From assembly GCA_029066845.1 (NCBI GenBank), contig JAIEFR010000015.1, positions 1 through 64,000 of the forward strand: 64,000 bases of DNA, written 5' to 3'. Positions 1 to 64,000 of this stretch are shown here, in pieces. The position numbers and the translations under genes were made by a program. Source of the DNA: Clostridia bacterium. Lineage in GTDB: Bacteria > Bacillota > Clostridia > Christensenellales > Borkfalkiaceae. The stretch's first letter is position 1. Each line of letters starts with the position of its first letter. The notes under the pieces are model-generated. The model was not told where the DNA came from. It ran no database searches and was given only the letters and a program-made list of their open reading frames with translations.

Positions 1-1
1 G

Positions 2-3000
2 CAAGCACTTTTAAGAAATAAGCAAAGTGCCGTAAAGCGCGCGTTGCTTTATATACTCACGCCCATATTCTGTGTCGCACTATGTGTCGGCGCAGTTTTT
101 TCATTTTTAAAAACCGATAAGATAAGCGCAAATGCGGCGGAAAAGGTCGTCGATGCAAGTTGCGTTTCGTTTACACACGTTGAAAATAAAGTTGCTTATG
201 TGAATAGTATGCCGGACTCAAACTCCGACCCGGCAACGGGAGCAAATTATTGGGGTACTTTATCTGATACTCACGATAAAGTGACTGTGAATTTTGGAGA
301 TAACTTAGGTACAGGTTCAGGTACTTTAACTATGCAAAGTGAAAGAGCAACTTGGACGAAGAGTGGTTTAATGCTCTATTATTCCAGCGTTACAGTGCCC
401 GCGCACACAACGTATGTTGTAAGATATACATACGATTTTACCGGAACTAAAAGTTCATCACTTAGTAGTGATACTACCGGTTGGAGTTCGAGCGTTTTCT
501 GGCTTGGCGATAATTATTCCAAGTTGGAAAGCTGTGCGTTTGATCACCAGTTAAGACCATATATAGATAATGGGGAGTTTGAATACTCCATTGGTTTTGT
601 AGGTCGTGATTACAAAACGGGAACTCGTACTGCAACCGAAAGTATGTGGGATAATGAGGACGGTACGGAGAGCGGTATTTCTTATAAAAATGAAAAAAAT
701 ACTGCACATACTTTTACATCGTACTTTCTTTTTGTTACAGGTATGCGGTCAAACTCTACTTCTGGTGCGAAAAATAATTTTAACTGTACTATAGATATTT
801 CGGTCAAAGTCAAGGAAGAGTGTATGAATACGCCCTCAAATCTTATGGCGACTTATGACGGAAATAACCACTGGCTGGATAACTTTGCCGCTACTGCAGA
901 ATGGATAGAGGAAGATTATCACCTTAACCCCGATTACGTAACGATAAGCTCTATTACTTATAAGGATAATTTAGATAATCCCGTAAGTCAAATTTATGAC
1001 CCCGCAACTTCTGCGACAATTCCAGATATAAAAAATGCGGGCGTGTACACCGTCACAATGAAACTCCCCGACGGTGCGGTAAAGCGTTGGAGCGACGGCT
1101 CGACGGGCGAAAAAACATTCACTATAACCATAAATCAAAAGAAGTCGGTACCCAAACCGAAGGTAGACCCGCCGATAATTACAACGCCTTACGAAAGCGC
1201 GGGCTTGCCCAATCTGATAACGGACGCGGGCGGTACGCCAGGTACATTTGCCTGGAATGACGGTGAAGTGGCAACGGCGGGCACCAAAGAATACGGCTGG
1301 ACTTTTACGCCCACGGACAAAAATAATTTTACCGTTGAAACCGATAAAATGGAGTTGGAGTTTTTAGCACGCGAGTTGAGCAGTATAGCCGTTACGGCGT
1401 ACAACCCTACGGCTACCGTTTACACGGATACTTCGATTGCGACTATTAAGTCTTATCTTACGGTGCAAGCCACTTATACGGATAGCAGCACTGAAACTTT
1501 GACCTCTTATAAGCTGGAAGTTGATTCAACCGACGGCAAGCTTCACGCGGGCAATAATACGCTCGTAATATCTTCAAACGACGATTCGCAGACGATTACT
1601 TACCAGATAACGGGTGTAGTTGCTAAGGCAGTATCCGCCATAAACGTAGTGCAGCTAAGCAACAGTACGTTTAAATACCCCGTTACTGCGGAAGAAATCA
1701 AGGCGGCAATTTCAAGGGTGAATGTTCAGTGGAACACGGGCGCTTCGGGCAATCTGGAAAGTTTTGACGACGTTACGGTAAGCGGCACACTTAACGCGGG
1801 TAACTCGGTCACCGTGACCGTTGGCATAGACGGAACGACGGCAACCAAGAATGTCACGATTAAGATAGATAACGGCGACTTTGACGTTTCGGGCATAACC
1901 TTTTCGGGCGACACGGTAACCTATGACGGCAATAATCACAGCATTGATTACGGCGGCACTTTGCCTGCGGGCGTTAGCGTTGAGTACGAGTATAACGGCA
2001 CCAAGCAGAGTACACCCTGGGAATTTGCGAACGCGGGTACTTACAATATAACTTTATCGTTCACGCACAGTGACGCGAACTATAACGCAATTACCACGAC
2101 TTTGCCCGCAACCTTGCAAATTGACAAGGCAAGCTATACAATGCCTACGGGCTACGATAATAAAAAGCAGGCAACTTACACGGGCTCGGCAATATCTTTG
2201 CCCGCGAACTGGATAGACCCCGATACTTTGCCCAAGGGTGTAACCGTTACTTATTGCGAGGCGGACGGTACGACCCCGTTTGCTGATAAGACGGCTATCG
2301 ACACTTACACGGTAAAGGCGGTGTTCAGCGTTGTAGACCCCGCGAACTACAAAGTGCCCGCCCCCGTGACCTTGACTTTTGAAATTACGGACAAAGAAGT
2401 TTACGACGACAGCGGTCTTTCGTTTACCGTTACGGGCGTAGAGGGCAGCGGCAATTCTTATACCGCAACGTATGACCCCGACAGAGCAATTTCGTTCGTA
2501 CTTGAAGGCAAACTTGTGGATAAAGACGGCACGGAAGTTGCGCCCACGCTTACCTATAAATATGAAAAGAAAGTGGATGACGTTTGGACGGAAGTTGAAG
2601 CGGCTGATTTGAAGGGCGCAGGCGAATACCGAGTTACCGTTTCGGTTGCCACGGGCGACACGACCTATGCTGACATTAACGACAAGGTGATAAATCTCAC
2701 CATAGGCAAGGCGACTGCCGACACTTCGGAAACCAAGCTTACTCCGCCCGCAAGCAGCGGTTTGACGGCGGACGGCAACGGTGGATATAAAGCGACTTAT
2801 AACCCCGAAGGCAACGGCTTTGAGTTCACCGTTGCAGACATCGACTCCGCAAGTATTCCCGCGGGAGCGACCCCTAAAACGCCCGTTTACAAAAAACTTG
2901 TCAATGGCAACTGGGAGACAGTTACCGAAATTAAGGAAGCAGGCGAATACAAGGTTGTGGTTGAATTCGAACCGACCGACACCGACAATTATAACGACGG

Positions 3001-4762
3001 AATTGCACCCGTTGAAATTACTTTGACCATAAGCGATGCGGTTGTCGTTTCCATTTCCGCGGCGTTGGAAGAGGGCGCGGCGTTTACAACGGCAAGCACT
3101 CTGGACGAATTAATAGCCAAGCTTACAGCAACGGCGCACTTTGATAACGGTGCAACGGAAGCAATCGCAATTGAAAATCTTACCGTGGTTTGCAACGGCT
3201 TGCGCGACGGTGGAAAATTGAAGGCTGGTAACCAGTCTGTAACCTTAACCTATAAGGTCGGCGACGACGAATTTAGCGCGGTTGTGAATAATATTTTGGT
3301 CAGCCGTGAAAAGGTTGCTCTGCCTACGTTCAAGGGTGGTCTGAGCTACACGGGCGTTGAGGTAAAACCCAAGGCGGCGGATTTCAACGGCTATGACGAA
3401 ACGCTTATGACCTTCGTCACCGACAAGCTGCAAAGCGGTACGGTTGTCGGCACATATAAGGCGGTGTTCGCTCTGAACGATTATGAAAACTACGAGTGGG
3501 CTACGGCAACTGCAGTGAGCAAAAAAGTGTTTGCTGTGGCAGTATATGACGGCGAAGTAACGCTTTTAGCAAACGAAGCGGCTGTTGACTGGAATATTGC
3601 AAAAGCGGTGCTTACCGCGACCAAGAAGGACGGCGCACTGCCCGTATTCGCAAGCGAGAGCTATATAGGCGCGTTCAGCGACGTAGTAACTTTGAAGTAT
3701 TACAAGGACGAGGCTTGCACCGAAGAGGTAGCGGCGGAAGACCTTGCGCACGAAACGCAGTACTTCGTCAAGGCGGAGCTTCTGGACACGGAGAACTTCG
3801 AGCTTGAAAGCAGTGCGGCGGCGCTTACTGTTAAGCCGTTCACCTATACGACCCCTGCCAAAGAGCTTACGGTTTGGGAAAAAATCGTTAAATTCCTTGT
3901 TACAAACTGGCTGTGGCTCGTAATCGCGGTTGTGGCGTTGATACTTCTCATAACTATAATTGCTTTGGCGGTGCGCGCTTCCAAGAAGAAGCGCGAGCGC
4001 GAAGAACAGCGCAGGCTGGAGGAAAAAGCCGAACGCGAGCGCAAGGAAGAGCGCGACAGAGAGGAACGCCGCCTTGAGCGCGAGGAGCGTATGGCGCGTA
4101 TGAATCAGCAGCAGTCAATGCCTCAGATGATGATGCCGCAAATGATGCCGCAAATGCCTCAGATGCCCCAGGGTCAGCCCCAGTACGCACCTCAGGCGCA
4201 GGCACAGCCTGTAGCGACGGGCGTCGGCGATAGTGCTCAGATGACGAGAATTGAAAACGAGCTTGCGGCTATCCGTGCCGAGCAGAATGCTGCCAAGGAA
4301 ATTGCTTCGATTAAGTCCGACGCGGCGCAGCAGATTTCTGCGGCTAAGCTTGAAGCCGAGATGGCTAAGCTTCGCGCGGAAATGCACGGCGGCGAGCAGG
4401 TCGTTCAGAGTGGTATATCGCTGGATAAGCTGACCGAGCTTATCAGGACGGAAGTCAACACCGCGTTTGAAATCAGGGAAAAGAAGGCTGTGGCACCCAC
4501 CGCACCCGAAGGCAATGCGGCAACGCAGGTACCTCCCGACGCGGTTATGACTACGGTAACAACAACCAAGATAGACACAACGAAGAAGCCAGCGCAGCCT
4601 GCACAGGCAAGCGCACCTGCACCAGCGAGCAGAACTGTTGTGCGTAATTTCGTTGCCCCTATGCCGGTTGATGACGGAAGAGTGTTCGACGTTGGCGGTT
4701 TCTATACTCCCGTAGATTCTGTGGACGACGTTGACAATATGCTAGGCGACGAAAATAAGTAA
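2..4762 (+). CDS. Large Ig-like/MBG-repeat surface protein with C-terminal membrane anchor (5'-partial)
   Basis: The reading frame is open to the window edge, so the true start probably lies upstream; an in-frame TTG at 44 is the first usable codon inside. A hydrophobic signal segment (about residues 1-30 counted from the TTG) is followed by roughly 1,200 extracellular residues built of repeated beta-rich units of 85-110 residues. Several have MBG/bacterial Ig hallmarks (YDGNNH near 633, AGTYNITLSF, AGEYRVTVSV, AGEYKVVVEF). One membrane helix (about 1288-1313) leads to a long cytoplasmic tail: an Arg/Glu-rich stretch, a Met/Pro/Gln-rich stretch with MPQM repeats, an alanine-rich probable coiled coil (about 1395-1450) and an acidic end. 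There is no LPXTG sorting signal. Probable cell-surface or adhesive protein; ligand unknown. It is the only gene of its transcription unit visible here. Confidence 0.8.
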   Translation, partial: QALLRNKQSAVKRALLYILTPIFCVALCVGAVFSFLKTDKISANAAEKVVDASCVSFTHVENKVAYVNSMPDSNSDPATGANYWGTLSDTHDKVTVNFGDNLGTGSGTLTMQSERATWTKSGLMLYYSSVTVPAHTTYVVRYTYDFTGTKSSSLSSDTTGWSSSVFWLGDNYSKLESCAFDHQLRPYIDNGEFEYSIGFVGRDYKTGTRTATESMWDNEDGTESGISYKNEKNTAHTFTSYFLFVTGMRSNSTSGAKNNFNCTIDISVKVKEECMNTPSNLMATYDGNNHWLDNFAATAEWIEEDYHLNPDYVTISSITYKDNLDNPVSQIYDPATSATIPDIKNAGVYTVTMKLPDGAVKRWSDGSTGEKTFTITINQKKSVPKPKVDPPIITTPYESAGLPNLITDAGGTPGTFAWNDGEVATAGTKEYGWTFTPTDKNNFTVETDKMELEFLARELSSIAVTAYNPTATVYTDTSIATIKSYLTVQATYTDSSTETLTSYKLEVDSTDGKLHAGNNTLVISSNDDSQTITYQITGVVAKAVSAINVVQLSNSTFKYPVTAEEIKAAISRVNVQWNTGASGNLESFDDVTVSGTLNAGNSVTVTVGIDGTTATKNVTIKIDNGDFDVSGITFSGDTVTYDGNNHSIDYGGTLPAGVSVEYEYNGTKQSTPWEFANAGTYNITLSFTHSDANYNAITTTLPATLQIDKASYTMPTGYDNKKQATYTGSAISLPANWIDPDTLPKGVTVTYCEADGTTPFADKTAIDTYTVKAVFSVVDPANYKVPAPVTLTFEITDKEVYDDSGLSFTVTGVEGSGNSYTATYDPDRAISFVLEGKLVDKDGTEVAPTLTYKYEKKVDDVWTEVEAADLKGAGEYRVTVSVATGDTTYADINDKVINLTIGKATADTSETKLTPPASSGLTADGNGGYKATYNPEGNGFEFTVADIDSASIPAGATPKTPVYKKLVNGNWETVTEIKEAGEYKVVVEFEPTDTDNYNDGIAPVEITLTISDAVVVSISAALEEGAAFTTASTLDELIAKLTATAHFDNGATEAIAIENLTVVCNGLRDGGKLKAGNQSVTLTYKVGDDEFSAVVNNILVSREKVALPTFKGGLSYTGVEVKPKAADFNGYDETLMTFVTDKLQSGTVVGTYKAVFALNDYENYEWATATAVSKKVFAVAVYDGEVTLLANEAAVDWNIAKAVLTATKKDGALPVFASESYIGAFSDVVTLKYYKDEACTEEVAAEDLAHETQYFVKAELLDTENFELESSAAALTVKPFTYTTPAKELTVWEKIVKFLVTNWLWLVIAVVALILLITIIALAVRASKKKREREEQRRLEEKAERERKEERDREERRLEREERMARMNQQQSMPQMMMPQMMPQMPQMPQGQPQYAPQAQAQPVATGVGDSAQMTRIENELAAIRAEQNAAKEIASIKSDAAQQISAAKLEAEMAKLRAEMHGGEQVVQSGISLDKLTELIRTEVNTAFEIREKKAVAPTAPEGNAATQVPPDAVMTTVTTTKIDTTKKPAQPAQASAPAPASRTVVRNFVAPMPVDDGRVFDVGGFYTPVDSVDDVDNMLGDENK

Positions 4763-4776
4763 TACAAAATGAAATT

Positions 4777-4804
4777 AAAAGTCCCCGATTTTTCGGGGGC
4801 TTTT
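4777..4804 (+). terminator. Intrinsic terminator after the surface-protein gene
   Basis: The inverted repeat AAAAGTCCCCGA / TCGGGGGCTTTT with a short T-rich loop lies 14 nt after the stop codon. The 3' arm ends in the T run. Confidence 0.85.
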
Positions 4805-4875
4805 AAAATTTGAAAAAACTCTTTACTTGTCGGATTTTTGTGGTATAATAAATTTATTACTATTTTTAAGTAAAT

Positions 4876-4904
4876 AAAAACGGCTTATCTATTTGATAAA
4901 CCGT
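4876..4904 (-). terminator. Intrinsic terminator of the tRNA-Thr transcript
   Basis: On the minus strand, 6 nt beyond the tRNA 3' end, CGGTTTATC and GATAAGCCG form a nine-position stem with one mismatch, followed by TTTTTATTTA. Confidence 0.75.
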
Positions 4905-4909
4905 TAAAA

Positions 4910-4985
<76 letters not shown>

Positions 4986-5013
4986 ATTTGCAACAAAAAT
5001 CACTTACTTGAAT

Positions 5014-5042
5014 ATTATATTTTAATTATTGCTTAATGTCAA
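5014..5042 (-). promoter_or_regulatory. Consensus sigma-A promoter for tRNA-Thr
   Basis: On the minus strand a perfect TTGACA (-35), 17-nt spacer and TATAAT (-10) lie 29 nt upstream of the mature tRNA 5' end, giving a short 5' leader for RNase P removal. Confidence 0.9.
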
Positions 5043-5080
5043 TTCATTTTAAAGCATTAAATTAAATTTTAAAGGATAAA

Positions 5081-6040
5081 ATGTACGAAAACAATATAGA
5101 AAAAATAGCGGTGCGGACGGCAGTCGTTACGATAATTTTGAACACGCTTTTGACGGCGTTTAAATTCCTTGCGGGCATTTTGGGCCATTCGCTTGCAATG
5201 ATTTCGGACGCCATTCATTCCGCTTCCGACGTTTTATCGACGGTTATCGTTATTATCGGCATAAAGATTTCCGCAAAGGCGGCGGATAAGGACCACGAAT
5301 TCGGGCACGAAAGGTATGAATGTGTTGCCGCAATTTTGCTTGCCGTGCTTCTGTTTGCTACCGGTGCGGGAATAGGCTATAGCGGCGTTGCCAACATTAT
5401 CGACGGATCCTATAAGACTGCGGAGCTGCCCGATTATCTTGCTATGTCGGCGGCAATCGCTTCAATAGTCATTAAAGAGGCAATGTTCTGGTATACCTGG
5501 GCGGCTGCAAAAAAGACAAATTCGGGGGCATTGAAGGCCGACGCGTGGCATCACCGTTCCGACGCGCTTTCGTCAGTCGGCAGCTTAATCGGTATAGTAG
5601 GCGCAATGTGCGGCGTGCCCGTTCTGGACAGCGTTGCGGCAATTGTTATCTGTCTGCTGATTTTGAAGGCGGCAATTAGCATATTTATTGATGCCATAAA
5701 CAAGATGACGGATAAGGCGTGCGACGCAAATACCGAAGCGGCGATAAGAGATTTTATTGCTTCCTGTGAAGGCGTGAGGAACGTTGACAGTCTTATGACA
5801 CGGCTTTTCGGCAACAGGATATACGTTGTTGCTGAAATTGCTTGTGACGAAAGTTTGCTTTTGCGCGCGGCGCACGATATTGCGGAAGTCGTTCACGACG
5901 GTGTTGAACAAAACTTTCCGCTTGTTAAACACGTTACGGTGCACGTTAATCCATACGTTGAGGTAAGTGAAGACGTAACTGTCGCGGAGCAGGCGGAAGA
6001 GGAGCAGCAAGACAAAGAAACGGATATGAACGAAGTGTAA
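5081..6040 (+). CDS. Cation diffusion facilitator (CDF) family divalent-metal efflux protein
   Basis: This inner-membrane metal/proton antiporter of the CDF family (FieF/YiiP type) exports Zn2+, Fe2+, Mn2+ or similar; the exact metal cannot be read from sequence. It has six predicted membrane helices. The family metal site is visible as DAIHSASD in helix 2 and DAWHHRSDALSS in helix 5, and HEFGHERYE lies in the helix 2-3 region. A C-terminal cytoplasmic dimerisation domain (about 215-300) precedes an acidic tail of about 20 residues. The start is ATG with AAAGGA 5 nt upstream. The gene stands alone between the tRNA and a bidirectional terminator, and no metalloregulator is adjacent. The length of 319 aa is usual for the family. 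Confidence 0.92.
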   Translation: MYENNIEKIAVRTAVVTIILNTLLTAFKFLAGILGHSLAMISDAIHSASDVLSTVIVIIGIKISAKAADKDHEFGHERYECVAAILLAVLLFATGAGIGYSGVANIIDGSYKTAELPDYLAMSAAIASIVIKEAMFWYTWAAAKKTNSGALKADAWHHRSDALSSVGSLIGIVGAMCGVPVLDSVAAIVICLLILKAAISIFIDAINKMTDKACDANTEAAIRDFIASCEGVRNVDSLMTRLFGNRIYVVAEIACDESLLLRAAHDIAEVVHDGVEQNFPLVKHVTVHVNPYVEVSEDVTVAEQAEEEQQDKETDMNEV

Positions 6041-6041
6041 T

Positions 6042-6073
6042 AAAAAGGCGGACTTTTCGGGTCCGCCTTTTAT
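6042..6073. terminator. Bidirectional intrinsic terminator between convergent genes
   Basis: AAAAAGGCGGAC and GTCCGCCTTTT form a strong stem with T runs in both directions. It separates the CDF gene (plus) from the G39P-like gene (minus). Confidence 0.9.
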
Positions 6074-6087
6074 ACTTTTATAGTATA

Positions 6088-6687
6088 TTATTTTTTATCT
6101 TTGTTTTGCAGCAAGGCTTGCGCTCCGTTTATTTGTGCAACAAACTTTTGCGCCGCGTCCTTATCGATTTTGTGTTTCTTTAATACGGGCATCTGCTTGA
6201 AAAATCTCGTTCGTTCGAATTGCAGCGATTCGGGAGACATTTCGGCAATATCGACGAGGGTGGAGCGGTTTACTACAAACAGTTTAAGTTCCTCGCTTAG
6301 TCCCGCATAGACAGCTTCAAGCTTTTCGTTCGCCCACTTAACGTATTGAGGATATGCTAGGTAGCGTGATAAGTCGTAAACGCGCGGAAGCACGGAGTTT
6401 AATTCCGCCCAAAGCTCATCGTCAGAAGGCATCTTTGCATTTAAGATATTTTCAATTTCTGCAAGTATTGTTGAAAGCTTTGGAATAAATTCTGATTTTT
6501 CAATTGATTTTCTGACAGCGTTAAAGATAATATCTCTAGGATAAGTTTTCAAGCTTTCAAACCAATAATCTCTTAGCTGCTTAGTTTCTTCTTCACCGTA
6601 ATTACCATAATTTTCAGTGTAATTAAGATTCAATATTGTTATGATTCTTACTATATCTTTTTGTGTTAGTTCATTATTATTTTCCAT
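6088..6687 (-). CDS. G39P-like replicative helicase loader/inhibitor homologue
   Basis: A 199-aa helical protein. Residues about 8-85 follow the pattern of the N-terminal domain of phage SPP1 G39P (helicase loader/inhibitor): a helix beginning LTQKDIVRII, a Tyr-rich turn, then YWFESLKTYPRDIIFNAVRK and a helix ending in ILAEIENIL. The rest is unassigned, and the C-terminal 20 residues are polar, as expected of a helicase-binding tail. Its ATG starts 2 nt after the stop of the upstream DnaD-like gene, so the two are co-transcribed and probably work together. No ATPase motif is present, so it is not a DnaI/DnaC-type loader. By family and context it would deliver or hold back the DnaB hexamer; this is inference from weak similarity. 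Confidence 0.55.
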   Translation of the reverse strand: MENNNELTQKDIVRIITILNLNYTENYGNYGEEETKQLRDYWFESLKTYPRDIIFNAVRKSIEKSEFIPKLSTILAEIENILNAKMPSDDELWAELNSVLPRVYDLSRYLAYPQYVKWANEKLEAVYAGLSEELKLFVVNRSTLVDIAEMSPESLQFERTRFFKQMPVLKKHKIDKDAAQKFVAQINGAQALLQNKDKK

Positions 6688-6689
6688 TT

Positions 6690-8108
6690 TTAATCACCAT
6701 CAGATTCATCATATAACTTTTTAAGTATTTCAAGACTTCTTTCTCTTTGAATTGCTTTAATAGTCTTTTTAGGACTATCAGATTTGAAACTGTTAATAGG
6801 AATATTTTCCACTGTATAAATTCCGCCGTTTTTCCAGGTGGAGAGCAGGTAGTTCATTGCCGCAACAGGATTGTTTTTACCTGCGGAAAGCTCCGCAGCT
6901 TTTATAATCATTGCCTCGTTAAAGCCCCAGTCACGCCAACGGCTCAGCGCCTGTCTGTCGTAGGGAATAATCTTCCTAGTAAGTCCGCAGGCGTTAAGAA
7001 TCGATTTAATAAATTTGTCGTCTTCAGCAAGCTGTTCCAACAGGTGGTTAATGCTGTCGTCATCGACGAAAGCATCGCGGTATAGATTTACGGTGAAATC
7101 ATTCATTGCGTCAAAAGAATTTCTGCCGCTCAGAAAGCAGTAGTTTGCAATCTTTTTCAACGCTTCGCCGCTGAATCCGTAGCCGCTCCAAACATTGACG
7201 TAATTTTCTACGTAAGGGGTGGGGTCGGGCATATACACGCTCAGCGACTTTGCAACCGCAAAAGCCGTATCGTAAAGTGAATTTTTCATTTTACGGTAAT
7301 CGTCTATTTCTTTTGCGTCGAACTTGTTGTTCTTGTAAAGCTCGCTAATCGCTTCGTCCAGTTTTTCAAACGATTTTGTTTTGAAGCTCTTTGCCGCACA
7401 AATAATGGCGTCTTCCGAATAACCGAGGGTAAGCCACTTGTTAAGCAGCTCGCCGTCCTCAACCTCGGGTTGTCTCTTTATAGAGCACGCAGCAAATATT
7501 TTGAGCAGTGATGCCGAAGAAGCGGTGTAGGAAGCAAGCTTTTCGTCAATCTGAGCTTCCGTTGTAACGCCGGATTCGCAGAAGTTTTTAATAACCTTTT
7601 TTATATATGCCGCACCAATCGTATCGCCTTTCAGATTTACGCAGTAGTTGACTATCTTTATGATTGCGTGCCGTTCGAGGTCGTATTCTTCAAGCAGGTA
7701 CAGATACTCCCTGAATTCGTTCTGTGAAATCATTCTGCCGTTGACGGCGGACTGTATTTCTTCGTAAAGACCTTCATATTTTTCGGGGTGTAGCTTTTTG
7801 GGCTTTCCGGAATAATTGTCGCAGTCGAGGATTTTTACTTCGAAAGGCGAACGGGATATTACCGAAACCAGCTCGAATTCATCAAGGTATTCGAAATAGT
7901 CTTTAACCGCATCCTCGGTAAGGTGTAGCTTTGTCGCAAAATCCGCAATCGTATATTCGCTTTGCCCGTTCTGATAGAGGTAAAGCGCAAAAAGGTAAAC
8001 CTTAACCGCAACGGGCTCCAATTCGGTAAGGTATTTGGTTATAAATTTGTTTTCGACGCTTGTAACCGATTTTTTGGTCAGTTCTTCCGCCACCGAAATA
8101 AAAGCCAT
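6690..8108 (-). CDS. DnaD-like replication initiation protein with repeated DDBH2 modules
   Basis: A 472-aa protein. An N-terminal winged-helix domain (about 20-95, ITKYLTELEPVAVKVYLFALYLYQ onward) is typical of DnaD/DnaB proteins. It is followed by about four helical DDBH2-type modules (roughly 130-195, 205-265, 285-350 and 365-435). Three contain a W-x3-G-[YF]-[SN]-x-[ED]-A signature: KWLTLGYSEDAI, VWSGYGFSGEAL and RWRDWGFNEAMI. Bacillus DnaD has one such module and DnaB two, so this array is longer than usual. The probable role is DNA-bound remodelling and helicase recruitment at oriC or during restart. The ATG has GGGAGT 7 nt upstream and a good promoter about 100 nt further up. It is translated just ahead of the G39P-like gene. 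Confidence 0.8.
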   Translation of the reverse strand: MAFISVAEELTKKSVTSVENKFITKYLTELEPVAVKVYLFALYLYQNGQSEYTIADFATKLHLTEDAVKDYFEYLDEFELVSVISRSPFEVKILDCDNYSGKPKKLHPEKYEGLYEEIQSAVNGRMISQNEFREYLYLLEEYDLERHAIIKIVNYCVNLKGDTIGAAYIKKVIKNFCESGVTTEAQIDEKLASYTASSASLLKIFAACSIKRQPEVEDGELLNKWLTLGYSEDAIICAAKSFKTKSFEKLDEAISELYKNNKFDAKEIDDYRKMKNSLYDTAFAVAKSLSVYMPDPTPYVENYVNVWSGYGFSGEALKKIANYCFLSGRNSFDAMNDFTVNLYRDAFVDDDSINHLLEQLAEDDKFIKSILNACGLTRKIIPYDRQALSRWRDWGFNEAMIIKAAELSAGKNNPVAAMNYLLSTWKNGGIYTVENIPINSFKSDSPKKTIKAIQRERSLEILKKLYDESDGD

Positions 8109-8206
8109 ATTTAAAACTCCCGTTTAACGCTTGATTTATCTGACAAAAAGGAATATAATGTTATTTAAGATGAAAAAATATCGCCTTTTGAAGAGATGTG
8201 TCTAAT

Positions 8207-8235
8207 ATTATACCCGACGGTGATAAAAAATGCAA
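8207..8235 (-). promoter_or_regulatory. Sigma-A-type promoter for the DnaD-like/G39P-like operon
   Basis: On the minus strand TTGCAT, a 17-nt spacer and TATAAT are followed by a leader of about 95 nt. It lies in the 255-nt divergent intergenic region; no equally good plus-strand promoter was seen there. Confidence 0.7.
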
Positions 8236-8363
8236 TTCTTTTCAATAACTTATATGGCAGGTAATTTTTTGCGTACGGTAAGCAAATTGCGCTGATTATT
8301 CATATTATGATTTTGTATCCGCAAACGCACCGTTGATAATTCGTTCTGGCTGAGGTGACGCAG

Positions 8364-10037
8364 TTGTCAAATATTTTAACGCCAATAACTCTTTGGAAAA
8401 AATTTAACGACCGTCTTGAAGTTATGCCCGTTACGCTCGGTGACCGCGTTGACGACGGCATAAAGTTCGAGTATCTTAATTTTTCGGGAAGAGATACCGG
8501 AATGGGCAGAGTGACCGTTTACGGGGTTTTGGCAACCAAAGAAGCAAATCCCGCGCACGAGTGCGTTCTTATACTGCGCGACAGCTCCGACGATATTGAC
8601 GAGGGACTTCTGGCTTATTTCGTCAAGTGCGGTTACAGTGCGCTGTGCGTCGATTATGGCGGTGAGCGCGACGGGGTAGAAAGGTATACGCAGTATCCCA
8701 GCAATGTCAGATATGCAAACGTGGAGAAGTGCGGGAGATATAAAGATTACGTTGATTTCAGTGCGGAGCAGACTTGCTGGTACGAGTGGGTTGCGGTTGG
8801 CATTTACGCCCGAAAATTTCTTGCTGAAAGATTTTCCACACAGAATATAGGTTTGGTCGGTATTCGCGACGGCGGAGAAGTTGCCTGGAAGCTTGCCTAT
8901 GCGGCTAGGTTTTCCTGTGCGGTAACCATAAGCGCTTGCGGCTGGAAAGCTTATAAGGGTTTGGAAAAATTCAAGGGACAGGAACCCGAATTCGACGAGG
9001 AAAGGTATCGCTTCGTTGCGGGCATAGATTCGCAGGCGTATGCGCCTTACATTAAATGCCCTATGCTGATGCTGTGCACCACAAACGACCCAGCATTCGA
9101 CTACGACAGGGCGTTCGATACTTTTTGCAGAATAAATCCCGACTTTGCGCGTTCCAGTTCCATTGCGTATTCCATAAATTGCGGCTCGCGTATAGATGTG
9201 CGTTCTACCAACGATATGTTTATGTTCTTGGATGGGTACGTCAAAAATAGACACGTATTTATGCCTAAGCCTGCCGAGGTGAGCGTATTCGCCGACGAGG
9301 AAGGAAATCTTGTTGCTAGGGTTTCCAGCGACAGCCTTGGCATTGTTGAAAAGTGCGGAGTTTATTTCGCCGAGGATTGCTACGACTATGCTACCCGTGC
9401 GTGGTCTGCCGCAAGATATAAACGCACAATCAATTCGCACGAAAGCGAATACTTTCTGGACGTATACGAAAAGAGCAAGGTTTTATTTGTAATGTGCTTT
9501 ACCGAATATTCCAACGGCTTCACCGTCTGGTCTAAGCTTTCGGTAAAAAAGATAAGCGGCAACTTCCGCAATAGTATGGCAAAGTCGAACATTATTTTTA
9601 CCAACAAGTTCGGCACGGAATGTTTTTCTATTGCGGATAGCTCCGGTCACGCGGTAGGCGGAGTTTTATTGACTGACAATGACGCTTTGCCCGAAATTAT
9701 TACCGAGGACGGACTTAAAGGCGTGTATTCAAAGTGCGGGTTGATGACTAACCGCATAAACAATTATCAATACGCGCCGCGCAACGATAGTATTTTGAGC
9801 CTTGACGTCTGTTCCGAGGAGGATATAACCTTAGACGTAAGCCTTAAAAATAAAGAGGACGGAACGGTATATTCGGTTAAACTCTATATTTTGGGCGGTG
9901 TATGGCAAAGTCAGACGCTTAAAGCAAAGGTTTTCAAAAATCAGAACGGCGTGTCTCTGACCAGCTTTGTAATATGTGAATCACTGTCGATAATCGGTAG
10001 CGGCAGGTTTGCACTTAATAATCTTATTTGGCTTTAA
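8364..10037 (+). CDS. Alpha/beta-hydrolase-fold protein lacking the nucleophile serine; unknown function
   Basis: The N-terminal 300 residues have the layout of an acyl-esterase/dienelactone-hydrolase-type alpha/beta hydrolase: a strand, the loop GYSALCVDYGGERDG, a nucleophile-elbow region at about 166-171 and a later APYIKCPMLMLCTTND strand-turn. The elbow, normally G-x-S-x-G-G, reads GIRDGG, so Arg replaces serine. The C-terminal 250 residues look like a beta-rich domain and are unassigned. There is no signal peptide. The start chosen is TTG at 8364 because TGAGGTG sits 6 nt upstream; a GTG at 8355 is possible but would overlap that site. It opens a plus-strand run and is 3 nt from the signal peptidase gene. 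It may be a non-catalytic scaffold or binding protein; no specific role is proposed. Confidence 0.6.
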   Translation: MSNILTPITLWKKFNDRLEVMPVTLGDRVDDGIKFEYLNFSGRDTGMGRVTVYGVLATKEANPAHECVLILRDSSDDIDEGLLAYFVKCGYSALCVDYGGERDGVERYTQYPSNVRYANVEKCGRYKDYVDFSAEQTCWYEWVAVGIYARKFLAERFSTQNIGLVGIRDGGEVAWKLAYAARFSCAVTISACGWKAYKGLEKFKGQEPEFDEERYRFVAGIDSQAYAPYIKCPMLMLCTTNDPAFDYDRAFDTFCRINPDFARSSSIAYSINCGSRIDVRSTNDMFMFLDGYVKNRHVFMPKPAEVSVFADEEGNLVARVSSDSLGIVEKCGVYFAEDCYDYATRAWSAARYKRTINSHESEYFLDVYEKSKVLFVMCFTEYSNGFTVWSKLSVKKISGNFRNSMAKSNIIFTNKFGTECFSIADSSGHAVGGVLLTDNDALPEIITEDGLKGVYSKCGLMTNRINNYQYAPRNDSILSLDVCSEEDITLDVSLKNKEDGTVYSVKLYILGGVWQSQTLKAKVFKNQNGVSLTSFVICESLSIIGSGRFALNNLIWL

Positions 10038-10040
10038 TAA

Positions 10041-10658
10041 ATGCAAGATAAATCTTATAATTTAAAAAATAGAAGCATCGGCGTGTTGGATACGCTGCTC
10101 AGCATACTCTTGTGCGTTATTCTGGTAGTGGCGGTTTTGCGCGTGGCGTTCGGTATTGCATATTTCAGAGTATACGTCGTTGGGTCGTCTATGTCGTCAA
10201 CGCTCGTGGGTGCGCCCAATAAGGATAACAAGGGCGGCGATTACGTTTACGCTTTCCGCACGTCGCATCCCAAGCGCGGTGATATTGTCGTAATCGAAAC
10301 CGACACCAAGACGATAATCAAGCGCGTTATTGCGCTCGGCGGCGATACGGTCGAGCTCAAGGAGGGCGTTCTCTATCTTAACGGTGAGGAGGTTGAAGAG
10401 CCTTACGTCAAAGATGAGAATAATACGCCGTCCGAAAACAGCTATGCCCAGATTGTCGTGCCCGAAGGCAGAATGTTCTGTCTTGGCGATAACAGGAACG
10501 TCAGCGTAGACAGTCGTTCGGAAACCTACGGTTGTATGCCGATTAGCTGGACTGCCGGCGTAGTTGCCGACTGGTCGATGTCGTTCAAGGGTGCCATTAC
10601 GGCGTTTAACGGTTTTATTGATTTTACTCTGCCGGATATGTTCGGCGGCAAAAAATAA
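10041..10658 (+). CDS. lepB: Type I signal peptidase
   Basis: Cleaves signal peptides of Sec/Tat-exported proteins on the outer face of the membrane. One N-terminal membrane helix (about 15-40) precedes the S26 peptidase domain. The catalytic serine lies in VGSSMSSTL (about residue 50) and the general-base lysine in IIKRVIALGGD (about residue 94). Box E is visible as LGDNRNVSVDSR. The 205-aa length and single helix fit Gram-positive SipS-type enzymes. The ATG begins 3 nt after the upstream stop, so the two genes are probably co-transcribed. Several proteins in this window with signal sequences (both carboxypeptidases, the surface protein) are plausible substrates. Confidence 0.95.
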   Translation: MQDKSYNLKNRSIGVLDTLLSILLCVILVVAVLRVAFGIAYFRVYVVGSSMSSTLVGAPNKDNKGGDYVYAFRTSHPKRGDIVVIETDTKTIIKRVIALGGDTVELKEGVLYLNGEEVEEPYVKDENNTPSENSYAQIVVPEGRMFCLGDNRNVSVDSRSETYGCMPISWTAGVVADWSMSFKGAITAFNGFIDFTLPDMFGGKK

Positions 10659-10673
10659 TTTACGGAGATTTTT

Positions 10674-10943
10674 ATGCGTGCAGTAGTTACCGTGGTCGGT
10701 AAGGATAAAACGGGAATCATTTCAAAGGTCAGCACTTTTCTTGCGGAAAAGCAGGTCAATATTCTCGACATCAGCCAAACTATTTTGGAAGATTATTTTG
10801 CTATGATTATGCTGGTTGATATGAGCAACGCCAGCCAGAAGCTTGCGGATTTGGCGGAAGAGTGCAGAGTAATGGGTGAAAAAATAGGTATGTCCGTTCA
10901 CCTTCAGCACGAAGATATATTCAACGCGATGCACAGCATCTGA
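10674..10943 (+). CDS. ACT domain protein, UPF0237 family
   Basis: An 89-aa stand-alone ACT domain: [20 protein letters not shown] with a beta-alpha-beta pattern, ending in a polar helix. ACT domains bind amino acids or similar small ligands, and this family is related in fold to GcvR. It has GGAG 7 nt before the ATG and is followed 8 nt later by the UPF0210 gene. This pairing is conserved in many Firmicutes and suggests the ACT protein senses a ligand for its partner. The ligand is unknown. Confidence 0.88.
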
Positions 10944-10951
10944 GGTTAAAT

Positions 10952-12307
10952 ATGTTCAATTATAAAGACGTACTTGAAACTATTGAAATGGTCGAGCGCG
11001 AGCACCTGGATATCAGAACGGTAACTATGGGCATCTCGCTTTTGCCGTGCATAAGGGCAACCGGCGAAGCCACGGCGCAGACTGTTTATGACCTCGTCTG
11101 TAAAAAAGCGGAAAATATAGTCAAAGTTACAGAAGAGCTTTCTAAGGAATACGGCATACCTATAGTCAATAAACGCGTGTCGGTTACGCCCGTCAGTCTG
11201 ATTTGCGCTGCATTTCCCGAAAAGTCCGTGCTTGTAGGGCGTGCCCTGGACAAGGCTGCAAAGACGCTCGGGATTGATTTCTTGGGCGGCTATTCGGCGC
11301 TTGTGCATAAGGGAACAGCCGATTACGAGAGAGTATTTTTAAATACTATTCCCGAAGTGCTGGCAACGACGGATATGCTGTGTTCGTCTGTAAACGTCGG
11401 CTCTTCCAAGTCGGGTATCAATATGGACGCCGTCAAGCTGATGGGACAAGTCGTTAAAGACACTGCCGCGGCAACTGCTGAAAGAGACGGCTTCGGCTGT
11501 GCAAAGCTGGTCGTGTTCTGTAACGCCGTAGAGGACAATCCTTTTATGGCTGGCGCATTCCACGGCGTCGGTGAAAGCGATACGGTCATCAACGTAGGCG
11601 TATCTGGTCCCGGAGTCGTTCAGCACGCTATCGAAGCGGTGCCTGACGCCGATCTGGCAGAGCTTGCGGAAACCATAAAATGCACGGCGTTTAAGATTAC
11701 GAGAGCGGGTCAGCTCATTGCTAAACAGGCGGCTAAGAGGTTAAATGCACGTTTCGGAATAGTTGATCTGTCGCTTGCGCCTACGCCCGCGCGCGGGGAT
11801 TCCGTTGCGCAGATTTTGGAAGGTATCGGTCTGGAAAGCGTCGGTACGCACGGAACTACGGCGTGTCTGGCAATGCTCAACGATGCTGTTAAAAAGGGCG
11901 GCGTAATGGCAAGCTCTATGGTCGGCGGACTTTCGGGTGCATTTATACCCGTCTCCGAGGATATAGGTATGATAGAGGCTGCGGAGCGCGGAGATATAAA
12001 TCTCGATAAGCTGGAAGCTATGACGGCGGTTTGCTCTGTTGGGCTTGATATGATAGCAATTCCCGGAGATACGCCTGCTTCAACGATAAGCGCGATTATT
12101 GCGGATGAAGCCGCAATCGGTATGATAAACAATAAGACGACGGCAGTCAGAGTTATTCCCGTGCCCGGGAAAAAAGTCGGTGAAGAGGTTAATTTCGGCG
12201 GGCTTTTGGGCAGAGCGCCTATAATGCCTGTACACGACAAGTCAAGTGAAAAATTTATTTCGCGCGGCGGATTGATTCCCGCCCCGATACATTCAAATAA
12301 GAATTAA
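10952..12307 (+). CDS. UPF0210 (PFL-type, DUF711) family protein
   Basis: A 451-aa soluble protein of the UPF0210/DUF711 family, full length for the family. Recognisable segments are the N-terminal [15 protein letters not shown], the Gly-rich [20 protein letters not shown], and [20 protein letters not shown]. The family is structurally related to the pyruvate formate-lyase fold, but no glycyl-radical site is seen. It is paired with the upstream ACT gene (8-nt gap). The biochemical role is unknown; coupling to an ACT domain suggests amino-acid-linked metabolism, which is inference. Confidence 0.88.
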
Positions 12308-12320
12308 AAAAAGGAAGTGA

Positions 12321-14099
12321 ATGATGGAAAGAAAAGAAGTTGACGTACAACACACCTGGGACGTTGAACAGATTTATACAAGCGACGAACTTTGGGAAAA
12401 GGCTGCCGACGAGTTAAATTCCAAACTGGATTTTTCCAAATATGCCGGCAAACTCGGTGATAAAGAAACACTTTTGAAGTACCTTAAAGAAAACGATAAG
12501 GTTACCGAAGAGTTGGAACGCCTGGCGGTGTATGCCAATTTGAAACGCGACGAGGATACGAGAGTTGCAAAGTACAACGCGTACAGCGGAAAAGTCGATA
12601 TGATTTATTCGCGCTATTGCTCGGCAACTGCATTTTTCGAACCCGAGATGGCAGCGCAGGATAATGAATACTTACAGGAGCTTACGGAAGATTCCGACTT
12701 TGCCGATTACGATTATCAAATCCAGCTCTTGATTAAGCGCAAGGCTCACGTCGTAAGCGAGAAGGAGGAAAAGCTGGTTGCTCTTTCAAGCGAAGCTCTC
12801 GGCACTTTCAGCGACATTTTTGCAATGATTGACAATGCGGATTTGCCGTTACCTGCGATAGAGTATCAGGGAAAACCGTGCAAGCTTTCCCACGGACTGT
12901 ACGGCTTGATTCTTCATTCCAATGACAGGGCAAAGCGTGCGGAAGCTTATAAAAAGTATTATTCCGCTTATATAAGCTTGCTGAACACGATTACGGCAAA
13001 CTATTACGGCAACGTAAAGAAAGACGTATTTTTGAGCAAGGTTTACAATTTTGACTCCTGTTTGTCGCACGCTCTCTTTAACGAGGACGTAGATAAGAAG
13101 GTATACGAAAATCTGTTGGAAAGCGTTACCGAGAATTGCGCGGTAATGCACAGATATATTGCCGACAGAAAAAAGATTTTAAATTACGAAAAACTTTATT
13201 TCTACGACGTGTATGCGCCGCTTGTGGGCAACGTAGAAATTAAAATGCCCTACGACGAAGCTTACGAGTACGTTATTAAAGGGCTTTCGGCATTAGGTAG
13301 AGAATATCAGGAATTGTTGCGCACTGGTCGCGACGAACGCTGGATAGACGTGGAGGAGACCGACGGTAAACGTAACGGCGCTTATTCCGCAGCCGTTTAC
13401 GGCGTTCATCCCTACGTGCTTTTGAATTATCAGCCCACGCTGACCGATATATTTACGATTGCTCACGAAATGGGACATTCGCTCCATACGTATTTCTCGC
13501 AGAAAAACCAGCCTTATGCAAAGAGTGAGTACAAAATCTTCGTGGCTGAGGTTGCAAGCACGGTAAACGAAGTGCTTCTTTTAAAGGATATGCTTGCACA
13601 CGCGCTGGATGCAAATCTTAAAAAGTATCTGCTCAATTACTATCTCGATTCAATGCGTGCGACGCTCCACAGACAGACGATGTTTGCCGAGTTCGAATAC
13701 GAAGCGCACAAGGCGGTTGAGGAAGGCAATCCTTTGACTAGAGAAAACCTGTGCGAAATATATGCGAATATAGGTAAAAAGTATTACGGTGACGAAATCG
13801 AACACGATTACGAGATTTCGTGCGAGTGGTGCAGAATACCGCACTTCTATTCATCCTTCTACGTGTACAAATATGCAACGGGGATTATTGCGGCAATAAA
13901 CATCGTACACAGGATTCTGAATGAAGGGGAACAGGCGGTTGAAGATTACTTCAAATTCTTATCCGGCGGTTCGTCAACCGATCCCGTGTCGTTGCTCAAA
14001 CTTGCCGGGGTTGACCTTTCGACAAAGGAACCTTTTGAATTTGCAATGAAGGAATTTGAGCAAACTCTTACCGAATTTGAAAAATTAATGAAAATATAA
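12321..14099 (+). CDS. pepF: Oligoendopeptidase F, M3B zinc metallopeptidase
   Basis: A cytoplasmic zinc peptidase that trims oligopeptides. The M3 active site HEMGHSLHTYF starts at about residue 382, with the third metal ligand expected in the following KIFVAEVASTVNE helix. The N-terminal helical domain (VQHTWDVEQIYTSDELWE) and the C-terminal signature near IPHFYSSFYVYKYATG complete a full-length 592-aa member. Translation starts at ATG 12321 with AAGGAAGTGA just upstream; the next codon is also ATG. It is followed 6 nt later by dnaB. Confidence 0.95.
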   Translation: MMERKEVDVQHTWDVEQIYTSDELWEKAADELNSKLDFSKYAGKLGDKETLLKYLKENDKVTEELERLAVYANLKRDEDTRVAKYNAYSGKVDMIYSRYCSATAFFEPEMAAQDNEYLQELTEDSDFADYDYQIQLLIKRKAHVVSEKEEKLVALSSEALGTFSDIFAMIDNADLPLPAIEYQGKPCKLSHGLYGLILHSNDRAKRAEAYKKYYSAYISLLNTITANYYGNVKKDVFLSKVYNFDSCLSHALFNEDVDKKVYENLLESVTENCAVMHRYIADRKKILNYEKLYFYDVYAPLVGNVEIKMPYDEAYEYVIKGLSALGREYQELLRTGRDERWIDVEETDGKRNGAYSAAVYGVHPYVLLNYQPTLTDIFTIAHEMGHSLHTYFSQKNQPYAKSEYKIFVAEVASTVNEVLLLKDMLAHALDANLKKYLLNYYLDSMRATLHRQTMFAEFEYEAHKAVEEGNPLTRENLCEIYANIGKKYYGDEIEHDYEISCEWCRIPHFYSSFYVYKYATGIIAAINIVHRILNEGEQAVEDYFKFLSGGSSTDPVSLLKLAGVDLSTKEPFEFAMKEFEQTLTEFEKLMKI

Positions 14100-14105
14100 A
14101 GTACT

Positions 14106-15569
14106 ATGTCAGACAAAAACAACGTTTTACCCAACAATTTAGACGCGGAACAGGCACTTTTGGGCTGTATGCTCATAGATAACGGCATTCTTTCCGACGT
14201 TTTGGAAAATCTTGCGGAAGATGATTTTTATCAGGAATCTCACCAGTATATTCTTTCCGCAATGAAAATTGTATACTACGAGCATAAGCCTCTGGATTTG
14301 GTTACGCTTGCGGATAAGCTGGAAACAGAGGGCAATCTGGATAGGAGCGGCGGACTTTCGTATCTGACAAACCTTACTCAGGTTACTCCTTCGTCGGCGA
14401 ATTACAGTCACTATTTTGATATAGTAAAGCGTGATTCGATAAACAGAAAGCTGATAAAATCGGCAAGAGAAATTATCAAATACGCGCAGACCAGCGACGA
14501 CAATCTGAAGAGCGTTCAATATGCAGAGGAGCTTGTTTACGAAATTTCCAAAACAAACGATTCGTCGTCGGTTAATGATATACGTGAAAGCGACGGTATT
14601 GACGCCGTTTTGGATAAGTTCCAGAAACTGGACAAGAATAAGGATTCCTTCCGCGGCGTTCAGACCGGGCTTATTAAGCTCGACAGACTGACGAACGGCT
14701 TGCAAAAGTCCGATTTGATAGTTCTTGCAGCCCGTCCCGGTATGGGTAAAACCTCGCTCGCAATGAATATTGTGGAAAACGCGGCGTTAAATAACGACAA
14801 GGTTTGCGTTGTTTTTTCCTTGGAAATGCCCGAAATTCAGATAATTCAAAGACTTTTATGCGGTTTTGCGGGTGTTTCTATGTCGGACGCGCTTGCCGGC
14901 GGCGGTAAACTCAGCACCAACGATTGGAAGAAGTTGACTAAGGCGGCAGAAAAGCTGAGGAAGAGCAGGATTTTTATTGACGATTCCTCCCGCGTGACCC
15001 CGGCTGAAATACTTTCTAAATGCAGAAGAATCAAATCGAAAAACAACGGTCAGCTTGACCTCGTTATGATTGACTATATTCAGCTTATGTCAAGCGGCAA
15101 GAAGAACGCAGAGCAGAACAGGACACAGGAAGTTGCCGACATCACGCGTGAGCTGAAAATTATGGCAAAGGAATTGGACGTTCCCGTAATTGCACTGTCG
15201 CAGCTCAGGCGTATGCAAACTAAAGAGCCGCAGCTTTCCGACTTGAGAGAGTCCGGAGCGATCGAGCAGGATGCAGACATAGTAATGTTTATAAACCGCC
15301 CCGACGTTACCGCGAGTGAGGAGGAGCTGAAAAAGGGCAATATAATAAAAGGTATGGCTGACCTCATTATTGCAAAGCACAGAAACGGCGGACTCGACAG
15401 AATTAAGCTGCGCTTCAAGGGCGAGCTTACTAAATTCGTCAATCCAGAACCCGGGGACGGCATCGAAGAGCCCGTCTACGACAACTCGCCTGTGCCCGAT
15501 TATGCTCCGCCCGCAGAGGAAACCGACGGAAGCGTAATATTTTCAGACGAGGACCAGCCGCCGTTTTAA
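14106..15569 (+). CDS. dnaB: Replicative DNA helicase (DnaB family)
   Basis: A hexameric 5'-3' helicase that unwinds DNA at the replication fork and binds primase. The N-terminal helical domain (NLDAEQALLGCMLIDN, residues 8-110) and linker precede the RecA-like domain: Walker A ARPGMGKTS at about 207-215, Walker B DLVMIDYIQLM, and the DnaB motifs ALSQLRR and DLRESGAIEQDADIV. Length 487 aa, with an acidic C-terminus. In Bacillus nomenclature this is dnaC. It lies in the plus-strand housekeeping run, 6 kb from the divergently transcribed DnaD-like and G39P-like genes that may load it. Confidence 0.97.
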   Translation: MSDKNNVLPNNLDAEQALLGCMLIDNGILSDVLENLAEDDFYQESHQYILSAMKIVYYEHKPLDLVTLADKLETEGNLDRSGGLSYLTNLTQVTPSSANYSHYFDIVKRDSINRKLIKSAREIIKYAQTSDDNLKSVQYAEELVYEISKTNDSSSVNDIRESDGIDAVLDKFQKLDKNKDSFRGVQTGLIKLDRLTNGLQKSDLIVLAARPGMGKTSLAMNIVENAALNNDKVCVVFSLEMPEIQIIQRLLCGFAGVSMSDALAGGGKLSTNDWKKLTKAAEKLRKSRIFIDDSSRVTPAEILSKCRRIKSKNNGQLDLVMIDYIQLMSSGKKNAEQNRTQEVADITRELKIMAKELDVPVIALSQLRRMQTKEPQLSDLRESGAIEQDADIVMFINRPDVTASEEELKKGNIIKGMADLIIAKHRNGGLDRIKLRFKGELTKFVNPEPGDGIEEPVYDNSPVPDYAPPAEETDGSVIFSDEDQPPF

Positions 15570-15572
15570 ATT

Positions 15573-16562
15573 ATGATTACTCACGTTTTACCGATAGATA
15601 ACATTTCGTTGGAAATGGCTAAAAACGAGATAATGCATAGCGGCGTAGTGGCTTTCCCCACCGAAACGGTTTACGGACTTGCTGCAAACGCCTTCGATAC
15701 CGTTGCGGTTGAGAAGGTCTTTGAGGTAAAGGGGCGCCCAAACGATAATCCGCTGATTGTGCACGTACATAAGGATTACGATTTGTCGGAGCTCGTCGAG
15801 GATATTCAGCCTTACACGGAGTTGTTGTCCAAAGCGTTTTTGCCCGGACCTCTGACTATGGTTTATAAGAGCAAGGGCACGGTCAGCAGAGCTGTTTCCT
15901 GCGGATTGGATACGGTTGCGATACGTATTCCGTCGCATAAGGGCGCGCAGAGTTTTCTTAAATATGTTAATGTTCCTATCGCCGCGCCTAGTGCAAATTT
16001 GTCAAAACACGTAAGCCCGGTTACGGCACAGCACGTTTTTGACGATTTGAACGGTAAAATTTCGCTTATTCTGGACGGCGGTAAATGCTCGGGGGGAATT
16101 GAAAGCACCGTCCTGGATTGCACGGGTAAAGTCCCCTGCGTTCTCAGAAGTGGACTTATCAGCCGTGAAATGATTGCCCAGGTTGTTGGGGAGTGTGACG
16201 AATACGTTTTCAAGGATGGTGAAAAGGTACGCTCGCCCGGTATGAAATACAAGCATTATTCACCTAAGTGCGAAACGGTGCTTTTCAGCTTTGACGACAA
16301 GGAAAAGGCGTTTGAATTGTATAAAGCCAAGTTGTCGGTCGGCGTGAAGGCGTTTCTGATGTGCGACGACGAGGTTGCAAAGCTGTCGGGTTGTGCCGAT
16401 ATACTCAATTTGGGTAAGACAGAAAACGAAATTGCGGCCAATTTATACGATAAGTTGCGTGAGGGCGAGGCGGTGGCGGAGTTAATCATAGCCGTTGCTC
16501 CCCAAAAGCAGGACGGCGTAATGGTTGGTGTAATGAATAGATTAAAAAAGGCGTGCGGTTAA
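15573..16562 (+). CDS. tsaC: L-threonylcarbamoyladenylate synthase (TsaC/Sua5 family)
   Basis: Makes threonylcarbamoyl-AMP from Thr, bicarbonate and ATP, the first step of t6A37 modification of ANN-decoding tRNAs such as the tRNA-Thr in this window. The YrdC domain occupies residues 1-200: VVAFPTETVYGLAANA, KVFEVKGRPNDNPLIVHV, and a Pro/Gly-rich GPLTMVYKSKG. A C-terminal Sua5 domain (about 215-325) follows the linker PGMKYKHYSPKC, so it is the long Sua5 type (329 aa). The start is 3 nt after the dnaB stop. Confidence 0.93.
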   Translation: MITHVLPIDNISLEMAKNEIMHSGVVAFPTETVYGLAANAFDTVAVEKVFEVKGRPNDNPLIVHVHKDYDLSELVEDIQPYTELLSKAFLPGPLTMVYKSKGTVSRAVSCGLDTVAIRIPSHKGAQSFLKYVNVPIAAPSANLSKHVSPVTAQHVFDDLNGKISLILDGGKCSGGIESTVLDCTGKVPCVLRSGLISREMIAQVVGECDEYVFKDGEKVRSPGMKYKHYSPKCETVLFSFDDKEKAFELYKAKLSVGVKAFLMCDDEVAKLSGCADILNLGKTENEIAANLYDKLREGEAVAELIIAVAPQKQDGVMVGVMNRLKKACG

Positions 16563-16563
16563 A

Positions 16564-17010
16564 ATGAGACGAAAGAAGATTTTGTTCGTGTGTACGGGTA
16601 ACACGTGTCGTAGCCCTATGGCGGAAGCGTTACTCAAAGACGAAATCAAAAAGAGGAGAATCAGATGGTGGGACGTGACTTCGCGCGGGTTAAATGCGGA
16701 GGTCGGCGGAACTATAAGCAACAATTCCGCCCTTGCGCTTGAAGAAATCGGAATTTCATTGCCGAAATTTAAACCGCGCCAATTAACGCAGTCGCTGGTT
16801 GAAAGCTGCACGCTTGTAGTTACTATGACCGAACAGCAAAGGCAGATGCTGGAAGAGTGCGGAAACGTGAGAAGCGTTAAGGACATTTGCGGCTACGACG
16901 TGCCCGACCCGTACGGTTACGGTCTGGACGTGTACGAGATGACGCGCGATATTTTAAAAAGAGCGTGTGAAATTATAGTTGAGGAATATATTTTAAAGTT
17001 TGAGGAATAA
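16564..17010 (+). CDS. Low-molecular-weight protein tyrosine/arginine phosphatase
   Basis: The N-terminal P-loop CTGNTCRSP carries the CX5R catalytic motif (Cys near residue 11), and the general-acid loop is visible as DVPDPYGYG. At 148 aa it is the usual LMW-PTP length. In Firmicutes the YwlE-type enzyme, located beside tsaC/ywlC and rpiB/ywlF exactly as here, is a protein-arginine phosphatase. The Thr (rather than Ile) after GN in CTGNT is the residue associated with arginine specificity in YwlE, so arginine phosphatase activity is likely but inferred. No McsB kinase is in the window. It begins 1 nt after the tsaC stop. Confidence 0.92.
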   Translation: MRRKKILFVCTGNTCRSPMAEALLKDEIKKRRIRWWDVTSRGLNAEVGGTISNNSALALEEIGISLPKFKPRQLTQSLVESCTLVVTMTEQQRQMLEECGNVRSVKDICGYDVPDPYGYGLDVYEMTRDILKRACEIIVEEYILKFEE

Positions 17011-17012
17011 AT

Positions 17013-17462
17013 ATGAAAATTGCACTTGCCTGCGACCACGGCGGACTGAATTTAAAGAATGCGGTAAAAGACTATCTTGAAAAGCACGGATACGAATACG
17101 TAGATTTCGGAACGAATACCACCGACAGTTGCGATTATCCCGATTATGCGTTGCCAGCTGCCGAAGCGGTTGCCAGAGGCGAATGCGACAGGGGCATTTT
17201 GATATGCTCCACGGGAATAGGCGTGTCTATTGTCGCGAATAAGGTGCCCGGAGTCAGGTGTGCGCACTGTCACGACGTTTATTGCGCGACTTTTACGCGC
17301 CTTCACAATAACGCAAACGTTTTGGCAATGGGTGAAAAGGTTGTCGGCGTCGGTTACGCTTTGCAGATTGCTGAAGCTTTTTTAACCACTGGATTCGAGG
17401 GCGGCAGGCACGAAAGGCGCGTGGATAAAATTACCGCAATCGAAAAGAAGTACGGAAAATAA
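17013..17462 (+). CDS. rpiB: Ribose-5-phosphate isomerase B
   Basis: Interconverts ribose-5-phosphate and ribulose-5-phosphate, linking the pentose-phosphate pathway to PRPP and hence to purine and histidine synthesis. The LacA/RpiB fold is clear: MKIALACDHGG at the N-terminus, CSTGIGVSIVANKVPGVRCA with the catalytic Cys, then HNNANVLAMGEKVVG. 149 aa is full length. Same tight operon as tsaC and the phosphatase (2-nt gap); this trio is a conserved Firmicutes neighbourhood. Confidence 0.96.
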   Translation: MKIALACDHGGLNLKNAVKDYLEKHGYEYVDFGTNTTDSCDYPDYALPAAEAVARGECDRGILICSTGIGVSIVANKVPGVRCAHCHDVYCATFTRLHNNANVLAMGEKVVGVGYALQIAEAFLTTGFEGGRHERRVDKITAIEKKYGK

Positions 17463-17463
17463 G

Positions 17464-18264
17464 ATGTTCGTTGATATTCATTTGCATACGAAGTTTTCTT
17501 TTGACAGTCAAGAAGAAATGGAAAATTTCGTGTGTGCCGCAAAACGAGCCGCAATTCCGGCTATCGGATTTTCCGAGCATTATGATTTTGATGCGGTGCT
17601 GGACGGGGAAAATATTTCCGTAGTCGATATTCCGAAATATCAAAGCGCCGTGAATGCTTTGCGTGCAAAGGTTTCCTCGCCTGAAATTCTTTTCGGTATC
17701 GAGTTCGGTTACAGAGATATATCCGTTTCCAAATACCGTGAACTGGTTGAAAAGTACGATTTTGACTACGTTATTAACAGCGTGCACACGCTCAAAGGGC
17801 GCGGTGACTGCTTTCACGACAGGTTTTTTGAAGGTAAAACGCTTAAAGAAAGTTACGCCGATTATTTTAATGCAGTGTTGGAAAGCGTTAAGGCGGATTT
17901 CGATTATCAGATAATCGGACACGTCGGCTACGTTTCGCGTTACCGCGATGGTAAAAACGGAAAGATTTCATACTCCGAGTTTTCTGAAATCATAGACGAG
18001 ATTCTGCTTGAAATAATTAAGAGGGACAAGTGTCTGGAAATAAACACTTCTACGGGCAAGTCCGAAAATTGTTTTCTGCCCGACAAAGATATTATTGAAA
18101 GATACGTGCGGATGGGCGGCAAAAAGCTCAGCTTCGGAAGCGACGCACATAGGATAGACGATTATCTGCGCAAGCAAAACGAGCTTTACATTTTTTTGAA
18201 ATCGCTCGGTGTTAAGCAGCTTTATTATTACAAAAAACGTCGTCCCATAGCCTACGATATTTAA
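17464..18264 (+). CDS. hisK: PHP-type histidinol-phosphatase
   Basis: Hydrolyses histidinol phosphate to histidinol. PHP metal-binding motifs are visible: DIHLHTKFSFDS at residues 4-15, GFSEHYDFD, GIEFGY, NSVHTLKG, GHVGYVSRY and SFGSDAHR. 266 aa. The HisB in the downstream operon is the short dehydratase-only form, so a separate phosphatase is required and this gene, directly in front of the his operon, fits. It starts 1 nt after rpiB and is separated from the his promoter by a terminator, so it may be expressed apart from hisZ-IE. Confidence 0.87.
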   Translation: MFVDIHLHTKFSFDSQEEMENFVCAAKRAAIPAIGFSEHYDFDAVLDGENISVVDIPKYQSAVNALRAKVSSPEILFGIEFGYRDISVSKYRELVEKYDFDYVINSVHTLKGRGDCFHDRFFEGKTLKESYADYFNAVLESVKADFDYQIIGHVGYVSRYRDGKNGKISYSEFSEIIDEILLEIIKRDKCLEINTSTGKSENCFLPDKDIIERYVRMGGKKLSFGSDAHRIDDYLRKQNELYIFLKSLGVKQLYYYKKRRPIAYDI

Positions 18265-18278
18265 AATTAACGAAATTG

Positions 18279-18309
18279 CGGAGAATTTATTTTGGTTTTC
18301 CGTTTTTTT
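18279..18309 (+). terminator. Intrinsic terminator ending the 8.4-18.3 kb operon
   Basis: CGGAGAA and TTTTCCG form a seven-pair stem (one G-U) around a 10-nt loop, followed by seven T residues. Confidence 0.7.
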
Positions 18310-18322
18310 GTATGTAAAATAC

Positions 18323-18351
18323 TTTACTTCTTTATTGTGATAAAGTATAAT
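18323..18351 (+). promoter_or_regulatory. His-operon promoter with palindromic operator in the spacer
   Basis: TTTACT (-35) at 18323-18328, a 17-nt spacer and TATAAT (-10) at 18346-18351. The perfect inverted repeat CTTTATTGTGATAAAG (18330-18345, arms of 6, centre of 4) fills the spacer and abuts the -10. A repressor bound here would block RNA polymerase. The nearest candidate is the TrpR-related protein encoded by the first gene of the operon. Confidence 0.72.
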
Positions 18352-18371
18352 AATTATAAGAGGTTCAGACA

Positions 18372-18659
18372 ATGAAGGACGTGGAATTGCATTTAAACGA
18401 ATTGTACGATATGCTTATTAAATTGAATACGGTTGAGGATTGCAAGGTGCTTTTGGACGACCTGTGTACCTATAAGGAAGTTGAACAGATGGCGCAGAGA
18501 GCATATGCGGCAAAGCTGTTTCTCGAAGGGAGAACGTACAATGAAATTATTGCCGAAACGGACATATCCAGCACAACGCTTTCACGCATTTCAAGAGCTA
18601 TAACTCACGGCAGCGGCGGATATAAGAAATTTATAGATTATAACGGGAAAACTGAATGA
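18372..18659 (+). CDS. yerC: YerC/TrpR-related DNA-binding protein, probable his-operon regulator
   Basis: A 95-aa helical protein of the YerC/YecD family, related to TrpR. The helix-turn-helix is in ALKLFLEGRTYNEII-type context: AKLFLEGRTYNEIIAETDISSTTLSRISRAI, with the recognition helix around SSTTLSRISRAI. It is the first gene of the his operon and overlaps hisZ by ATGA. TrpR-family regulators respond to an amino-acid corepressor; position and the palindrome in the promoter suggest histidine-dependent autoregulation of the operon. This is inference from context. A site reading AGAGG precedes the ATG. Confidence 0.85.
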   Translation: MKDVELHLNELYDMLIKLNTVEDCKVLLDDLCTYKEVEQMAQRAYAAKLFLEGRTYNEIIAETDISSTTLSRISRAITHGSGGYKKFIDYNGKTE

Positions 18660-19744
18660 TGAAATGTGCTAAGCGTGAAGAAGCTATAGTTGACGAGCTT
18701 TCAAAATTATATAAGAACAGAGGCTTCAAAAGGTATAAACCCGGGTGTTTTGAGGAGTATTCGCTCTATCAGGACAACAAGGACTTTCTGATTGGGAAGA
18801 ACGTTATATCTTTTTCCGATTTAAGCGGTAAGCTGATGGCGATGCGCCCCGACGTTACGCTGTCGCTCGTCCGCCATATCGACGTCGAAAGTGGTGCGGC
18901 GGAAAAGTTTTATTATAATGAAAAAGTTTACAGACAGGCGACAGGCAGTAAGAATTACAAGGAAATAAGCCAGCTCGGCGTTGAAGTCGTCGGTACAATA
19001 GATTTGGCGGTAGTTGCCGAATTGACCGTTTTGATTTGTCAGACGCTTGCAACCATAAACGAAAACTACGTTTTGGATATTTCGCATATGGGGTATACGG
19101 AAGGGCTGTTGAGTGAATTCGGAACGGACAAGCAATTGGTTGCGGAATATTTGAAGTCAAAAAATTTGCACGATTTTAATAAGCTCGCGGACGGGCGTAA
19201 TTACAGCAAAGAGATAAAAGATGCATTCTATACGGCTGTTTCCGTCAATGAAAATCCTGAATTGACTTTACAAAAAGCTGAAAAAGCGGCTTTGAACGAC
19301 AGTATGAAAAGCGCGGTTGCCGAGCTGAAGGAGCTGTACGCAATTATAAAGAGATTCGGATACGCAGACAGAGTAAATATCGATTTTTCGGCTTGCGGAA
19401 ATGCCGATTATTATAACGGCGTTATATTTAACGGGTATTTGAAAGGAGTGCCTCACAGCGTACTTACCGGAGGCAGGTATGACAGGTTACTGACAAAGCT
19501 CGGGAAAACGGGCGGAGCAATCGGCTTTGCGTTGTATCTGGGTGAAATCGAGCGCTATTTCGCAAGGGACGACGAAAGCGTGGATTATCTGATTATTTAT
19601 GACGACATAAAGCAGATAGAAGCGCTTAATTTAGCTAATGAAAAAAACAGGCAGCTTAAAACTGTAAGGTTATCCAGATGTGTGCCTGAAGGGTTGGTCT
19701 ATAAAAATTTGGTTGATTTGACCGACGGGGAGGCAAGTAAATGA
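18656..19744 (+). CDS. hisZ: ATP phosphoribosyltransferase regulatory subunit HisZ
   Basis: A HisRS-like paralogue that lacks aminoacylation activity and forms a hetero-octamer with short HisG to give an active, feedback-regulated first enzyme of histidine synthesis. Class II synthetase-like motifs include MRPDVTLSLVRH (motif 2 region) and the Gly-rich VLTGGRYDRLLTKLG. No C-terminal anticodon-binding domain is present (362 aa), which separates it from HisS. Stop and start overlap with the neighbours on both sides (ATGA). Confidence 0.93.
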   Translation: MMKCAKREEAIVDELSKLYKNRGFKRYKPGCFEEYSLYQDNKDFLIGKNVISFSDLSGKLMAMRPDVTLSLVRHIDVESGAAEKFYYNEKVYRQATGSKNYKEISQLGVEVVGTIDLAVVAELTVLICQTLATINENYVLDISHMGYTEGLLSEFGTDKQLVAEYLKSKNLHDFNKLADGRNYSKEIKDAFYTAVSVNENPELTLQKAEKAALNDSMKSAVAELKELYAIIKRFGYADRVNIDFSACGNADYYNGVIFNGYLKGVPHSVLTGGRYDRLLTKLGKTGGAIGFALYLGEIERYFARDDESVDYLIIYDDIKQIEALNLANEKNRQLKTVRLSRCVPEGLVYKNLVDLTDGEASK

Positions 19745-20370
19745 TAAATATAGCTTTACCGAAGGGCAGATTGGGTGAAAAGGTTTATTCGCTGTTGTCG
19801 CGCGTCGGCTTCAACTGCAAGGAATTCACTCCCGATAGTAGAAAGCTCATTTTTAAAGACGATAAAGGCGAAGTTAATTATTTTTGGGTAAAGCCGTCCG
19901 ACGTTTCGGTTTATGTTGAGCTCGGTGCTGCTGATGTTGGCGTTGCGGGAAAGGACATTATTGACGAATATACACCTGACATATATGAACTTGCCGATCT
20001 GGATATGGGCAAATGCACAATGTGCATTGCGGCCCGTGCTGATTTTAATGACGACGTTTCGGCACCGTTGCGCGTGGCAACTAAATTTGTGCATACAGCC
20101 GAAAAATATTACGCAGAGATGGGGCGCGATATTGAAATTATAAAGCTGAACGGATCGATAGAGCTTGCGCCGGTTTTGGGTATTTCCGACGTTATCGTAG
20201 ATATAGTCGAAACGGGAACGACTCTTAAAGAGAATAATCTGAAAGTTATAGGTAAAATTTCGGATATAAGCGCAAGATTTATAACAAATAAAGCGGCGTT
20301 TAAATTCAAAAATAAAGAGATTACAGCTATCACCGAAAAATTGAAAGAGGCGGTAAAAGTTTATGATTAA
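19741..20370 (+). CDS. hisG: ATP phosphoribosyltransferase catalytic subunit, short form
   Basis: Condenses ATP and PRPP to phosphoribosyl-ATP. At 209 aa it is the short HisG lacking the C-terminal regulatory domain, consistent with hisZ next door. It opens with IALPKGRLGEKV, and the PRPP-binding loop is DVIVDIVETGTTLKEN. It overlaps hisZ by 4 nt and hisD by 8 nt. Confidence 0.97.
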   Translation: MINIALPKGRLGEKVYSLLSRVGFNCKEFTPDSRKLIFKDDKGEVNYFWVKPSDVSVYVELGAADVGVAGKDIIDEYTPDIYELADLDMGKCTMCIAARADFNDDVSAPLRVATKFVHTAEKYYAEMGRDIEIIKLNGSIELAPVLGISDVIVDIVETGTTLKENNLKVIGKISDISARFITNKAAFKFKNKEITAITEKLKEAVKVYD

Positions 20371-21640
20371 AATTACCAAGTATGTCAACCAGACGGCGGA
20401 AGAGCTTTTCGGTGAGCGTGAAGAAATTACGTGTAACGTGGAAGAGACCGTTAAAGAGATTATTGCAGACGTGCGTGCAAACGGTGATGCTGCCGTAAAA
20501 AAATATTCAGCAAAATTTGACGGGTTTAACGGCGAAAATCTGTTGGTAACTGAAGATGAATTTGAGCAGGCCTTTGAAGAATTACCTAAGGAATTTATCG
20601 AGGTTCTTGAACGTTCGATTGCCAATATTAAGAATTTTCACAGCCGACAGCTCAGAACGGGTTTTGAAATTGATTTGGGTGACAGAATTGTCGGGCAGAA
20701 AGTTACACCTGTCGAGAGGGCGGGCATTTACGTGCCCGGCGGCACTGCGGCGTATCCTTCGACAGTGCTTATGAATGCGATTCCCGCAAAAATTGCTGGA
20801 GTTAAATGCATTATTATGGCAACACCCGTCAAATCAGACGGTAAGGTTAAACCCGAAGTTTTAGTTGCGGCAAGAATGTGCGGTGTAGATAAAGTTTTCA
20901 AAATGGGTGGCGCACAGGCAATTGCTGCTATGGCATACGGTACGGAGAGCGTACCAAAGGTAGATAAAATTACGGGCCCGGGGCGCGACTACGTTGCTAC
21001 AGCAAAAAAACTTGTTTACGGCGTCGCCTGCGGAATTGATATGATTGCAGGTCCGAGTGAAATTTTGGTCCTTGCCGACAGTAATGCTAAGGCCGAGTAT
21101 GTTGCGGCGGATATGCTTTCGCAGGCTGAGCACGATAAAATAGCGTCGGCAATTCTTATTACAGACAGCGCCGAGCTTGCAGAAAACGTTTTAAAAGAGC
21201 TTTACCGCCAGGTTGAACTGCTTGAAAGAAAGCAAATTGCCAAGGAATCATTGGAGAACAAGTGCAAAATTATTCTGACGAGCGACTTGTCTGCGGCTGT
21301 CGAACTTTGCAATCAATATGCGCCAGAGCATCTGGAATTGGCGGTTAAGGAGCCTTTTAAGCTTCTTGAAAAGGTTAAAAACGCAGGATCCGTATTCCTT
21401 GGATACAACACTCCCGAAGCGGTCGGAGATTATTATGCGGGTGCAAATCACACCTTGCCGACAAGCGGCACTGCAAGATTTGCTTCGCCCTTGAGTGTTG
21501 ACGATTTTATGAAAAGTACGCAGTACGTTTACTATACCGATAAAGCATTAAAGGGAGCGGCTTCCGATATAATGACTTTTGCGCAGTCGGAGGGGCTTGG
21601 CGGACACGCTGAAAGCGTTGCCGTTAGATTGAAAAAATGA
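20363..21640 (+). CDS. hisD: Histidinol dehydrogenase
   Basis: A zinc- and NAD-dependent four-electron oxidation of histidinol to histidine (last two steps). Signature segments: ERAGIYVPGGTAAYPSTVLM, the long conserved region IDMIAGPSEILVLAD, SQAEHD with metal ligands, and ANHTLPTSGTARF. 425 aa, full length. Overlaps hisG and hisC. Confidence 0.97.
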   Translation: MIKITKYVNQTAEELFGEREEITCNVEETVKEIIADVRANGDAAVKKYSAKFDGFNGENLLVTEDEFEQAFEELPKEFIEVLERSIANIKNFHSRQLRTGFEIDLGDRIVGQKVTPVERAGIYVPGGTAAYPSTVLMNAIPAKIAGVKCIIMATPVKSDGKVKPEVLVAARMCGVDKVFKMGGAQAIAAMAYGTESVPKVDKITGPGRDYVATAKKLVYGVACGIDMIAGPSEILVLADSNAKAEYVAADMLSQAEHDKIASAILITDSAELAENVLKELYRQVELLERKQIAKESLENKCKIILTSDLSAAVELCNQYAPEHLELAVKEPFKLLEKVKNAGSVFLGYNTPEAVGDYYAGANHTLPTSGTARFASPLSVDDFMKSTQYVYYTDKALKGAASDIMTFAQSEGLGGHAESVAVRLKK

Positions 21641-22710
21641 GCAGATTTACTACCGATTTAATTAACGGAATCGAGCCTTACATTCCTGGTGAGCAACCCA
21701 GGGATAAAAGGTATATTAAACTTAATACTAACGAAAATCCTTTTTATACAAGCCCGTCGGCTATGGCGAAAATCAGTGAGAGCGCTTTACAAAATCTTAA
21801 CAGATATTCCGATCCGGAATGTACCGAACTGACTAAGTCGATAGCTGATTATTACGGAATGGAAACGGCAAACGTTTTGGTAACTAACGGCTCTGACGAA
21901 GCACTTGCCTTTGCGTTTTACGCTTATTGCAAGAACGGAGTATGTTTTCCGGACGTTACATACGGATTCTATGAGGTCATAGCTAATTTGTTCGGCTGCC
22001 CAATGGAACGCATTGTGCTACAGAATGACTTTACTGTAAATTGCGAGAATTATTACAATAAAGGTAAAACAGTTGTTTTAGCTAATCCAAACGCGCAGAC
22101 TGGAATAGAGCTATCACTGTCGAAGATTGAGCAGATTATAAAGAATAACCGCAATAATATCGTCATTATAGATCAGGCGTATGCGGATTTCGGTAGTAGC
22201 AACGCAATAAGTCTTATAAACAAATATGATAACATTGTTGTCATAAATACTTTTTCAAAATCGCGTTCGCTTGCTGGTGCAAGAGTAGGATACGTTATTG
22301 CAAACGAGAATCTGATATGTGACTTGAAAAAAGTTAAGAATTCGTTTCATCCTTATAATGTAAACAGCTTGTCGTCCGCACTTGCGGCGGAAGCAATACG
22401 TGACGAAAGTTATTTTAAGCGGTCCGTGCAATGTGTAAAGGACGGAAGGGCGCAGTTAAGTAAAGGATTATTGGAGCTCGGTTTCAGAGTTTTACCATCC
22501 TCGGCGAATTTTGTGCTTGCCGAACACTATGTTATGCGAGGCGAAGTACTTTACAAAAAACTAAAAATGCACGGTATTTTGGTAAGACATTTCAAAGATG
22601 AAAGAATAAGCAATTTTATTCGTATAACTATCGGAACAGAAAGTGAAATTGCAGAATTGCTAAAAGTAATTAATGAAATAATTGCGGAGAAAGATAATGA
22701 GAACTGCTGA
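21637..22710 (+). CDS. hisC: Histidinol-phosphate aminotransferase
   Basis: A PLP-dependent transamination of imidazole acetol phosphate with glutamate. A class I/II aminotransferase fold: LNTNENPF near the N-terminus, TNGSDEAL, IIDQAYADF and the PLP lysine in NTFSKSRSLAGARVGY. 357 aa. It overlaps the hisD stop by ATGA and hisB by 14 nt. Confidence 0.96.
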   Translation: MSRFTTDLINGIEPYIPGEQPRDKRYIKLNTNENPFYTSPSAMAKISESALQNLNRYSDPECTELTKSIADYYGMETANVLVTNGSDEALAFAFYAYCKNGVCFPDVTYGFYEVIANLFGCPMERIVLQNDFTVNCENYYNKGKTVVLANPNAQTGIELSLSKIEQIIKNNRNNIVIIDQAYADFGSSNAISLINKYDNIVVINTFSKSRSLAGARVGYVIANENLICDLKKVKNSFHPYNVNSLSSALAAEAIRDESYFKRSVQCVKDGRAQLSKGLLELGFRVLPSSANFVLAEHYVMRGEVLYKKLKMHGILVRHFKDERISNFIRITIGTESEIAELLKVINEIIAEKDNENC

Positions 22711-23308
22711 AATTAAAAGAAAAACACGAGAAACGGATATAAAACTTGCGCTTAATCTTGACGGCGGCGATTATTCGGTTGCTACGAACTGCGGTTTTTT
22801 AAATCATATGCTTGAACTTTTTGCCGTGCACAGCGGTTTCGGACTGAAAGTCGAATGTAAAGGCGACATTGAAGTAGATTTTCATCACACTGTTGAGGAC
22901 GTCGGTATAACGCTTGGACAGGCATTTTTAACTGCTATTGGTGATAAAGTCGGCATAAATCGCTATGCTGACGTAACCATTCCAATGGATGAAAGTCTGG
23001 TTTTGTGCGCGATTGATATTAGCGGCAGGGGTACTCTCAATTATGATTTGAAGATTGAAAGCGCAAAGGTTACGGATGATGGTGACGACCTTAAGCAAAA
23101 GAGCGTAGGGCTTTTTGATACGGAGCTTATAGAGGAATTCTTTTTATCGTTTGTAAGAGAAGCAAAAATTACGCTGCATCTTGTGCAGTTATACGGTAAA
23201 AACACCCACCACATAATAGAATGTGCATTTAAGGCGTTTGCAAGAGCGCTTAAAGCTGCGGTTGCGGTAACCGGAACGACGTTGCCGTCAAGCAAAGGGA
23301 TGCTTTAA
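22697..23308 (+). CDS. hisB: Imidazoleglycerol-phosphate dehydratase
   Basis: Dehydrates imidazole glycerol phosphate. Metal-binding motifs DFHHTVEDVG and the C-terminal HHIIECAFKAFARALKAA are present. It is the monofunctional 203-aa form without the N-terminal phosphatase domain of enteric HisB. The start at ATG 22697 is chosen over the in-frame TTG at 22682 because GGAG lies 7 nt upstream. Confidence 0.97.
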   Translation: MRTAEIKRKTRETDIKLALNLDGGDYSVATNCGFLNHMLELFAVHSGFGLKVECKGDIEVDFHHTVEDVGITLGQAFLTAIGDKVGINRYADVTIPMDESLVLCAIDISGRGTLNYDLKIESAKVTDDGDDLKQKSVGLFDTELIEEFFLSFVREAKITLHLVQLYGKNTHHIIECAFKAFARALKAAVAVTGTTLPSSKGML

Positions 23309-23910
23309 TGATTGCTATAATTGATTACGGTGTTGGTAATTTGTTTTCGCTGCAACAATCGCTTAAAAAGATTGGCGCAAAAAGCAAAATTACCTCGCAA
23401 AAAAATGAAATCGAGCGTGCGGACCGACTGATTTTACCGGGAGTCGGAGCATTCGGTGATGCTGCGGAAAAGCTTAGACAAAGCGGGCTTGATGTTGTAA
23501 TTAAGGAGCAGTGCAACAGCGGCAAGCCGCTTCTCGGAATTTGTCTTGGAATGCAACTTCTTTTTGAAAGGAGTTTCGAATACGGCGAACACCGAGGATT
23601 GGGAATAATAAAAGGCGAAATTTTGCCGCTTAAAGATTATGTTACTGACTTAAAAATTCCGCATATGGGCTGGAACAGCCTGAAGTTTGTGGATGACAAT
23701 CCTCTTTTTAAAAATATATCGCAAGGCGATTACGTGTATTTTGTACATTCGTTTTTTGCCAAATGCGGTGAAGGACTGTCTGCAACTACAGACTACGGTT
23801 TTGATGTTACCGCGGCAGTGAGAAAAAACAATGTTTACGGAGTACAGTTTCACCCGGAAAAGAGCGGCAAAACAGGTCTGAAGATTTTACGCGCGTTTAA
23901 CGAGGTTTAA
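23308..23910 (+). CDS. hisH: Imidazole glycerol phosphate synthase, glutaminase subunit
   Basis: A class I glutamine amidotransferase that feeds ammonia to HisF. The nucleophile Cys lies in GICLGMQLLFE, and the His-Glu pair in YGVQFHPEKSG. It starts with IAIIDYGVGNLFS. 200 aa. The start codon overlaps the hisB stop (TAATG). Confidence 0.97.
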   Translation: MIAIIDYGVGNLFSLQQSLKKIGAKSKITSQKNEIERADRLILPGVGAFGDAAEKLRQSGLDVVIKEQCNSGKPLLGICLGMQLLFERSFEYGEHRGLGIIKGEILPLKDYVTDLKIPHMGWNSLKFVDDNPLFKNISQGDYVYFVHSFFAKCGEGLSATTDYGFDVTAAVRKNNVYGVQFHPEKSGKTGLKILRAFNEV

Positions 23911-24635
23911 TGTTTATGTTTATTTTTCCTGCGATAGATATAATAGGCGGCAAAGTCGTAAGACTGTGCGAAGGTGATTACGACAGAGCTAAAACTTATA
24001 TGCTATCGCCGATTGAAGCAGCACTCAAATTTGCTGATGACGGGGCAACGCACTTGCACGTCGTTGATTTGGACGGAGCAAAGAGCGGAAATGCCGATAA
24101 TGCAAAAACGATTGAGAATATAGTTTCCAGATGCGGAACGTTTGTGGAAGTTGGCGGAGGTATAAGAACTTTCGATCAAATTCAAAAATATCTTGACTGC
24201 GGGGTACGACGAGTAATTTTGGGAACGATTGCCGTAAAAGATTTCAGCTTTGTTGCAAAGGCCGTAGAAAAATTCGGCGAAGCAATTGCCGTAGGCGTAG
24301 ACGCAAAGAATAACTGCGTTGCCGTAAACGGGTGGCAGGAAGTTACACAAATTAACTCGTTGGATTTTTGCAAAAAACTTAAAAGCGTTGGAGTTGAAAA
24401 TGTAATTTACACAGATATCAGTAAAGACGGTATGTTGAACGGCACAAATTTAGATATATTCAATGTACTACGTCAGACATACTATCCTAAAATTACGGCT
24501 TCCGGCGGTATTACTGACGAATTTGAGATAGAAAAACTAAAAAATATGGGTATTTACGGTGCGATTTTAGGTAAGGCGTTATACGAAAACGCAATTGATT
24601 TGAGAAAGGCTATCGCGATAGCCGAGGAAAAATAA
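23910..24635 (+). CDS. hisA: Phosphoribosylformimino-AICAR-phosphate isomerase
   Basis: An Amadori isomerisation of ProFAR to PRFAR on a TIM barrel. Catalytic Asp residues are in FPAIDIIGGKVVRL and YTDISKDGMLNG; phosphate-binding loops include EVGGGIR and TASGGI. 241 aa. The ATG at 23910 overlaps the hisH stop; a second ATG follows two codons later. Confidence 0.97.
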   Translation: MFMFIFPAIDIIGGKVVRLCEGDYDRAKTYMLSPIEAALKFADDGATHLHVVDLDGAKSGNADNAKTIENIVSRCGTFVEVGGGIRTFDQIQKYLDCGVRRVILGTIAVKDFSFVAKAVEKFGEAIAVGVDAKNNCVAVNGWQEVTQINSLDFCKKLKSVGVENVIYTDISKDGMLNGTNLDIFNVLRQTYYPKITASGGITDEFEIEKLKNMGIYGAILGKALYENAIDLRKAIAIAEEK

Positions 24636-25390
24636 TGCTTGCAAAAAGAATAATACCGTGTCTTGACGTCAGGAACGGCAGAGTTGTAAAAGGAAAAAAT
24701 TTCAGCGGATTATCCGACGTTGATGATCCTGTTGCGTTGGCTTCACGCTATTCTGAAAGCGGAGCCGATGAGCTTGTGTTTTATGATATTACGGCAAGTT
24801 CCGAGGGAAGAGCGCTTTTTTGTGACGTTTTGAGTGCGGTCGCTTCGTGTGTATTTATTCCGCTTACTGTCGGCGGAGGTATAAACAGTTTAAATGATTT
24901 TGACAGAGTTCTTAAATGCGGCGCAGATAAAGTCAGTGTTAATAGCGGTGCAATTGCTAATCCAGAACTGATTTCTGAGGCTGCCAAACGATACGGTAAC
25001 CAATGTGTTGTGCTGTCTATGGACGTTAAACTGACCGATGGTGGCTATAAGATTTTTAGCCACGGCGGTAGAATTCAGACTGAACTAGATGCCGTTGAAT
25101 GGGCAAAATTCGGCGAGAATAGCGGCGCAGGCGAAATTGTAGTCAACAGTATCGATACCGACGGCGTTAAGAAAGGATTTGATTTACCGCTACTGAATAA
25201 GATTTGCGACGTGGTGAATATTCCTGTTGTTGCAAGCGGCGGCGCGGGCAGCATTAACGACTTTATTAAATTGTTTAAAACTACCAAGGTTGACGCCGGT
25301 TTAGGAGCTTCGGTGTTTCATTTTAACGAATTTACAATTGAAAAGTTGAAAAAAGAGCTTAGGTCAAACAATATTGAGGTAAGATTATGA
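24635..25390 (+). CDS. hisF: Imidazole glycerol phosphate synthase, cyclase subunit
   Basis: Cyclises PRFAR with HisH-derived ammonia to IGP and AICAR. A TIM barrel homologous to HisA: IIPCLDVRNGRVVKGKNF, LTVGGGINS, VVNSIDTDGVKKGFD and VASGGAGS. 251 aa, full length. It overlaps hisA by 1 nt and hisI by 4 nt. Confidence 0.98.
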   Translation: MLAKRIIPCLDVRNGRVVKGKNFSGLSDVDDPVALASRYSESGADELVFYDITASSEGRALFCDVLSAVASCVFIPLTVGGGINSLNDFDRVLKCGADKVSVNSGAIANPELISEAAKRYGNQCVVLSMDVKLTDGGYKIFSHGGRIQTELDAVEWAKFGENSGAGEIVVNSIDTDGVKKGFDLPLLNKICDVVNIPVVASGGAGSINDFIKLFKTTKVDAGLGASVFHFNEFTIEKLKKELRSNNIEVRL

Positions 25391-26034
25391 TAGAAATTGA
25401 CAAGTTGAAGTTTGATAGCAACGGATTGATTCCTGCGGTTGTTACAGATTTCTTCAGTAAAAAAGTGCTTACTGTTGCATATATGAACCGTGAGAGTCTG
25501 GAAACCTCTATCCGCGAAGGAAAGACTTGTTTTTGGTCGCGCAGCAGAAAATGCTTATGGCGTAAAGGTGAAACGAGTGGAAATTTTCAGCATATTGTTT
25601 CGATAATTGCCGACTGCGATTATGATGCGTTGACAGTTGAAGTCGTTAAAGATGGACCTGCGTGCCATACCGGAACTGATAGTTGTTTTAATAATTACGT
25701 TTACAGAAGCGATGGCTTGCCCGAATTTTCATTTGACGGACTGTACGCGTTATTGCAGCAAAGACAAACCGAAAAACCAGAAGGTTCGTATACGACGTAT
25801 TTATTCGAGCAAGGAATTGACAAGATATTAAAGAAAGTCGGCGAAGAATCGACTGAGGTTATTGTTGCCGGCAAAGGCGGCGAAAAAGCCGAAACAATTT
25901 ATGAAATTGCCGACCTTGCGTATCACGTAATGGTTCTGATGGTTAATATGGGAATCGAGCCGAAAGATATTGTTGCGGAGCTTGCAAAGCGTCACGTAAT
26001 AGATCATAAAGTAAAACAACAAAAAATGCAGTAA
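25387..26034 (+). CDS. hisI: Bifunctional phosphoribosyl-AMP cyclohydrolase / phosphoribosyl-ATP pyrophosphatase
   Basis: Steps 2 and 3 of histidine synthesis in one polypeptide. The cyclohydrolase domain (1-115) has FWSRSRKCLWRKGETSGN and the zinc-binding DCDYDALTVEV plus HTGTDSCF. The pyrophosphatase (MazG-like) domain (about 118-210) has KKVGEESTEVIVAGK and EIADLAYHVMVLM. It ends the his operon; no convincing intrinsic terminator follows. Confidence 0.97.
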   Translation: MIEIDKLKFDSNGLIPAVVTDFFSKKVLTVAYMNRESLETSIREGKTCFWSRSRKCLWRKGETSGNFQHIVSIIADCDYDALTVEVVKDGPACHTGTDSCFNNYVYRSDGLPEFSFDGLYALLQQRQTEKPEGSYTTYLFEQGIDKILKKVGEESTEVIVAGKGGEKAETIYEIADLAYHVMVLMVNMGIEPKDIVAELAKRHVIDHKVKQQKMQ

Positions 26035-26216
26035 AATTATATGGTTTATGTCACGCATAGTATATATTTATTTTAAGATATTGCACAGTTTTTGCGTAAA
26101 TTTATTGAAATTTGATTAAAATAACTATATTATTGTTAATCGGATTAATTGCATTTCATTTTACTTAATTCTTTAAAATCGGTCGAGCACTTATAAGCAT
26201 ATCCCATTATTTAGGT
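26035..26216. other. AT-rich spacer between the his operon and the structured RNA
   Basis: This part of the 568-nt gene-free stretch (26035-26602) has no convincing gene, hairpin or promoter. It is about 75% A+T. The rest of the stretch is taken up by the RNA and the two divergent promoters listed separately. Confidence 0.5.
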
Positions 26217-26489
26217 AAAAAATGCAGTTTTCACTTCGTAAAAGCTGTGTTTTACGAAGTGTTGCAACCTCTCTACTCCGTCGATTTGTTCGGCGGTTTT
26301 CTCGTTATCGGGGCTTTGTACTGCCTCTCACGCTAACTCTAACCGCATAAAAATGATGTAAATTGTCCGCTCTACTTTGTTTCTCGCCGCCCCTCGCTAT
26401 GAGCGTAGACCCACGCAGAAAAAAAAGAAGATTGATGGGAACCGATAAAATCGTTTTTCACCTTTGCCACGCAGGCAAATCAATCTTCA
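26217..26489 (-). ncRNA. Predicted structured noncoding RNA, about 270 nt
   Basis: A near-consensus minus-strand promoter fires into this block. The predicted 5' end begins GAAGATTGAT, which pairs perfectly with ATCAATCTTC 42 nt later and encloses two smaller hairpins (TTTGCC/GGCAAA and CGAT/ATCG); eight U residues follow at 26426-26419. Beyond lies a GC-rich core with GCGT/ACGC (26403-26416), GGGGC/GCCCC (26389-26393 with 26310-26314), GCGGTT/AACCGC (26341-26346 with 26293-26298) and two GTAGAG copies. It ends in a perfect 12-bp hairpin (26232-26261) within TGCA arms and six U residues. No reading frame fits. Size, host phylum and promoter strength would suit the raiA RNA class, but I could not confirm this. 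The U8 could instead end a 70-nt small RNA. Confidence 0.68.
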
Positions 26490-26495
26490 AACATT

Positions 26496-26524
26496 ATTAT
26501 ATTCAATCATTATAATAAAGTCAA
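26496..26524 (-). promoter_or_regulatory. Strong sigma-A promoter of the structured RNA
   Basis: On the minus strand TTGACT, a 17-nt spacer and TATAAT, with predicted transcription start near 26489, exactly at the first stem of the RNA. Confidence 0.85.
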
Positions 26525-26544
26525 CTGCTTTTTGTAAGTCAACT
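26518..26544. repeat. Two direct copies of AAGTCAACT beside the divergent promoters
   Basis: Copies at 26518-26526 and 26536-26544, start-to-start 18 bp. The first covers the -35 of the RNA promoter. They may be regulator or recombinase binding sites, or a duplicated -35; nothing else supports a choice. Confidence 0.4.
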
Positions 26545-26567
26545 TGAATTATTCGTAAAACGAGCGT

Positions 26568-26596
26568 TTGACTTTTGTCTTTGTGCGGTGTAAACT
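26568..26596 (+). promoter_or_regulatory. Promoter of the tyrosine recombinase gene, placing +1 at the ATG
   Basis: TTGACT at 26568-26573, a 17-nt spacer and TAAACT at 26591-26596. The usual 7-nt distance puts transcription start on the A of the ATG at 26603. A TATAAT at 26596-26601 exists too, but its spacing to TTGACT is 22 nt. Confidence 0.55.
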
Positions 26597-26602
26597 ATAA
26601 TT

Positions 26603-27661
26603 ATGAAAACCAATTCGGACTACTACGCTCAGCGAAATAAAAAGAATATTCAAACGATAGACAGAATTCTGGACGAGGATTTGCCCGCATTCTGCCTTGA
26701 TTACTTTCTGGCGATTGACAGTATGACTTCCACCCTCACCAGGTTAAACTATGCGCACGATTTGAAAATTTTCTTTGATTTTATGTGCAAAAAGCGTTAC
26801 GGCGGCAATAAGACGGTGAAAGACATATCACTAATTGATTTGGAAAACGTGACGAACAACGACATTGAATATTTCCTCGTCTACCTTTCCCATTACGAGT
26901 ACGGCGGCACGGAACACACCTGCAACGAGCGTGCGAAGGCGCGCAAGCTCTCCTCTGTGCGCGCAATGTTTAAATATTTCTTTAATAAAGGTCAGATTTC
27001 GGTGGACAATTCCGCAAAGGTTGCCACGCCAAAACTGCACGAAAAGCCGATAATCCGGCTTGACGGCAACGAAGTTTTCAACATTATAGACACTGCTGAA
27101 AGCGGAAACGGGCTTACTCCCCACCAGCGCGCATATCACGAGAAAAATAAAGTGCGTGACACCGCCATTCTAATTCTATTTCTCGGCACGGGTATCCGTA
27201 TAAGCGAATTGGTCGGACTGAATAACGAGGATATAAATTTCAAGGATAATTCGTTTTTGGTGACTAGAAAGGGCGGAAGCAAGTCTATACTTTTCTTTGA
27301 TGATGACGTAGCGGACGCGTTGAAGAAGTATCTGGATTATAAAGAGGAAACCGAGCTTGACAATAGCGGCGACGGCGCCCTCTTCCTTTCCTCTCAGAAA
27401 AAGCGCATTACGGTGCGCGCGGTGGAAAATCTGGTGCAAAAATATGCAAAAATCGTTTCGCCGTTAAAGAAAATTTCTCCGCACAAATTGCGCAGTACGT
27501 ACGGCACGCAGCTGTATAAAGCGACCGGTGATATTTATATTGTGGCTGACGTTTTGGGGCACAAGGACGTAAATACAACGCGTAAGCACTACGCTGCAAT
27601 CAGTGAGGATACGCGCCGTGCTGTTGCCGGAAAAGTTAAACTGCGGCGCGACGACGAATAA
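26603..27661 (+). CDS. Tyrosine recombinase (XerC/D-like, phage integrase family)
   Basis: Breaks and rejoins DNA through a 3'-phosphotyrosyl intermediate. The N-terminal SAM-like core-binding domain spans about 25-135 and the catalytic domain about 160-345. Catalytic residues are visible: Arg near 198 (GTGIRISELVGL), His294 and Arg297 (SPHKLRSTYG), His320 (LGHKDVNTT) and Tyr330 (RKHY). 352 aa is somewhat longer than XerC/XerD (about 300), mostly before the core. No excisionase, att repeats or cargo are next to it, and the flanking genes are housekeeping, so a resident Xer-type enzyme is as likely as a mobile-element remnant. There is no Shine-Dalgarno before the ATG. Confidence 0.9.
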   Translation: MKTNSDYYAQRNKKNIQTIDRILDEDLPAFCLDYFLAIDSMTSTLTRLNYAHDLKIFFDFMCKKRYGGNKTVKDISLIDLENVTNNDIEYFLVYLSHYEYGGTEHTCNERAKARKLSSVRAMFKYFFNKGQISVDNSAKVATPKLHEKPIIRLDGNEVFNIIDTAESGNGLTPHQRAYHEKNKVRDTAILILFLGTGIRISELVGLNNEDINFKDNSFLVTRKGGSKSILFFDDDVADALKKYLDYKEETELDNSGDGALFLSSQKKRITVRAVENLVQKYAKIVSPLKKISPHKLRSTYGTQLYKATGDIYIVADVLGHKDVNTTRKHYAAISEDTRRAVAGKVKLRRDDE

Positions 27662-27666
27662 AAATT

Positions 27667-28881
27667 ATGGATTTGATTGAAAAAATATATATAATTCAGC
27701 CGATACTCGGCGACAATTACAAGCGGATTCACGACGAGGCGATTGCGCTTATCGAGAGCGCGGGCGGCGTTTATGTAGGCTCCTGTTTTCAGAATATTAA
27801 GGAAATCAATGCGGCAACTTTTATAGGTTCGGGAAAGCTTGCCGAAATTGCCGTCGCCCTCGAAGGAATCGAGCAGCTTACAATTTTATTTAACGGTGAG
27901 CTTTCTCCCTCTCAGACTCTGAACATTTCGGCGGCTCTCGGCGACAGAAAAGTTATTGACCGCACTACTCTCATTCTCGACATTTTTGCGCGCAATGCCG
28001 TGACTAGCGAGGGAAAAATTCAGGTTGAAATCGCGCAACTGAAATATATCTATCCGCGTTTAAAAGGTAAGGGCGCGGCGCTTTCCAGGCTTGGCGGCGG
28101 AATCGGTTCGCGCGGTCCCGGTGAAACGCAGCTTGAAACTGACAGGCGGCACATAGCGTACAGATTGAAGTATCTGGAAAACCGTTTGAAAGAAACCAAG
28201 AGCCGCAGGCAGTTGCAGACCGACAGAAGAATAAAAGAAAATACAAAGACTGTTGCTTTTGTGGGCTATACCAACACCGGCAAGTCCACGCTTTTAAATC
28301 TGTTGACGGGTTCGGACGTCGTTTCGCAAAACGCGCTGTTCGTCACCCTCGACCCCACTGCGCGAAAATGTGTGATTGACGGCGAAGATTACGTGCTGAT
28401 TGATACGGTCGGATTCATTCAGTCTTTGCCGCACGACATTGTTGAGGCGTTTAAATCGACTTTGGAAGTTGCTTTAAACTGTGATTTGGCGCTTTTCGTT
28501 GCCGATGCCTTCGACGATTATCAGTTGCAATTCGATACCACTGTCAAGACGCTTGAAGAGCTTGGCTTCAATAAAAAATATCTGAAAGTGTTGAATAAGT
28601 GCGATATGGTTGAGGATGCTTCCGCCCTTCCTTCCGACTGTATTTTAATTTCCGCAAAGGACGGCACCGGCATAACTGCGTTGAAAGAAAATATAAAAAA
28701 GTCCTTTGAAGAACGCTTCAAAAGACTGAGTATTTTTATTCCGTTTTCCGAGTCGAACAAATACGAAAAATTAAGGCGTTATGCAAACGAGCTTTCTCGT
28801 GACTACACTGATAGCGGCGTGAAGTGTGAAATTAAGGTAGAAAACATTTTTGCCGACAAGTTTGCCGAATTCGTCGTTTAA
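27667..28881 (+). CDS. hflX: GTPase HflX
   Basis: A ribosome-associated GTPase that splits stalled or hibernating 70S particles. The N-terminal HflX domain (1-190) contains FNGELSPSQTLNI, RTTLILDIFARNA and a Gly-rich RLGGGIGSRGPGETQLETD. The G domain has P-loop GYTNTGKSTLLNLL (about 199-212), DTVGF and NKCD. It starts 5 nt after the recombinase stop. Its end overlaps by 4 nt the convergent Cys-rich gene. Confidence 0.96.
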   Translation: MDLIEKIYIIQPILGDNYKRIHDEAIALIESAGGVYVGSCFQNIKEINAATFIGSGKLAEIAVALEGIEQLTILFNGELSPSQTLNISAALGDRKVIDRTTLILDIFARNAVTSEGKIQVEIAQLKYIYPRLKGKGAALSRLGGGIGSRGPGETQLETDRRHIAYRLKYLENRLKETKSRRQLQTDRRIKENTKTVAFVGYTNTGKSTLLNLLTGSDVVSQNALFVTLDPTARKCVIDGEDYVLIDTVGFIQSLPHDIVEAFKSTLEVALNCDLALFVADAFDDYQLQFDTTVKTLEELGFNKKYLKVLNKCDMVEDASALPSDCILISAKDGTGITALKENIKKSFEERFKRLSIFIPFSESNKYEKLRRYANELSRDYTDSGVKCEIKVENIFADKFAEFVV

Positions 28882-29063
28882 AATTTTCCGGCTTCGTTTT
28901 CATCGGTAATAATCGCGTCGATTTTTATGACCGCGTCGTCCCTTATGTCGAGGCACTTTCCGCAGTTATCGCAGATCTTGTTGCTGTCCAGATCACAGAT
29001 TTCACATTCACCGCACCCTGTGCACTGCCTTTCGTATAAAACACATTCTCCGCCGATATTCAT
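28878..29063 (-). CDS. Small Cys-rich putative metal- or Fe-S-binding protein
   Basis: 61 aa with eight cysteines, seven of them in two clusters: CTGCGEC-x2-C and CDNCGKC. The pattern suggests Fe-S or zinc binding but is not a classical 2[4Fe-4S] ferredoxin. It is a real gene: AGGAGGG lies 8 nt upstream of the ATG and codon use is normal. It lies between hflX and lexA, transcribed away from lexA across a 140-nt divergent region. The function is unknown. Confidence 0.75.
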   Translation of the reverse strand: MNIGGECVLYERQCTGCGECEICDLDSNKICDNCGKCLDIRDDAVIKIDAIITDENEAGKF

Positions 29064-29144
29064 AAAGGATATCCCTCCTGCACGAATAATTTACATTCAA
29101 ATTTAAATATTGTCAAGAATTTTTTAAAATAATTGTAAAACTTA

Positions 29145-29183
29145 GAACAATCGTTTGTGTTTTTGAAATGTGTATGATATAAT
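29145..29183 (+). promoter_or_regulatory. LexA-box-overlapped promoter of lexA
   Basis: GAACAATCGTTT (29145-29156) matches the Firmicutes SOS box GAAC-N4-GTTC with one mismatch. It overlaps a weak -35 (TTGTGT, 29155-29160), 17 nt from TATAAT (29178-29183). LexA bound here would repress its own gene. Confidence 0.7.
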
Positions 29184-29203
29184 CAAAATACGGAGGGAAT
29201 TTT

Positions 29204-29812
29204 ATGGCAAAAAAGCGCAATGGAAAGCAGTATAACGACGATACCGTTCTGAATTATATTGAAAAATATATGGCTGACAACGGTTACGCTCCGTCGGTGC
29301 GTGAAATTTGCAAGGGCTGCAATATCCCTTCTACCGCCACCTGCTTTACTATTATAAACGACCTTGCGGACCGCGGACTGATAGAAAAGAGCAGAGTCGG
29401 TGAAAATAAGCGCCGCGCACTGTCTGTAAGACAACATTCGATTAAGGTTCCGCTTGTAGGTACCGTTGCGGCGGGTGAACCGATTTTTGCGCAGGAAAAT
29501 TACGATGATTTCTTTTCTATCCCCTCCAACTTGTTCGGTACGGACGATATGTTTATGCTGACCGTTAGGGGTGATTCGATGATAAAAATCGGAATGTTCA
29601 GCGGCGATATGTTAATAGTCAAAAAACAGGAAACTGCCGAAAACGGCGAAATCGTGGTTGCGCTTGTAGACGACAGCGCGACGGTAAAGAGATTTTTCAA
29701 GCGCGACGGCAAGTTTATCCTCCACCCCGAAAACGACGATATGGAAGATTTTGTCTTTGACGAAGTTTCAATTCTGGGAAAGGTTGTCGGGCTAATCAGA
29801 AATATGAAATAA
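29204..29812 (+). CDS. lexA: SOS repressor LexA
   Basis: Represses DNA-damage genes and self-cleaves when RecA is activated. An N-terminal winged helix (about 10-70, YMADNGYAPSVREICKGCNI) and an S24 protease domain. The cleavage site is Ala90-Gly91 in GTVAAGEP; catalytic Ser125 is in RGDSMIKIG and Lys162 in SATVKRFF. 202 aa, full length. CGGAGGG precedes the ATG. An operator overlaps its own promoter. Confidence 0.97.
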   Translation: MAKKRNGKQYNDDTVLNYIEKYMADNGYAPSVREICKGCNIPSTATCFTIINDLADRGLIEKSRVGENKRRALSVRQHSIKVPLVGTVAAGEPIFAQENYDDFFSIPSNLFGTDDMFMLTVRGDSMIKIGMFSGDMLIVKKQETAENGEIVVALVDDSATVKRFFKRDGKFILHPENDDMEDFVFDEVSILGKVVGLIRNMK

Positions 29813-29817
29813 GAAAA

Positions 29818-29843
29818 AAGAGAAGCTTTTCTAAGCTTCTCTT
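29818..29843. terminator. Bidirectional intrinsic terminator between lexA and the pseudouridine synthase gene
   Basis: A perfect 11-bp stem AAGAGAAGCTT/AAGCTTCTCTT with loop TTCT. The T-rich flank is strong on the minus strand and moderate on the plus strand. Confidence 0.88.
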
Positions 29844-29848
29844 AATTT

Positions 29849-30547
29849 TTATATCGATAACAGATAAGCGACCTCTTCTTTGGAAAGTTTTCTGTATGCG
29901 CCGCGGTCAAGTCCGCGCAAGTTGATTTCACCGACTTTGATGCGCTTTAAAAGCGTAACCTGTTTGCCGATTGCTTCAAACATTTTTCTGACCTCGCGGT
30001 TCTTTCCTTCCGTTATGGTCACGTGAATTTTCGTATACGCCTTGTTGGTTTCTACGATATGCGCTTTACACTTTTTTGTAACGTAGCCTCCTATATCTAC
30101 ACCGCTTCGTATGGGATTGAGTCCTGCTTCGGTTATCGTTCCCTCTATCTTTACAAGATAGGTTTTCGGAACTTCGTTTGAAGGGTGCGTTAGATGCTGT
30201 GCAAGCTCGCCGTCGGTCGTAAGGATAAGCAATCCTTCGCTGTCGTAGTCAAGTCTGCCTACGGGATAAATTCTGCCGATATTGGGCGGCATTAAATCCA
30301 TCACGGTTTTTCTGCCTTTGTCGTCGCGTACGGTGCACAGATAGCCCTTCGGCTTGTTCAGAATATAATATTCGTTTTTCTTCACGCTCACGGCAGTGCC
30401 GTTGACGGTAACGTTATCGTCGTCGCCCACGTTTGCACCGATTTTTGCAACCTGACCGTTTATTAAGACCGCGCCGCTTGCGATAAGCTTATCGCATTCC
30501 CTGCGTGAAGCTACGCCGCACGCCGCTAAAAATTTGTTTATCCTCAT
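29849..30547 (-). CDS. rluB: rRNA pseudouridine synthase, RsuA/RluB family
   Basis: Converts specific rRNA uridines to pseudouridine. The N-terminal S4 RNA-binding domain (MRINKFLAACGVASRRECDKL) is followed by the catalytic domain with LNKPKGYLCTVRDDKGRKTV and the motif VGRLDYDSEGLLILT that holds the nucleophilic Asp. In Firmicutes this family (YpuL) acts on 23S rRNA, so rluB is the better symbol, but the exact uridine is not provable here. The start at ATG 30547 gives the canonical MRINKFLA; an in-frame TTG at 30562 would add five residues. In B. subtilis the same gene neighbours scpAB, as here. Confidence 0.92.
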   Translation of the reverse strand: MRINKFLAACGVASRRECDKLIASGAVLINGQVAKIGANVGDDDNVTVNGTAVSVKKNEYYILNKPKGYLCTVRDDKGRKTVMDLMPPNIGRIYPVGRLDYDSEGLLILTTDGELAQHLTHPSNEVPKTYLVKIEGTITEAGLNPIRSGVDIGGYVTKKCKAHIVETNKAYTKIHVTITEGKNREVRKMFEAIGKQVTLLKRIKVGEINLRGLDRGAYRKLSKEEVAYLLSI

Positions 30548-30573
30548 AGCTTTTATCTTCAACTTAAATTTGT

Positions 30574-31581
30574 TTACTTTATAGTATACAAATTATGGCT
30601 GAAAATCAAGTTATTTTCACAATAAATTTCCAACTTGGCAATTGCCTCTCTGTCCTGTCTGTCTTTGACTTCACGGATTTCGAAATTCAATTCCTTGCCC
30701 TTTTCTACGGTTACCGTATAATCTTTATCGAGTTTACACTGTGTGCCGCGGAAATTATAAATGCGGTCGGCAGAAAGCGTTTCGTTACAGTATTTATTGA
30801 AGCAGTTTTCTATTATTGCCTCACTTCTGTCCCACATATCGTAGCAGTTTAAGACCACGCAGACGACGTCCATATTTTCGCGTTTTGCGGAAGATACGAG
30901 GCATCTGCCCGCCTTTTGCGTGTAGCCGGTCTTTACGCCGTTTGCTCCGTCTAGTCTGTTCAAAAGCTTATTCTTGTTGACAAACGTACGGAAATCGCCG
31001 CTGTAATTCTTGGTTGAAACGACCTCGGCAAATACGGGGTTGCTCATAGCGTGCCTAGAAATGTTGCAAAGGTCGCGTGCCGTGGTGTAGTGTTGATCGT
31101 TCGGCAAACCGTTGGGGTTGGCAAAATTAGTGTCGTTTGCACCAAGCTCCTTTGCCCTGCAATTCATTTTCTCAACGAACTTTTCTATAGAGCCGCTGTG
31201 ATGAATTGCCAGCGCGCACGAAGCGTCGTTACCAGAACGAAGCATCAGTCCGTACAGTAAATCTTTAACTGAAATAGTTTCTCCCTTTTTCAGGTAGATA
31301 CTCGAGCCCTCTACGCCTACCGCCTCGTCGGGTACCGTAATTGCTTCGGATAAATCGCATTCCTCGGCAATAATAAGCGCCGTCATAATTTTGGTCGTGC
31401 TTGCCATCGGCAGTTTTCTGTCAGCATTCTTTTCGTGCAGAATTTTACCTTGGGTAAGCTCCATAGCGATTTCCGCAACACCGTCGGCATCGGCATTAAC
31501 AGGACTGTTAAAGGTTACAAACGAAGCAACCAAAGTGAGGCAGACGCCGAAGAAAATGGCGCTGCGGAGTTTCTTAAACAT
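30574..31581 (-). CDS. D-alanyl-D-alanine carboxypeptidase (DacB/DacF type)
   Basis: A serine peptidase (S11, penicillin-binding) that removes the terminal D-Ala from peptidoglycan stem peptides outside the membrane. The signal peptide is MFKKLRSAIFFGVCLTLVA, cleaved near NADA. Active-site motifs: STTK (S-x-x-K), SGN in LRSGNDAS, and KTG in GVKTGYT. A short C-terminal beta region follows. The start at ATG 31581 gives the proper signal peptide; the frame stays open to 31632, but that would place a charged tail in front. Neighbouring ytfJ suggests a role in spore cortex or cell-wall maturation (inference). Confidence 0.9.
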   Translation of the reverse strand: MFKKLRSAIFFGVCLTLVASFVTFNSPVNADADGVAEIAMELTQGKILHEKNADRKLPMASTTKIMTALIIAEECDLSEAITVPDEAVGVEGSSIYLKKGETISVKDLLYGLMLRSGNDASCALAIHHSGSIEKFVEKMNCRAKELGANDTNFANPNGLPNDQHYTTARDLCNISRHAMSNPVFAEVVSTKNYSGDFRTFVNKNKLLNRLDGANGVKTGYTQKAGRCLVSSAKRENMDVVCVVLNCYDMWDRSEAIIENCFNKYCNETLSADRIYNFRGTQCKLDKDYTVTVEKGKELNFEIREVKDRQDREAIAKLEIYCENNLIFSHNLYTIK

Positions 31582-31951
31582 TCTCGGACAGTTTGTTAAC
31601 CAGTTCCCCCGTCTTCTGAATAAGCGTATCAATTGCGCCGTCCTCCATTTTTAATAATCTGCAGTTTTTGCCGTCGTCAACCAGAAATCCCTTCGGTTTA
31701 ACGGTTATAACCGTTCCGTTACCTCCGGCAAGCTTAAAACCGTCTGCCTCGCGGAAAGTTTTAACGTCGCCGTATTCACCGCCGCCGCCCAGATTTACTA
31801 CCGTAACCGTTGATAAAGGAATTACCTGCGCACCGCTAACGGTTATTATAGGGTCACCTATAACGGTGTCTGCGTCCGCAAGCTTTTCGATTGCGAGCGC
31901 GGGTTTTTCAAATTGGCTGTCCTTTTGTGTCTTTTTCAATTTAACGTTCAT
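31574..31951 (-). CDS. ytfJ: GerW/YtfJ family sporulation protein
   Basis: A 125-aa forespore/spore protein needed for normal germination in Bacillus. The family signature is present: ADADTVIGDPIITVSGAQVI, PLSTVTVVNLGGGGEYGD, and the C-terminal IQKTGELVNKL. It overlaps the DUF2953-like gene upstream (11 nt) and the carboxypeptidase downstream (8 nt); ytfI (DUF2953)-ytfJ is a conserved pair. Confidence 0.9.
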   Translation of the reverse strand: MNVKLKKTQKDSQFEKPALAIEKLADADTVIGDPIITVSGAQVIPLSTVTVVNLGGGGEYGDVKTFREADGFKLAGGNGTVITVKPKGFLVDDGKNCRLLKMEDGAIDTLIQKTGELVNKLSENV

Positions 31952-32459
31952 TCAATTTCCCCCAAAAGAAAATAGTAAAAAGCTTAATGATAGTAATTAT
32001 GTTAATAATACCAACAAGCTTTAAGTAATAGTTGATGTGTGAATGCTCGTAGTTTAAAACCGAATAATTTTTCAGCTTTGTTTTGCCGCCGTTGATTTTT
32101 ACAAAGGTATAAATAGCGTCGGTAAGAGCCTTATTTGCTAGTGCAACGTAAGCATTATCGGGATTCTGAATACCGTAATCGCCAAGCTGCACAATTTTTG
32201 TGATGCACAGACTGTTAAACAATTTTAACCAATTGGTCGTCGTTAAAATTTTGTCGTCGCTCTTTTCTTTATCCTTTTCCTTTACAAGCTTCGGTTTCCT
32301 TTCGGTATTTATATTTAATATCGTAAACAGTCTATACAGCGTTATATTTATTCCCGCATATCTTTCGGAAGTCGAAATGTAAACGTAATTGAATACGTGC
32401 ACGGGAAAAATCGCTATAAAAAACGATATTGCAGATATATATACCAACGCGTCATTCAC
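31941..32459 (-). CDS. DUF2953-like (YtfI-like) membrane protein
   Basis: An N-terminal hydrophobic helix (VYISAISFFIAIFPVHVF) is followed by a short beta-like segment, a charged Lys-rich linker (about residues 55-70) and a soluble region, with a second hydrophobic helix near the C-terminus (VGIINIITIIKLFTIFF). Recognition rests on this layout and on adjacency to ytfJ; sequence similarity is weak. The frame extends to an ATG at 32522, but that codon sits inside the scpB terminator. GTG 32459 is preferred: GATAAT ends 7 nt upstream and there is no Shine-Dalgarno. TTG 32447 is another option. Confidence 0.6.
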   Translation of the reverse strand: MNDALVYISAISFFIAIFPVHVFNYVYISTSERYAGINITLYRLFTILNINTERKPKLVKEKDKEKSDDKILTTTNWLKLFNSLCITKIVQLGDYGIQNPDNAYVALANKALTDAIYTFVKINGGKTKLKNYSVLNYEHSHINYYLKLVGIINIITIIKLFTIFFWGKLNER

Positions 32460-32499
32460 AAAACTATTATCTGTAATAACAAAATTATTATACAAATAT

Positions 32500-32526
32500 A
32501 AAAAGACCGTGCCAGTCGGCACGGTC
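32500..32526 (-). terminator. Intrinsic terminator after scpB
   Basis: A perfect 9-bp stem GACCGTGCC/GGCACGGTC with a 4-nt loop, followed on the minus strand by TTTTTATATTT. Confidence 0.88.
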
Positions 32527-32541
32527 TATATAGAATTTAAT

Positions 32542-33261
32542 TTACTTTATTTCGATTACGTTTTCTTCACCGCTCAAAAATTCGGGAAGCTCGTACCCGT
32601 CCTGGGTGGCGGCAGGTTTCTTCTCCTCCTGGGCGCCGTCGGCTGCATTTTCGGCGGGCTGTTCCTCATCCTCACCGGTGTACTCGTCCTTGTGATACAG
32701 ATAATTGCCGCCCTCTTCTTCACGTAAAATCGTATCGTTGAGCTCAGCAATCTGCGCCATAAGCTGATCGTAGTCGGGCAGTTCGTCGATAGAATTGAGC
32801 TTGAAGCGCTTTAAAAAGTTGTCCGTAGTCATATACAGAATGGGCTTGCCCACGGTGTCCTTTTTTCCGCACGGCTCTATCATTCCCAGCTCCAGAAGAG
32901 TGTGAATCGCATAGTCGCAGTTTACCTGCCTTATATCCTCAAGCTCACCCTTTGTAACCGGTTGTTTATATGCGATAATCGCCGCGCACTCCAGTATAGT
33001 CTTTGTGAATTCCTTTTCTTTTATGGGCGTGAGCACGTCGGAAATCTGCTGCTTATAGTCGGGGTTGGTGGCAAACTGGATCTTGCCGTTGAACGTAAGA
33101 AGGTGTATTCCGCATTCGTTGCCGTATTTTTCCTTCAATTCCGCTATGCAGGCGTTGACTTCCTTTAACGAACAATTCAGTTTTTCCACTATGTACTTTA
33201 CGGGTACCGCTTCTCCCGAAGCAAAAACTATGCCCTCAATTATATTCGTCAAATTGCTCAT
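32542..33261 (-). CDS. scpB: Segregation and condensation protein B
   Basis: The kite subunit of the SMC-ScpAB condensin, which binds ScpA as a dimer. Two winged helices: IIEGIVFASGEAVPVKYIVEKL and LECAAIIAYKQPVTKGELEDIRQV, the latter the family signature. It has an extended acidic C-terminal tail (about 180-239, Glu/Ala-rich) beyond the usual length of about 190 aa. It overlaps scpA by 26 nt and ends at a strong terminator. Confidence 0.95.
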   Translation of the reverse strand: MSNLTNIIEGIVFASGEAVPVKYIVEKLNCSLKEVNACIAELKEKYGNECGIHLLTFNGKIQFATNPDYKQQISDVLTPIKEKEFTKTILECAAIIAYKQPVTKGELEDIRQVNCDYAIHTLLELGMIEPCGKKDTVGKPILYMTTDNFLKRFKLNSIDELPDYDQLMAQIAELNDTILREEEGGNYLYHKDEYTGEDEEQPAENAADGAQEEKKPAATQDGYELPEFLSGEENVIEIK

Positions 33262-34054
33262 TTGTTACGTCCTTTAAATCCGCGTCGGGATTACGTTTTA
33301 TTTTTATATTACTGAAAGTTTCCGCCTGTTCAACCATAAGGAACTGGAATTTAAGCATTTCCAGAAGTGCCTGGAAGGTTGTTATAACTTCGTTCCTGGT
33401 ATAGCTGACGAACAGTTCCTCGAAATCGAATTCTTCTTTTTCTATAAGCTTTTCCTTAATTCTGACGACTCTGTCCTGAACGGTGTATTCGTCCTTGGGA
33501 ATTTCCTTTACGTTTTCCTTCTCGCGCTGCATACTCTCGTTTCTGAGTAGCAGATTGGCAAACGCTTTTAAAAGTGCGTCAACGTTAAAGTCTTTATATA
33601 CGACTTTAACCTTGCTTATTTCCTTGTCGGGGTCCTTGTAATAATACCCTATAGTTTCAAGGTCTTTAAGCTTAGGCGTCTGTTCCTTTATGAGTTCAAA
33701 CTCACGCTGTTTAAGCTGTTCGATGAGCTCCTGCTGTTCTTCGTCGGCGCCGCCTATTTCCTCACCGTCGATTTCAACGGGCGGAACGAGCGATTTAGAC
33801 TTTATATAAATTATCTGCGCAGCCATTGCCAGATACTCGCTTTCCTTATCGACGTCGCGGCTGGGCTGCGTTTTCATATAATCGATATAGTCCAAAAACT
33901 GTTCGGTTACTTTCGAAACGAAAATATCCTCTATATTGATTTTGTTAATATTGATTAAATGTAACAGCAAATCGAGGGGACCTTCGAAATCATCCAAGAC
34001 AGTATCGTAGTCCACCACCGATTCAAAATTTTCGTATTTTGCGTCTAAGCTCAT
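33236..34054 (-). CDS. scpA: Segregation and condensation protein A
   Basis: The kleisin of the SMC-ScpAB condensin. The N-terminal FEGPLDLLLHLININKINIEDI is diagnostic; a charged middle and a C-terminal winged helix (LFVSYTRNEVITTFQALLEMLKFQ) follow. The start at ATG 34054 is chosen because it overlaps the upstream M50 stop (ATGA); the frame runs on to 34117, which would add 21 atypical residues. Confidence 0.95.
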   Translation of the reverse strand: MSLDAKYENFESVVDYDTVLDDFEGPLDLLLHLININKINIEDIFVSKVTEQFLDYIDYMKTQPSRDVDKESEYLAMAAQIIYIKSKSLVPPVEIDGEEIGGADEEQQELIEQLKQREFELIKEQTPKLKDLETIGYYYKDPDKEISKVKVVYKDFNVDALLKAFANLLLRNESMQREKENVKEIPKDEYTVQDRVVRIKEKLIEKEEFDFEELFVSYTRNEVITTFQALLEMLKFQFLMVEQAETFSNIKIKRNPDADLKDVTNEQFDEYN

Positions 34055-34776
34055 AATCTTAAAATCCACCCCCACGCCGCTTTTATGGGGAATCCTATTA
34101 TATTTTTCGCAAACCACCCGATATAGCCCAGCACATCAAGGTAATTCACTATCATTTTTACCCTTATATCAGGTACGTGGTCAACGATAATTCCGCAAAA
34201 AAAGCTTTCAACTATCAGAATAATTAAAATCATCTGACCGTATTTGCGCAGAAATCTCTGCACCAAATTAACTTCTTGCGTGCAGGACTGCACTATGCGG
34301 AAGCCGTCCAGCGGATACAGCGGCAGAAGGTTGAACACAAAAGAATATACACCGTAAGCGAAAATCAGATAGAAGCAATACCGCAGAAAGTATTCAAAGT
34401 ATTTCAACGCGCCCAGCGTTGCCGCTACGGGATAGAAAAACCGCGCAATAATTACGAATATGAGATAAGCGACAAAAGCAATTATATAATTGACGACTAC
34501 ACCCGCGATCGCCGTAGTAAACATTCCCTTTTTATAGTTGCGGAAATTATACGGATCGACGGGCACGGGTTTTGCCCAACCGAACCCGACAAGCGCGCAC
34601 ATTATAAAACCTATAGGGTCAATGTGTTTGATAGGGTTAAGCGTCAGCCTTCCGCGTATTTTGGCCGTCGGGTCGCCGTTTTTATAGGCAACAAAAGCGT
34701 GCGCGTATTCGTGAGGCGCAAAAACGAAAATTACGGCAATTACGCTTGCAAAAAGCTCTATTATTCTTTCAATCAT
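34051..34776 (-). CDS. Site-2 protease family (M50) membrane metallopeptidase
   Basis: A 241-aa polytopic protein. The zinc site HEYAHA (about residues 22-27) lies in the first membrane helix, and the third ligand in LLPLYPLDGFRI near the C-terminal half. It is the compact YwhC/rhomboid-like M50 form without a PDZ domain. Intramembrane cleavage of unknown substrates is expected. It sits between lysA and scpA with 4-nt overlaps on both sides, a common Clostridia arrangement. Confidence 0.9.
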   Translation of the reverse strand: MIERIIELFASVIAVIFVFAPHEYAHAFVAYKNGDPTAKIRGRLTLNPIKHIDPIGFIMCALVGFGWAKPVPVDPYNFRNYKKGMFTTAIAGVVVNYIIAFVAYLIFVIIARFFYPVAATLGALKYFEYFLRYCFYLIFAYGVYSFVFNLLPLYPLDGFRIVQSCTQEVNLVQRFLRKYGQMILIILIVESFFCGIIVDHVPDIRVKMIVNYLDVLGYIGWFAKNIIGFPIKAAWGWILRL

Positions 34777-36101
34777 TTATTTAAGCTGACGGGAATGACG
34801 TCGTTTCTTATCAGATCTTCATAAGTCTGCTTCTTGATAATGACTTCCGACTTGCCGTCTTGGACGAGAATTGCCTGAGGAATAAGGTTTCTGTTGTAGT
34901 TACTTGCCATCGAATAGTGATAAGCACCCGTTGACAGCACAGCCAAAATGTCGCCGCTTTCGATTTCGGGTAAGGGAATATCCACTCCTATCAAATCGCC
35001 GCTTTCGCAACACTTGCCTGCAATGCTGACCTTTTGCACATTCAACGCATTTACGTCGGAAGCCTTGACCGCAGTGTATTTGGACTGGTAGAGCGCATAT
35101 CTGGGATTTTCGAACATACCGCCGTCTATTGCAACGTATTTCCTCACGCCGGGAATGTCCTTGATTGAGCCGACGGTGTAGAGTGTTACACCCGCCTCGC
35201 CGACGATTGACCTGCCAGGCTCTATAAGCAGATATGGCAAATTCAAGCCGTATTCCTTCGACTTCGCTTTTATCGTATTGATTAACACTTTAAGATAATC
35301 CGCGTAGTCCTCTTCTTTGAGTTTGGGATCTTCGTCCGTGTAGTAAATGCCGAACCCTCCGCCGATATTCAAAACCGACGCCTCGAATTTGGTTTCAGCC
35401 TTGATTGCGGAAATAAAGGTAAGCATCTTTTCGGCAGCAAGCACGAACGACTGCTTTTCGAAAATTTGCGAGCCGATATGACAGTGATATCCCTTCAGAT
35501 CGAGATTTTTAAGTGAAAGAACGTGTTTCGTATATTCGAGCGCCGTGCCATCCGCGGCGGAAAAACCGAACTTGGAATCAGTCCTTGCAGTCTGCACAAA
35601 GGCGTGTGTATGCGCCTCTATACCCGGGTTTATTCTTATCAAAACGCTCTGTTTTACACCTTTTTCCTTTGCGATTTTGTCAAGAATATCCGCTTCACGG
35701 TAGGAATCGATTACAATTCCGCCTACACCTGCATCCACGGCTTCGCAGAGCTCGTCATAGGTTTTATTGTTGCCGTGAACGTATATATTCTGAGCGTTGA
35801 ATCCCGCTTTAAGCGCGGTGTAAAGCTCGCCGCCTGAAACGGCGTCGCAACCGATTCCCTCATCCTTTGCAATGCGGTACATTGCAAGGCAGGAAAACGC
35901 TTTAGACGCATAAAGAACTTTGCCGTTGCCGTTATATTCCTGGTCAATCGTACGTTTGAATACGCGCATCATAGAGCGGATATACGCTTCGTCGTAGACG
36001 TAAAGCGGGGTACCGTACTCTTTGGCAAGGCTCAGGGCGTCGCAACCGCCTATTTCAAGATGACCTGCCTCATTGGCTTTCAAAGTTTCTCTCGTATTCA
36101 T
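34773..36101 (-). CDS. lysA: Diaminopimelate decarboxylase
   Basis: The last step of lysine synthesis, meso-DAP to lysine, PLP-dependent. An alanine-racemase-like TIM barrel: PLP lysine in VLYASKAFSC (Lys67), the Gly-rich GGGFGIYY and EPGRSIVGEAG. The C-terminal domain has the substrate Cys in GKCCESGD. The start at ATG 36101 follows AGAGGT and gives 442 aa; the frame is open to 36149. It has its own promoter (36131-36159). Confidence 0.95.
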   Translation of the reverse strand: MNTRETLKANEAGHLEIGGCDALSLAKEYGTPLYVYDEAYIRSMMRVFKRTIDQEYNGNGKVLYASKAFSCLAMYRIAKDEGIGCDAVSGGELYTALKAGFNAQNIYVHGNNKTYDELCEAVDAGVGGIVIDSYREADILDKIAKEKGVKQSVLIRINPGIEAHTHAFVQTARTDSKFGFSAADGTALEYTKHVLSLKNLDLKGYHCHIGSQIFEKQSFVLAAEKMLTFISAIKAETKFEASVLNIGGGFGIYYTDEDPKLKEEDYADYLKVLINTIKAKSKEYGLNLPYLLIEPGRSIVGEAGVTLYTVGSIKDIPGVRKYVAIDGGMFENPRYALYQSKYTAVKASDVNALNVQKVSIAGKCCESGDLIGVDIPLPEIESGDILAVLSTGAYHYSMASNYNRNLIPQAILVQDGKSEVIIKKQTYEDLIRNDVIPVSLNK

Positions 36102-36130
36102 AAAAACGACCTCTGACGAATTATATATAA

Positions 36131-36159
36131 ATTCTATCAAAGGTCGCAAAAATAGTCAA
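36131..36159 (-). promoter_or_regulatory. Sigma-A promoter of lysA
   Basis: On the minus strand TTGACT, a 17-nt spacer and TAGAAT, about 30 nt before the lysA ATG. The leader is too short for a lysine riboswitch. Confidence 0.8.
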
Positions 36160-36193
36160 ATATATTTAATAAAATAAAGCAATTATATTAGGT

Positions 36194-36213
36194 ATTATAA
36201 CTTATGTTATAAT
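36194..36213. repeat. AT-rich palindrome after the second carboxypeptidase gene
   Basis: Perfect 8-bp arms ATTATAAC/GTTATAAT with a 4-nt centre, 6 nt beyond the dacF-like stop and 35 nt upstream of the lysA -35. There is no T run on the minus strand, so it is a weak terminator or an operator. Confidence 0.45.
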
Positions 36214-36219
36214 GAGTCG

Positions 36220-37383
36220 TTAAAGCGTCCAGCCCTTTGCCACTTTCTTAAAGAAGTCGCCGTAAGTTGCCTTGTCGGCATCTTCCGCCGCAACCAGGTC
36301 AACAGTATCGCACAAAACTCCGTCTTTGTAGACTTCGATTTTGCCGACTACGTCGCCCTTTTTAACTGGAGCTTTAATCTCATACGCAATAACGTTGCGC
36401 TCGATTTCAGGCGTTGAGTCTGCTGCGGAGAAAACGTAGCTCGAACGCGCGGGCTTTACGCTGATTGCCTGCTTTTTGGAGCAGTCTACGGCAAACTTAT
36501 CGCTCAAATTGACGTCTTTATCGAGAACCACACGGTTTTTATAGTTTGCAAAACCGTAGTCAAACATATTGATTGCCGACTTGAATCTGTCGTCACTGGA
36601 ACTTGCGCCAAGCACTACGGAAACCAGACGCATACTGTCCTTCTTTGCCGTAGAAGCAAGGCAGAAACCTGCCTGATTGGTAAAGCCGGTCTTGCCGCCG
36701 TCACAAGCGTCGTACTTTCTTATAAGCTTATTCGTGTTTGTCATAGACGTCGTTCTGCTGTCCGGATGATTAAAATCTTCAAGCCAGATCTGGCTGTATT
36801 TGAAGTACTCCTCGTTCTTTATGAGATTGGAGAACATTATCGCCACGTCTTTTGCGCAGGAATACTGTGTTTCCTTGGGCAGTCCCGTGCAGTTTGCAAA
36901 CAGCGTATCGGTACAGCCGAGCTCCTCAGCACGCTTATTCATAAGTGCGACAAAGCCCTCCTCGCTGCCGCTGATGCTTTCGGAAACGGCAACGCAGCTG
37001 TCGTTTGCAGAGCAAACAATAATGCTTTTAATCAAGTCGCTTAACTGATAAGTTAATCCGGTTTGCAGAAAGACCTGGGAGCCGCCCATACCCGCCGCGC
37101 GCTCGCTTACGGAAATCTTATCGTCCAGCGACAGCTTACCGGACTGTATTGCGTCAAAGCACAAAGTTAACGTCATAACCTTGCAGACGCTTGCAATGGG
37201 CAGTCTTGCCGTTTCATTCTCTTTATAGATACATTCACCGGAATTGTAATCGCACAAATATGCGCTCTTACAGTTCTGTGTCAGTGCGGTTTCATCCGCA
37301 TACGCCGGCTTTACTGTTGATATTGCGCCTGATGCACAGGCTAAAAAGCTTAACGATATTATTGTAGCAGTTAATTTTTTCAT
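36220..37383 (-). CDS. dacF: D-alanyl-D-alanine carboxypeptidase, DacF type
   Basis: A secreted S11 peptidase with signal peptide MKKLTATIISLSFLACASG. Active-site motifs: SVCK in LPIASVCKVMT, KTG in DGGKTGFTNQAG, and SAN (VCSANDSC) where most family members have SGN. A PBP5-like C-terminal beta domain (about 285-375) follows. 387 aa. The position next to the SpoIIM-like and SpoIVB genes suggests the sporulation-specific DacF that sets cortex cross-linking; this is inference, since the first carboxypeptidase in the window could do that too. Confidence 0.9.
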   Translation of the reverse strand: MKKLTATIISLSFLACASGAISTVKPAYADETALTQNCKSAYLCDYNSGECIYKENETARLPIASVCKVMTLTLCFDAIQSGKLSLDDKISVSERAAGMGGSQVFLQTGLTYQLSDLIKSIIVCSANDSCVAVSESISGSEEGFVALMNKRAEELGCTDTLFANCTGLPKETQYSCAKDVAIMFSNLIKNEEYFKYSQIWLEDFNHPDSRTTSMTNTNKLIRKYDACDGGKTGFTNQAGFCLASTAKKDSMRLVSVVLGASSSDDRFKSAINMFDYGFANYKNRVVLDKDVNLSDKFAVDCSKKQAISVKPARSSYVFSAADSTPEIERNVIAYEIKAPVKKGDVVGKIEVYKDGVLCDTVDLVAAEDADKATYGDFFKKVAKGWTL

Positions 37384-37412
37384 ACTACTTATTCTGCCAC
37401 AAAATCAAACTA

Positions 37413-37955
37413 TTATACTATAACTACTATTACTCTGAAAACGACGTTTACCAAAAGCAGTAAAATGACCGAGTTTGCAAGCGCAATAATTGCCGGACAG
37501 AAAAATACAAGCGGACGGCATATCTGTCTGCACTGTTCGCACAAAACAATTAGAAAGGCTATTGAGCATAAATACGAAGGAATAAATACAATAATAGCAA
37601 CTATTATTCCTTCCGCGCCGAAAAACGAAAACAACATTGCCGCATAGATGACGGTAAAAATCGTTCTCAAAAATATTATCGGGTATACGATGATTTTTAG
37701 TTTAGTGAAGTACGCGAGAAGAAAAATTACGTACAGATAGAAAAGCTCGCTTAAAAAGTGGGAAAAGAAAATTGAGCCGTTTTGAAAGTTGAAAACGTAG
37801 AAGACGTATGAATTAGCATACTGGAAGACGTAGCTACTTATATTTCCAAGTTTAAATAGTACTATGCCACATATAATAGAGCTAATAATAACTACAGCGT
37901 AAGCAATTAAGTATCTTATGTCCCATTTCAGCTTATTACAATTGAAAATCCTCAT
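37413..37955 (-). CDS. spoIIM: SpoIIM-like integral membrane protein
   Basis: About 180 residues with five predicted membrane helices. The layout follows SpoIIM: an N-terminal helix, a short polar region, a segment FFSHFLSELFYLYVIFLLAY, then Y-P-I-I-x-LRTIF and a VFIPSYLCSIAFLIV helix comparable to the LPQN region of B. subtilis SpoIIM. SpoIIM is part of the DMP complex with SpoIID and SpoIIP, which remodels septal peptidoglycan during engulfment. Position between spoIVB and dacF supports this, but similarity is weak. The start codon lies within a hairpin; TTG 37961 is an alternative. Confidence 0.5.
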   Translation of the reverse strand: MRIFNCNKLKWDIRYLIAYAVVIISSIICGIVLFKLGNISSYVFQYANSYVFYVFNFQNGSIFFSHFLSELFYLYVIFLLAYFTKLKIIVYPIIFLRTIFTVIYAAMLFSFFGAEGIIVAIIVFIPSYLCSIAFLIVLCEQCRQICRPLVFFCPAIIALANSVILLLLVNVVFRVIVVIV

Positions 37956-37974
37956 ATACAATTATATGAGGATT
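37947..37974. repeat. Perfect 12-bp inverted repeat covering the SpoIIM-like start codon
   Basis: Arms AATCCTCATATA and TATATGAGGATT with loop CAAT. On the minus strand it follows the spoIVB stop by 6 nt and includes a TATAAT and the downstream ATG. It could act as a weak terminator of spoIVB, an RNA structure masking the start codon, or an operator over a promoter. Confidence 0.7.
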
Positions 37975-37980
37975 ATTATA

Positions 37981-39000
37981 TTAATATGAACTAGTCATAT
38001 TATCTATTGATATGCCGTATCCCCTTGTGGGGTCGTTTATGAATACGTGCGTAACGGCGCCGATTATTTTACCGTTCTGTACTATAGGGCTTCCGCTCAT
38101 ACCCTGAACTATTCCGCCCGATTTTTCAATCAGATTTTTATCGTTAATTTTTAAAACGTAATTTCTGTTGTCTTTATTTGTTGAATCAACCTTTACAATG
38201 CTGACTTCGTACTGGCTGTACGTGTCACCGTTCAACGTTGAGTAAATATATGCCTTACCCATCGTCGCGTCGTTTACGCTACCCTTCTTCACTCTCGTAA
38301 GGTTCGATACGTCAAATTCGTTTGATAAATCTCCGAAAATTCCGCAACGGGTATTTGCTTTAACTATTCCGAGCATATTTCCGTTGTCAAATATTCCTTT
38401 GAGTTCACCGGGGTTTCCTCTTAAGCCTTTCTTAACGTCGTATATCGAGCAGCCGTACAGACTTCCTCCGTTTATAGGAACGAGATTGCCGCTCTCATCG
38501 GTTACGGGATGACCTAATGAGCCGAATTTGTTATTTGTCTTGTCAACGTAGGTTATCGTGCCTATGCCGTTTATACTGTCTTTAACAAGCAACCCCAACT
38601 TCTTTTTACCCGACGACTTGTCAGATATCGGAGTAAGATTTATATTCAGAATTTCGCCGCCTCTCGATACGCACAGTTCGTACGTTGCAAAATCTTCCGA
38701 AACTGTCTGAGTAAGCTGGTTTGCCGATTTGATCTCAACGCCGTTAATACTCTTTATAACGTCGCCGCTCTTTATGCCGCTGTCACGCGCCGGACAACGC
38801 GGTCCGTCTTCCGTAAAGACGTCGCAAAGGCCGATAACCTCCACGTTTTGCGTGTTTAATACGAAACCTGCGGGAAAACCGCCCAGGTAAAGATAATCGT
38901 CGGTCTGCGCAAGGGCGGGTAATGATTGAAAACCTCCCGCAAAAGCAAACAAACAAATTATGCCCAACAATAATTTTGTAAACCTTTTTAATAAAAGCAT
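37981..39000 (-). CDS. spoIVB: Stage IV sporulation protein B, SpoIVB peptidase
   Basis: A forespore-secreted S55 serine peptidase that cleaves SpoIVFA and so triggers pro-sigma-K processing. An N-terminal membrane helix (LLGIICLFAFAGG), a PDZ domain (about 75-130, SGIKSGDVIKSINGVEI), then the protease domain with the His motif SLGHPVTD and the serine motif GIVQGMSGSPIVQNG. The start at ATG 39000 is chosen; an in-frame TTG at 39027 is possible. No Shine-Dalgarno is clear. In most Firmicutes spo0A follows; here the SpoIIM-like gene does. Confidence 0.94.
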   Translation of the reverse strand: MLLLKRFTKLLLGIICLFAFAGGFQSLPALAQTDDYLYLGGFPAGFVLNTQNVEVIGLCDVFTEDGPRCPARDSGIKSGDVIKSINGVEIKSANQLTQTVSEDFATYELCVSRGGEILNINLTPISDKSSGKKKLGLLVKDSINGIGTITYVDKTNNKFGSLGHPVTDESGNLVPINGGSLYGCSIYDVKKGLRGNPGELKGIFDNGNMLGIVKANTRCGIFGDLSNEFDVSNLTRVKKGSVNDATMGKAYIYSTLNGDTYSQYEVSIVKVDSTNKDNRNYVLKINDKNLIEKSGGIVQGMSGSPIVQNGKIIGAVTHVFINDPTRGYGISIDNMTSSY

Positions 39001-39034
39001 ACAAATATTGTGGGCAGTAAAAAGCAAAATATTC

Positions 39035-39062
39035 GGCGGAATAACTTTTCGTTAATTCCGCC
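39035..39062 (-). terminator. Hairpin between recN and spoIVB, probable terminator
   Basis: GGCGGAATTAAC pairs with GTT-ATTCCGCC (one bulge) immediately after the recN stop. The T tract is interrupted (GAATATTTTGCTTTTT), so termination may be partial. It fits separate forespore control of spoIVB. Confidence 0.65.
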
Positions 39063-39067
39063 TTAAA

Positions 39068-40747
39068 TTAGTTGTTGAATTGAGTAAGTAATTCTTCCGC
39101 GTGCGTTCTGGCCGCCTGCGTTACAATGCTTCCCGTTAGCCTGATAATTTCATCAATGCGCTCCTCTCTGGTAAGCCTTTTAATATCGGTTACGGTTTTT
39201 GAGTTGTTTTTATCGCTCTTCGATATTAAATATTGCGCACTTGCGGCTGCACAGACCTGCGGCAAATGGGAAACCGCAATAATCTGTGTATCATTGCTTA
39301 TTGAAATAAATTTTTCAGCTACGGTTTTTGCGGTAACACCGCTGATTCCTGCATCGATTTCGTCAAAAATATACGTTGAAATGCCGTTGACACCTTTTAA
39401 TTGGGTTTTTACGGCGAGCATAAAGCGGCTCATTTCACCGCCGCTTATTACCTTATTTAAAGGCTTGGGCGGTTCGCCCTTGTTTGCAGAAAACATAAAA
39501 CAGATTTTATCTGCGCCGTCGCCGTTGGCGACAAAATCCTGCCTGGAATAAGGTGTAAAATCAACGTAAAATTTTGCGTTTACGATATTTAGGGACTTCA
39601 ACTGCTGCTCGACTGCGGAACAAAATTGCTCGCAGCGGACTTTTCTCATTTCGGTAAGCCTTTGGCATACGCCAAAAATCTCACCTTCAAGAGCTTCAAG
39701 GCTTTTATTTATTCTTTCAAGCTCGGCAGCCGCATCGTTTAAACTATCGTATTGCGACTTTGCAGTATCAAGGAAATTGAGGATACTCTCCTCGTCGGCA
39801 CCGTATTTTTTAGTCAGGCTTTTTAAGACGTTCAGCCTTTCTTCAATCGTTCTTGCCTCGTCCTCGTCAAATGAAAAATTGTCTGCTATATCAGAAACTG
39901 TTTCGCTTAAATCAGATGCGTCAATCGAAAGGTTATCCAGCCTATCGCTTATTTGTGCGTATTGTTCGTCAATATCGGATATGGACGACATCTGCTTGCC
40001 AGCCGTCGCAAGTAAGTCTATGCACCCGTTGTCTGAGCTTAAAATTTCTTTAACTGCGTTTATGCACGTAATTACTTTTTCCGCATTGTCAATCAGCCGT
40101 TTCTTAGCCTTTAAGCGCTCGGTTTCGCCTATTTCGATATGTGCGCCTTCGATTTCATTTATTTGATACGCAAGTAAATCAAGTCTTTGCGCTCTTTCCT
40201 GCTCGCTTCCGCCAAGCGCAAGAATAGCGTTTTTACATTCCTTTTTCTTCGCCAGCAAGCTTTCAAGTTCACTTTTGACTGCCACGATTTCCTTGCCACA
40301 CAGCGAATCAATAACGCTCAACTGATTATTTTCGCTCAAAAGAAAAAAATGCTCGCTTTGACCGTGCACGTCAACGAGATGCGCAGCGATTTTTTTGAGC
40401 ATCGATGTAGTAACGGAATTACCGTTTACTTTAATGCCGCCCTTACCGTCAACAGTAAAGCGTCTGGAAACGATGATTCTGTCGTCAGCTTCGATATCGA
40501 ATTCACGCAAAATCTCTGCGGCGGCGCTATCTTCGTCAATTGAAAATTCTGCCTTGACAAGCGCCTCCTGCGTGCCGAATCGAATCATTGATTTATCGGC
40601 TTTAGATCCCAGTACAAAGTTAATCGAATCTAAAATAACTGATTTGCCTGAGCCCGCTTCACCCGATAAAACATTAAGTTTACTGTCAAATTCAACGTCT
40701 GCTTCCTCAATTAAAGCAACGTTTTTAATATACAGTCTTTCAAGCAT
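39068..40747 (-). CDS. recN: DNA repair protein RecN
   Basis: An SMC-like ATPase for double-strand-break repair. Walker A reads GEAGSGKS (usually GETGAGKS) in the N-terminal half; a long central coiled coil (about 155-365) and the ABC signature VISGGEMSRFMLAVK with Walker B TYIFDEIDAGISG follow. 559 aa, full length. Its ATG overlaps the argR stop (TAATG). The classical argR-recN-spoIVB order is kept. Confidence 0.96.
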   Translation of the reverse strand: MLERLYIKNVALIEEADVEFDSKLNVLSGEAGSGKSVILDSINFVLGSKADKSMIRFGTQEALVKAEFSIDEDSAAAEILREFDIEADDRIIVSRRFTVDGKGGIKVNGNSVTTSMLKKIAAHLVDVHGQSEHFFLLSENNQLSVIDSLCGKEIVAVKSELESLLAKKKECKNAILALGGSEQERAQRLDLLAYQINEIEGAHIEIGETERLKAKKRLIDNAEKVITCINAVKEILSSDNGCIDLLATAGKQMSSISDIDEQYAQISDRLDNLSIDASDLSETVSDIADNFSFDEDEARTIEERLNVLKSLTKKYGADEESILNFLDTAKSQYDSLNDAAAELERINKSLEALEGEIFGVCQRLTEMRKVRCEQFCSAVEQQLKSLNIVNAKFYVDFTPYSRQDFVANGDGADKICFMFSANKGEPPKPLNKVISGGEMSRFMLAVKTQLKGVNGISTYIFDEIDAGISGVTAKTVAEKFISISNDTQIIAVSHLPQVCAAASAQYLISKSDKNNSKTVTDIKRLTREERIDEIIRLTGSIVTQAARTHAEELLTQFNN

Positions 40748-41202
40748 TATTTTATGTAGTCTTTAAGCCTGGAAACGATTTCCGGGGTATTCTCGTTGCT
40801 GTCTACGACTATAAGTACCGTGTCATCTCCTGCTACGGTACCTATAATTTCCTTATATTGAAGCATATCGATAAATGCGCCCGCAGTCGAACCGTTTCCG
40901 CGCATCGTCTTTATAACGATGAGATTGTTTGCGGCGTTTATGCTCTGCACGCACTCACGGAAAAGATTGCGCATCTTATTGTTGACAGCGTCGCCGCCAC
41001 CCTCAATGTACGCATACTTATATTTTTTCGTCGTGCCGGCAACCTTATAGAGTTTCAGATCCTTGATATCCCGTGAAACGGTGGCTTGAGTAACGTTAAA
41101 GTTGCGTTTAATAAGCTCTGCGCAAAGCTCATCCTGCGTTTCAATATCCTGCTCTGCAATGATTTCCAAAATCATAGCTTGTCTGGCGTTTCTGTGCATC
41201 AT
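40747..41202 (-). CDS. argR: Arginine repressor ArgR
   Basis: An arginine-responsive hexameric regulator. The N-terminal winged helix has the family recognition motif FNVTQATVSRDIKDL (about 35-50); the C-terminal oligomerisation and arginine-binding domain has NLIVIKTMRGNGSTAGAFID and GTVAGDDTVLIV. 151 aa. ATGA overlap with the upstream nadK. Confidence 0.96.
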   Translation of the reverse strand: MMHRNARQAMILEIIAEQDIETQDELCAELIKRNFNVTQATVSRDIKDLKLYKVAGTTKKYKYAYIEGGGDAVNNKMRNLFRECVQSINAANNLIVIKTMRGNGSTAGAFIDMLQYKEIIGTVAGDDTVLIVVDSNENTPEIVSRLKDYIK

Positions 41203-42011
41203 TTACTCCATATGTTTAATTTAATAAGTAATTTATCAAAAAAATTGTCGCCCGATACCGAAATAAATTCGGCAAAACGTTCGGCCTTTTTAACCGTGAT
41301 TTTATCAAATCCCTTCAACGTGTCTACTACTTTACCGTCAACTATGAGGTTTAGTGTGCAGTTTTTCTCGGATTGATTTATCTGCACCGTAGATTTGTCG
41401 CTGAAAACTATTGGACGTGAATGCAACGAGTGCGGACAAATTGGAGTCATAATAAGAGCTTCGAGGTTAGGCGTCAATATTGCGCCTCCGGCCGACAGCG
41501 AATACGCGGTCGAACCTGTTGGCGTACTGATAATCAAACCGTCCGAAGAAAAGTTGTCCACGGTGGAACAATCGATTTCCGCGTGCAGATTGACCGTGTT
41601 GCTGAACGCATTACCGGTCGTACACCTTTGAATAACCACTTCGTTTAAGGCATAATAAACTTTGTTTTTATACGTGATTTCAAGCATACTGCGCTTGACA
41701 GTATTGAATTTACCATTAACAATAGTGTCCAGCGCCTGGGTGATCTGATTTGCTTCGAAGTCGGTCAAAAAGCCCATATGACCGAAATTTATACCCAAAA
41801 TTTTAACACCGTACTGCGCACATTCGGAAGCAATTCCGAGAATGGTTCCGTCGCCGCCCAGCACCATCAATACGTCCAGAGTTTTGATTTCGGATATATC
41901 TTTTACTTCTACGTAGCCGATACTTTCTCTTTCAAGAGCAGAAAAGATAGCGCTGAGGTATTTGTCTTTCCCTGCGGCATATTTACTATTTAGATATATT
42001 CCTACTCTCAT
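41199..42011 (-). CDS. nadK: NAD kinase
   Basis: Phosphorylates NAD to NADP. Motifs: VLGGDGTILGIAS, INFGHMGFLTDFE, the substrate-binding NEVVIQRC and SSDGLIISTPTGSTAYSLSAGG. About 271 aa. The start at ATG 42011 (MRVGIYLNS) is preferred because the promoter -10 ends 7 nt before it; ATG 42017 would lie 1 nt from that -10. There is no Shine-Dalgarno. Confidence 0.95.
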   Translation of the reverse strand: MRVGIYLNSKYAAGKDKYLSAIFSALERESIGYVEVKDISEIKTLDVLMVLGGDGTILGIASECAQYGVKILGINFGHMGFLTDFEANQITQALDTIVNGKFNTVKRSMLEITYKNKVYYALNEVVIQRCTTGNAFSNTVNLHAEIDCSTVDNFSSDGLIISTPTGSTAYSLSAGGAILTPNLEALIMTPICPHSLHSRPIVFSDKSTVQINQSEKNCTLNLIVDGKVVDTLKGFDKITVKKAERFAEFISVSGDNFFDKLLIKLNIWSK

Positions 42012-42018
42012 ATGCATA

Positions 42019-42047
42019 ATTATACCACTAATTATTCAAATATGCAA
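42019..42047 (-). promoter_or_regulatory. Promoter of nadK-argR-recN with +1 at the start codon
   Basis: On the minus strand TTGCAT, a 17-nt spacer and TATAAT, then seven nucleotides (TATGCAT) and the nadK ATG. Confidence 0.7.
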
Positions 42048-42065
42048 ATAAGTACGCTAAATTTT

Positions 42066-42824
42066 TTATAATTTAACATACTTAATTAACTCGTCTATAT
42101 TGAAATTGTTTGAAGGTTTTTTCTGCAACAGAACAAGATATTCTATGTTTTTGCCTTGCTTTATGGGCGCATTGGTTAATTTTACTACGCTTAACCCGCT
42201 TTCTATGGCAAATTTACATATTTTTGTAATGATTTTTTTATGAACTGACGGCTCCTTGACAATGCCGTTTTTTCCTACGTTCTTGCTCTCACACTCGAAT
42301 TGCGGTTTAATCAAAGCAATAATATATTCATTTTCATTTATGACGTCGGCAACGTTTTTTAATATATACGTGAGAGATATAAAGCTGACGTCGATTACCG
42401 CGCCTTCAATTTTTTCTTTGAATAAATCAGTCGTCAGATTGCGCGCGTTGAAGTTGTCAAGCACTACTACGTTTTTATTTTTCAGACTCTCGTCAAGCTG
42501 ACTTTCTCCGACGTCAATGCAGTAAACTTTTTTAGCGCCGTTTTGAAGCAGGCAGTCCGTAAACCCCCCGTTGCTTGCGCCTACGTCGATGAAAACTTTA
42601 TCCTTTACCGAAAAATCAAAGTCCTTTAGCGCTTTGCTGAGCTTGTAGCCGCCGTTTGAAACGAAGTGCTCATCTGCCTGAATTATTTCAAGGACATCGT
42701 TCTCTTTATAATCGTATGACGGGCTTACACACTTTCCGTTTACTTTAACCAGACCGCGCTCTATCGCTTCGGCTGCCTTTGTACGGGAAGCAAATTTGTC
42801 CGCCAGAAATTTATCTAACCGCAT
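42066..42824 (-). CDS. tlyA: TlyA family rRNA (cytidine-2'-O)-methyltransferase
   Basis: The N-terminal S4 domain (MRLDKFLADKFASRTKAAEAI) plus a FtsJ-like SAM methyltransferase domain with motif I FIDVGASNGGFTDCLLQNGA. TlyA methylates 16S and/or 23S rRNA; the exact site in this lineage is unknown. 252 aa. It overlaps dxs by 14 nt. The dxs-tlyA-nadK-argR-recN order is classical for Firmicutes. Confidence 0.94.
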   Translation of the reverse strand: MRLDKFLADKFASRTKAAEAIERGLVKVNGKCVSPSYDYKENDVLEIIQADEHFVSNGGYKLSKALKDFDFSVKDKVFIDVGASNGGFTDCLLQNGAKKVYCIDVGESQLDESLKNKNVVVLDNFNARNLTTDLFKEKIEGAVIDVSFISLTYILKNVADVINENEYIIALIKPQFECESKNVGKNGIVKEPSVHKKIITKICKFAIESGLSVVKLTNAPIKQGKNIEYLVLLQKKPSNNFNIDELIKYVKL

Positions 42825-44547
42825 TTTTCAATATGTAATCCACAATTGCCGACTTGCTCAAACCGAATTCTTCCGCAAGTTCAATGACTGTGCCGTGTGG
42901 TATAAATTTATCGGCATAAGCAAAATTTTTCACGCATACCTCTTTGTTGTCTGAATAATATGCGCTCACACTGCTTCCGAATCCGCCTATCAGCTGATTG
43001 TCCTCTATCGTTATAATAAGCTTTGTTTTAAGGGAATTTAATGTATCGACGTCAAGCGGTTTGACAAACCGCGCATTGACTATCGTAAGGTTTACTCCGT
43101 ATTTTTTAAGCTCTCCGCTTACCTGATAAGCTAAACTGATTGCTCTTTCGCCGCACGCCAAAACAGCAACGCCACCGTCACCGTGTTTAAGAATTTCCCA
43201 ACTGCCTATCCGTAGCTTCTTTTCTTCACTCTCGAATACCGTATTGCATTCTTTGGGATAGCGGATTGCAAGCGGAGCTTTAAATTCGGCACTGGCAATC
43301 ACCATTTGCCGCAATTCGTTTATGTCCTTGGGGACTGCGATAGTCAACTCGGGAATCATATTCAGAAAAGACAAATCGAATACGCCTTGATGGGTTTCGC
43401 CGTCTTCGCCGGATATTCCCGCCCTGTCGATGCACAGTGTGACGGGCAACCGCTGACTGCAAATATCAATAATTATTTCGTCAAACGAACGCTGCAAAAA
43501 GGTTGAATACACGGCGTAATAAGGTTTTAAACCCTGTGCCGCCAGCGACGCGCAAAGAATAGTTGCGTGCTCTTCGCAAATTCCAACGTCGATAGCTCGT
43601 TCCGGGAATTTTTCAAAAAAGTCGGAAAGACCGAGGCTCGGAGTCATTGCCGCTGTTACGGCAACTATTGATTTGTTTGTTGCCGCAAGCTCGGTAAGCG
43701 TTTTGCCGAAAACTTCCGAATAAGACTGCGCAACGCTTATTTCATCGCCGGCAATGCCGTGCGTTTGCTGCGGGTGCTCCTCGCAGAATGAATAGCCCTT
43801 CCCTTTCTTTGTTAAAATATGTAAGATGACCGACTGCGTTTTAAGCTTTTCCTTTATTTCGGTCAGCTTATCAATCATACAATCAAGGTCGTTTCCGTCG
43901 TATACGCCGTCATACGAAAAGCCGAATCTTTCGAAAATATTGGAGTGTTTTTCAACTTTCTGGCGGTGTACGTCGTCGCGGCTGAGCTGTTCCAGATACT
44001 CGTGCATACTGCCAACTGTCGGCGAAATGGACATTCCGTTATCATTTAAAATAACCAGAATATTCGTATTCAGCGGTCTTAAACTGTTAAAAGCTTCGTA
44101 AACCAAGCCGTTATTGAACGATCCGTCGCCGATTAGGGCAATCACGTTAAAATCTTCACCGCGTATATCGCGTGCTTTGGCAAAACCTAGAGCTGCCGAA
44201 ACAGACGTTCCCGCGTGTCCTGTATTGTAGCAGTCGTATTCGCTTTCTTCCCTCTTGGGAAAACCAGATAGTCCGCCGCGTTGCCTTAACGAATCGAATT
44301 TATCCTCACGTCCTGAAAGCAGTTTATGCGCATAGCACTGATGCCCCACGTCAAAAATAAGTTTATCATTGGGAAAATTGAACACGTAGTGAAGCGCAAC
44401 GGTAAGCTCGATAATGCCTAAATTGGAGGACAAATGTCCCCCATTATGCATAACCGTAGATTTAACTTTTTCTCTTAACCGCTCACAAAGATTTTTAAGC
44501 TGATCCTTTGTGAAATTCTTAATTTCGGTTGCGCTGAACTCAGGCAT
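42811..44547 (-). CDS. dxs: 1-deoxy-D-xylulose-5-phosphate synthase
   Basis: The first enzyme of the MEP isoprenoid pathway: pyruvate plus glyceraldehyde-3-phosphate, TPP-dependent. The TPP motif GDGSFNNGLVYEAFN, GGHLSSNLGIIELTVALHY near the N-terminus, the pyrimidine domain GLKPYYAVYSTFLQRSFDEI and a C-terminal transketolase domain. About 578 aa. ATG 44547 is chosen because GGGTGAG lies 7 nt upstream; GTG 44559 is in frame but overlaps that site. ispA precedes it. Confidence 0.96.
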   Translation of the reverse strand: MPEFSATEIKNFTKDQLKNLCERLREKVKSTVMHNGGHLSSNLGIIELTVALHYVFNFPNDKLIFDVGHQCYAHKLLSGREDKFDSLRQRGGLSGFPKREESEYDCYNTGHAGTSVSAALGFAKARDIRGEDFNVIALIGDGSFNNGLVYEAFNSLRPLNTNILVILNDNGMSISPTVGSMHEYLEQLSRDDVHRQKVEKHSNIFERFGFSYDGVYDGNDLDCMIDKLTEIKEKLKTQSVILHILTKKGKGYSFCEEHPQQTHGIAGDEISVAQSYSEVFGKTLTELAATNKSIVAVTAAMTPSLGLSDFFEKFPERAIDVGICEEHATILCASLAAQGLKPYYAVYSTFLQRSFDEIIIDICSQRLPVTLCIDRAGISGEDGETHQGVFDLSFLNMIPELTIAVPKDINELRQMVIASAEFKAPLAIRYPKECNTVFESEEKKLRIGSWEILKHGDGGVAVLACGERAISLAYQVSGELKKYGVNLTIVNARFVKPLDVDTLNSLKTKLIITIEDNQLIGGFGSSVSAYYSDNKEVCVKNFAYADKFIPHGTVIELAEEFGLSKSAIVDYILKNAVR

Positions 44548-44562
44548 TAAAATACTCACCCG

Positions 44563-45444
44563 TTAATTTAATCTCGACTTAACAAAATTTACCAAATCGT
44601 GTAAAAACTGTACGTCACCCTGCAAACCGTCCAAAATTTTGTGGCAGTCGTCGCCGACAACGTCAACGCGCAATTTGCACCCGTCTATGCCGTAAAGCTT
44701 GACTGCGGTAAGCTTATCTTCCGCTTCGTCTTTCCCGGTAGTCTTTCCCAGTTTATCAAAACTACCGCAGGCATCCAATATGTCGTCAGTCAGCTGGAAA
44801 AGATACCCCAGTTTTCTGCCGAATTCCTTCAGCTCGGAATAATACGCACCACCCTTTAAAACCGAAGGCACGGTTACCGCGGCAATTAGCAGCTTAGCCG
44901 TCTTATTTTCATAAATGTAGTTAAGCGTATCCTCGTCGGGATTTTCGTCTTTCTCGTGAAGAATGTCAGCGGACTGTCCTGCAATCATACCGTAAATACC
45001 GGCAGCGTCGCAGATAAATTTTGCCGCGGAAATATATTCGTTTCCCTTAAAGCACTCGCCTAACAGAATAGAATAAGCTGTATTCAGCAGTCCGTCGCCC
45101 GCAAGAACGGCGTTTGCCGCACCGTAGACCTTGTGATTGGAAGGTTTGCCGCGCCTGAAATCGTCGTTATCCATTTCCGGCAAATCGTCGTGAATGAGCG
45201 AATAAGTATGAATAAATTCCAGTGCGCACGCAAACGGCGTCAGCTTTTGCTTTTCAACGCCCAACACTTCGCCTACGGAATACATCAGCACGGGGCGAAT
45301 ACGTTTTCCGCCGAGTTTAAGGCTGTATTTCATACTGTCGCCTAAAACCTGCGGCACCGTTGAAATTTCTTCAAGCGATTTATCGAGTTTACAGTTAAAA
45401 TAATTTCTGAACTCTTCGTATTTTAAATCAAAATTGTCAGCCAA
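44563..45444 (-). CDS. ispA: Polyprenyl (farnesyl/geranylgeranyl) diphosphate synthase
   Basis: A head-to-tail prenyltransferase. The first Asp-rich motif DDLPEMDND lies in YSLIHDDLPEMDNDDFRRGK and the second in FQLTDDILDACG; GGKRIRPVL is at the substrate site. 293 aa. Short-chain product is inferred from length and the insertion in the first DDx4D motif. It overlaps folD by 8 nt; xseA and xseB, which usually lie between folD and ispA, are absent. Confidence 0.94.
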   Translation of the reverse strand: MADNFDLKYEEFRNYFNCKLDKSLEEISTVPQVLGDSMKYSLKLGGKRIRPVLMYSVGEVLGVEKQKLTPFACALEFIHTYSLIHDDLPEMDNDDFRRGKPSNHKVYGAANAVLAGDGLLNTAYSILLGECFKGNEYISAAKFICDAAGIYGMIAGQSADILHEKDENPDEDTLNYIYENKTAKLLIAAVTVPSVLKGGAYYSELKEFGRKLGYLFQLTDDILDACGSFDKLGKTTGKDEAEDKLTAVKLYGIDGCKLRVDVVGDDCHKILDGLQGDVQFLHDLVNFVKSRLN

Positions 45445-46294
45445 CTGTCCGACTCCTTTCCGCCGCGGTAATCGTATTGTAAAGCAGCATAGTTATCGTC
45501 ATAGGTCCGACTCCGCCGGGTACGGGCGTTATGTATGAACACTTGTCTTTAACGTTCTCGAAGTCAACGTCGCCGCACAGCTTGCCATTTTCATCTCTGT
45601 TCATACCCACGTCAATTACTACGGCACCGTCTTTTACCATATCCGCAGTAACGAATTTTGCTCTACCTATCGCCGCCACAAGAACGTCGGCGGTTGAGCA
45701 GATTTCCTTTAAATTGCGAGTCTTGCTGTGGCAGACTGTTACGGTTGCATCGGCGTTGAGCAAAAGCATAGCCATAGGCTTTCCAACTATGTTAGAGCGG
45801 CCTATAACTACGGCGTTCTTACCCTTTAAATCAATGCCCTCGCGTTCGAGCATCTTCATTACACCGTTCGGAGTGCAGGCAACGAGGCACTTACGGTTCA
45901 TACACAGATTGCCTATATTTTCCTCGCAAAAGCCGTCCACGTCCTTGCGTTCGGGAATAAGTTTAAGAATTTTTTCCGCATTAAGGTGCTTGGGAAGCGG
46001 TAGCTGAACGAGTATGCCGTGAATGGCATCATTTTCAACCAGTCCTTCAACCAGCTCTTCCACCTGCTCCTGCGTTGACTCTTCGGGCAGATAATAAGCA
46101 AACGATTTAATTCCTACCTCTTCGCAGCCCTTGATTTTATTCCTTACGTAGACCTGCGATGCAGAGTCGTTACCGACAAGCACAACGGCAAGTCCGACTT
46201 CGCTACCGTAGGTCTGTTTGTATGTATTTACTCTTTGTGCAATTTCTCCGCGGATTGCCGCAGAGTGCGCTTTTCCGTCAATCAGTTTATACAT
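45437..46294 (-). CDS. folD: Bifunctional methylene-THF dehydrogenase/cyclohydrolase
   Basis: Interconverts methylene-, methenyl- and formyl-tetrahydrofolate. Signatures: the VGNDSASQVYVRNKIKGCEE catalytic Tyr-Lys region, GILVQLPLP, and the NADP site AVVIGRSNIVGKPMA, ending with TPVPGGVGPMTITML. 285 aa. Overlaps nusB by 8 nt. Confidence 0.97.
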   Translation of the reverse strand: MYKLIDGKAHSAAIRGEIAQRVNTYKQTYGSEVGLAVVLVGNDSASQVYVRNKIKGCEEVGIKSFAYYLPEESTQEQVEELVEGLVENDAIHGILVQLPLPKHLNAEKILKLIPERKDVDGFCEENIGNLCMNRKCLVACTPNGVMKMLEREGIDLKGKNAVVIGRSNIVGKPMAMLLLNADATVTVCHSKTRNLKEICSTADVLVAAIGRAKFVTADMVKDGAVVIDVGMNRDENGKLCGDVDFENVKDKCSYITPVPGGVGPMTITMLLYNTITAAERSRTVG

Positions 46295-46688
46295 TTTTAC
46301 CTCCAGCTACCGCCGAAAGAATACCCGTAATAAACGTCGCACTCTTTGCCGAAGAATATTTTGAAGCAATATTCGCCGCTTCATTTAAAGAAACCTTATC
46401 AGGTATATCGTCAAAGTAGAGTATTTCCGCAAGCCCTATCAGAAGAATACTTCTATCTGATGGAAAGATGCGCTTTTCCGGGAACGAAACGGAGTGCTTA
46501 TCCAGAATAGCAATCAGTTCCTCTTTATGTCCGCAAATAACGTCCAGAACGCCTTCGCAATAGCTTATATCGTCCGCCGTCAGTTCGTTTGATTTGTAGA
46601 GCGCGGTTTTAAGCTCGTTATCGACTCCGTCGGAAAACTGCGATGAATAAATGATTTTAAAAAGTGTTTCTCTTGCAATGGTTCTCAT
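46287..46688 (-). CDS. nusB: Transcription antitermination protein NusB
   Basis: Binds boxA with S10 to antiterminate rRNA transcription. 133 aa, all helical: ARETLFKIIYSSQFSDG at the N-terminus and RSILLIGLAEILYFDDIPDKVSLNEAANIASKY at the C-terminus, the family signature. A hairpin separates it from the Asp23 gene upstream. Confidence 0.94.
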   Translation of the reverse strand: MRTIARETLFKIIYSSQFSDGVDNELKTALYKSNELTADDISYCEGVLDVICGHKEELIAILDKHSVSFPEKRIFPSDRSILLIGLAEILYFDDIPDKVSLNEAANIASKYSSAKSATFITGILSAVAGGKNV

Positions 46689-46704
46689 AGTTTACCTTAA
46701 ATAT

Positions 46705-46734
46705 AAATATTCCCTTAAAATCTATTAAGGGAAT
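46705..46734 (-). terminator. Hairpin between the Asp23 and nusB genes
   Basis: A perfect 10-bp stem ATTCCCTTAA/TTAAGGGAAT with a 6-nt loop. The tract after it is ATTTATATTT, so termination is probably partial and would lower nusB expression from the upstream promoter. Confidence 0.65.
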
Positions 46735-46749
46735 AATTTATTATGCAGT

Positions 46750-47085
46750 TTAAATTGCCGGGTTTTCGGGGAAATCGACGTCCTGTACGTGAACGTCAAC
46801 CTTTGCCACTTTGTAATTGGTCATCGATTCAACGTTGTGTTTAATCGACTGCTGAATTCTGAAAGCAAGCGAAGGTACGTTATAGCCGTATTCAACCTTA
46901 ACTCCTATATCGGCGGTAATGCCTTCCTTGTCAAAATTGAGTTTTATTCCCTTGTTCTTGGTGTTCAGAAGACTTACGCCCTCTACTTCACCGATTGCTA
47001 AGGCAACAATGCCGATAACGATGCCCGAATTATATGAGATTTTACCTTTCTGTGTAGACGTCGGGTCGTGTCTGATATGTGCCAT
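46750..47085 (-). CDS. Asp23/Gls24 family envelope stress response protein
   Basis: A 111-aa DUF322 protein (YqhY-like): GKISYNSGIVIGIVALAIGEVEGVS and the C-terminal VESMTNYKVAKVDVHVQDV. YqhY is usually found between accBC and nusB and is linked to acetyl-CoA carboxylase control; accBC are missing here. The start at ATG 47085 is chosen because AAGGAG lies 8 nt upstream; the frame is open to 47115. Confidence 0.93.
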   Translation of the reverse strand: MAHIRHDPTSTQKGKISYNSGIVIGIVALAIGEVEGVSLLNTKNKGIKLNFDKEGITADIGVKVEYGYNVPSLAFRIQQSIKHNVESMTNYKVAKVDVHVQDVDFPENPAI

Positions 47086-47137
47086 AAATATACTCCTTAA
47101 AGACGAATTAAGCAAAAGTTTTCATCATCTTTTAATT

Positions 47138-47166
47138 AGTATACCACATATTGCGGAATTTTGCAA
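47138..47166 (-). promoter_or_regulatory. Sigma-A promoter of the Asp23-nusB-folD-ispA-dxs-tlyA operon
   Basis: On the minus strand TTGCAA, a 17-nt spacer and TATACT, giving a leader of about 45 nt before the Asp23 ATG. It begins right after the spoIIIAH stop and so separates housekeeping from sporulation genes. Confidence 0.78.
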
Positions 47167-47176
47167 CTGCTTGCAA

Positions 47177-47662
47177 TTAAATTTGTGTGTATACGGGCAT
47201 TATTATTATGTTGGTTGCGGGAACTCCGAGCTCGTTTCTCAAAAGGTTGTAGATGGAGAGCGCTGCGGAAGTGTCAAGCTCGTTGGTGTTGATGAACACG
47301 TTAACGTTGTCGGATTCCATACCGATGGATACGACTGCGTCGGAGAAGCCGAGCGACTTGATCATAGTTTCGATTACAAGCTCGTTTTCCATAATGCCTA
47401 CGATTTTAAGCTTCATATCGGTAGCGCTTTCATACTTTTCGCTGCCAGCTTCATACTTGTCTAATATGCTGTCAATCTGCAAAATTTCCTGACTTCTCTT
47501 GGAAGTTCTTTCTGCGCGGAAGGACGTGAAATAGTTCGCTGTCTGCATAGCGTCAGCCTGAGCTTCGGTTCGGCGGCTTACAAGCAGTACGTTCAGTACG
47601 GCAGTTACTGCGAGCAAGAGCACCAGGGAGGACATAATGATAATCTTCTTCTTTTTGGTCAT
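47177..47662 (-). CDS. spoIIIAH: Stage III sporulation protein AH
   Basis: The mother-cell partner of SpoIIQ in the channel that connects mother cell and forespore. An N-terminal membrane helix (KIIIMSSLVLLLAVTAVLNVLLV) and an extracellular EscJ/YscJ-like ring-building domain (about 95-155, ELVIETMIKSLGFSDAVVSI). 161 aa. Last gene of the spoIIIA operon; TAAGGAG precedes the ATG. Confidence 0.93.
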   Translation of the reverse strand: MTKKKKIIIMSSLVLLLAVTAVLNVLLVSRRTEAQADAMQTANYFTSFRAERTSKRSQEILQIDSILDKYEAGSEKYESATDMKLKIVGIMENELVIETMIKSLGFSDAVVSIGMESDNVNVFINTNELDTSAALSIYNLLRNELGVPATNIIIMPVYTQI

Positions 47663-47673
47663 TTTAAATCTCC

Positions 47674-48036
47674 TTATTTGTTCATAGCGTATATCGCTAT
47701 ATTATTTTTTTCAACTTTCAATGCGGTTGTTACCGCGTTAAGGATATCGTTGCGTGTCATTATGTTATATGCGCCTTCACATACGATAATAACTCCCTCC
47801 ACGCCTTTTTCGCCTTCGTTTATCATAACCTCAGCTTTTCCCACTCCGTCGATTTCCGAAAGAATGCGCGTAAGCTTTATTTCGCTTGCCGACATATCGT
47901 TATTTATAGACGACGTGTTCGTAACTTTGTCCCTGCTACCGTAAAGCGCAAATGCAAGAGCTATAAGAACTATCAGTAGCACCGATATCAATAATATCTT
48001 TTTGTGTTCTTTAAAGTATTCAGTCAGCTTTTTCAT
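47674..48036 (-). CDS. spoIIIAG: Stage III sporulation protein AG
   Basis: An inner-membrane ring component of the SpoIIIA-SpoIIQ apparatus. One N-terminal helix (ILLISVLLIVLIALAFALY) and a ring-building-motif domain (LTRILSEIDGVGKAEVMINEGE). 120 aa is shorter than Bacillus AG (about 230), lacking most of the beta insertion. Overlaps spoIIIAF by 17 nt. Confidence 0.9.
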   Translation of the reverse strand: MKKLTEYFKEHKKILLISVLLIVLIALAFALYGSRDKVTNTSSINNDMSASEIKLTRILSEIDGVGKAEVMINEGEKGVEGVIIVCEGAYNIMTRNDILNAVTTALKVEKNNIAIYAMNK

Positions 48037-48451
48037 TTACTGTTATATGTATATAGCCCAAGCCCTCCAAATATTCCGAAATTGTCCGAATAGTTTGTAC
48101 ACTTTCGAAATTTCCTTCTACAGTTACACCGTTTTCCATAATCTGCGTTCCGTCGTAAACAATTTCCACAGCACAAACACAGTCAACGTTCAGGTCGTCT
48201 TTAAGCTTTTGCGTCACCAGACGACTCTGGTTTTGGGAATAGACCTGACACACGTAAGCGTAATCGTACACCGCGCTTTCCTTTACAGGCGTAAAGGAAA
48301 AAATCTTGGTAACGGGTTGAATTAAAACGCAGATGCTGACAAGCCGCAAAACAAAATTTACGCTCTTTTTCAGCTTGCCTTCCGGCACTATGAAACTGAC
48401 TATTACCGTAAGAAATATTACGCCGACGGCGGTCAATAAATATGTTTTCAT
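48020..48451 (-). CDS. spoIIIAF: Stage III sporulation protein AF
   Basis: 143 aa with two N-terminal membrane helices (LLTAVGVIFLTVIVSFIV and VNFVLRLVSICVLIQPV) and a soluble ring-building domain ending at the C-terminus. ATGA overlap with spoIIIAE. Confidence 0.9.
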   Translation of the reverse strand: MKTYLLTAVGVIFLTVIVSFIVPEGKLKKSVNFVLRLVSICVLIQPVTKIFSFTPVKESAVYDYAYVCQVYSQNQSRLVTQKLKDDLNVDCVCAVEIVYDGTQIMENGVTVEGNFESVQTIRTISEYLEGLGYIHITVNEKAD

Positions 48452-49629
48452 AGGAATGCGTAGGTAGAATTTATAATAAGCATTACGACTAGGAAATACA
48501 GGAATGCCACCATAAGTATTCCTGCTATCAGAAATTCCACATCTTTGGAAAAATCTGAAAATAGCGCGTAAAGCGTTTTTTCGCCCAACGGCTGCGCAAT
48601 TGCCGCCGTTATCTTCAACATTATTGAAAACGATGCGAGCAGAATTATCGGTTGCATCACCTCGCCGAGTAACAGCACAATGCCCATTATTCCAAGCGAG
48701 CTTCTGACCACTGTACCCGACATTACAACCATATCCACTCCTGCGGATAAAAAGTTGCCGACGATAGGCACGGAATTGCCGACAAGGTATTTTGTAACCT
48801 TGAAAAATATACCGTTAAAGAGCGACGATGCCGTACTCTGCACTGTGATAAATAAACCGAAAATAGTCACGGTTATGCCGATTACCCACTTCATCACCGA
48901 TTTAATGAGCGAAGCAACGCCCGTGAAAGAAATTTCGGTATTTATCTTAGACGTAAAATTCAATACTATGACGGCAAGCGTAGCGGGGAAAATAAATCCG
49001 CTTACAATCTCTATGGCGCCGCCGCTCAAAAACAAAGCAGACGGTTGATATATTGCTCCCGCTTCGCCTCCGCCCGTCAACACCGACAGCGTTACGAGAA
49101 TTGGCGTAATAATTTCCACCTGCCGTTTTATGTTGCTCACGCATTTAACCGACGAGGAAACTATGCCAAACAGCATTGACGACAATATCAGCAGGATTAG
49201 CGACACGCAGGCAAGGCGTATTACCTTTGCCGTAGTTTTGCCTATTATTCCGCCCTCGGAATCTGACGCCACAGCACACAGTATCGAAATAGCCACAACC
49301 TGCGCAAATGCTGGAATCATCGACGTTACTTTACTGAAAAGTACGGATAAAAGCTCGCTTATATAATCCGTATAGTTTACGCCCAGATTTCCGTTCAAAA
49401 GATATTCGACAATCTCCCTTGCCGTATCGCCGAAGCTGAAAATATAGTCGTTGCCGTATTCGTCAAGATATTTCTGTATTTCAGTTAAATCCAGACTGTC
49501 AAGAATGGATGCAATATTTTCGTTTAGCTCCGCACCGTCGTCGGCAAACGCAACCACCGTTCCGCCGATTAAGAGCGGCAAAGTAAGAATAATCAGAATC
49601 AGTAAAAATTTGAATACAAGTCTTTTCAG
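48448..49629 (-). CDS. spoIIIAE: Stage III sporulation protein AE (putative CTG start)
   Basis: A polytopic membrane protein of the feeding-tube apparatus, with distant similarity to type III secretion export components. Signal-like N-terminus, a soluble region (about 30-100), then about eight membrane helices; LCAVASDSEGGIIGKT and the repeated small-residue helices are typical. Start choice: the codon that yields the normal N-terminus, LKRLVFKFLLILIIL, is CTG at 49629, overlapping the spoIIIAD stop as CTGA. The only upstream ATG (49713) would add 28 atypical polar residues and an 88-nt overlap. Confidence 0.88.
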   Translation of the reverse strand: MKRLVFKFLLILIILTLPLLIGGTVVAFADDGAELNENIASILDSLDLTEIQKYLDEYGNDYIFSFGDTAREIVEYLLNGNLGVNYTDYISELLSVLFSKVTSMIPAFAQVVAISILCAVASDSEGGIIGKTTAKVIRLACVSLILLILSSMLFGIVSSSVKCVSNIKRQVEIITPILVTLSVLTGGGEAGAIYQPSALFLSGGAIEIVSGFIFPATLAVIVLNFTSKINTEISFTGVASLIKSVMKWVIGITVTIFGLFITVQSTASSLFNGIFFKVTKYLVGNSVPIVGNFLSAGVDMVVMSGTVVRSSLGIMGIVLLLGEVMQPIILLASFSIMLKITAAIAQPLGEKTLYALFSDFSKDVEFLIAGILMVAFLYFLVVMLIINSTYAFL

Positions 49630-50018
49630 GTAAGCTGTATCAACTTTACTATTACGCCGAACAGAGATTGTAAGATTGGAACCGACATTACGAATATAAC
49701 GATTTTTCCGCATAAAACCAACTTGTCTGCAACCGATTCGAACCCCAGATCTTTAACCGAACTTGCAGTCAGTTCGATAAGATAGCCTACTCCTACAACC
49801 TTGAAAATAATTCTTATTACGGATTTATCTATGTTCGTCTGTTCGGAAAACTGTTTGATAAACGCAAGACTTTCCGAAAGATAATCGAATCCGCACAGAA
49901 TTAAAATTATACCGCCGGCTGTCACGCACAACGGAACCAAATCTGATTTTTGTGATTTAAGAATAAGCGCGCAGATTGCAGTGATTACCGCAACCGCGCA
50001 TAGCTGTAAAATTTGCAT
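49626..50018 (-). CDS. spoIIIAD: Stage III sporulation protein AD
   Basis: 130 aa with four predicted membrane helices; LGFESVADKLVLCGKIVIFVMSVPILQSLF is typical of the family C-terminus. Its ATG shares 1 nt with the spoIIIAC stop. It belongs to the AC/AD pair of small membrane subunits. Confidence 0.93.
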   Translation of the reverse strand: MQILQLCAVAVITAICALILKSQKSDLVPLCVTAGGIILILCGFDYLSESLAFIKQFSEQTNIDKSVIRIIFKVVGVGYLIELTASSVKDLGFESVADKLVLCGKIVIFVMSVPILQSLFGVIVKLIQLT

Positions 50019-50221
50019 CAGAATATATCGAAGAGCTGTTTAATTTGCGTGAACAGATCGGAAATCATTGTAATTACCACAGTAAGCGCAATTATCAGCC
50101 CCACCAGGCTTACGATAGTTGCAATGTCGTCACGATCCGATTTTTTCAGAATCTGGCAAACCACGGTTACGATAATGCCCACCGCCGCCAACTTAAAAAT
50201 TATACTTATATCCATTGTCAC
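50018..50221 (-). CDS. spoIIIAC: Stage III sporulation protein AC
   Basis: 67 aa with two membrane helices (IIFKLAAVGIIVTVVCQIL and ATIVSLVGLIIALTVVITMI). GTG 50221 overlaps the spoIIIAB stop (GTGA); ATG 50215 two codons later gives MDISIIFK and is an equally good start. Confidence 0.93.
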   Translation of the reverse strand: MTMDISIIFKLAAVGIIVTVVCQILKKSDRDDIATIVSLVGLIIALTVVITMISDLFTQIKQLFDIF

Positions 50222-50643
50222 GCAAGCAATACGGCAATAAGAATTCCTGCCATCAAACTCATTTTGAAATAAAGCGAGCCGTATTTTTTATATTTTTCTT
50301 CGCTTATTTGTTTATATTTTTGTAAGGTAAGTTTCTTTTCGTTGAGATAGTCAACCTGTGTGAGCGCATCGCTTTCGCCGATACCGCTGATATAGGATTT
50401 TAAAAAATCGCCCTCTTCGCCCTTTATAACTTCGCCGCCGCGCATAGCCTTTTGCACGTAGTCAAACTCCCCGGCAATTTTCCCAACCTTATCCTTTCCG
50501 TACTTTAAATTGACAATCAGCTTTTCGTTAAAGTCGTAAAATTGCGCAAACACTTTCATTTCACGCTTTTTTTCAGCCGATACCGCCATTCCCAGTGCGC
50601 CCGACAGTAGCACAATTGCAAATAAAATTAAAATTTTTATCAT
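50218..50643 (-). CDS. spoIIIAB: Stage III sporulation protein AB
   Basis: 141 aa. An N-terminal membrane helix, a soluble helical domain with an archaellum GspF-like flavour, and a C-terminal hydrophobic helix (FKMSLMAGILIAVLLA). Its start lies 71 nt inside the spoIIIAA frame; the next ATG would remove the membrane helix, so the early start is preferred. Confidence 0.9.
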   Translation of the reverse strand: MIKILILFAIVLLSGALGMAVSAEKKREMKVFAQFYDFNEKLIVNLKYGKDKVGKIAGEFDYVQKAMRGGEVIKGEEGDFLKSYISGIGESDALTQVDYLNEKKLTLQKYKQISEEKYKKYGSLYFKMSLMAGILIAVLLA

Positions 50644-51475
50644 ATACGACCGCTTCTTTACCTATGCCCGTCAGCTTGACAAACCTTTCGAAAGGCATAG
50701 CTTTCAGTACCTGCATATCAACCGAATGCGACGAGGCAATGACGGCAATTCCACATTCAACGGCATAGCTTACCGCTTGCGCGTCAATGTCGCCGTACAG
50801 CTCGTCCGTTATCAATACCTGCGGACTCATTGCTCGGATTGCGTTTACAAATGCGCACAGCTTGTTTGCACCGCGCACCACGTCGCAGTTCCTGCCAAGC
50901 TCGAAGCCATTTCCACTGCCGTCCAGTCCCGATATTTCGTTTCGCTCGTCAAATATCAGCACGTTTAAATGGCTTGTCTGTGAAATGTTTCTCGCCAAAT
51001 CTCTTAGTAACGTTGTCTTGCCGTAACCGGGCGGTGAAAAAATCAACGTACTTTTTATATCACCGACAGATACAGTTTTGTACAGATTTTCGGCAACTCC
51101 GTAAACGTCGTGCGGTATGCGTATATTCAAAGACGTCACGTTTTTTACGGTGACAACGCTTGTGTCCTGGGTGACGTATTCGCCCGCAATGCCTATCCTT
51201 ACGCCGCCGTCAACCGTAACAAAGCCGTTCTTCAACTGTTCCGTATAGGCATAAACGCTTTTTTCCATTGCCGCATATAAAACGCTTTCGGCATTTTCGC
51301 ATACAATTGCGCCCGACGTGCTGTCCGTAACGCCGTAATCGTTTATATACTTATATTCGCCCTTGTACTGAATAATGACAGGTTGTCCGGCTCTCAGCCT
51401 GATTTCCGTAACAAAATTCAGATTCAGATTGTTGACTGCCCTCTTGATTTGTTCAGGCAAAAAGTACAAATTCAT
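50573..51475 (-). CDS. spoIIIAA: Stage III sporulation protein AA, AAA/secretion-type ATPase
   Basis: The cytoplasmic ATPase that powers the SpoIIIA apparatus. N-terminal domain (1-130), then the P-loop SPPGYGKTTLLRDLARNI (about 145-162), Walker B-like LITDELYGDIDAQAV and a SHSVDMQVLKAMPFERFV segment. 300 aa. The last 20 residues are encoded within the spoIIIAB overlap. It is the first gene of the operon. No sigma-A-type promoter or good Shine-Dalgarno is evident, as expected if sigma-E reads it, but I could not assign a sigma-E site. Confidence 0.95.
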   Translation of the reverse strand: MNLYFLPEQIKRAVNNLNLNFVTEIRLRAGQPVIIQYKGEYKYINDYGVTDSTSGAIVCENAESVLYAAMEKSVYAYTEQLKNGFVTVDGGVRIGIAGEYVTQDTSVVTVKNVTSLNIRIPHDVYGVAENLYKTVSVGDIKSTLIFSPPGYGKTTLLRDLARNISQTSHLNVLIFDERNEISGLDGSGNGFELGRNCDVVRGANKLCAFVNAIRAMSPQVLITDELYGDIDAQAVSYAVECGIAVIASSHSVDMQVLKAMPFERFVKLTGIGKEAVVYDKNFNFICNCATVGRTGNGGIG

Positions 51476-51495
51476 AATATAATCTATTGAAAAGA

Positions 51496-51525
51496 CAAAA
51501 AAAAATAACCGCCGAAGCGGTTATT
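51496..51525 (-). terminator. Intrinsic terminator after htpG
   Basis: AATAACCGC/GCGGTTATT, a 9-bp stem with tetraloop TTCG on the minus strand, followed by nine T residues. Confidence 0.93.
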
Positions 51526-51534
51526 GTAATTTCT

Positions 51535-53373
51535 TTAGTTGTCCAGGTATCCGTTGAGCAAAAGCAAATTGTCGTTTACGAATTGCGTCAACTCTTCAGG
51601 ACTGAGCTTTTTGAATGACAGCAAAGCAAGCGAGTAAATATGCTTAGCGACAAATTTCTGCTTTTCATCGCTGAGTGTTTTAATTTTCTCAACGACGGGA
51701 TTTGCGGTATTGACAATCAGTGTTTTGCCTATCTGGTCGTCCGTCATACCGTAGAACTGCCCCATTTCGGAATATCTTCTCATATATTCGTCAACGGTGA
51801 TAATTGCGGGGACGTCGCCGTTTTTAAGAACCTGCGTCTTGACAGTAATCTTCTCGTCGCCGATTGCATTCTTGAATATGTCGATAAGTACGCTGTCTTC
51901 CGCACCGTCTTCACTCTTTAATGCACCGGCAACGTCGGCATCGATTCGCATAAACTTAACCTTGTCGGGCATCTTGTACTCGATAAAGCTTATGAAATGC
52001 GGGTCGATAAACGTGTCGCAGCTTATCGCTTCCAGACCGTTATCCTTAAACATTTTGATGTATTGAGCCTGCTGCTGGGGGTCGGAAACGTAATATACCG
52101 TCTTGGGCTTGCTTGTTTCCTTCTTATCCTTATCTTCCTTTTGATCTTCGCCGTTCTCTTCGGGAATGCCAAGGAATTCGGTCAGAGGTTTGTAATTTCC
52201 GTCAAGGTCCTTCCAGATAATAATATCTTTTATTTTATCGTAGAAATCGTTTTCCTTGATGCAACCGTATTTTATAAAGTTTGCAAGGTCACCCCAGCAC
52301 TCTTCGTATTTCGTGCGGTCGTTTTTGTAAAGACTGGTAAGCTTGTCGGCAACCTTTTTTACTATATACTTAGTAATTCTCTGAACCTGTTTGTCGTTCT
52401 GCAAAAAGCTTCTTGAAACGTTCAGAGGGATGTCGGGACAATCGATTACGCCGTTTAAAAGCATTAAGAATTCGGGAATAACTTCCTTTATGTTGTCCGC
52501 AATAAAGACCTGGTTGCAGTAAAGCTTAACCTTTCCGCGCTCCAGTTCTACTTTATTTTTAACCTTGGGGAAATAGAGAATGCCCTTCAGCTTGAACGGG
52601 TAGTCCATATCTAGGTGAACCCAGAAAATGGGCGCTTCGTAGTCCATAAACGTATCGGTATAGAAATTTTTATATTCCTCGTCCGTGCATTCCTTGGGTG
52701 ACTTGGCGTACAACGGCAATACCGTATTGAGCGCCGTATCCTTTCCGTCGCCTTTAAAATTCACGTAAATATTGTACGGCATAAACGAGCAGTATTTTTT
52801 TACCAGTCCCTTAATTTTGTCCTCGCTTAAAAACTCCTTTTCGCCGTCGCTTACGTGCATTATTATTTTGGTGCCGCGCGTGGTCTCATCGCTAGCGTCG
52901 ATGCTGTAAGTCGAATTACCGTCGGAAGCCCATTTTACTGCCGTCGCGCCTTCTTTATATGATTTTGTTTCTATTTCGACCAGTTCCGAAACCATATAAG
53001 CCGAATAGAAGCCTAAACCGAAGTGACCGATTATGCCGTCGCCGCCCGCTTTTTCGTACTTTGCAAGGAAATCGCTCGCACCCGAAAAGGCAATTTGCGT
53101 AATATACTTTTCAACCTCATCCTCGGTCATACCTATACCGTTGTCCTCAACGGTCAGGGTTTTAGCCTTTTTGTCTACGCTTATTTTAACGCAATACTCC
53201 TCACCTTCAGTTTCGCTTGCTTCACCCATTGTGACCAGCTTTTTAAATTTGGTTATTGCGTCCACGCCGTTTGCGACGATTTCTCTGAGAAAAATATCTT
53301 TATCCGAATAGAGCCATTTTTTGATAATGGGCATCATATTTTCGCTTGAAATCTTAATCTGTCCTTCTTTCAC
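51535..53373 (-). CDS. htpG: Molecular chaperone HtpG (Hsp90)
   Basis: An ATP-dependent dimeric chaperone. The GHKL ATPase domain includes FLREIVANGVDAITK (the usual Asn-Ala-Asp/Ser-Asp motif reads NGVDA), VEDNGIGMTEDEV and GHFGLGFYSAYMV. The middle domain has NVSRSFLQND with the catalytic Arg (usually NVSREMLQ). An acidic Lys/Glu linker lies at about 400-420. 612 aa. GTG start with GGAGG 9 nt upstream. A strong terminator follows. Confidence 0.95.
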   Translation of the reverse strand: MKEGQIKISSENMMPIIKKWLYSDKDIFLREIVANGVDAITKFKKLVTMGEASETEGEEYCVKISVDKKAKTLTVEDNGIGMTEDEVEKYITQIAFSGASDFLAKYEKAGGDGIIGHFGLGFYSAYMVSELVEIETKSYKEGATAVKWASDGNSTYSIDASDETTRGTKIIMHVSDGEKEFLSEDKIKGLVKKYCSFMPYNIYVNFKGDGKDTALNTVLPLYAKSPKECTDEEYKNFYTDTFMDYEAPIFWVHLDMDYPFKLKGILYFPKVKNKVELERGKVKLYCNQVFIADNIKEVIPEFLMLLNGVIDCPDIPLNVSRSFLQNDKQVQRITKYIVKKVADKLTSLYKNDRTKYEECWGDLANFIKYGCIKENDFYDKIKDIIIWKDLDGNYKPLTEFLGIPEENGEDQKEDKDKKETSKPKTVYYVSDPQQQAQYIKMFKDNGLEAISCDTFIDPHFISFIEYKMPDKVKFMRIDADVAGALKSEDGAEDSVLIDIFKNAIGDEKITVKTQVLKNGDVPAIITVDEYMRRYSEMGQFYGMTDDQIGKTLIVNTANPVVEKIKTLSDEKQKFVAKHIYSLALLSFKKLSPEELTQFVNDNLLLLNGYLDN

Positions 53374-53455
53374 CTTTGTTTACCTCCGTTTACTGACGGT
53401 ATTTATATAAACTTAATTGACTTGCGTTAAACTTACTCACGGAAATTTTTATTAT

Positions 53456-53493
53456 AAATAAAAAAGCGCTTCCGCAATAGAGCGGAAGCGCTT
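53456..53493 (-). terminator. Intrinsic terminator after the ispH-S1 gene
   Basis: A perfect 12-bp stem AAGCGCTTCCGC/GCGGAAGCGCTT with a 6-nt loop and a run of T residues on the minus strand. Confidence 0.93.
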
Positions 53494-53505
53494 AACTTAT
53501 ATAAA

Positions 53506-55599
53506 TTACTTCTTATTCTTTTCAGCGTTTGCAAGCAGGTCGCCGAGGGAAGTTCCTACGGATACGCTGCCTTCGCTCCAGCTGGAAAGCTCGTCGTCGT
53601 CAGACTTTCTGGGAGCACGCGTACGCTTACGCTCGCCTTCACCCTCGCCCTTTTCTTCTCTGGGCTTTCTTTCGGGCTCTGCAAGGCAAGCCTTGATGGA
53701 AAGGTTCATTTTCTTAGCTTCGGGGTCAAACGCAACAATCTTTGCTTCAACTTCGTCGCCTACGTTAAGGCAGGTTGCAGGAGTTTCAATTCTCTCGTAG
53801 CTGATCTGCGATACGTGAACGAGCCCGTCAATACCCTTTTCAACTTCTACGAATGCGCCGAAAGGAACAATTCTTACTACCTTGCCGTGGATAACTTCGC
53901 CAACGTGGTATTTGTCTGCCGCAAGATCCCAAGGCTGGGGCTGTAACTGCTTGTAGCCGATGGATACCTTTTTGTTCGCTCTGTCAATCTTCAATATTTT
54001 GAAGTGATAGCTCTTGCCGATCTCAAGTACGTCGGTAACAGCCTTGGTACCAGTCCAGGAAAGGTCGGAAATGTGAGCAAGACAATCAAATCCGCCTACG
54101 GAAACGAACGCGCCGAACGCAGTTGCTCTTTCAACCTTACCTTCAACGATGTCGCCTTCGCTTATAGAATCGAAGAACTCAGCGTCTCTTGCATCTCTTT
54201 CAGCCGCCTTAGCCTCGCGCTCTTCCTGTAAAATTACGCGCTGCGAAGCGATAATTTCCTTCTTTCTGTCCTTTTTGATTTCGATTAAACGAAGTCTTAA
54301 AGTTTTACCTACGTATTTGGAAAGGTCCTGCACGAAGCTGGGACGGATTTCCTTTGCGGGTACGAATACGGAATAGGAACCGATCTGACCCGTAAGTCCG
54401 CCCTTGTTGGAACCGGTACATTCAATCTGGAACTCTTTGCCCTGTTCGATTTCAGCAATCTGCGCTTCCTCAACTGCGCGCTGTTTAATAAGCTTCTGGG
54501 AAAGCTTTAAAGAAGGTTTAAGCTCGACAACCAACAGCTCGATAGTATCGCCGATCTTGCTTGCATATTCTTCGGGGTTATAAACCTCACAATCAAGCTC
54601 GGTCTTGCTCAAAGGAATTTCTTTCTTCGAGAAAGGCAAAAGGATCTGCAGACCGTCTTCCGTAGCTTCCGAAATGGTAGCCGTGACAATCTGACCCCTC
54701 TTGAACTTCGATTCGCTGTCAATCTTTGCAACTACGTCTGCCATAGAATTCGTTGCGTTTACTTCTGTGCTTTTTTCTTCCATCTTTAAGAGAACCTCCC
54801 GGGTTTGCGCGTTCGGGGTTGACGCCCCTGATACAATACCTACTTTATTAAAATTTTTAATTGTTTCGAAATTAAAATCGTCGGCACTTGCCAGCCTTAT
54901 TACGTTTTTGCAATTTTCACGGCACACGTCGTAAAGCTTGTTAGTGTTACTGCTGTTTATGCCGCCGATAACCACCATCGCGTCACAAACCGAAGAAAGC
55001 TGTTTTGCCTCTTCTTGCCGACCTATAGTAGTATAACAAATAGTTTTAAAAACGGCAACTGATTTTTCACAGAGTTTTTTAATATTTTTTATTATTTTTT
55101 CAAATTTATCTACCGAAAACGTAGTTTGGGCAACGACGCTTATATTTTTTGAACAAATGCCCGACAGGTCGGCATCTTCGCTGTTAATAACAAACGCCGA
55201 ATTATTGCACCACCCCTGCAGCCCTATGACCTCGGGGTGCGTAGGCTCGCCGCAAATAACTATCTGCCTGCCATTAGCATACTCGCCGTTGACTATTTTC
55301 TGAGTATTATTGACGAATTTACACGTGCAATCGATATACTTTATATTGCGCTTTTCACATTCTTCGTAATAGCTGAGCGGCACGCCGTGAGAACGGAATA
55401 TGACGGTAGCTCCGTCGGGTATCTGATCCAGACTTTCGACAACGGATATCCCTCTCGCGTTTATTTCCGCAGTCACCTGAGCGTTGTGAATAATTTCGCC
55501 GAGAATATACGTGTTATGCGAGTCGATATTCATTGCGGTATCTACCGCGTTTTTTACGCCGCGGCAAAAACCGCTGCTTTTAGCCACGAAAACCTGCAT
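53506..55599 (-). CDS. ispH: IspH fused to ribosomal protein S1-type OB domains
   Basis: Residues 1-280 are 4-hydroxy-3-methylbut-2-enyl diphosphate reductase (IspH/LytB), the last MEP-pathway enzyme, with a [4Fe-4S] cluster. Visible cluster Cys include GFCRGVK (Cys12), and substrate motifs are FRSHGVP, EPTHPEVIGLQGW and SGASTPNAQTREV. From about 300 on there are four S1 RNA-binding domains (about 300-370, 385-455, 475-545 and 560-630), the last two close to consensus (GAFVSVGGFDCLAHIS, GAFVEVEKGIDGLVHVSQIS). A basic, Ser-rich tail follows. This fusion is known in Clostridia. 697 aa. TAATG overlap with plsC. Confidence 0.95.
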   Translation of the reverse strand: MQVFVAKSSGFCRGVKNAVDTAMNIDSHNTYILGEIIHNAQVTAEINARGISVVESLDQIPDGATVIFRSHGVPLSYYEECEKRNIKYIDCTCKFVNNTQKIVNGEYANGRQIVICGEPTHPEVIGLQGWCNNSAFVINSEDADLSGICSKNISVVAQTTFSVDKFEKIIKNIKKLCEKSVAVFKTICYTTIGRQEEAKQLSSVCDAMVVIGGINSSNTNKLYDVCRENCKNVIRLASADDFNFETIKNFNKVGIVSGASTPNAQTREVLLKMEEKSTEVNATNSMADVVAKIDSESKFKRGQIVTATISEATEDGLQILLPFSKKEIPLSKTELDCEVYNPEEYASKIGDTIELLVVELKPSLKLSQKLIKQRAVEEAQIAEIEQGKEFQIECTGSNKGGLTGQIGSYSVFVPAKEIRPSFVQDLSKYVGKTLRLRLIEIKKDRKKEIIASQRVILQEEREAKAAERDARDAEFFDSISEGDIVEGKVERATAFGAFVSVGGFDCLAHISDLSWTGTKAVTDVLEIGKSYHFKILKIDRANKKVSIGYKQLQPQPWDLAADKYHVGEVIHGKVVRIVPFGAFVEVEKGIDGLVHVSQISYERIETPATCLNVGDEVEAKIVAFDPEAKKMNLSIKACLAEPERKPREEKGEGEGERKRTRAPRKSDDDELSSWSEGSVSVGTSLGDLLANAEKNKK

Positions 55600-56261
55600 T
55601 ATACTTTGCTTCTTTTGAGTTTTATTTTATTCCTCTCCAGGAAAGCCAGACGCATATTCCACATAGCTTCCCTTAAAATCTCGTCACATTTTTCAAGCTG
55701 TTCTTTGGTAATTTTTTTACCGTAATACTGTCTGAACTCTATAGGATCGCCGTAGACTACGTGAGTTTTTTTAAACGGCTTGATTTTTGTTATGCTGACG
55801 AACGGAACTATCGGCGTCTGGGTTTTTATAGAGAGCGCCGCCGCACCGCCGTGGAAGGGCAAAAATTCCGAATACGACTTGTTGCGCATACCTTCGGGGA
55901 AGATATTTATCACACCGCCCGCCTTTAAAATACGCATAGAATCTTTAACAGCCTGAATGTCGGTACCGTCTCTGTTTGCCGGAATACAACCACACGTCTG
56001 CACAAACTTTTTCATTAAGCCCCCTTTCCAGAGCTCTGCCTTAGCAATGAAATGAACGGGACGGTCGGTGATTAGAATGGGAAAAACTACGTCCAGCATA
56101 CTGTAATGGTTGCCGATCATAATGAGCGGACCGTCGTTATACTTTGTAAGATTTCCGTGTATCTTATAGGGGAAAAACACTCGGTACAATACCTTCTCAA
56201 AAAAATGCAGATGCTTGAAAACCTTTTCCAGTTTTTCGGGTTTTTTCTTCTTCTCTTTCAT
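55599..56261 (-). CDS. plsC: 1-acyl-sn-glycerol-3-phosphate acyltransferase
   Basis: Adds the second acyl chain to make phosphatidic acid at the membrane. Motif I NHYSMLDVVFP (HX4D), motif III FPEGMRN and motif IV PIVPFVSI are present. 220 aa. It lies between cmk and ispH, a frequent Clostridia order (cmk-plsC-ispH/rpsA). Confidence 0.93.
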   Translation of the reverse strand: MKEKKKKPEKLEKVFKHLHFFEKVLYRVFFPYKIHGNLTKYNDGPLIMIGNHYSMLDVVFPILITDRPVHFIAKAELWKGGLMKKFVQTCGCIPANRDGTDIQAVKDSMRILKAGGVINIFPEGMRNKSYSEFLPFHGGAAALSIKTQTPIVPFVSITKIKPFKKTHVVYGDPIEFRQYYGKKITKEQLEKCDEILREAMWNMRLAFLERNKIKLKRSKV

Positions 56262-56277
56262 AAATTATAACAAAAAT

Positions 56278-57285
56278 TCAGATTTTTTCGTGAATTTTAC
56301 CTATTATTTCGTTAACGACGGCATCTATTGACATTTCCGAAGTGTCGATGACAACGGCGTCGGAAGCCTGCTTGAGCGGTGCAACCGCCCTGTTTTTATC
56401 CTGAAAATCACGCTCGTTTATTTCTTTTAAAACTTCTTCAAGCGTCTGCTTGGAACCTTTAAGTTTATCTTCCTCGTATCTCCTCTTTGCCCTGACTTCG
56501 GGTGAAGCGGTCAGATAGAATTTGAATTTGCACTTGGGTAAAACATTGGTGCCTATGTCCCTGCCGTCCAGAATACAGGAGGTTTTCTGCGCAATTTCGC
56601 GTTGAAGCGCAACCATTTTTGTGCGTACAAAGCTGTAAGCCGATACGTAAGAAGCGAGAAGCGATACCTGCGGAGTGCGGATTTGGTCTGAAACGTCCTC
56701 GCCGTCCAGCAAAGTAATCTGCTTGCCGTCCTTGTATTCAACCTTAAGGTTGAGCTTATTTGTGATATGCTTTACGGCGTCCTTATCGGCGTAATCGCCG
56801 TTTTCTCTTACGCATTTGAGAGCCAGTGCTCTGTACATAGCTCCCGTATCGAGATAGAGTATTCCCAAACTCTCGGCAACCTTTTTGCAAACAGTACTTT
56901 TTCCGCTGCCTGCGGGTCCATCCACTGCCACGTTCAATACGGAAGTGATATCCTTTCTGAGATTTTTTGCCTCATTAAGATAGACGTGCTCGGGAACAAA
57001 ATCGCCGTCAACCAGCATCATAACGCGTATACATTTTTCAAGTGCGCCATCGATTTCGGGTTCGAGTGAAGAATAGAGCGCGCAGGAGGCAAAGCCCGCC
57101 TCTCTTGCCGCCTTTGCCGGATAAAAAGATTTCAAGTCGCCGGTATTCGAAAACATAATGCAGATAATCTGCCCGTGCTCAAGATTATTTGCTTTTACAA
57201 TGCCGTTCAAAAGCTCTTTAACAGCTTCCTTTATCTGTTCGGGGGTATCACACGAAACGGTAGTTGCGCCTCTTATAGCCTTCAT
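56278..57285 (-). CDS. cmk: Fusion of AroH-type chorismate mutase and cytidylate kinase
   Basis: Residues 1-114 match the trimeric AroH-class chorismate mutase. Residues equivalent to the B. subtilis active site are in place: Arg5 (RGATT), Arg61, Glu75, Arg87 (CIRVMM) and Tyr102; the Cys75 equivalent appears to be Ser. Residues 117-335 are CMP/dCMP kinase: P-loop VDGPAGSGKST (121-131), LDTGAMYRALAL, DGRDIGTNVLP and a C-terminal RDFQDKNRAVAPLKQA. Both halves look intact, so it may carry out prephenate synthesis and CMP phosphorylation. ATGA overlap with the flavoprotein gene upstream. Confidence 0.93.
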   Translation of the reverse strand: MKAIRGATTVSCDTPEQIKEAVKELLNGIVKANNLEHGQIICIMFSNTGDLKSFYPAKAAREAGFASCALYSSLEPEIDGALEKCIRVMMLVDGDFVPEHVYLNEAKNLRKDITSVLNVAVDGPAGSGKSTVCKKVAESLGILYLDTGAMYRALALKCVRENGDYADKDAVKHITNKLNLKVEYKDGKQITLLDGEDVSDQIRTPQVSLLASYVSAYSFVRTKMVALQREIAQKTSCILDGRDIGTNVLPKCKFKFYLTASPEVRAKRRYEEDKLKGSKQTLEEVLKEINERDFQDKNRAVAPLKQASDAVVIDTSEMSIDAVVNEIIGKIHEKI

Positions 57286-58514
57286 ACTTCCTCCAATTTA
57301 ATTGTATTTCCCGCGACATAGCCGGTTGAAAATGCAATTTGCATATTAAAACCGCCGGTTAGCGCGTCAACGTCCAGAACTTCACCGCAAAAATACAGAC
57401 CTTTTATTATCTTACTTTCCATAGTCTTGGGATTTATCTGTTTAACGTCCACTCCGCCGCTCGTAATTATCGCTTCGTCAAACGTCCGTAGCGATGAAAC
57501 AAGCATATCAAATTTCTTGATAGTTGTCAACAGAGCAGCCCTTTCGCTTTTGGAAACCGAGTTGACCTTCTTATTAAATTCTATTCCGCTTCGTTTAAGT
57601 ACCTCGGCGATGAGTGAAGACGGTAAAAGACCTTTAAGAAGAATTCCGATTGATTTGTTGGGCGAAGCCGAGAAGTCGCGCAAAATTCTGTCGTCGAGCT
57701 GCACTTCCGTCAATGCGGGTTTTAGATCAACAGTCAATTTGACCTTGTTAAGGTCCAGTCTGTTTATGTAGCTGGACACCGTCAGAATAATCGGACCGGA
57801 TACGCCGAAATGAGTAAACAGAAGTTCGCCGAATAAATTGTGAATTTTCTTTTCACCATAATACACGGAAACTCCTACGTTTTTCAGCGCCAGTCCCTGC
57901 ATTTCTGCAAAATACTTTCCCTTTAAATTCAGTCCGCACAGCGCAGGTTTTACGTCTACTATCTGATGTCCGCAATCCTTTGCGAATTTAAATCCGTCAC
58001 CTGTCGAGCCTGTCAACGGATAACTGACTCCGCCCGTACAAACTATAACTTTATCAAACGAAATCGTGCAATTATTTACAATTATGTCTGACACAGTACT
58101 GTTTAAAACGCTGATTTTATCAACTTTTGCGTTAAATTTAAACTTTACACCAACATTTTTGCACAAATTTTCAAGACACTTAGTTACGTCGCTTGCCTTA
58201 TCGCTGACGGGGAAAACCCTGTTACCTCTCTCGGTTTTTAATTGCAGTCCGCCGTTTTCGAATAATGAAATGGTATCGTCAGACGAGAAGGAATAGATTG
58301 CTCCCGTCAGAAATTTTGCGTTGCTTACAACGTTTTGCAAAAATTCCTGCGGAGAAACGGCGTTTGTAAGATTACAACGCCCCTTTCCCGTTATATATAT
58401 TTTTTTACCGCACTTTTCGTTCTTTTCGAATACGGTTACGTCGTTTCCGTTACTCGCGGCAGCATATGCCGCCATCAGTCCCGAAGCGCCCGCACCAATT
58501 ACTGCAACCTTCAT
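57282..58514 (-). CDS. BaiN/HI0933-like FAD-dependent oxidoreductase
   Basis: A 410-aa flavoprotein of the HI0933/YhiN family. The N-terminal dinucleotide fold is VIGAGASGLMAAYAAASNG; family motifs are KKIYITGKGRCNLTNA and TGGVSYPLTGSTGDGF, and the C-terminal FAD motif is YFCGEVLDVDALTGGFNMQIAFSTGYVAG. The closest characterised relative, BaiN, reduces bile-acid intermediates, but most members are uncharacterised and the substrate here is unknown. Confidence 0.9.
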   Translation of the reverse strand: MKVAVIGAGASGLMAAYAAASNGNDVTVFEKNEKCGKKIYITGKGRCNLTNAVSPQEFLQNVVSNAKFLTGAIYSFSSDDTISLFENGGLQLKTERGNRVFPVSDKASDVTKCLENLCKNVGVKFKFNAKVDKISVLNSTVSDIIVNNCTISFDKVIVCTGGVSYPLTGSTGDGFKFAKDCGHQIVDVKPALCGLNLKGKYFAEMQGLALKNVGVSVYYGEKKIHNLFGELLFTHFGVSGPIILTVSSYINRLDLNKVKLTVDLKPALTEVQLDDRILRDFSASPNKSIGILLKGLLPSSLIAEVLKRSGIEFNKKVNSVSKSERAALLTTIKKFDMLVSSLRTFDEAIITSGGVDVKQINPKTMESKIIKGLYFCGEVLDVDALTGGFNMQIAFSTGYVAGNTIKLEEV

Positions 58515-58523
58515 ATTTGTTTA

Positions 58524-58561
58524 AAATAAGCGACGGAAACGTTAAACCGCGCTCCCGTCGC
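58524..58561 (-). terminator. Intrinsic terminator after the decarboxylase operon
   Basis: GCGACGG/CCGTCGC, a 7-bp stem around an 18-nt loop, followed by TTATTTT on the minus strand. Confidence 0.6.
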
Positions 58562-58570
58562 AAAAGTTAT

Positions 58571-59998
58571 TTATACAGGATAAACCTTATTGGGGTTCTT
58601 AGCCATATCGCTGTCAACCAGCGTTTGCTTTGCCTTGCGCCACTTGAAGTAGTTTGTAGCTACCTCGGGGAACAACGCGTACGACAGAACGTCTTCTTCC
58701 TTTTCATAGAAACCGTCGGCTTTTACCTTTTCTGTAAGCTCAGCCATTTCGTCGCTGATCAGATCCGCGGGGCGGCAAGTGATAATTTCTTCACCGTTTT
58801 TAGTGCACTGTTTAAGTACGTTCTTGTTGACGTCACCGGGCACTTTGCCGTATTTGCCGAGAAGCAAATCCTTATACTGCGCCGTGATGGTCTTATATTT
58901 GCCCATAAGCACGTTCCACACAGCCTGCGTTCCGACTATCTGGCTTGACGGCGTAACCAAAGGCGGATAGCCGCAATCCTTACGCACGAGCGGAACTTCA
59001 GCAAGACATTCGGTAAGTTTATCTTCCTGCCCCGCCTGCTTCAACTGGCTAATAAGGTTGGATAACATTCCGCCGGGTACCTGATACAAAAGCGTGTTAA
59101 TATCAATTTTTCTTACTTTCTGATTGAGGAAGCCGTCTTTTTCAAGTCTGGTCGCAACACCGTTGAAGTGCTTGATTATAGGCAAAAGCTTTTCGATTTC
59201 AATTCCCGTATCGTAAGGCGTATCCTTCAAGGTTGCAACCAAAGGCTCGGTTGCGGGATTGGAAGTGCCGTTACCCAAAGGCGAAAGCGCACAGTCAACA
59301 ATGTCAACGCCCGCCTGGATAGCCATAAGGTTTATCATATCGCCCGTGCCAGAAGTGTTGTGCGTGTGCAAATGCACCTTTGTTTCGGGACGAAGCTCAG
59401 CCTTAATCTTGCTTATAAGCTCGTAGGTTGTAAAAGGCAACAGCAGGTTTGCCATATCCTTTATGCAGATATTGTCGGCACCCGTGTCCTCTAACTGCTT
59501 TGCAAGCTTAACAAAGTAATCTGTTGTGTGCACGGGGCTTGTCGTATAAACTACGGTTGCCTCGCAAACGCATTTGCCGCCCTTACCGTACTTCTTTATC
59601 GCCTTCATCGAGGCTTCAAGATTTCTGGGGTCGTTGAGCGCGTCAAACACTCTTATTACTCCGACACCGTTTTCAATAGATTTTTCTACGAATTTTTCAA
59701 CGACGTCGTCCGCATAGTGTCTGTAACCGAGCAGATTCTGCCCTCTGAGCAGCATCTGTATGGGCGTCTTTTTGAGATATTTCTTTAAATTTTTAAGTCT
59801 GTCCCAAGGATCCTCGTTCAAAAACCTTAAACAGGAATCGAACGTTGCTCCTCCCCAGGCTTCAAGCGAATAGTAACCAATCTCGTCCAAAAGGGGCAAA
59901 ACGGGCTCCATTTCCTCGAATTTCATACGGGTTGCAGCCTGCGACTGGTGCGCGTCCCTTAGTATAGTATCGGTAATAAGTACCTTCTTTCCTTCCAT
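58571..59998 (-). CDS. oadA: Oxaloacetate decarboxylase alpha / pyruvate carboxyltransferase subunit (5S-like)
   Basis: Transfers carboxyl between oxaloacetate (pyruvate) and biotin. A DRE-TIM barrel with metal motif DTILRDAHQS, the carbamylated Lys in NICIKDMANLL, and HLHTHNTSGTG. The C-terminal conserved carboxylase domain runs to the end, but there is no biotinyl domain; biotin is on the separate carrier encoded three genes up. ATG 59998 follows GGAG by 9 nt; an in-frame TTG lies two codons earlier. 475 aa. Confidence 0.93.
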   Translation of the reverse strand: MEGKKVLITDTILRDAHQSQAATRMKFEEMEPVLPLLDEIGYYSLEAWGGATFDSCLRFLNEDPWDRLKNLKKYLKKTPIQMLLRGQNLLGYRHYADDVVEKFVEKSIENGVGVIRVFDALNDPRNLEASMKAIKKYGKGGKCVCEATVVYTTSPVHTTDYFVKLAKQLEDTGADNICIKDMANLLLPFTTYELISKIKAELRPETKVHLHTHNTSGTGDMINLMAIQAGVDIVDCALSPLGNGTSNPATEPLVATLKDTPYDTGIEIEKLLPIIKHFNGVATRLEKDGFLNQKVRKIDINTLLYQVPGGMLSNLISQLKQAGQEDKLTECLAEVPLVRKDCGYPPLVTPSSQIVGTQAVWNVLMGKYKTITAQYKDLLLGKYGKVPGDVNKNVLKQCTKNGEEIITCRPADLISDEMAELTEKVKADGFYEKEEDVLSYALFPEVATNYFKWRKAKQTLVDSDMAKNPNKVYPV

Positions 59999-60013
59999 TT
60001 TCAATTTCTCCGA

Positions 60014-61270
60014 TTAAACGATTATTGAAGCAACCGCCGCCGTTACGGCAGTTCCGTTTACGTATCCGCCAAAGCAAGCGAGCAATACTCCGGCTGCGAT
60101 AGCCGAACCGATAACGCCCGCCACATTAGGGCCCATTGCGTGCATAAGCAAGTGGTTTTGCGGGTCGTATTCCCTTCCGACATCCTCCGAAATTCTTGCC
60201 GCCATCGGAACGGCCGAAACACCCGCGGAGCCTATCAAAGGATTTATCTTTCCCTTCGTCACCTTGCACATAATCTTTGCAACGAGCAAACCGCCGATTG
60301 TTCCGCAAATGAATGCGAACAAACCGAGCAGAATTATATACAACGTCTGTACTTGCAGGAACAATTCGCCCTTCGCCTTGCAGCCGACTGCAACGCCGAG
60401 GAAAATCGTAATGGTATTCATAAGTCCGTTCTGAGCCTGCGAGGACAATCTTTCGACTACACCCGATTCTCTGAACAGATTACCGAGCATCAGCATACCC
60501 AAAAGAGGTACCGACGACGGCAAAATCAAACCTACTACCAAGGTAACGATTATGGGGAAAAGCACCTTTTCCACCTTGCTTACCTGGCGGAGCTGTTTCA
60601 TCTTTATCGTGCGCTCTTTCTTGGTTGTCATAAGCCGCATTATCGGCTTCTGAATTATAGGAATAAGTGCCATATACGAATACGCCGCAATGGCTATCAT
60701 CGGTATGAAATCACTTGCAAGCTTGGAAGTTACCATTATTGCGGTAGGTCCGTCGGCTCCGCCGATAATGGCGATAGCCGCAGCTTCCGCCGCAGAAAAT
60801 CCCAAAAGAACCGCAAGGATAAACGCAATGAATATACCGAGCTGCGCACCCGCACCGATAAGCATACTCTTGGGGTTTGCAATCAGCGGACCGAAGTCGG
60901 TCATACAGCCTATTCCCAGGAAAATAAGCGGAGGATAAATAACCTTATCTACGCCGAAATACAAGTACCATAAAAGTCCTTTATTCTGTACGGCGTCATA
61001 AGACGTATCAACTATACCCGTAACCTCGTCCACGGGATGCGTGCCCCAAAGCGTGGGCTCAGCACCGGGCAGATTTATTAAGAACATACCGAATGCTATC
61101 GGCAACAACAGCATAGGCTCGAACTTTTTTACAATTGCAAGATACATCAGGATAAACGATATCAGCAGCATCACGTAATTCTGCCAACTTCCGTTCATAA
61201 ATCCCATATCGTAAAAAAGATTGACGAAAATAGAGCCCATACCGCTACTTTCCAGTAACGAACTAAGCAT
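60014..61270 (-). CDS. oadB: Na+-pumping decarboxylase beta subunit (carboxybiotin decarboxylase)
   Basis: A membrane subunit that decarboxylates carboxybiotin and exports Na+. About ten membrane helices in 418 aa; the key Asp-containing motif AAIAIIGGADGPTAIMVTSKLA and the C-terminal HLLMHAMGPNVAGVIGSAIAAGVL are diagnostic. An insertion (about 55-105) precedes the core. A weak ribosome site precedes the ATG. It sits between the biotin carrier and oadA. Confidence 0.95.
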   Translation of the reverse strand: MLSSLLESSGMGSIFVNLFYDMGFMNGSWQNYVMLLISFILMYLAIVKKFEPMLLLPIAFGMFLINLPGAEPTLWGTHPVDEVTGIVDTSYDAVQNKGLLWYLYFGVDKVIYPPLIFLGIGCMTDFGPLIANPKSMLIGAGAQLGIFIAFILAVLLGFSAAEAAAIAIIGGADGPTAIMVTSKLASDFIPMIAIAAYSYMALIPIIQKPIMRLMTTKKERTIKMKQLRQVSKVEKVLFPIIVTLVVGLILPSSVPLLGMLMLGNLFRESGVVERLSSQAQNGLMNTITIFLGVAVGCKAKGELFLQVQTLYIILLGLFAFICGTIGGLLVAKIMCKVTKGKINPLIGSAGVSAVPMAARISEDVGREYDPQNHLLMHAMGPNVAGVIGSAIAAGVLLACFGGYVNGTAVTAAVASIIV

Positions 61271-61282
61271 TTTTTCCTCCGA

Positions 61283-61639
61283 TTAACCGATAACGGCAAG
61301 CACTGCGTTTGTTTCTACGTTAGCGCCCTTTACGACCGATATAGTCACTTTACCGTCGCAGGGAGCCGTAATGTCGTTATCCATTTTCATTGCTTCCAAC
61401 ACTATTATGGGCTGATCCTTTTTAACCGTATCGCCGTCGTTAACCAAAATCTTTTTGATAAGTCCGGGGAAAGGCGAAAGAACTTTTTCACCGTTTGCGT
61501 TTACGGTCTTGGGAGCCGCAGCAGGTGCGGATGCCGCAACGGGCGCACTTACTACGGGCGTAACGCTTTCGCCTTCGCCCACTTCTTCTACGCCTACGGA
61601 ATAACTTTTACCGTCGATAGTAACAACAAAATTACGCAT
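61283..61639 (-). CDS. Biotin carboxyl carrier protein of the decarboxylase
   Basis: 118 aa. An N-terminal short domain (RNFVVTIDGKSYSVGVEEV), an Ala/Pro linker and a biotinyl domain with the acceptor lysine in LEAMKMDND. Comparable to the 1.3S subunit of transcarboxylase, GcdC and MmdC. It shuttles carboxyl between the transferase subunits and OadB. Confidence 0.95.
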   Translation of the reverse strand: MRNFVVTIDGKSYSVGVEEVGEGESVTPVVSAPVAASAPAAAPKTVNANGEKVLSPFPGLIKKILVNDGDTVKKDQPIIVLEAMKMDNDITAPCDGKVTISVVKGANVETNAVLAVIG

Positions 61640-61651
61640 TTATGTTTCTCC

Positions 61652-62050
61652 TTATAATCTCTTAATTCTCTTAACCGTGAATTGGCATTTTTCTTCTTTT
61701 TCTTGATAATAAGCCATTATCGCGGCAACAATAGCGGCCTTGACCTCTGCAGGAATTTCGTCGCCGTCGCTTGCGACTGCTGCCGTAGCTCCTTTCGGCT
61801 TCTCACTACTGACCTTCTTTTCACGTTTTTTGGTCAGAAATTCCAGATTGTTAGTCTTGCGCATAATCAATCCGACCAGCCAAATGATGCCGATTATTAT
61901 GATTATGCCGACGAAAACGACAACGAAGCCGATTAAAGCATACAGCGCAGCCTCGCCGAAGTTATCAAAATAGAAATTTTCGGGCGACTTCTGCTGACCT
62001 GCCCAGTTTGAACCGTCACCGGGTAAAATCGCCAATAAATTACTTAACAT
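61652..62050 (-). CDS. OadG-like gamma/delta subunit of the Na+ pump
   Basis: 132 aa with one membrane helix (ALIGFVVVFVGIIIIIGIIWLVGLIM) and a charged cytoplasmic tail ending in PAEVKAAIVAAIMAYYQEKEE, typical of OadG/MmdD-type assembly subunits. Confidence 0.85.
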   Translation of the reverse strand: MLSNLLAILPGDGSNWAGQQKSPENFYFDNFGEAALYALIGFVVVFVGIIIIIGIIWLVGLIMRKTNNLEFLTKKREKKVSSEKPKGATAAVASDGDEIPAEVKAAIVAAIMAYYQEKEEKCQFTVKRIKRL

Positions 62051-62057
62051 ACACCCC

Positions 62058-63434
62058 TCACTTTATCAGCATCTGCAAGGATGCAATAAGGTATTGCCTT
62101 ACAAACGCAGGCTCAATAATGTTATCGATATAGCCGCCCTTAGCCGCATTGACGGGATCGGAATTCTCATCGGCGTATTTTTCCGCCAACTTGTTTTTGT
62201 CCGCCTTTGCGCTGCCTACAAGCTCGATTTCAGCGCCCTGTGCGCCGTCAAAGAGTGCGATCTTAGCATTTGCAAACGCATAAGTAAAGTCGTAGCCCAT
62301 AGATTTTGCCGCAAACAGAGTGTATCCGAGTCCTATCGCCTTATTGTAAACGACAGAAATTTTTGCGCTGTTCATACAGTTCAGTATGCTTACGTACTCG
62401 CAGAGCTCCTTAATTACGGGGCTGTTTGCAACCTCGGGAGTTTCCTTTATGCCGAGCGTATTGACAAAGGTTATATAGGGCAAATTGTAACCGCAGGCAA
62501 GAGTTGCAAAATCTTTAAGCTTTCTAGCCTTGCCAGGACAAAGTCTGACGCCCTCCTCATTATCGAAAACCACAGCCGCAACCGATATGCCGCCTATTCT
62601 TGCAAGATAGCATTTAACTTCGGAGCAAGCTCCCGCACCAAGCTCGATCGCCGTTCCCTTATCGAAAACGTTGAGCAAGGTCTTGACGTCTGCCTTTTTA
62701 TTGAGTGCGGAAATCGAATTGTTGAGTTCGTCGCAGTCGGTTACCGCAACGTTGACGAATTGGTTGATAAGAGTAATCTTGTTCTTGACTTCGGCAAGAT
62801 CTTTAACGGTAAACGTGGTTAAACCCGTCTTGGAAAGAGCGGCCGCTCCGCCAACCTTTTCCTTGGGAAGATTTTCACCTCCTGCGGCGGTTATTACCAA
62901 CGGGCTGTTTGCCGCTAGAATCGATTTTTTATCGATAAAGAAATTGAAATCGCAAACGCCCGCAAGCATAGCAATCTGACCGTAAACCTCACCGTTTACA
63001 ACAAGGTACTGCGGTATGCTGTCTTTAAGCTGCGTAGCTTTCAGAATGAGCGAAGCCAACCCTTCCAAAACGTTCACGCCCTCGCCTACCCTCACGCCGA
63101 GAGAAGACAATAAATAGATAACGGGCGAACCGTTCTTTTCCGCCTGTTCAAGACATTTAAGCATTTTTTCGCAATTGGCCTTGCTTACGCCACCGTTCAA
63201 AACGGCGCTATTCTGCGCAATTATATAATAAGGAAAATCCTCTATCGTCGCAAAACCGCATACAACACCTTCGCCCTCGGCACTGCCGTCATAGAACTCG
63301 CTTTCGGAAAACGAGAACGATGAGAGCTCAACAAAGCTGTCCTTATCGACAAGCGCGTCAATCTCTGCACGGATTGTTTTTCCCGCGGCGAAAAGCTGTT
63401 GTTTTCTTGCTTGTAATAATTTAATTTTATCCAC
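62058..63434 (-). CDS. Divergent acyl-CoA carboxyltransferase-like subunit (MmdA/PccB family)
   Basis: 458 aa with the N- and C-terminal crotonase-like halves of the carboxyltransferase family (GGVSKANCEKMLKCLEQAEK; NLPYITFVNTLGI). Both oxyanion-hole glycine pairs look altered: the usual DSGGAR-x2-EG reads SSLGVRVGEG, and the C-half YGGAY-like site reads IGLGY. It is also about 50 aa shorter than MmdA. It may use another substrate or be structural. GTG start with AGGAG 7 nt upstream, behind a good promoter; first gene of the operon. Confidence 0.82.
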   Translation of the reverse strand: MDKIKLLQARKQQLFAAGKTIRAEIDALVDKDSFVELSSFSFSESEFYDGSAEGEGVVCGFATIEDFPYYIIAQNSAVLNGGVSKANCEKMLKCLEQAEKNGSPVIYLLSSLGVRVGEGVNVLEGLASLILKATQLKDSIPQYLVVNGEVYGQIAMLAGVCDFNFFIDKKSILAANSPLVITAAGGENLPKEKVGGAAALSKTGLTTFTVKDLAEVKNKITLINQFVNVAVTDCDELNNSISALNKKADVKTLLNVFDKGTAIELGAGACSEVKCYLARIGGISVAAVVFDNEEGVRLCPGKARKLKDFATLACGYNLPYITFVNTLGIKETPEVANSPVIKELCEYVSILNCMNSAKISVVYNKAIGLGYTLFAAKSMGYDFTYAFANAKIALFDGAQGAEIELVGSAKADKNKLAEKYADENSDPVNAAKGGYIDNIIEPAFVRQYLIASLQMLIK

Positions 63435-63469
63435 CGAAAAACTCCTGATGACAAATTTTTACCTATATA

Positions 63470-63498
63470 ATTTTATCAGTCAAACGTAAAAAAATCAA
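63470..63498 (-). promoter_or_regulatory. Sigma-A promoter of the Na+-pump operon
   Basis: On the minus strand TTGATT, a 17-nt spacer and TAAAAT, about 35 nt before the GTG start of the carboxyltransferase gene. Confidence 0.78.
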
Positions 63499-63522
63499 CT
63501 GATTTTTAGTGAAATTACAAAT

Positions 63523-63555
63523 AAAAAACCTCCCAGACGAGATTGTCCGAAAGGT
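63523..63555 (-). terminator. Intrinsic terminator after the TVP38-like gene
   Basis: An 11-pair stem ACCTTTCGGAC/GTCTGGGAGGT (three G-U pairs) with a 6-nt loop, followed by six T residues on the minus strand. Confidence 0.75.
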
Positions 63556-63565
63556 ATAAATTGCA

Positions 63566-64000
63566 CTACTTGTTTTTCTTATTTTTAATCTTGAATTTGT
63601 TCTTTAAAAAGGCGTCGATTTTGTCCGAATACTTCCAAACGAGCCAGAACGAAGCAACGACAGCCGCTGCAAGAATAATCCAGATAGTTATTCCCCACCA
63701 CGTATTGAATGGTATCAATTGAAGCGAAAACGACGTCGTAAGAACGGAAATCGCCCTTGTAATTATTATCATTATTATAAAATACAGCCAGGTTATGGAC
63801 GACAGCCCCGCAACGAAACACAGAATATCGTCGGGGAAGAGCGGCAGTAAAAACATTATGGACAATAAAAGATAGTCCTTGCCTTTAAGCTTTTTAAGCC
63901 ACTTATCCAAATCGTCCTTTCCCACTATCCAGCATACTGCCTTATAGCCTATTACCCTGCCAATTGCAAACGCCACGACCGAGCCGAGGAAGATACCTAT
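63566..64000 (-). CDS. TVP38/TMEM64 (DedA-like) family membrane protein, 5'-partial
   Basis: The frame is open to the right edge: GIFLGSVVAFAIGRVIGY is the family's first conserved helix region (usually G-S-x2-A-F-x-I-G-R), and LLPLFPDDILCFVAGLSSI is the second. Three to four further helices and a Lys-rich C-terminus follow. The N-terminal part lies outside the window; a GTG at 63976 is probably internal. The family is linked to lipid scrambling; its exact role here is unknown. Confidence 0.85.
   Translation of the reverse strand: MGIFLGSVVAFAIGRVIGYKAVCWIVGKDDLDKWLKKLKGKDYLLLSIMFLLPLFPDDILCFVAGLSSITWLYFIIMIIITRAISVLTTSFSLQLIPFNTWWGITIWIILAAAVVASFWLVWKYSDKIDAFLKNKFKIKNKKNK

Follow-up and report, generated by a model that had tools for sequence, protein, structure and literature searches.

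Our analysis of the window (the whole 64,000-nt stretch of Clostridia bacterium DNA considered here, from a source genome of 1.56 Mb and 99.1% completeness) identified what we are highly confident is a new RNA family paired with one small protein-coding gene, which we call GHP from its GHPxYVY motif. The copy of the RNA in the window lacks this gene, and lies in a 568-nt block whose gene-free character, described in an earlier note made from the letters alone, was borne out: it is bounded by hisIE (stop at 26034) on one side and by a tyrosine recombinase gene (start at 26603) on the other. Judging from sequence, the block appears to hold two separate items that are unrelated as far as we could see, an orphan copy of the small RNA (sRNA) and a dif-type recombination site. 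We regard our best overall explanation—a new sRNA family with an antisense or immunity action, next to a separate dif site—as an evenly balanced proposition, with its component claims graded individually below.

The sRNA promoter (26496..26524, minus strand) comprises a -35 element TTGACT at 26524-26519, a 17-nt spacer and a -10 element TATAAT at 26501-26496, scoring 11/12 and confirming the minus-strand TTGACT/17/TATAAT promoter of the earlier note; promoter-like sites number 8 in the 1.7-kb region vs. 4.5 +/- 2.1 in shuffles. The perfect 10-bp closing stem into which the promoter had been said to fire is likewise present, placed at the expected transcription start and formed by the 5' strand of P1, GAAGATTGAT (26479..26488, minus strand), pairing with 26427-26436. 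Between the two P1 strands lie a P2 hairpin (TTGCC-TGCGT-GGCAA; 26464..26478, minus strand), whose counterpart in the related genome G075 is TTGTC/GACA with one pair changed on both sides, and a P3 arm (26437..26462, minus strand) containing a GAAAAACGATTTTATCGGT motif that is conserved in the family comparison. The 3' strand of P1 runs straight into eight T residues (26426-26419), together spanning 26419..26436 on the minus strand in an intrinsic-terminator layout, and the closing stem with its U run resembles a terminator for the sRNA. Because the T8 run directly follows the 10-bp stem, we take the RNA to be ~71 nt and not 273 nt long (26419..26489, minus strand), with a predicted 5' end set by the -10 element and a predicted 3' end set by the T8 run. 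We describe it as a three-way-junction sRNA on the basis of its fold (z = -3.15), its homologues and their covariation.

That z-score belongs to the 76-nt unit at 26416-26491, whose complement, palindromic too, reaches z = -4.16; fold energy alone is thus no guide to the strand. No fold signal and no homologue were found for the stretch between the dif-type site and the sRNA (26265..26415, assigned to no strand): 26266-26415, presented earlier as a 'GC-rich core' with long-range pairing, folds no better than shuffles (z = -0.31, with 76 of 200 shuffles equally good), and in 93 genomes of the genus these 150 nt gave no match better than E = 0.019 lying wholly inside them. The whole 278 nt reached z = -2.25 on the claimed strand and z = -2.97 on the opposite strand. 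An RNA running the full length of 26217-26489, as first proposed, would have a well-placed promoter and a T6 run (26222-26217) ~10 nt beyond its second hairpin, where the earlier note had put its end, but the T8 run after ~71 nt, a middle without fold or homologue, and a dif-type site at the 3' end make a single RNA of 273 nt extremely improbable. The suggestion of an RNA system, perhaps of a new class, holds for the ~71-nt unit, with its covariation, its family's own promoters and no Rfam match, and not for the 273 nt.

When block positions 26265-26600 were searched against the 93 genus genomes, strong matches outside the source genome were limited to G097 (E = 8e-29, window 26411-26505, 89% identity) and G075 (E = 1.4e-10, window 26419-26507, 77% identity), both confined to the RNA plus its -10 element. 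A search with the whole 278 nt in 61 genomes matched 30 of them: the source genome, 28 that matched the 12-bp hairpin alone, and G059, which matched another 22-nt stretch without the 12-bp hairpin.

Among known RNAs, no Rfam 15 family matched the sRNA at its gathering score, with chance-level matches only below it, the best of these on the window RNA being SpF39 at 23.7 bits vs. a gathering score of 60. The raiA RNA is a structured RNA of Clostridia, and membership of its class had been suggested for this locus; the raiA model (RF03072, 209 positions vs. 71 nt here) had no match at E <= 1 in the source genome and none at gathering score in the window, and a raiA identity was rejected. The search for 6S and ROOL RNAs that the earlier note had asked for was negative too, both across the window with the gathering score as limit and across the block with a limit of E <= 10; a 6S match at L118:2417-2599 falls outside the sRNA. 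The window RNA found no match in phage sequences, nor did the RNA pattern, GHP or one G2P protein in viral contigs. Titles and opening parts of abstracts among the papers listed in literature searches yielded no description of the RNA family, which is not proof of novelty.

To define the family we used two successive RNA models. Counting the source genome, the model R1, built from three sequences, had hits at E <= 0.1 in 11 of the 93 genomes of the genus and at E <= 0.01 in 7 of the 396 genomes of the order, and at E <= 0.1 it matched 12 of 18 named pattern-match loci (one, L136, taken as chance). The model R2 matched, at E <= 0.001 and again counting the source genome, at least 13 of 93 genus and at least 14 of 396 order genomes, these counts being lower bounds with at most 43 (genus) or 10 (order) candidates scored per genome. 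The relatives that carry the sRNA are metagenome-assembled genomes (MAGs) of uncultured Clostridia, and their contigs and related prophages are non-independent samples. From these comparisons the family appears to consist of ~65-95-nt three-way-junction sRNAs with a sigma-70-type promoter of their own.

Covariation among homologues, which the earlier note had named as a check, is present. In alignment A6 (37 rows, 36 distinct), which was fitted to the model and so favours pairing, 95.3% of cells are paired vs. 77.1% when shuffled and 34-64% in slid controls, and 18 of 20 pairs, including all 9 of P1, have changed on both sides. Earlier alignment sets agree with this result; the MAFFT alignments A3 and A4, in which P1 was misplaced, were left out. 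The RNA set likewise excludes L136 (19.5 bits) and L116, a partial copy of 24.7 bits, and the list of 35 copies omits L128 and L125 as repeats of L167 and L186. Across these 35 copies the RNA strand is favoured by 41 G.U pairs vs. 5 A.C (binomial p = 4e-8, with cells that are not independent). Promoters scored at least 9/12 in 32 of 35 copies and below 9/12 in three, with the -10 element lying partly inside the models; the -35 element, which lies outside both RNA models, scored at least 5/6 on its own in 31 of 35 vs. 1.27 in shuffles. One locus, L193 (G390), carries three tandem copies at 1454-1788, ~120 bp apart, with weak E-values of 1.3e-4 to 0.0054.

The partner gene, GHP, is a small gene found in 13 larger sRNA loci, and it is convergent with the RNA in all 13. 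To avoid conditioning on the RNA, we then searched for GHP independently of it, and found it in 11 of 93 genus genomes (12 matches); among the 396 genomes of the order, 21 had it, with 23 matches spread over 21 contigs. All 12 genus loci had an RNA match at the convergent place, which was the top match in 10 and was outscored by a second copy nearby in the other two, and the top RNA match lay at the convergent place in all 16 further loci of the order. Overall, a tail-to-tail match to the RNA model was present at 34 of 34 GHP places scanned (the 12 genus loci, the 16 further order loci, 5 order loci known before, and L140, leaving out L239, a second GHP match on one contig). Of these matches 17 reach E <= 0.001, and the weakest by E-value (L213 at 5.7, L223 at 0.85, L235 at 0.71 and L214 at 0.44) rest on position and promoter. 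At divergent GHP loci the promoter scored at least 9/12 in 21 of 21 and the -35 element at least 5/6 in 17 of 21 (vs. 0.80 in shuffles), with a stem followed by a T run seen by eye and fold z-scores ranging from -0.18 to -6.1. The edge of the RNA model lies between -37 nt (inside the gene) and +56 nt of the GHP end in 32 of 34 places, and at 201 nt in L224 and 397 nt in L216, the GHP end at divergent loci being the end of the profile match.

Eleven aligned GHPs are basic proteins of 107-133 aa (pI 9.8-10.6), only one of which has a membrane segment evident by eye; divergent GHPs can be longer, such as a 229-aa frame in L213. Searches of Pfam, PHROGs, NCBIfam, PADLOC and PDB sequences gave no convincing relative, only weak matches by single members, the best being to PADLOC MkoB (1 of 11 members, 0.0021) and to Pfam RA (1 of 11, 0.01), and one GHP searched in phages and plasmids had no match. 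On one 7.5-kb contig (L248, G315:C13) a single GHP gene is repeated, once close to each end and in inverted order, which may reflect a replicating form of the phage or a fault of assembly.

Zot-like and G2P-type proteins are marks of filamentous phages, and many GHP loci encode a protein resembling Zot (PF05707, phrog_197) and a replication protein of the G2P type (PF23343), some also having what we take to be an IS30-like transposase. With the 3.7-kb contig of G179 left out, a Zot- or G2P-like gene was found on the examined piece at 19 of 33 GHP places (weakly at L241); phage context rises to 27 of 33 when two further genes, recurrent but without a name, are included, and 6 places show neither. 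Many sRNA copies sit in filamentous (inovirus-like) prophages of gut Clostridia. Within these phages the sRNA keeps to GHP and has no fixed position, as in L244 and L249, where GHP is on one side of it and the following large gene on the other, with G2P kilobases away. A ~720-750-aa protein (L174 6474-8720, L176 10559-12718) recurs on many pieces with GHP and sRNA, and its L174 copy had no Pfam or PHROG match.

The RNA also occurs alone. Among the 35 copies, 13 abut GHP and a further 3 are additional copies within such phages, whereas 19, including the window copy, have no GHP nearby; for the window, the profile search found no GHP match anywhere in the source genome. GHP absence near orphans was assessed with tblastn on the surrounding pieces, and genome-wide with the profile for the searched genomes, a set that does not include that of L138. 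One of the 19 orphans (G030) adjoins a G2P gene, and one orphan-bearing genome (G328) has GHP elsewhere. The phage copy nearest to the window RNA by BLAST is that of G097, with whose sense transcript the window RNA has a predicted pairing energy of -109 kcal/mol, vs. a mean of -24 and a lowest value of -38.5 kcal/mol in 200 random phage-locus controls. With 11 other phage copies the predicted energies ranged from -24 to -57 kcal/mol, 7 of them beyond -38.5 and 4 within the control range.

Sequence supports the promoter, fold, strand, convergent partner and phage carrier of the sRNA and the existence of orphan copies; what we infer is its transcription, an antisense action on GHP or the operon transcript, GHP toxicity and immunity in trans by orphan copies. 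In the phage, a constitutive antisense RNA would run into the GHP transcript at its 3' end, as well as into read-through mRNA of the operon, and RNA-RNA pairing would limit GHP expression, in the manner of convergent prophage antitoxin RNAs. GHP would then be a toxin or another phage protein kept in check, and orphan copies, the window's included, would act or have acted in trans against related incoming phages. We hold this antisense, antitoxin- or immunity-like mechanism tentatively, at somewhat less than even likelihood; speaking against it, the sRNA has a conserved fold, which an RNA acting purely as antisense would not require. The finding that GHP comes with the RNA wherever scanned, while the RNA is sometimes alone, fits a toxin-antitoxin pair, but equally a protein with an obligate RNA regulator. 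A broader proposal, possible but on balance doubtful, would have an obligate sRNA-GHP module of filamentous phages serving expression control or addiction, with stray copies adopted as RNA-only immunity; in this proposal, and with the same doubt, adoption would be by chromosomes of gut Clostridia, and in this lineage between dif and xer.

Alternatively, the sRNA may be a structured partner of the GHP protein in a ribonucleoprotein, either type III-antitoxin-like or a phage regulator, with convergence being incidental; its fold with the conserved P3 motif, the strongly basic character of GHP, and the presence of the RNA at all 34 GHP places while it can itself lack GHP would suit such a partnership. 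The P1 sequence, however, diverges widely between GHP loci, and the antitoxins of type III systems, whose toxins have a Kid/PemK-like fold, are RNA repeats that precede the toxin gene on its own strand. What the loci described here share with type III (ToxIN-like) systems is a structured RNA with a basic protein, and a few loci have two or three RNA copies, whereas the layout is convergent, the RNA forms a three-way junction and no repeat array lies upstream of the gene; we rate this partnership as a possibility of less than even weight, comparable to the broader proposal above. Filamentous phages keep packaging and origin signals between morphogenesis and rep genes, and the copies in L165, L167 and L168 lie between morphogenesis-type and rep genes. 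Together with the conserved promoter and a hairpin complement that folds equally well, this position would be consistent with a signal on phage single-stranded DNA, either for packaging or as a complementary-strand origin with a primer-RNA promoter, but the element tracks GHP rather than a fixed genome place (L244, L249), wobble pairs favour the RNA strand by 41:5, and promoter-bearing copies occur outside recognisable phages, making such a signal quite improbable.

A strict type I toxin-antitoxin system, with GHP as the toxin and the sRNA as its cis-antisense antitoxin, appears unlikely to us, if less so than a DNA signal. The shared feature is a convergent RNA at the small gene's 3' end, as in the type I prophage pairs txpA/RatA, yonT/SR6 and C. 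difficile RCd8-10; convergent prophage layouts with touching 3' ends are described in the accounts of the C. difficile type I pairs (PMC6563280) and of yonT/SR6 (PMC5848175). The GHP-bearing copies have this convergent-antisense arrangement and the window copy, without GHP, does not. Lysine-rich C-termini are a further point in common with the C. difficile type I toxins, but those toxins are given as 34-59 aa with a transmembrane domain (PMC6563280), whereas GHP is about twice as long, strongly basic and, by eye, without a membrane segment in 10 of 11 members. At 107-133 aa and pI 9.8-10.6, it is not the small (<~60 aa) hydrophobic protein that defines a type I toxin, and the sRNA differs from type I antitoxins in its conserved three-way junction and in having copies without the gene. 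For the antisense or immunity-like mechanism that we favour, a comparison by published description only is svsR (PMC12803456), an sRNA that a lambdoid E. coli prophage encodes and that has been linked with the restriction of infection by phages, the likeness being that of a prophage sRNA limiting phages, a role that is hypothetical here.

The second item in the block accounts for the perfect 12-bp hairpin that the earlier note had read as a terminator. The inverted repeat is indeed perfect (26232-26243/26250-26261), and its most plausible identity is the 28-bp dif site belonging to an Xer system with a single recombinase, ACTTCGTAAAA-GCTGTG-TTTTACGAAGT (11+6+11; 26233..26260, assigned to no strand), a candidate assignment based on conservation, copy number and GC skew. 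The terminator part of the claim was rejected: the terminator scan found none at 26232-26261, no T run directly follows the stem, and among 54 sites from the source genome and its relatives a T5 run lies within 3 nt of the dif arm in none and within 20 nt in 9, the window being one of these.

The source genome contains no other dif match with fewer than 3 mismatches, and across the genus exactly one copy (<= 1 mismatch) is present in 76 of 93 genomes and none in 17, with a reversed control found in 3. One-mismatch hits in G003 and G069, which have no xer on the piece, may be due to chance. The centre CACAGC (GCTGTG on the other strand) occurs in 35 of 50 genomes. Cumulative GC skew, taken on three contigs rather than whole chromosomes, has its maximum close to the dif site in each: at 198,390 vs. 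198,308 in G026 (82 bp), 29,825 vs. 26,235 in G000 (3.6 kb) and 107,474 vs. 103,944 in G030 (3.5 kb). We also observed that, from one species to another, the outer bases on the two sides of the dif palindrome (L001-L030) often vary in step (AC/GT, TA/TA, TC/GA), L008 and L012 being among the exceptions.

The gene beside the site encodes a 352-aa Xer-type tyrosine recombinase (26603..27661, plus strand), the sole PF00589 match in the genome, preceded by a promoter-like site TTGACT-17-TAAACT (26568..26596, plus strand, 9/12). Among the NCBIfam matches listed, its best is XerS (NF003462) at 199.6 bits, which does not reach the cut-off of 267. To place dif relative to xer we took 54 of the 76 site-bearing genomes, 50 of which could be placed and four of which have no xer on the piece (G065 without xer within 1.5 kb, G075 with xer on another contig, G008 and G032 near contig ends); in 50 of 50 placed loci dif precedes xer and is oriented the same way, at a distance of 57-874 bp from the start of the gene. 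A single dif arm, TATTCGTAAAA (26550..26560, plus strand), additionally lies between the divergent promoters of xer and the sRNA. In 18 of 50 genomes, vs. 0.18 expected in shuffles, the 120 nt preceding xer contain such a lone arm, TTCGTAAA, separate from dif, which sits at -44 to -63 in 16 of these 18, and the half-site may possibly serve as an Xer operator for self-regulation.

The dif-xer gap varies in length and content among relatives, and seems to collect insertions. In L014 and L016, for instance, a frame that we take to be GNAT-like is present in this gap together with a promoter-like site. Of the Xer proteins compared, that of G075 is the most similar (94%); in this genome 3.8 kb separate dif from the end of its contig, and xer is on a different contig, 2.3 kb after the start, which would make the gap at least 6 kb if both contigs are adjacent. 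On its xer side, G075 (L143, L144) carries a Phd/ParE toxin-antitoxin pair and another sRNA copy; a second dif-like site around the insertion in G075 was looked for and rejected, the best matches elsewhere being 19/28 (L143) and 18/28 (L144).

Compared with known systems, the Xer/dif pair here fits the single-recombinase kind without being XerS proper. As in the XerS and XerH systems, a sole Xer of ~350 aa has its site beside the gene, an association that the account of these systems describes as kept (PMC5357621); difSL, at 31 bp with an 11-bp centre according to the same source, differs from the 28 bp and 6-bp centre found here. Long uninterrupted arms are a feature in common with the dif site of Legionella (XerL/dif), which is reported to lie >400 kb from xerL (PMC9765430). 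A site near the GC-skew maximum is shared with XerS/difSL, XerH/difH and XerL/dif alike.

Collectively, the sRNA matters as an RNA that has no Rfam match, accompanies one phage protein wherever scanned, and is kept alone elsewhere, and it poses the concrete, testable question of whether it serves as an antitoxin, confers immunity or regulates the phage. As a candidate system for resolving chromosome dimers, the dif-type site and the single Xer concern a large genus of Clostridia that are uncultured, and a half-site before xer may add self-regulation.
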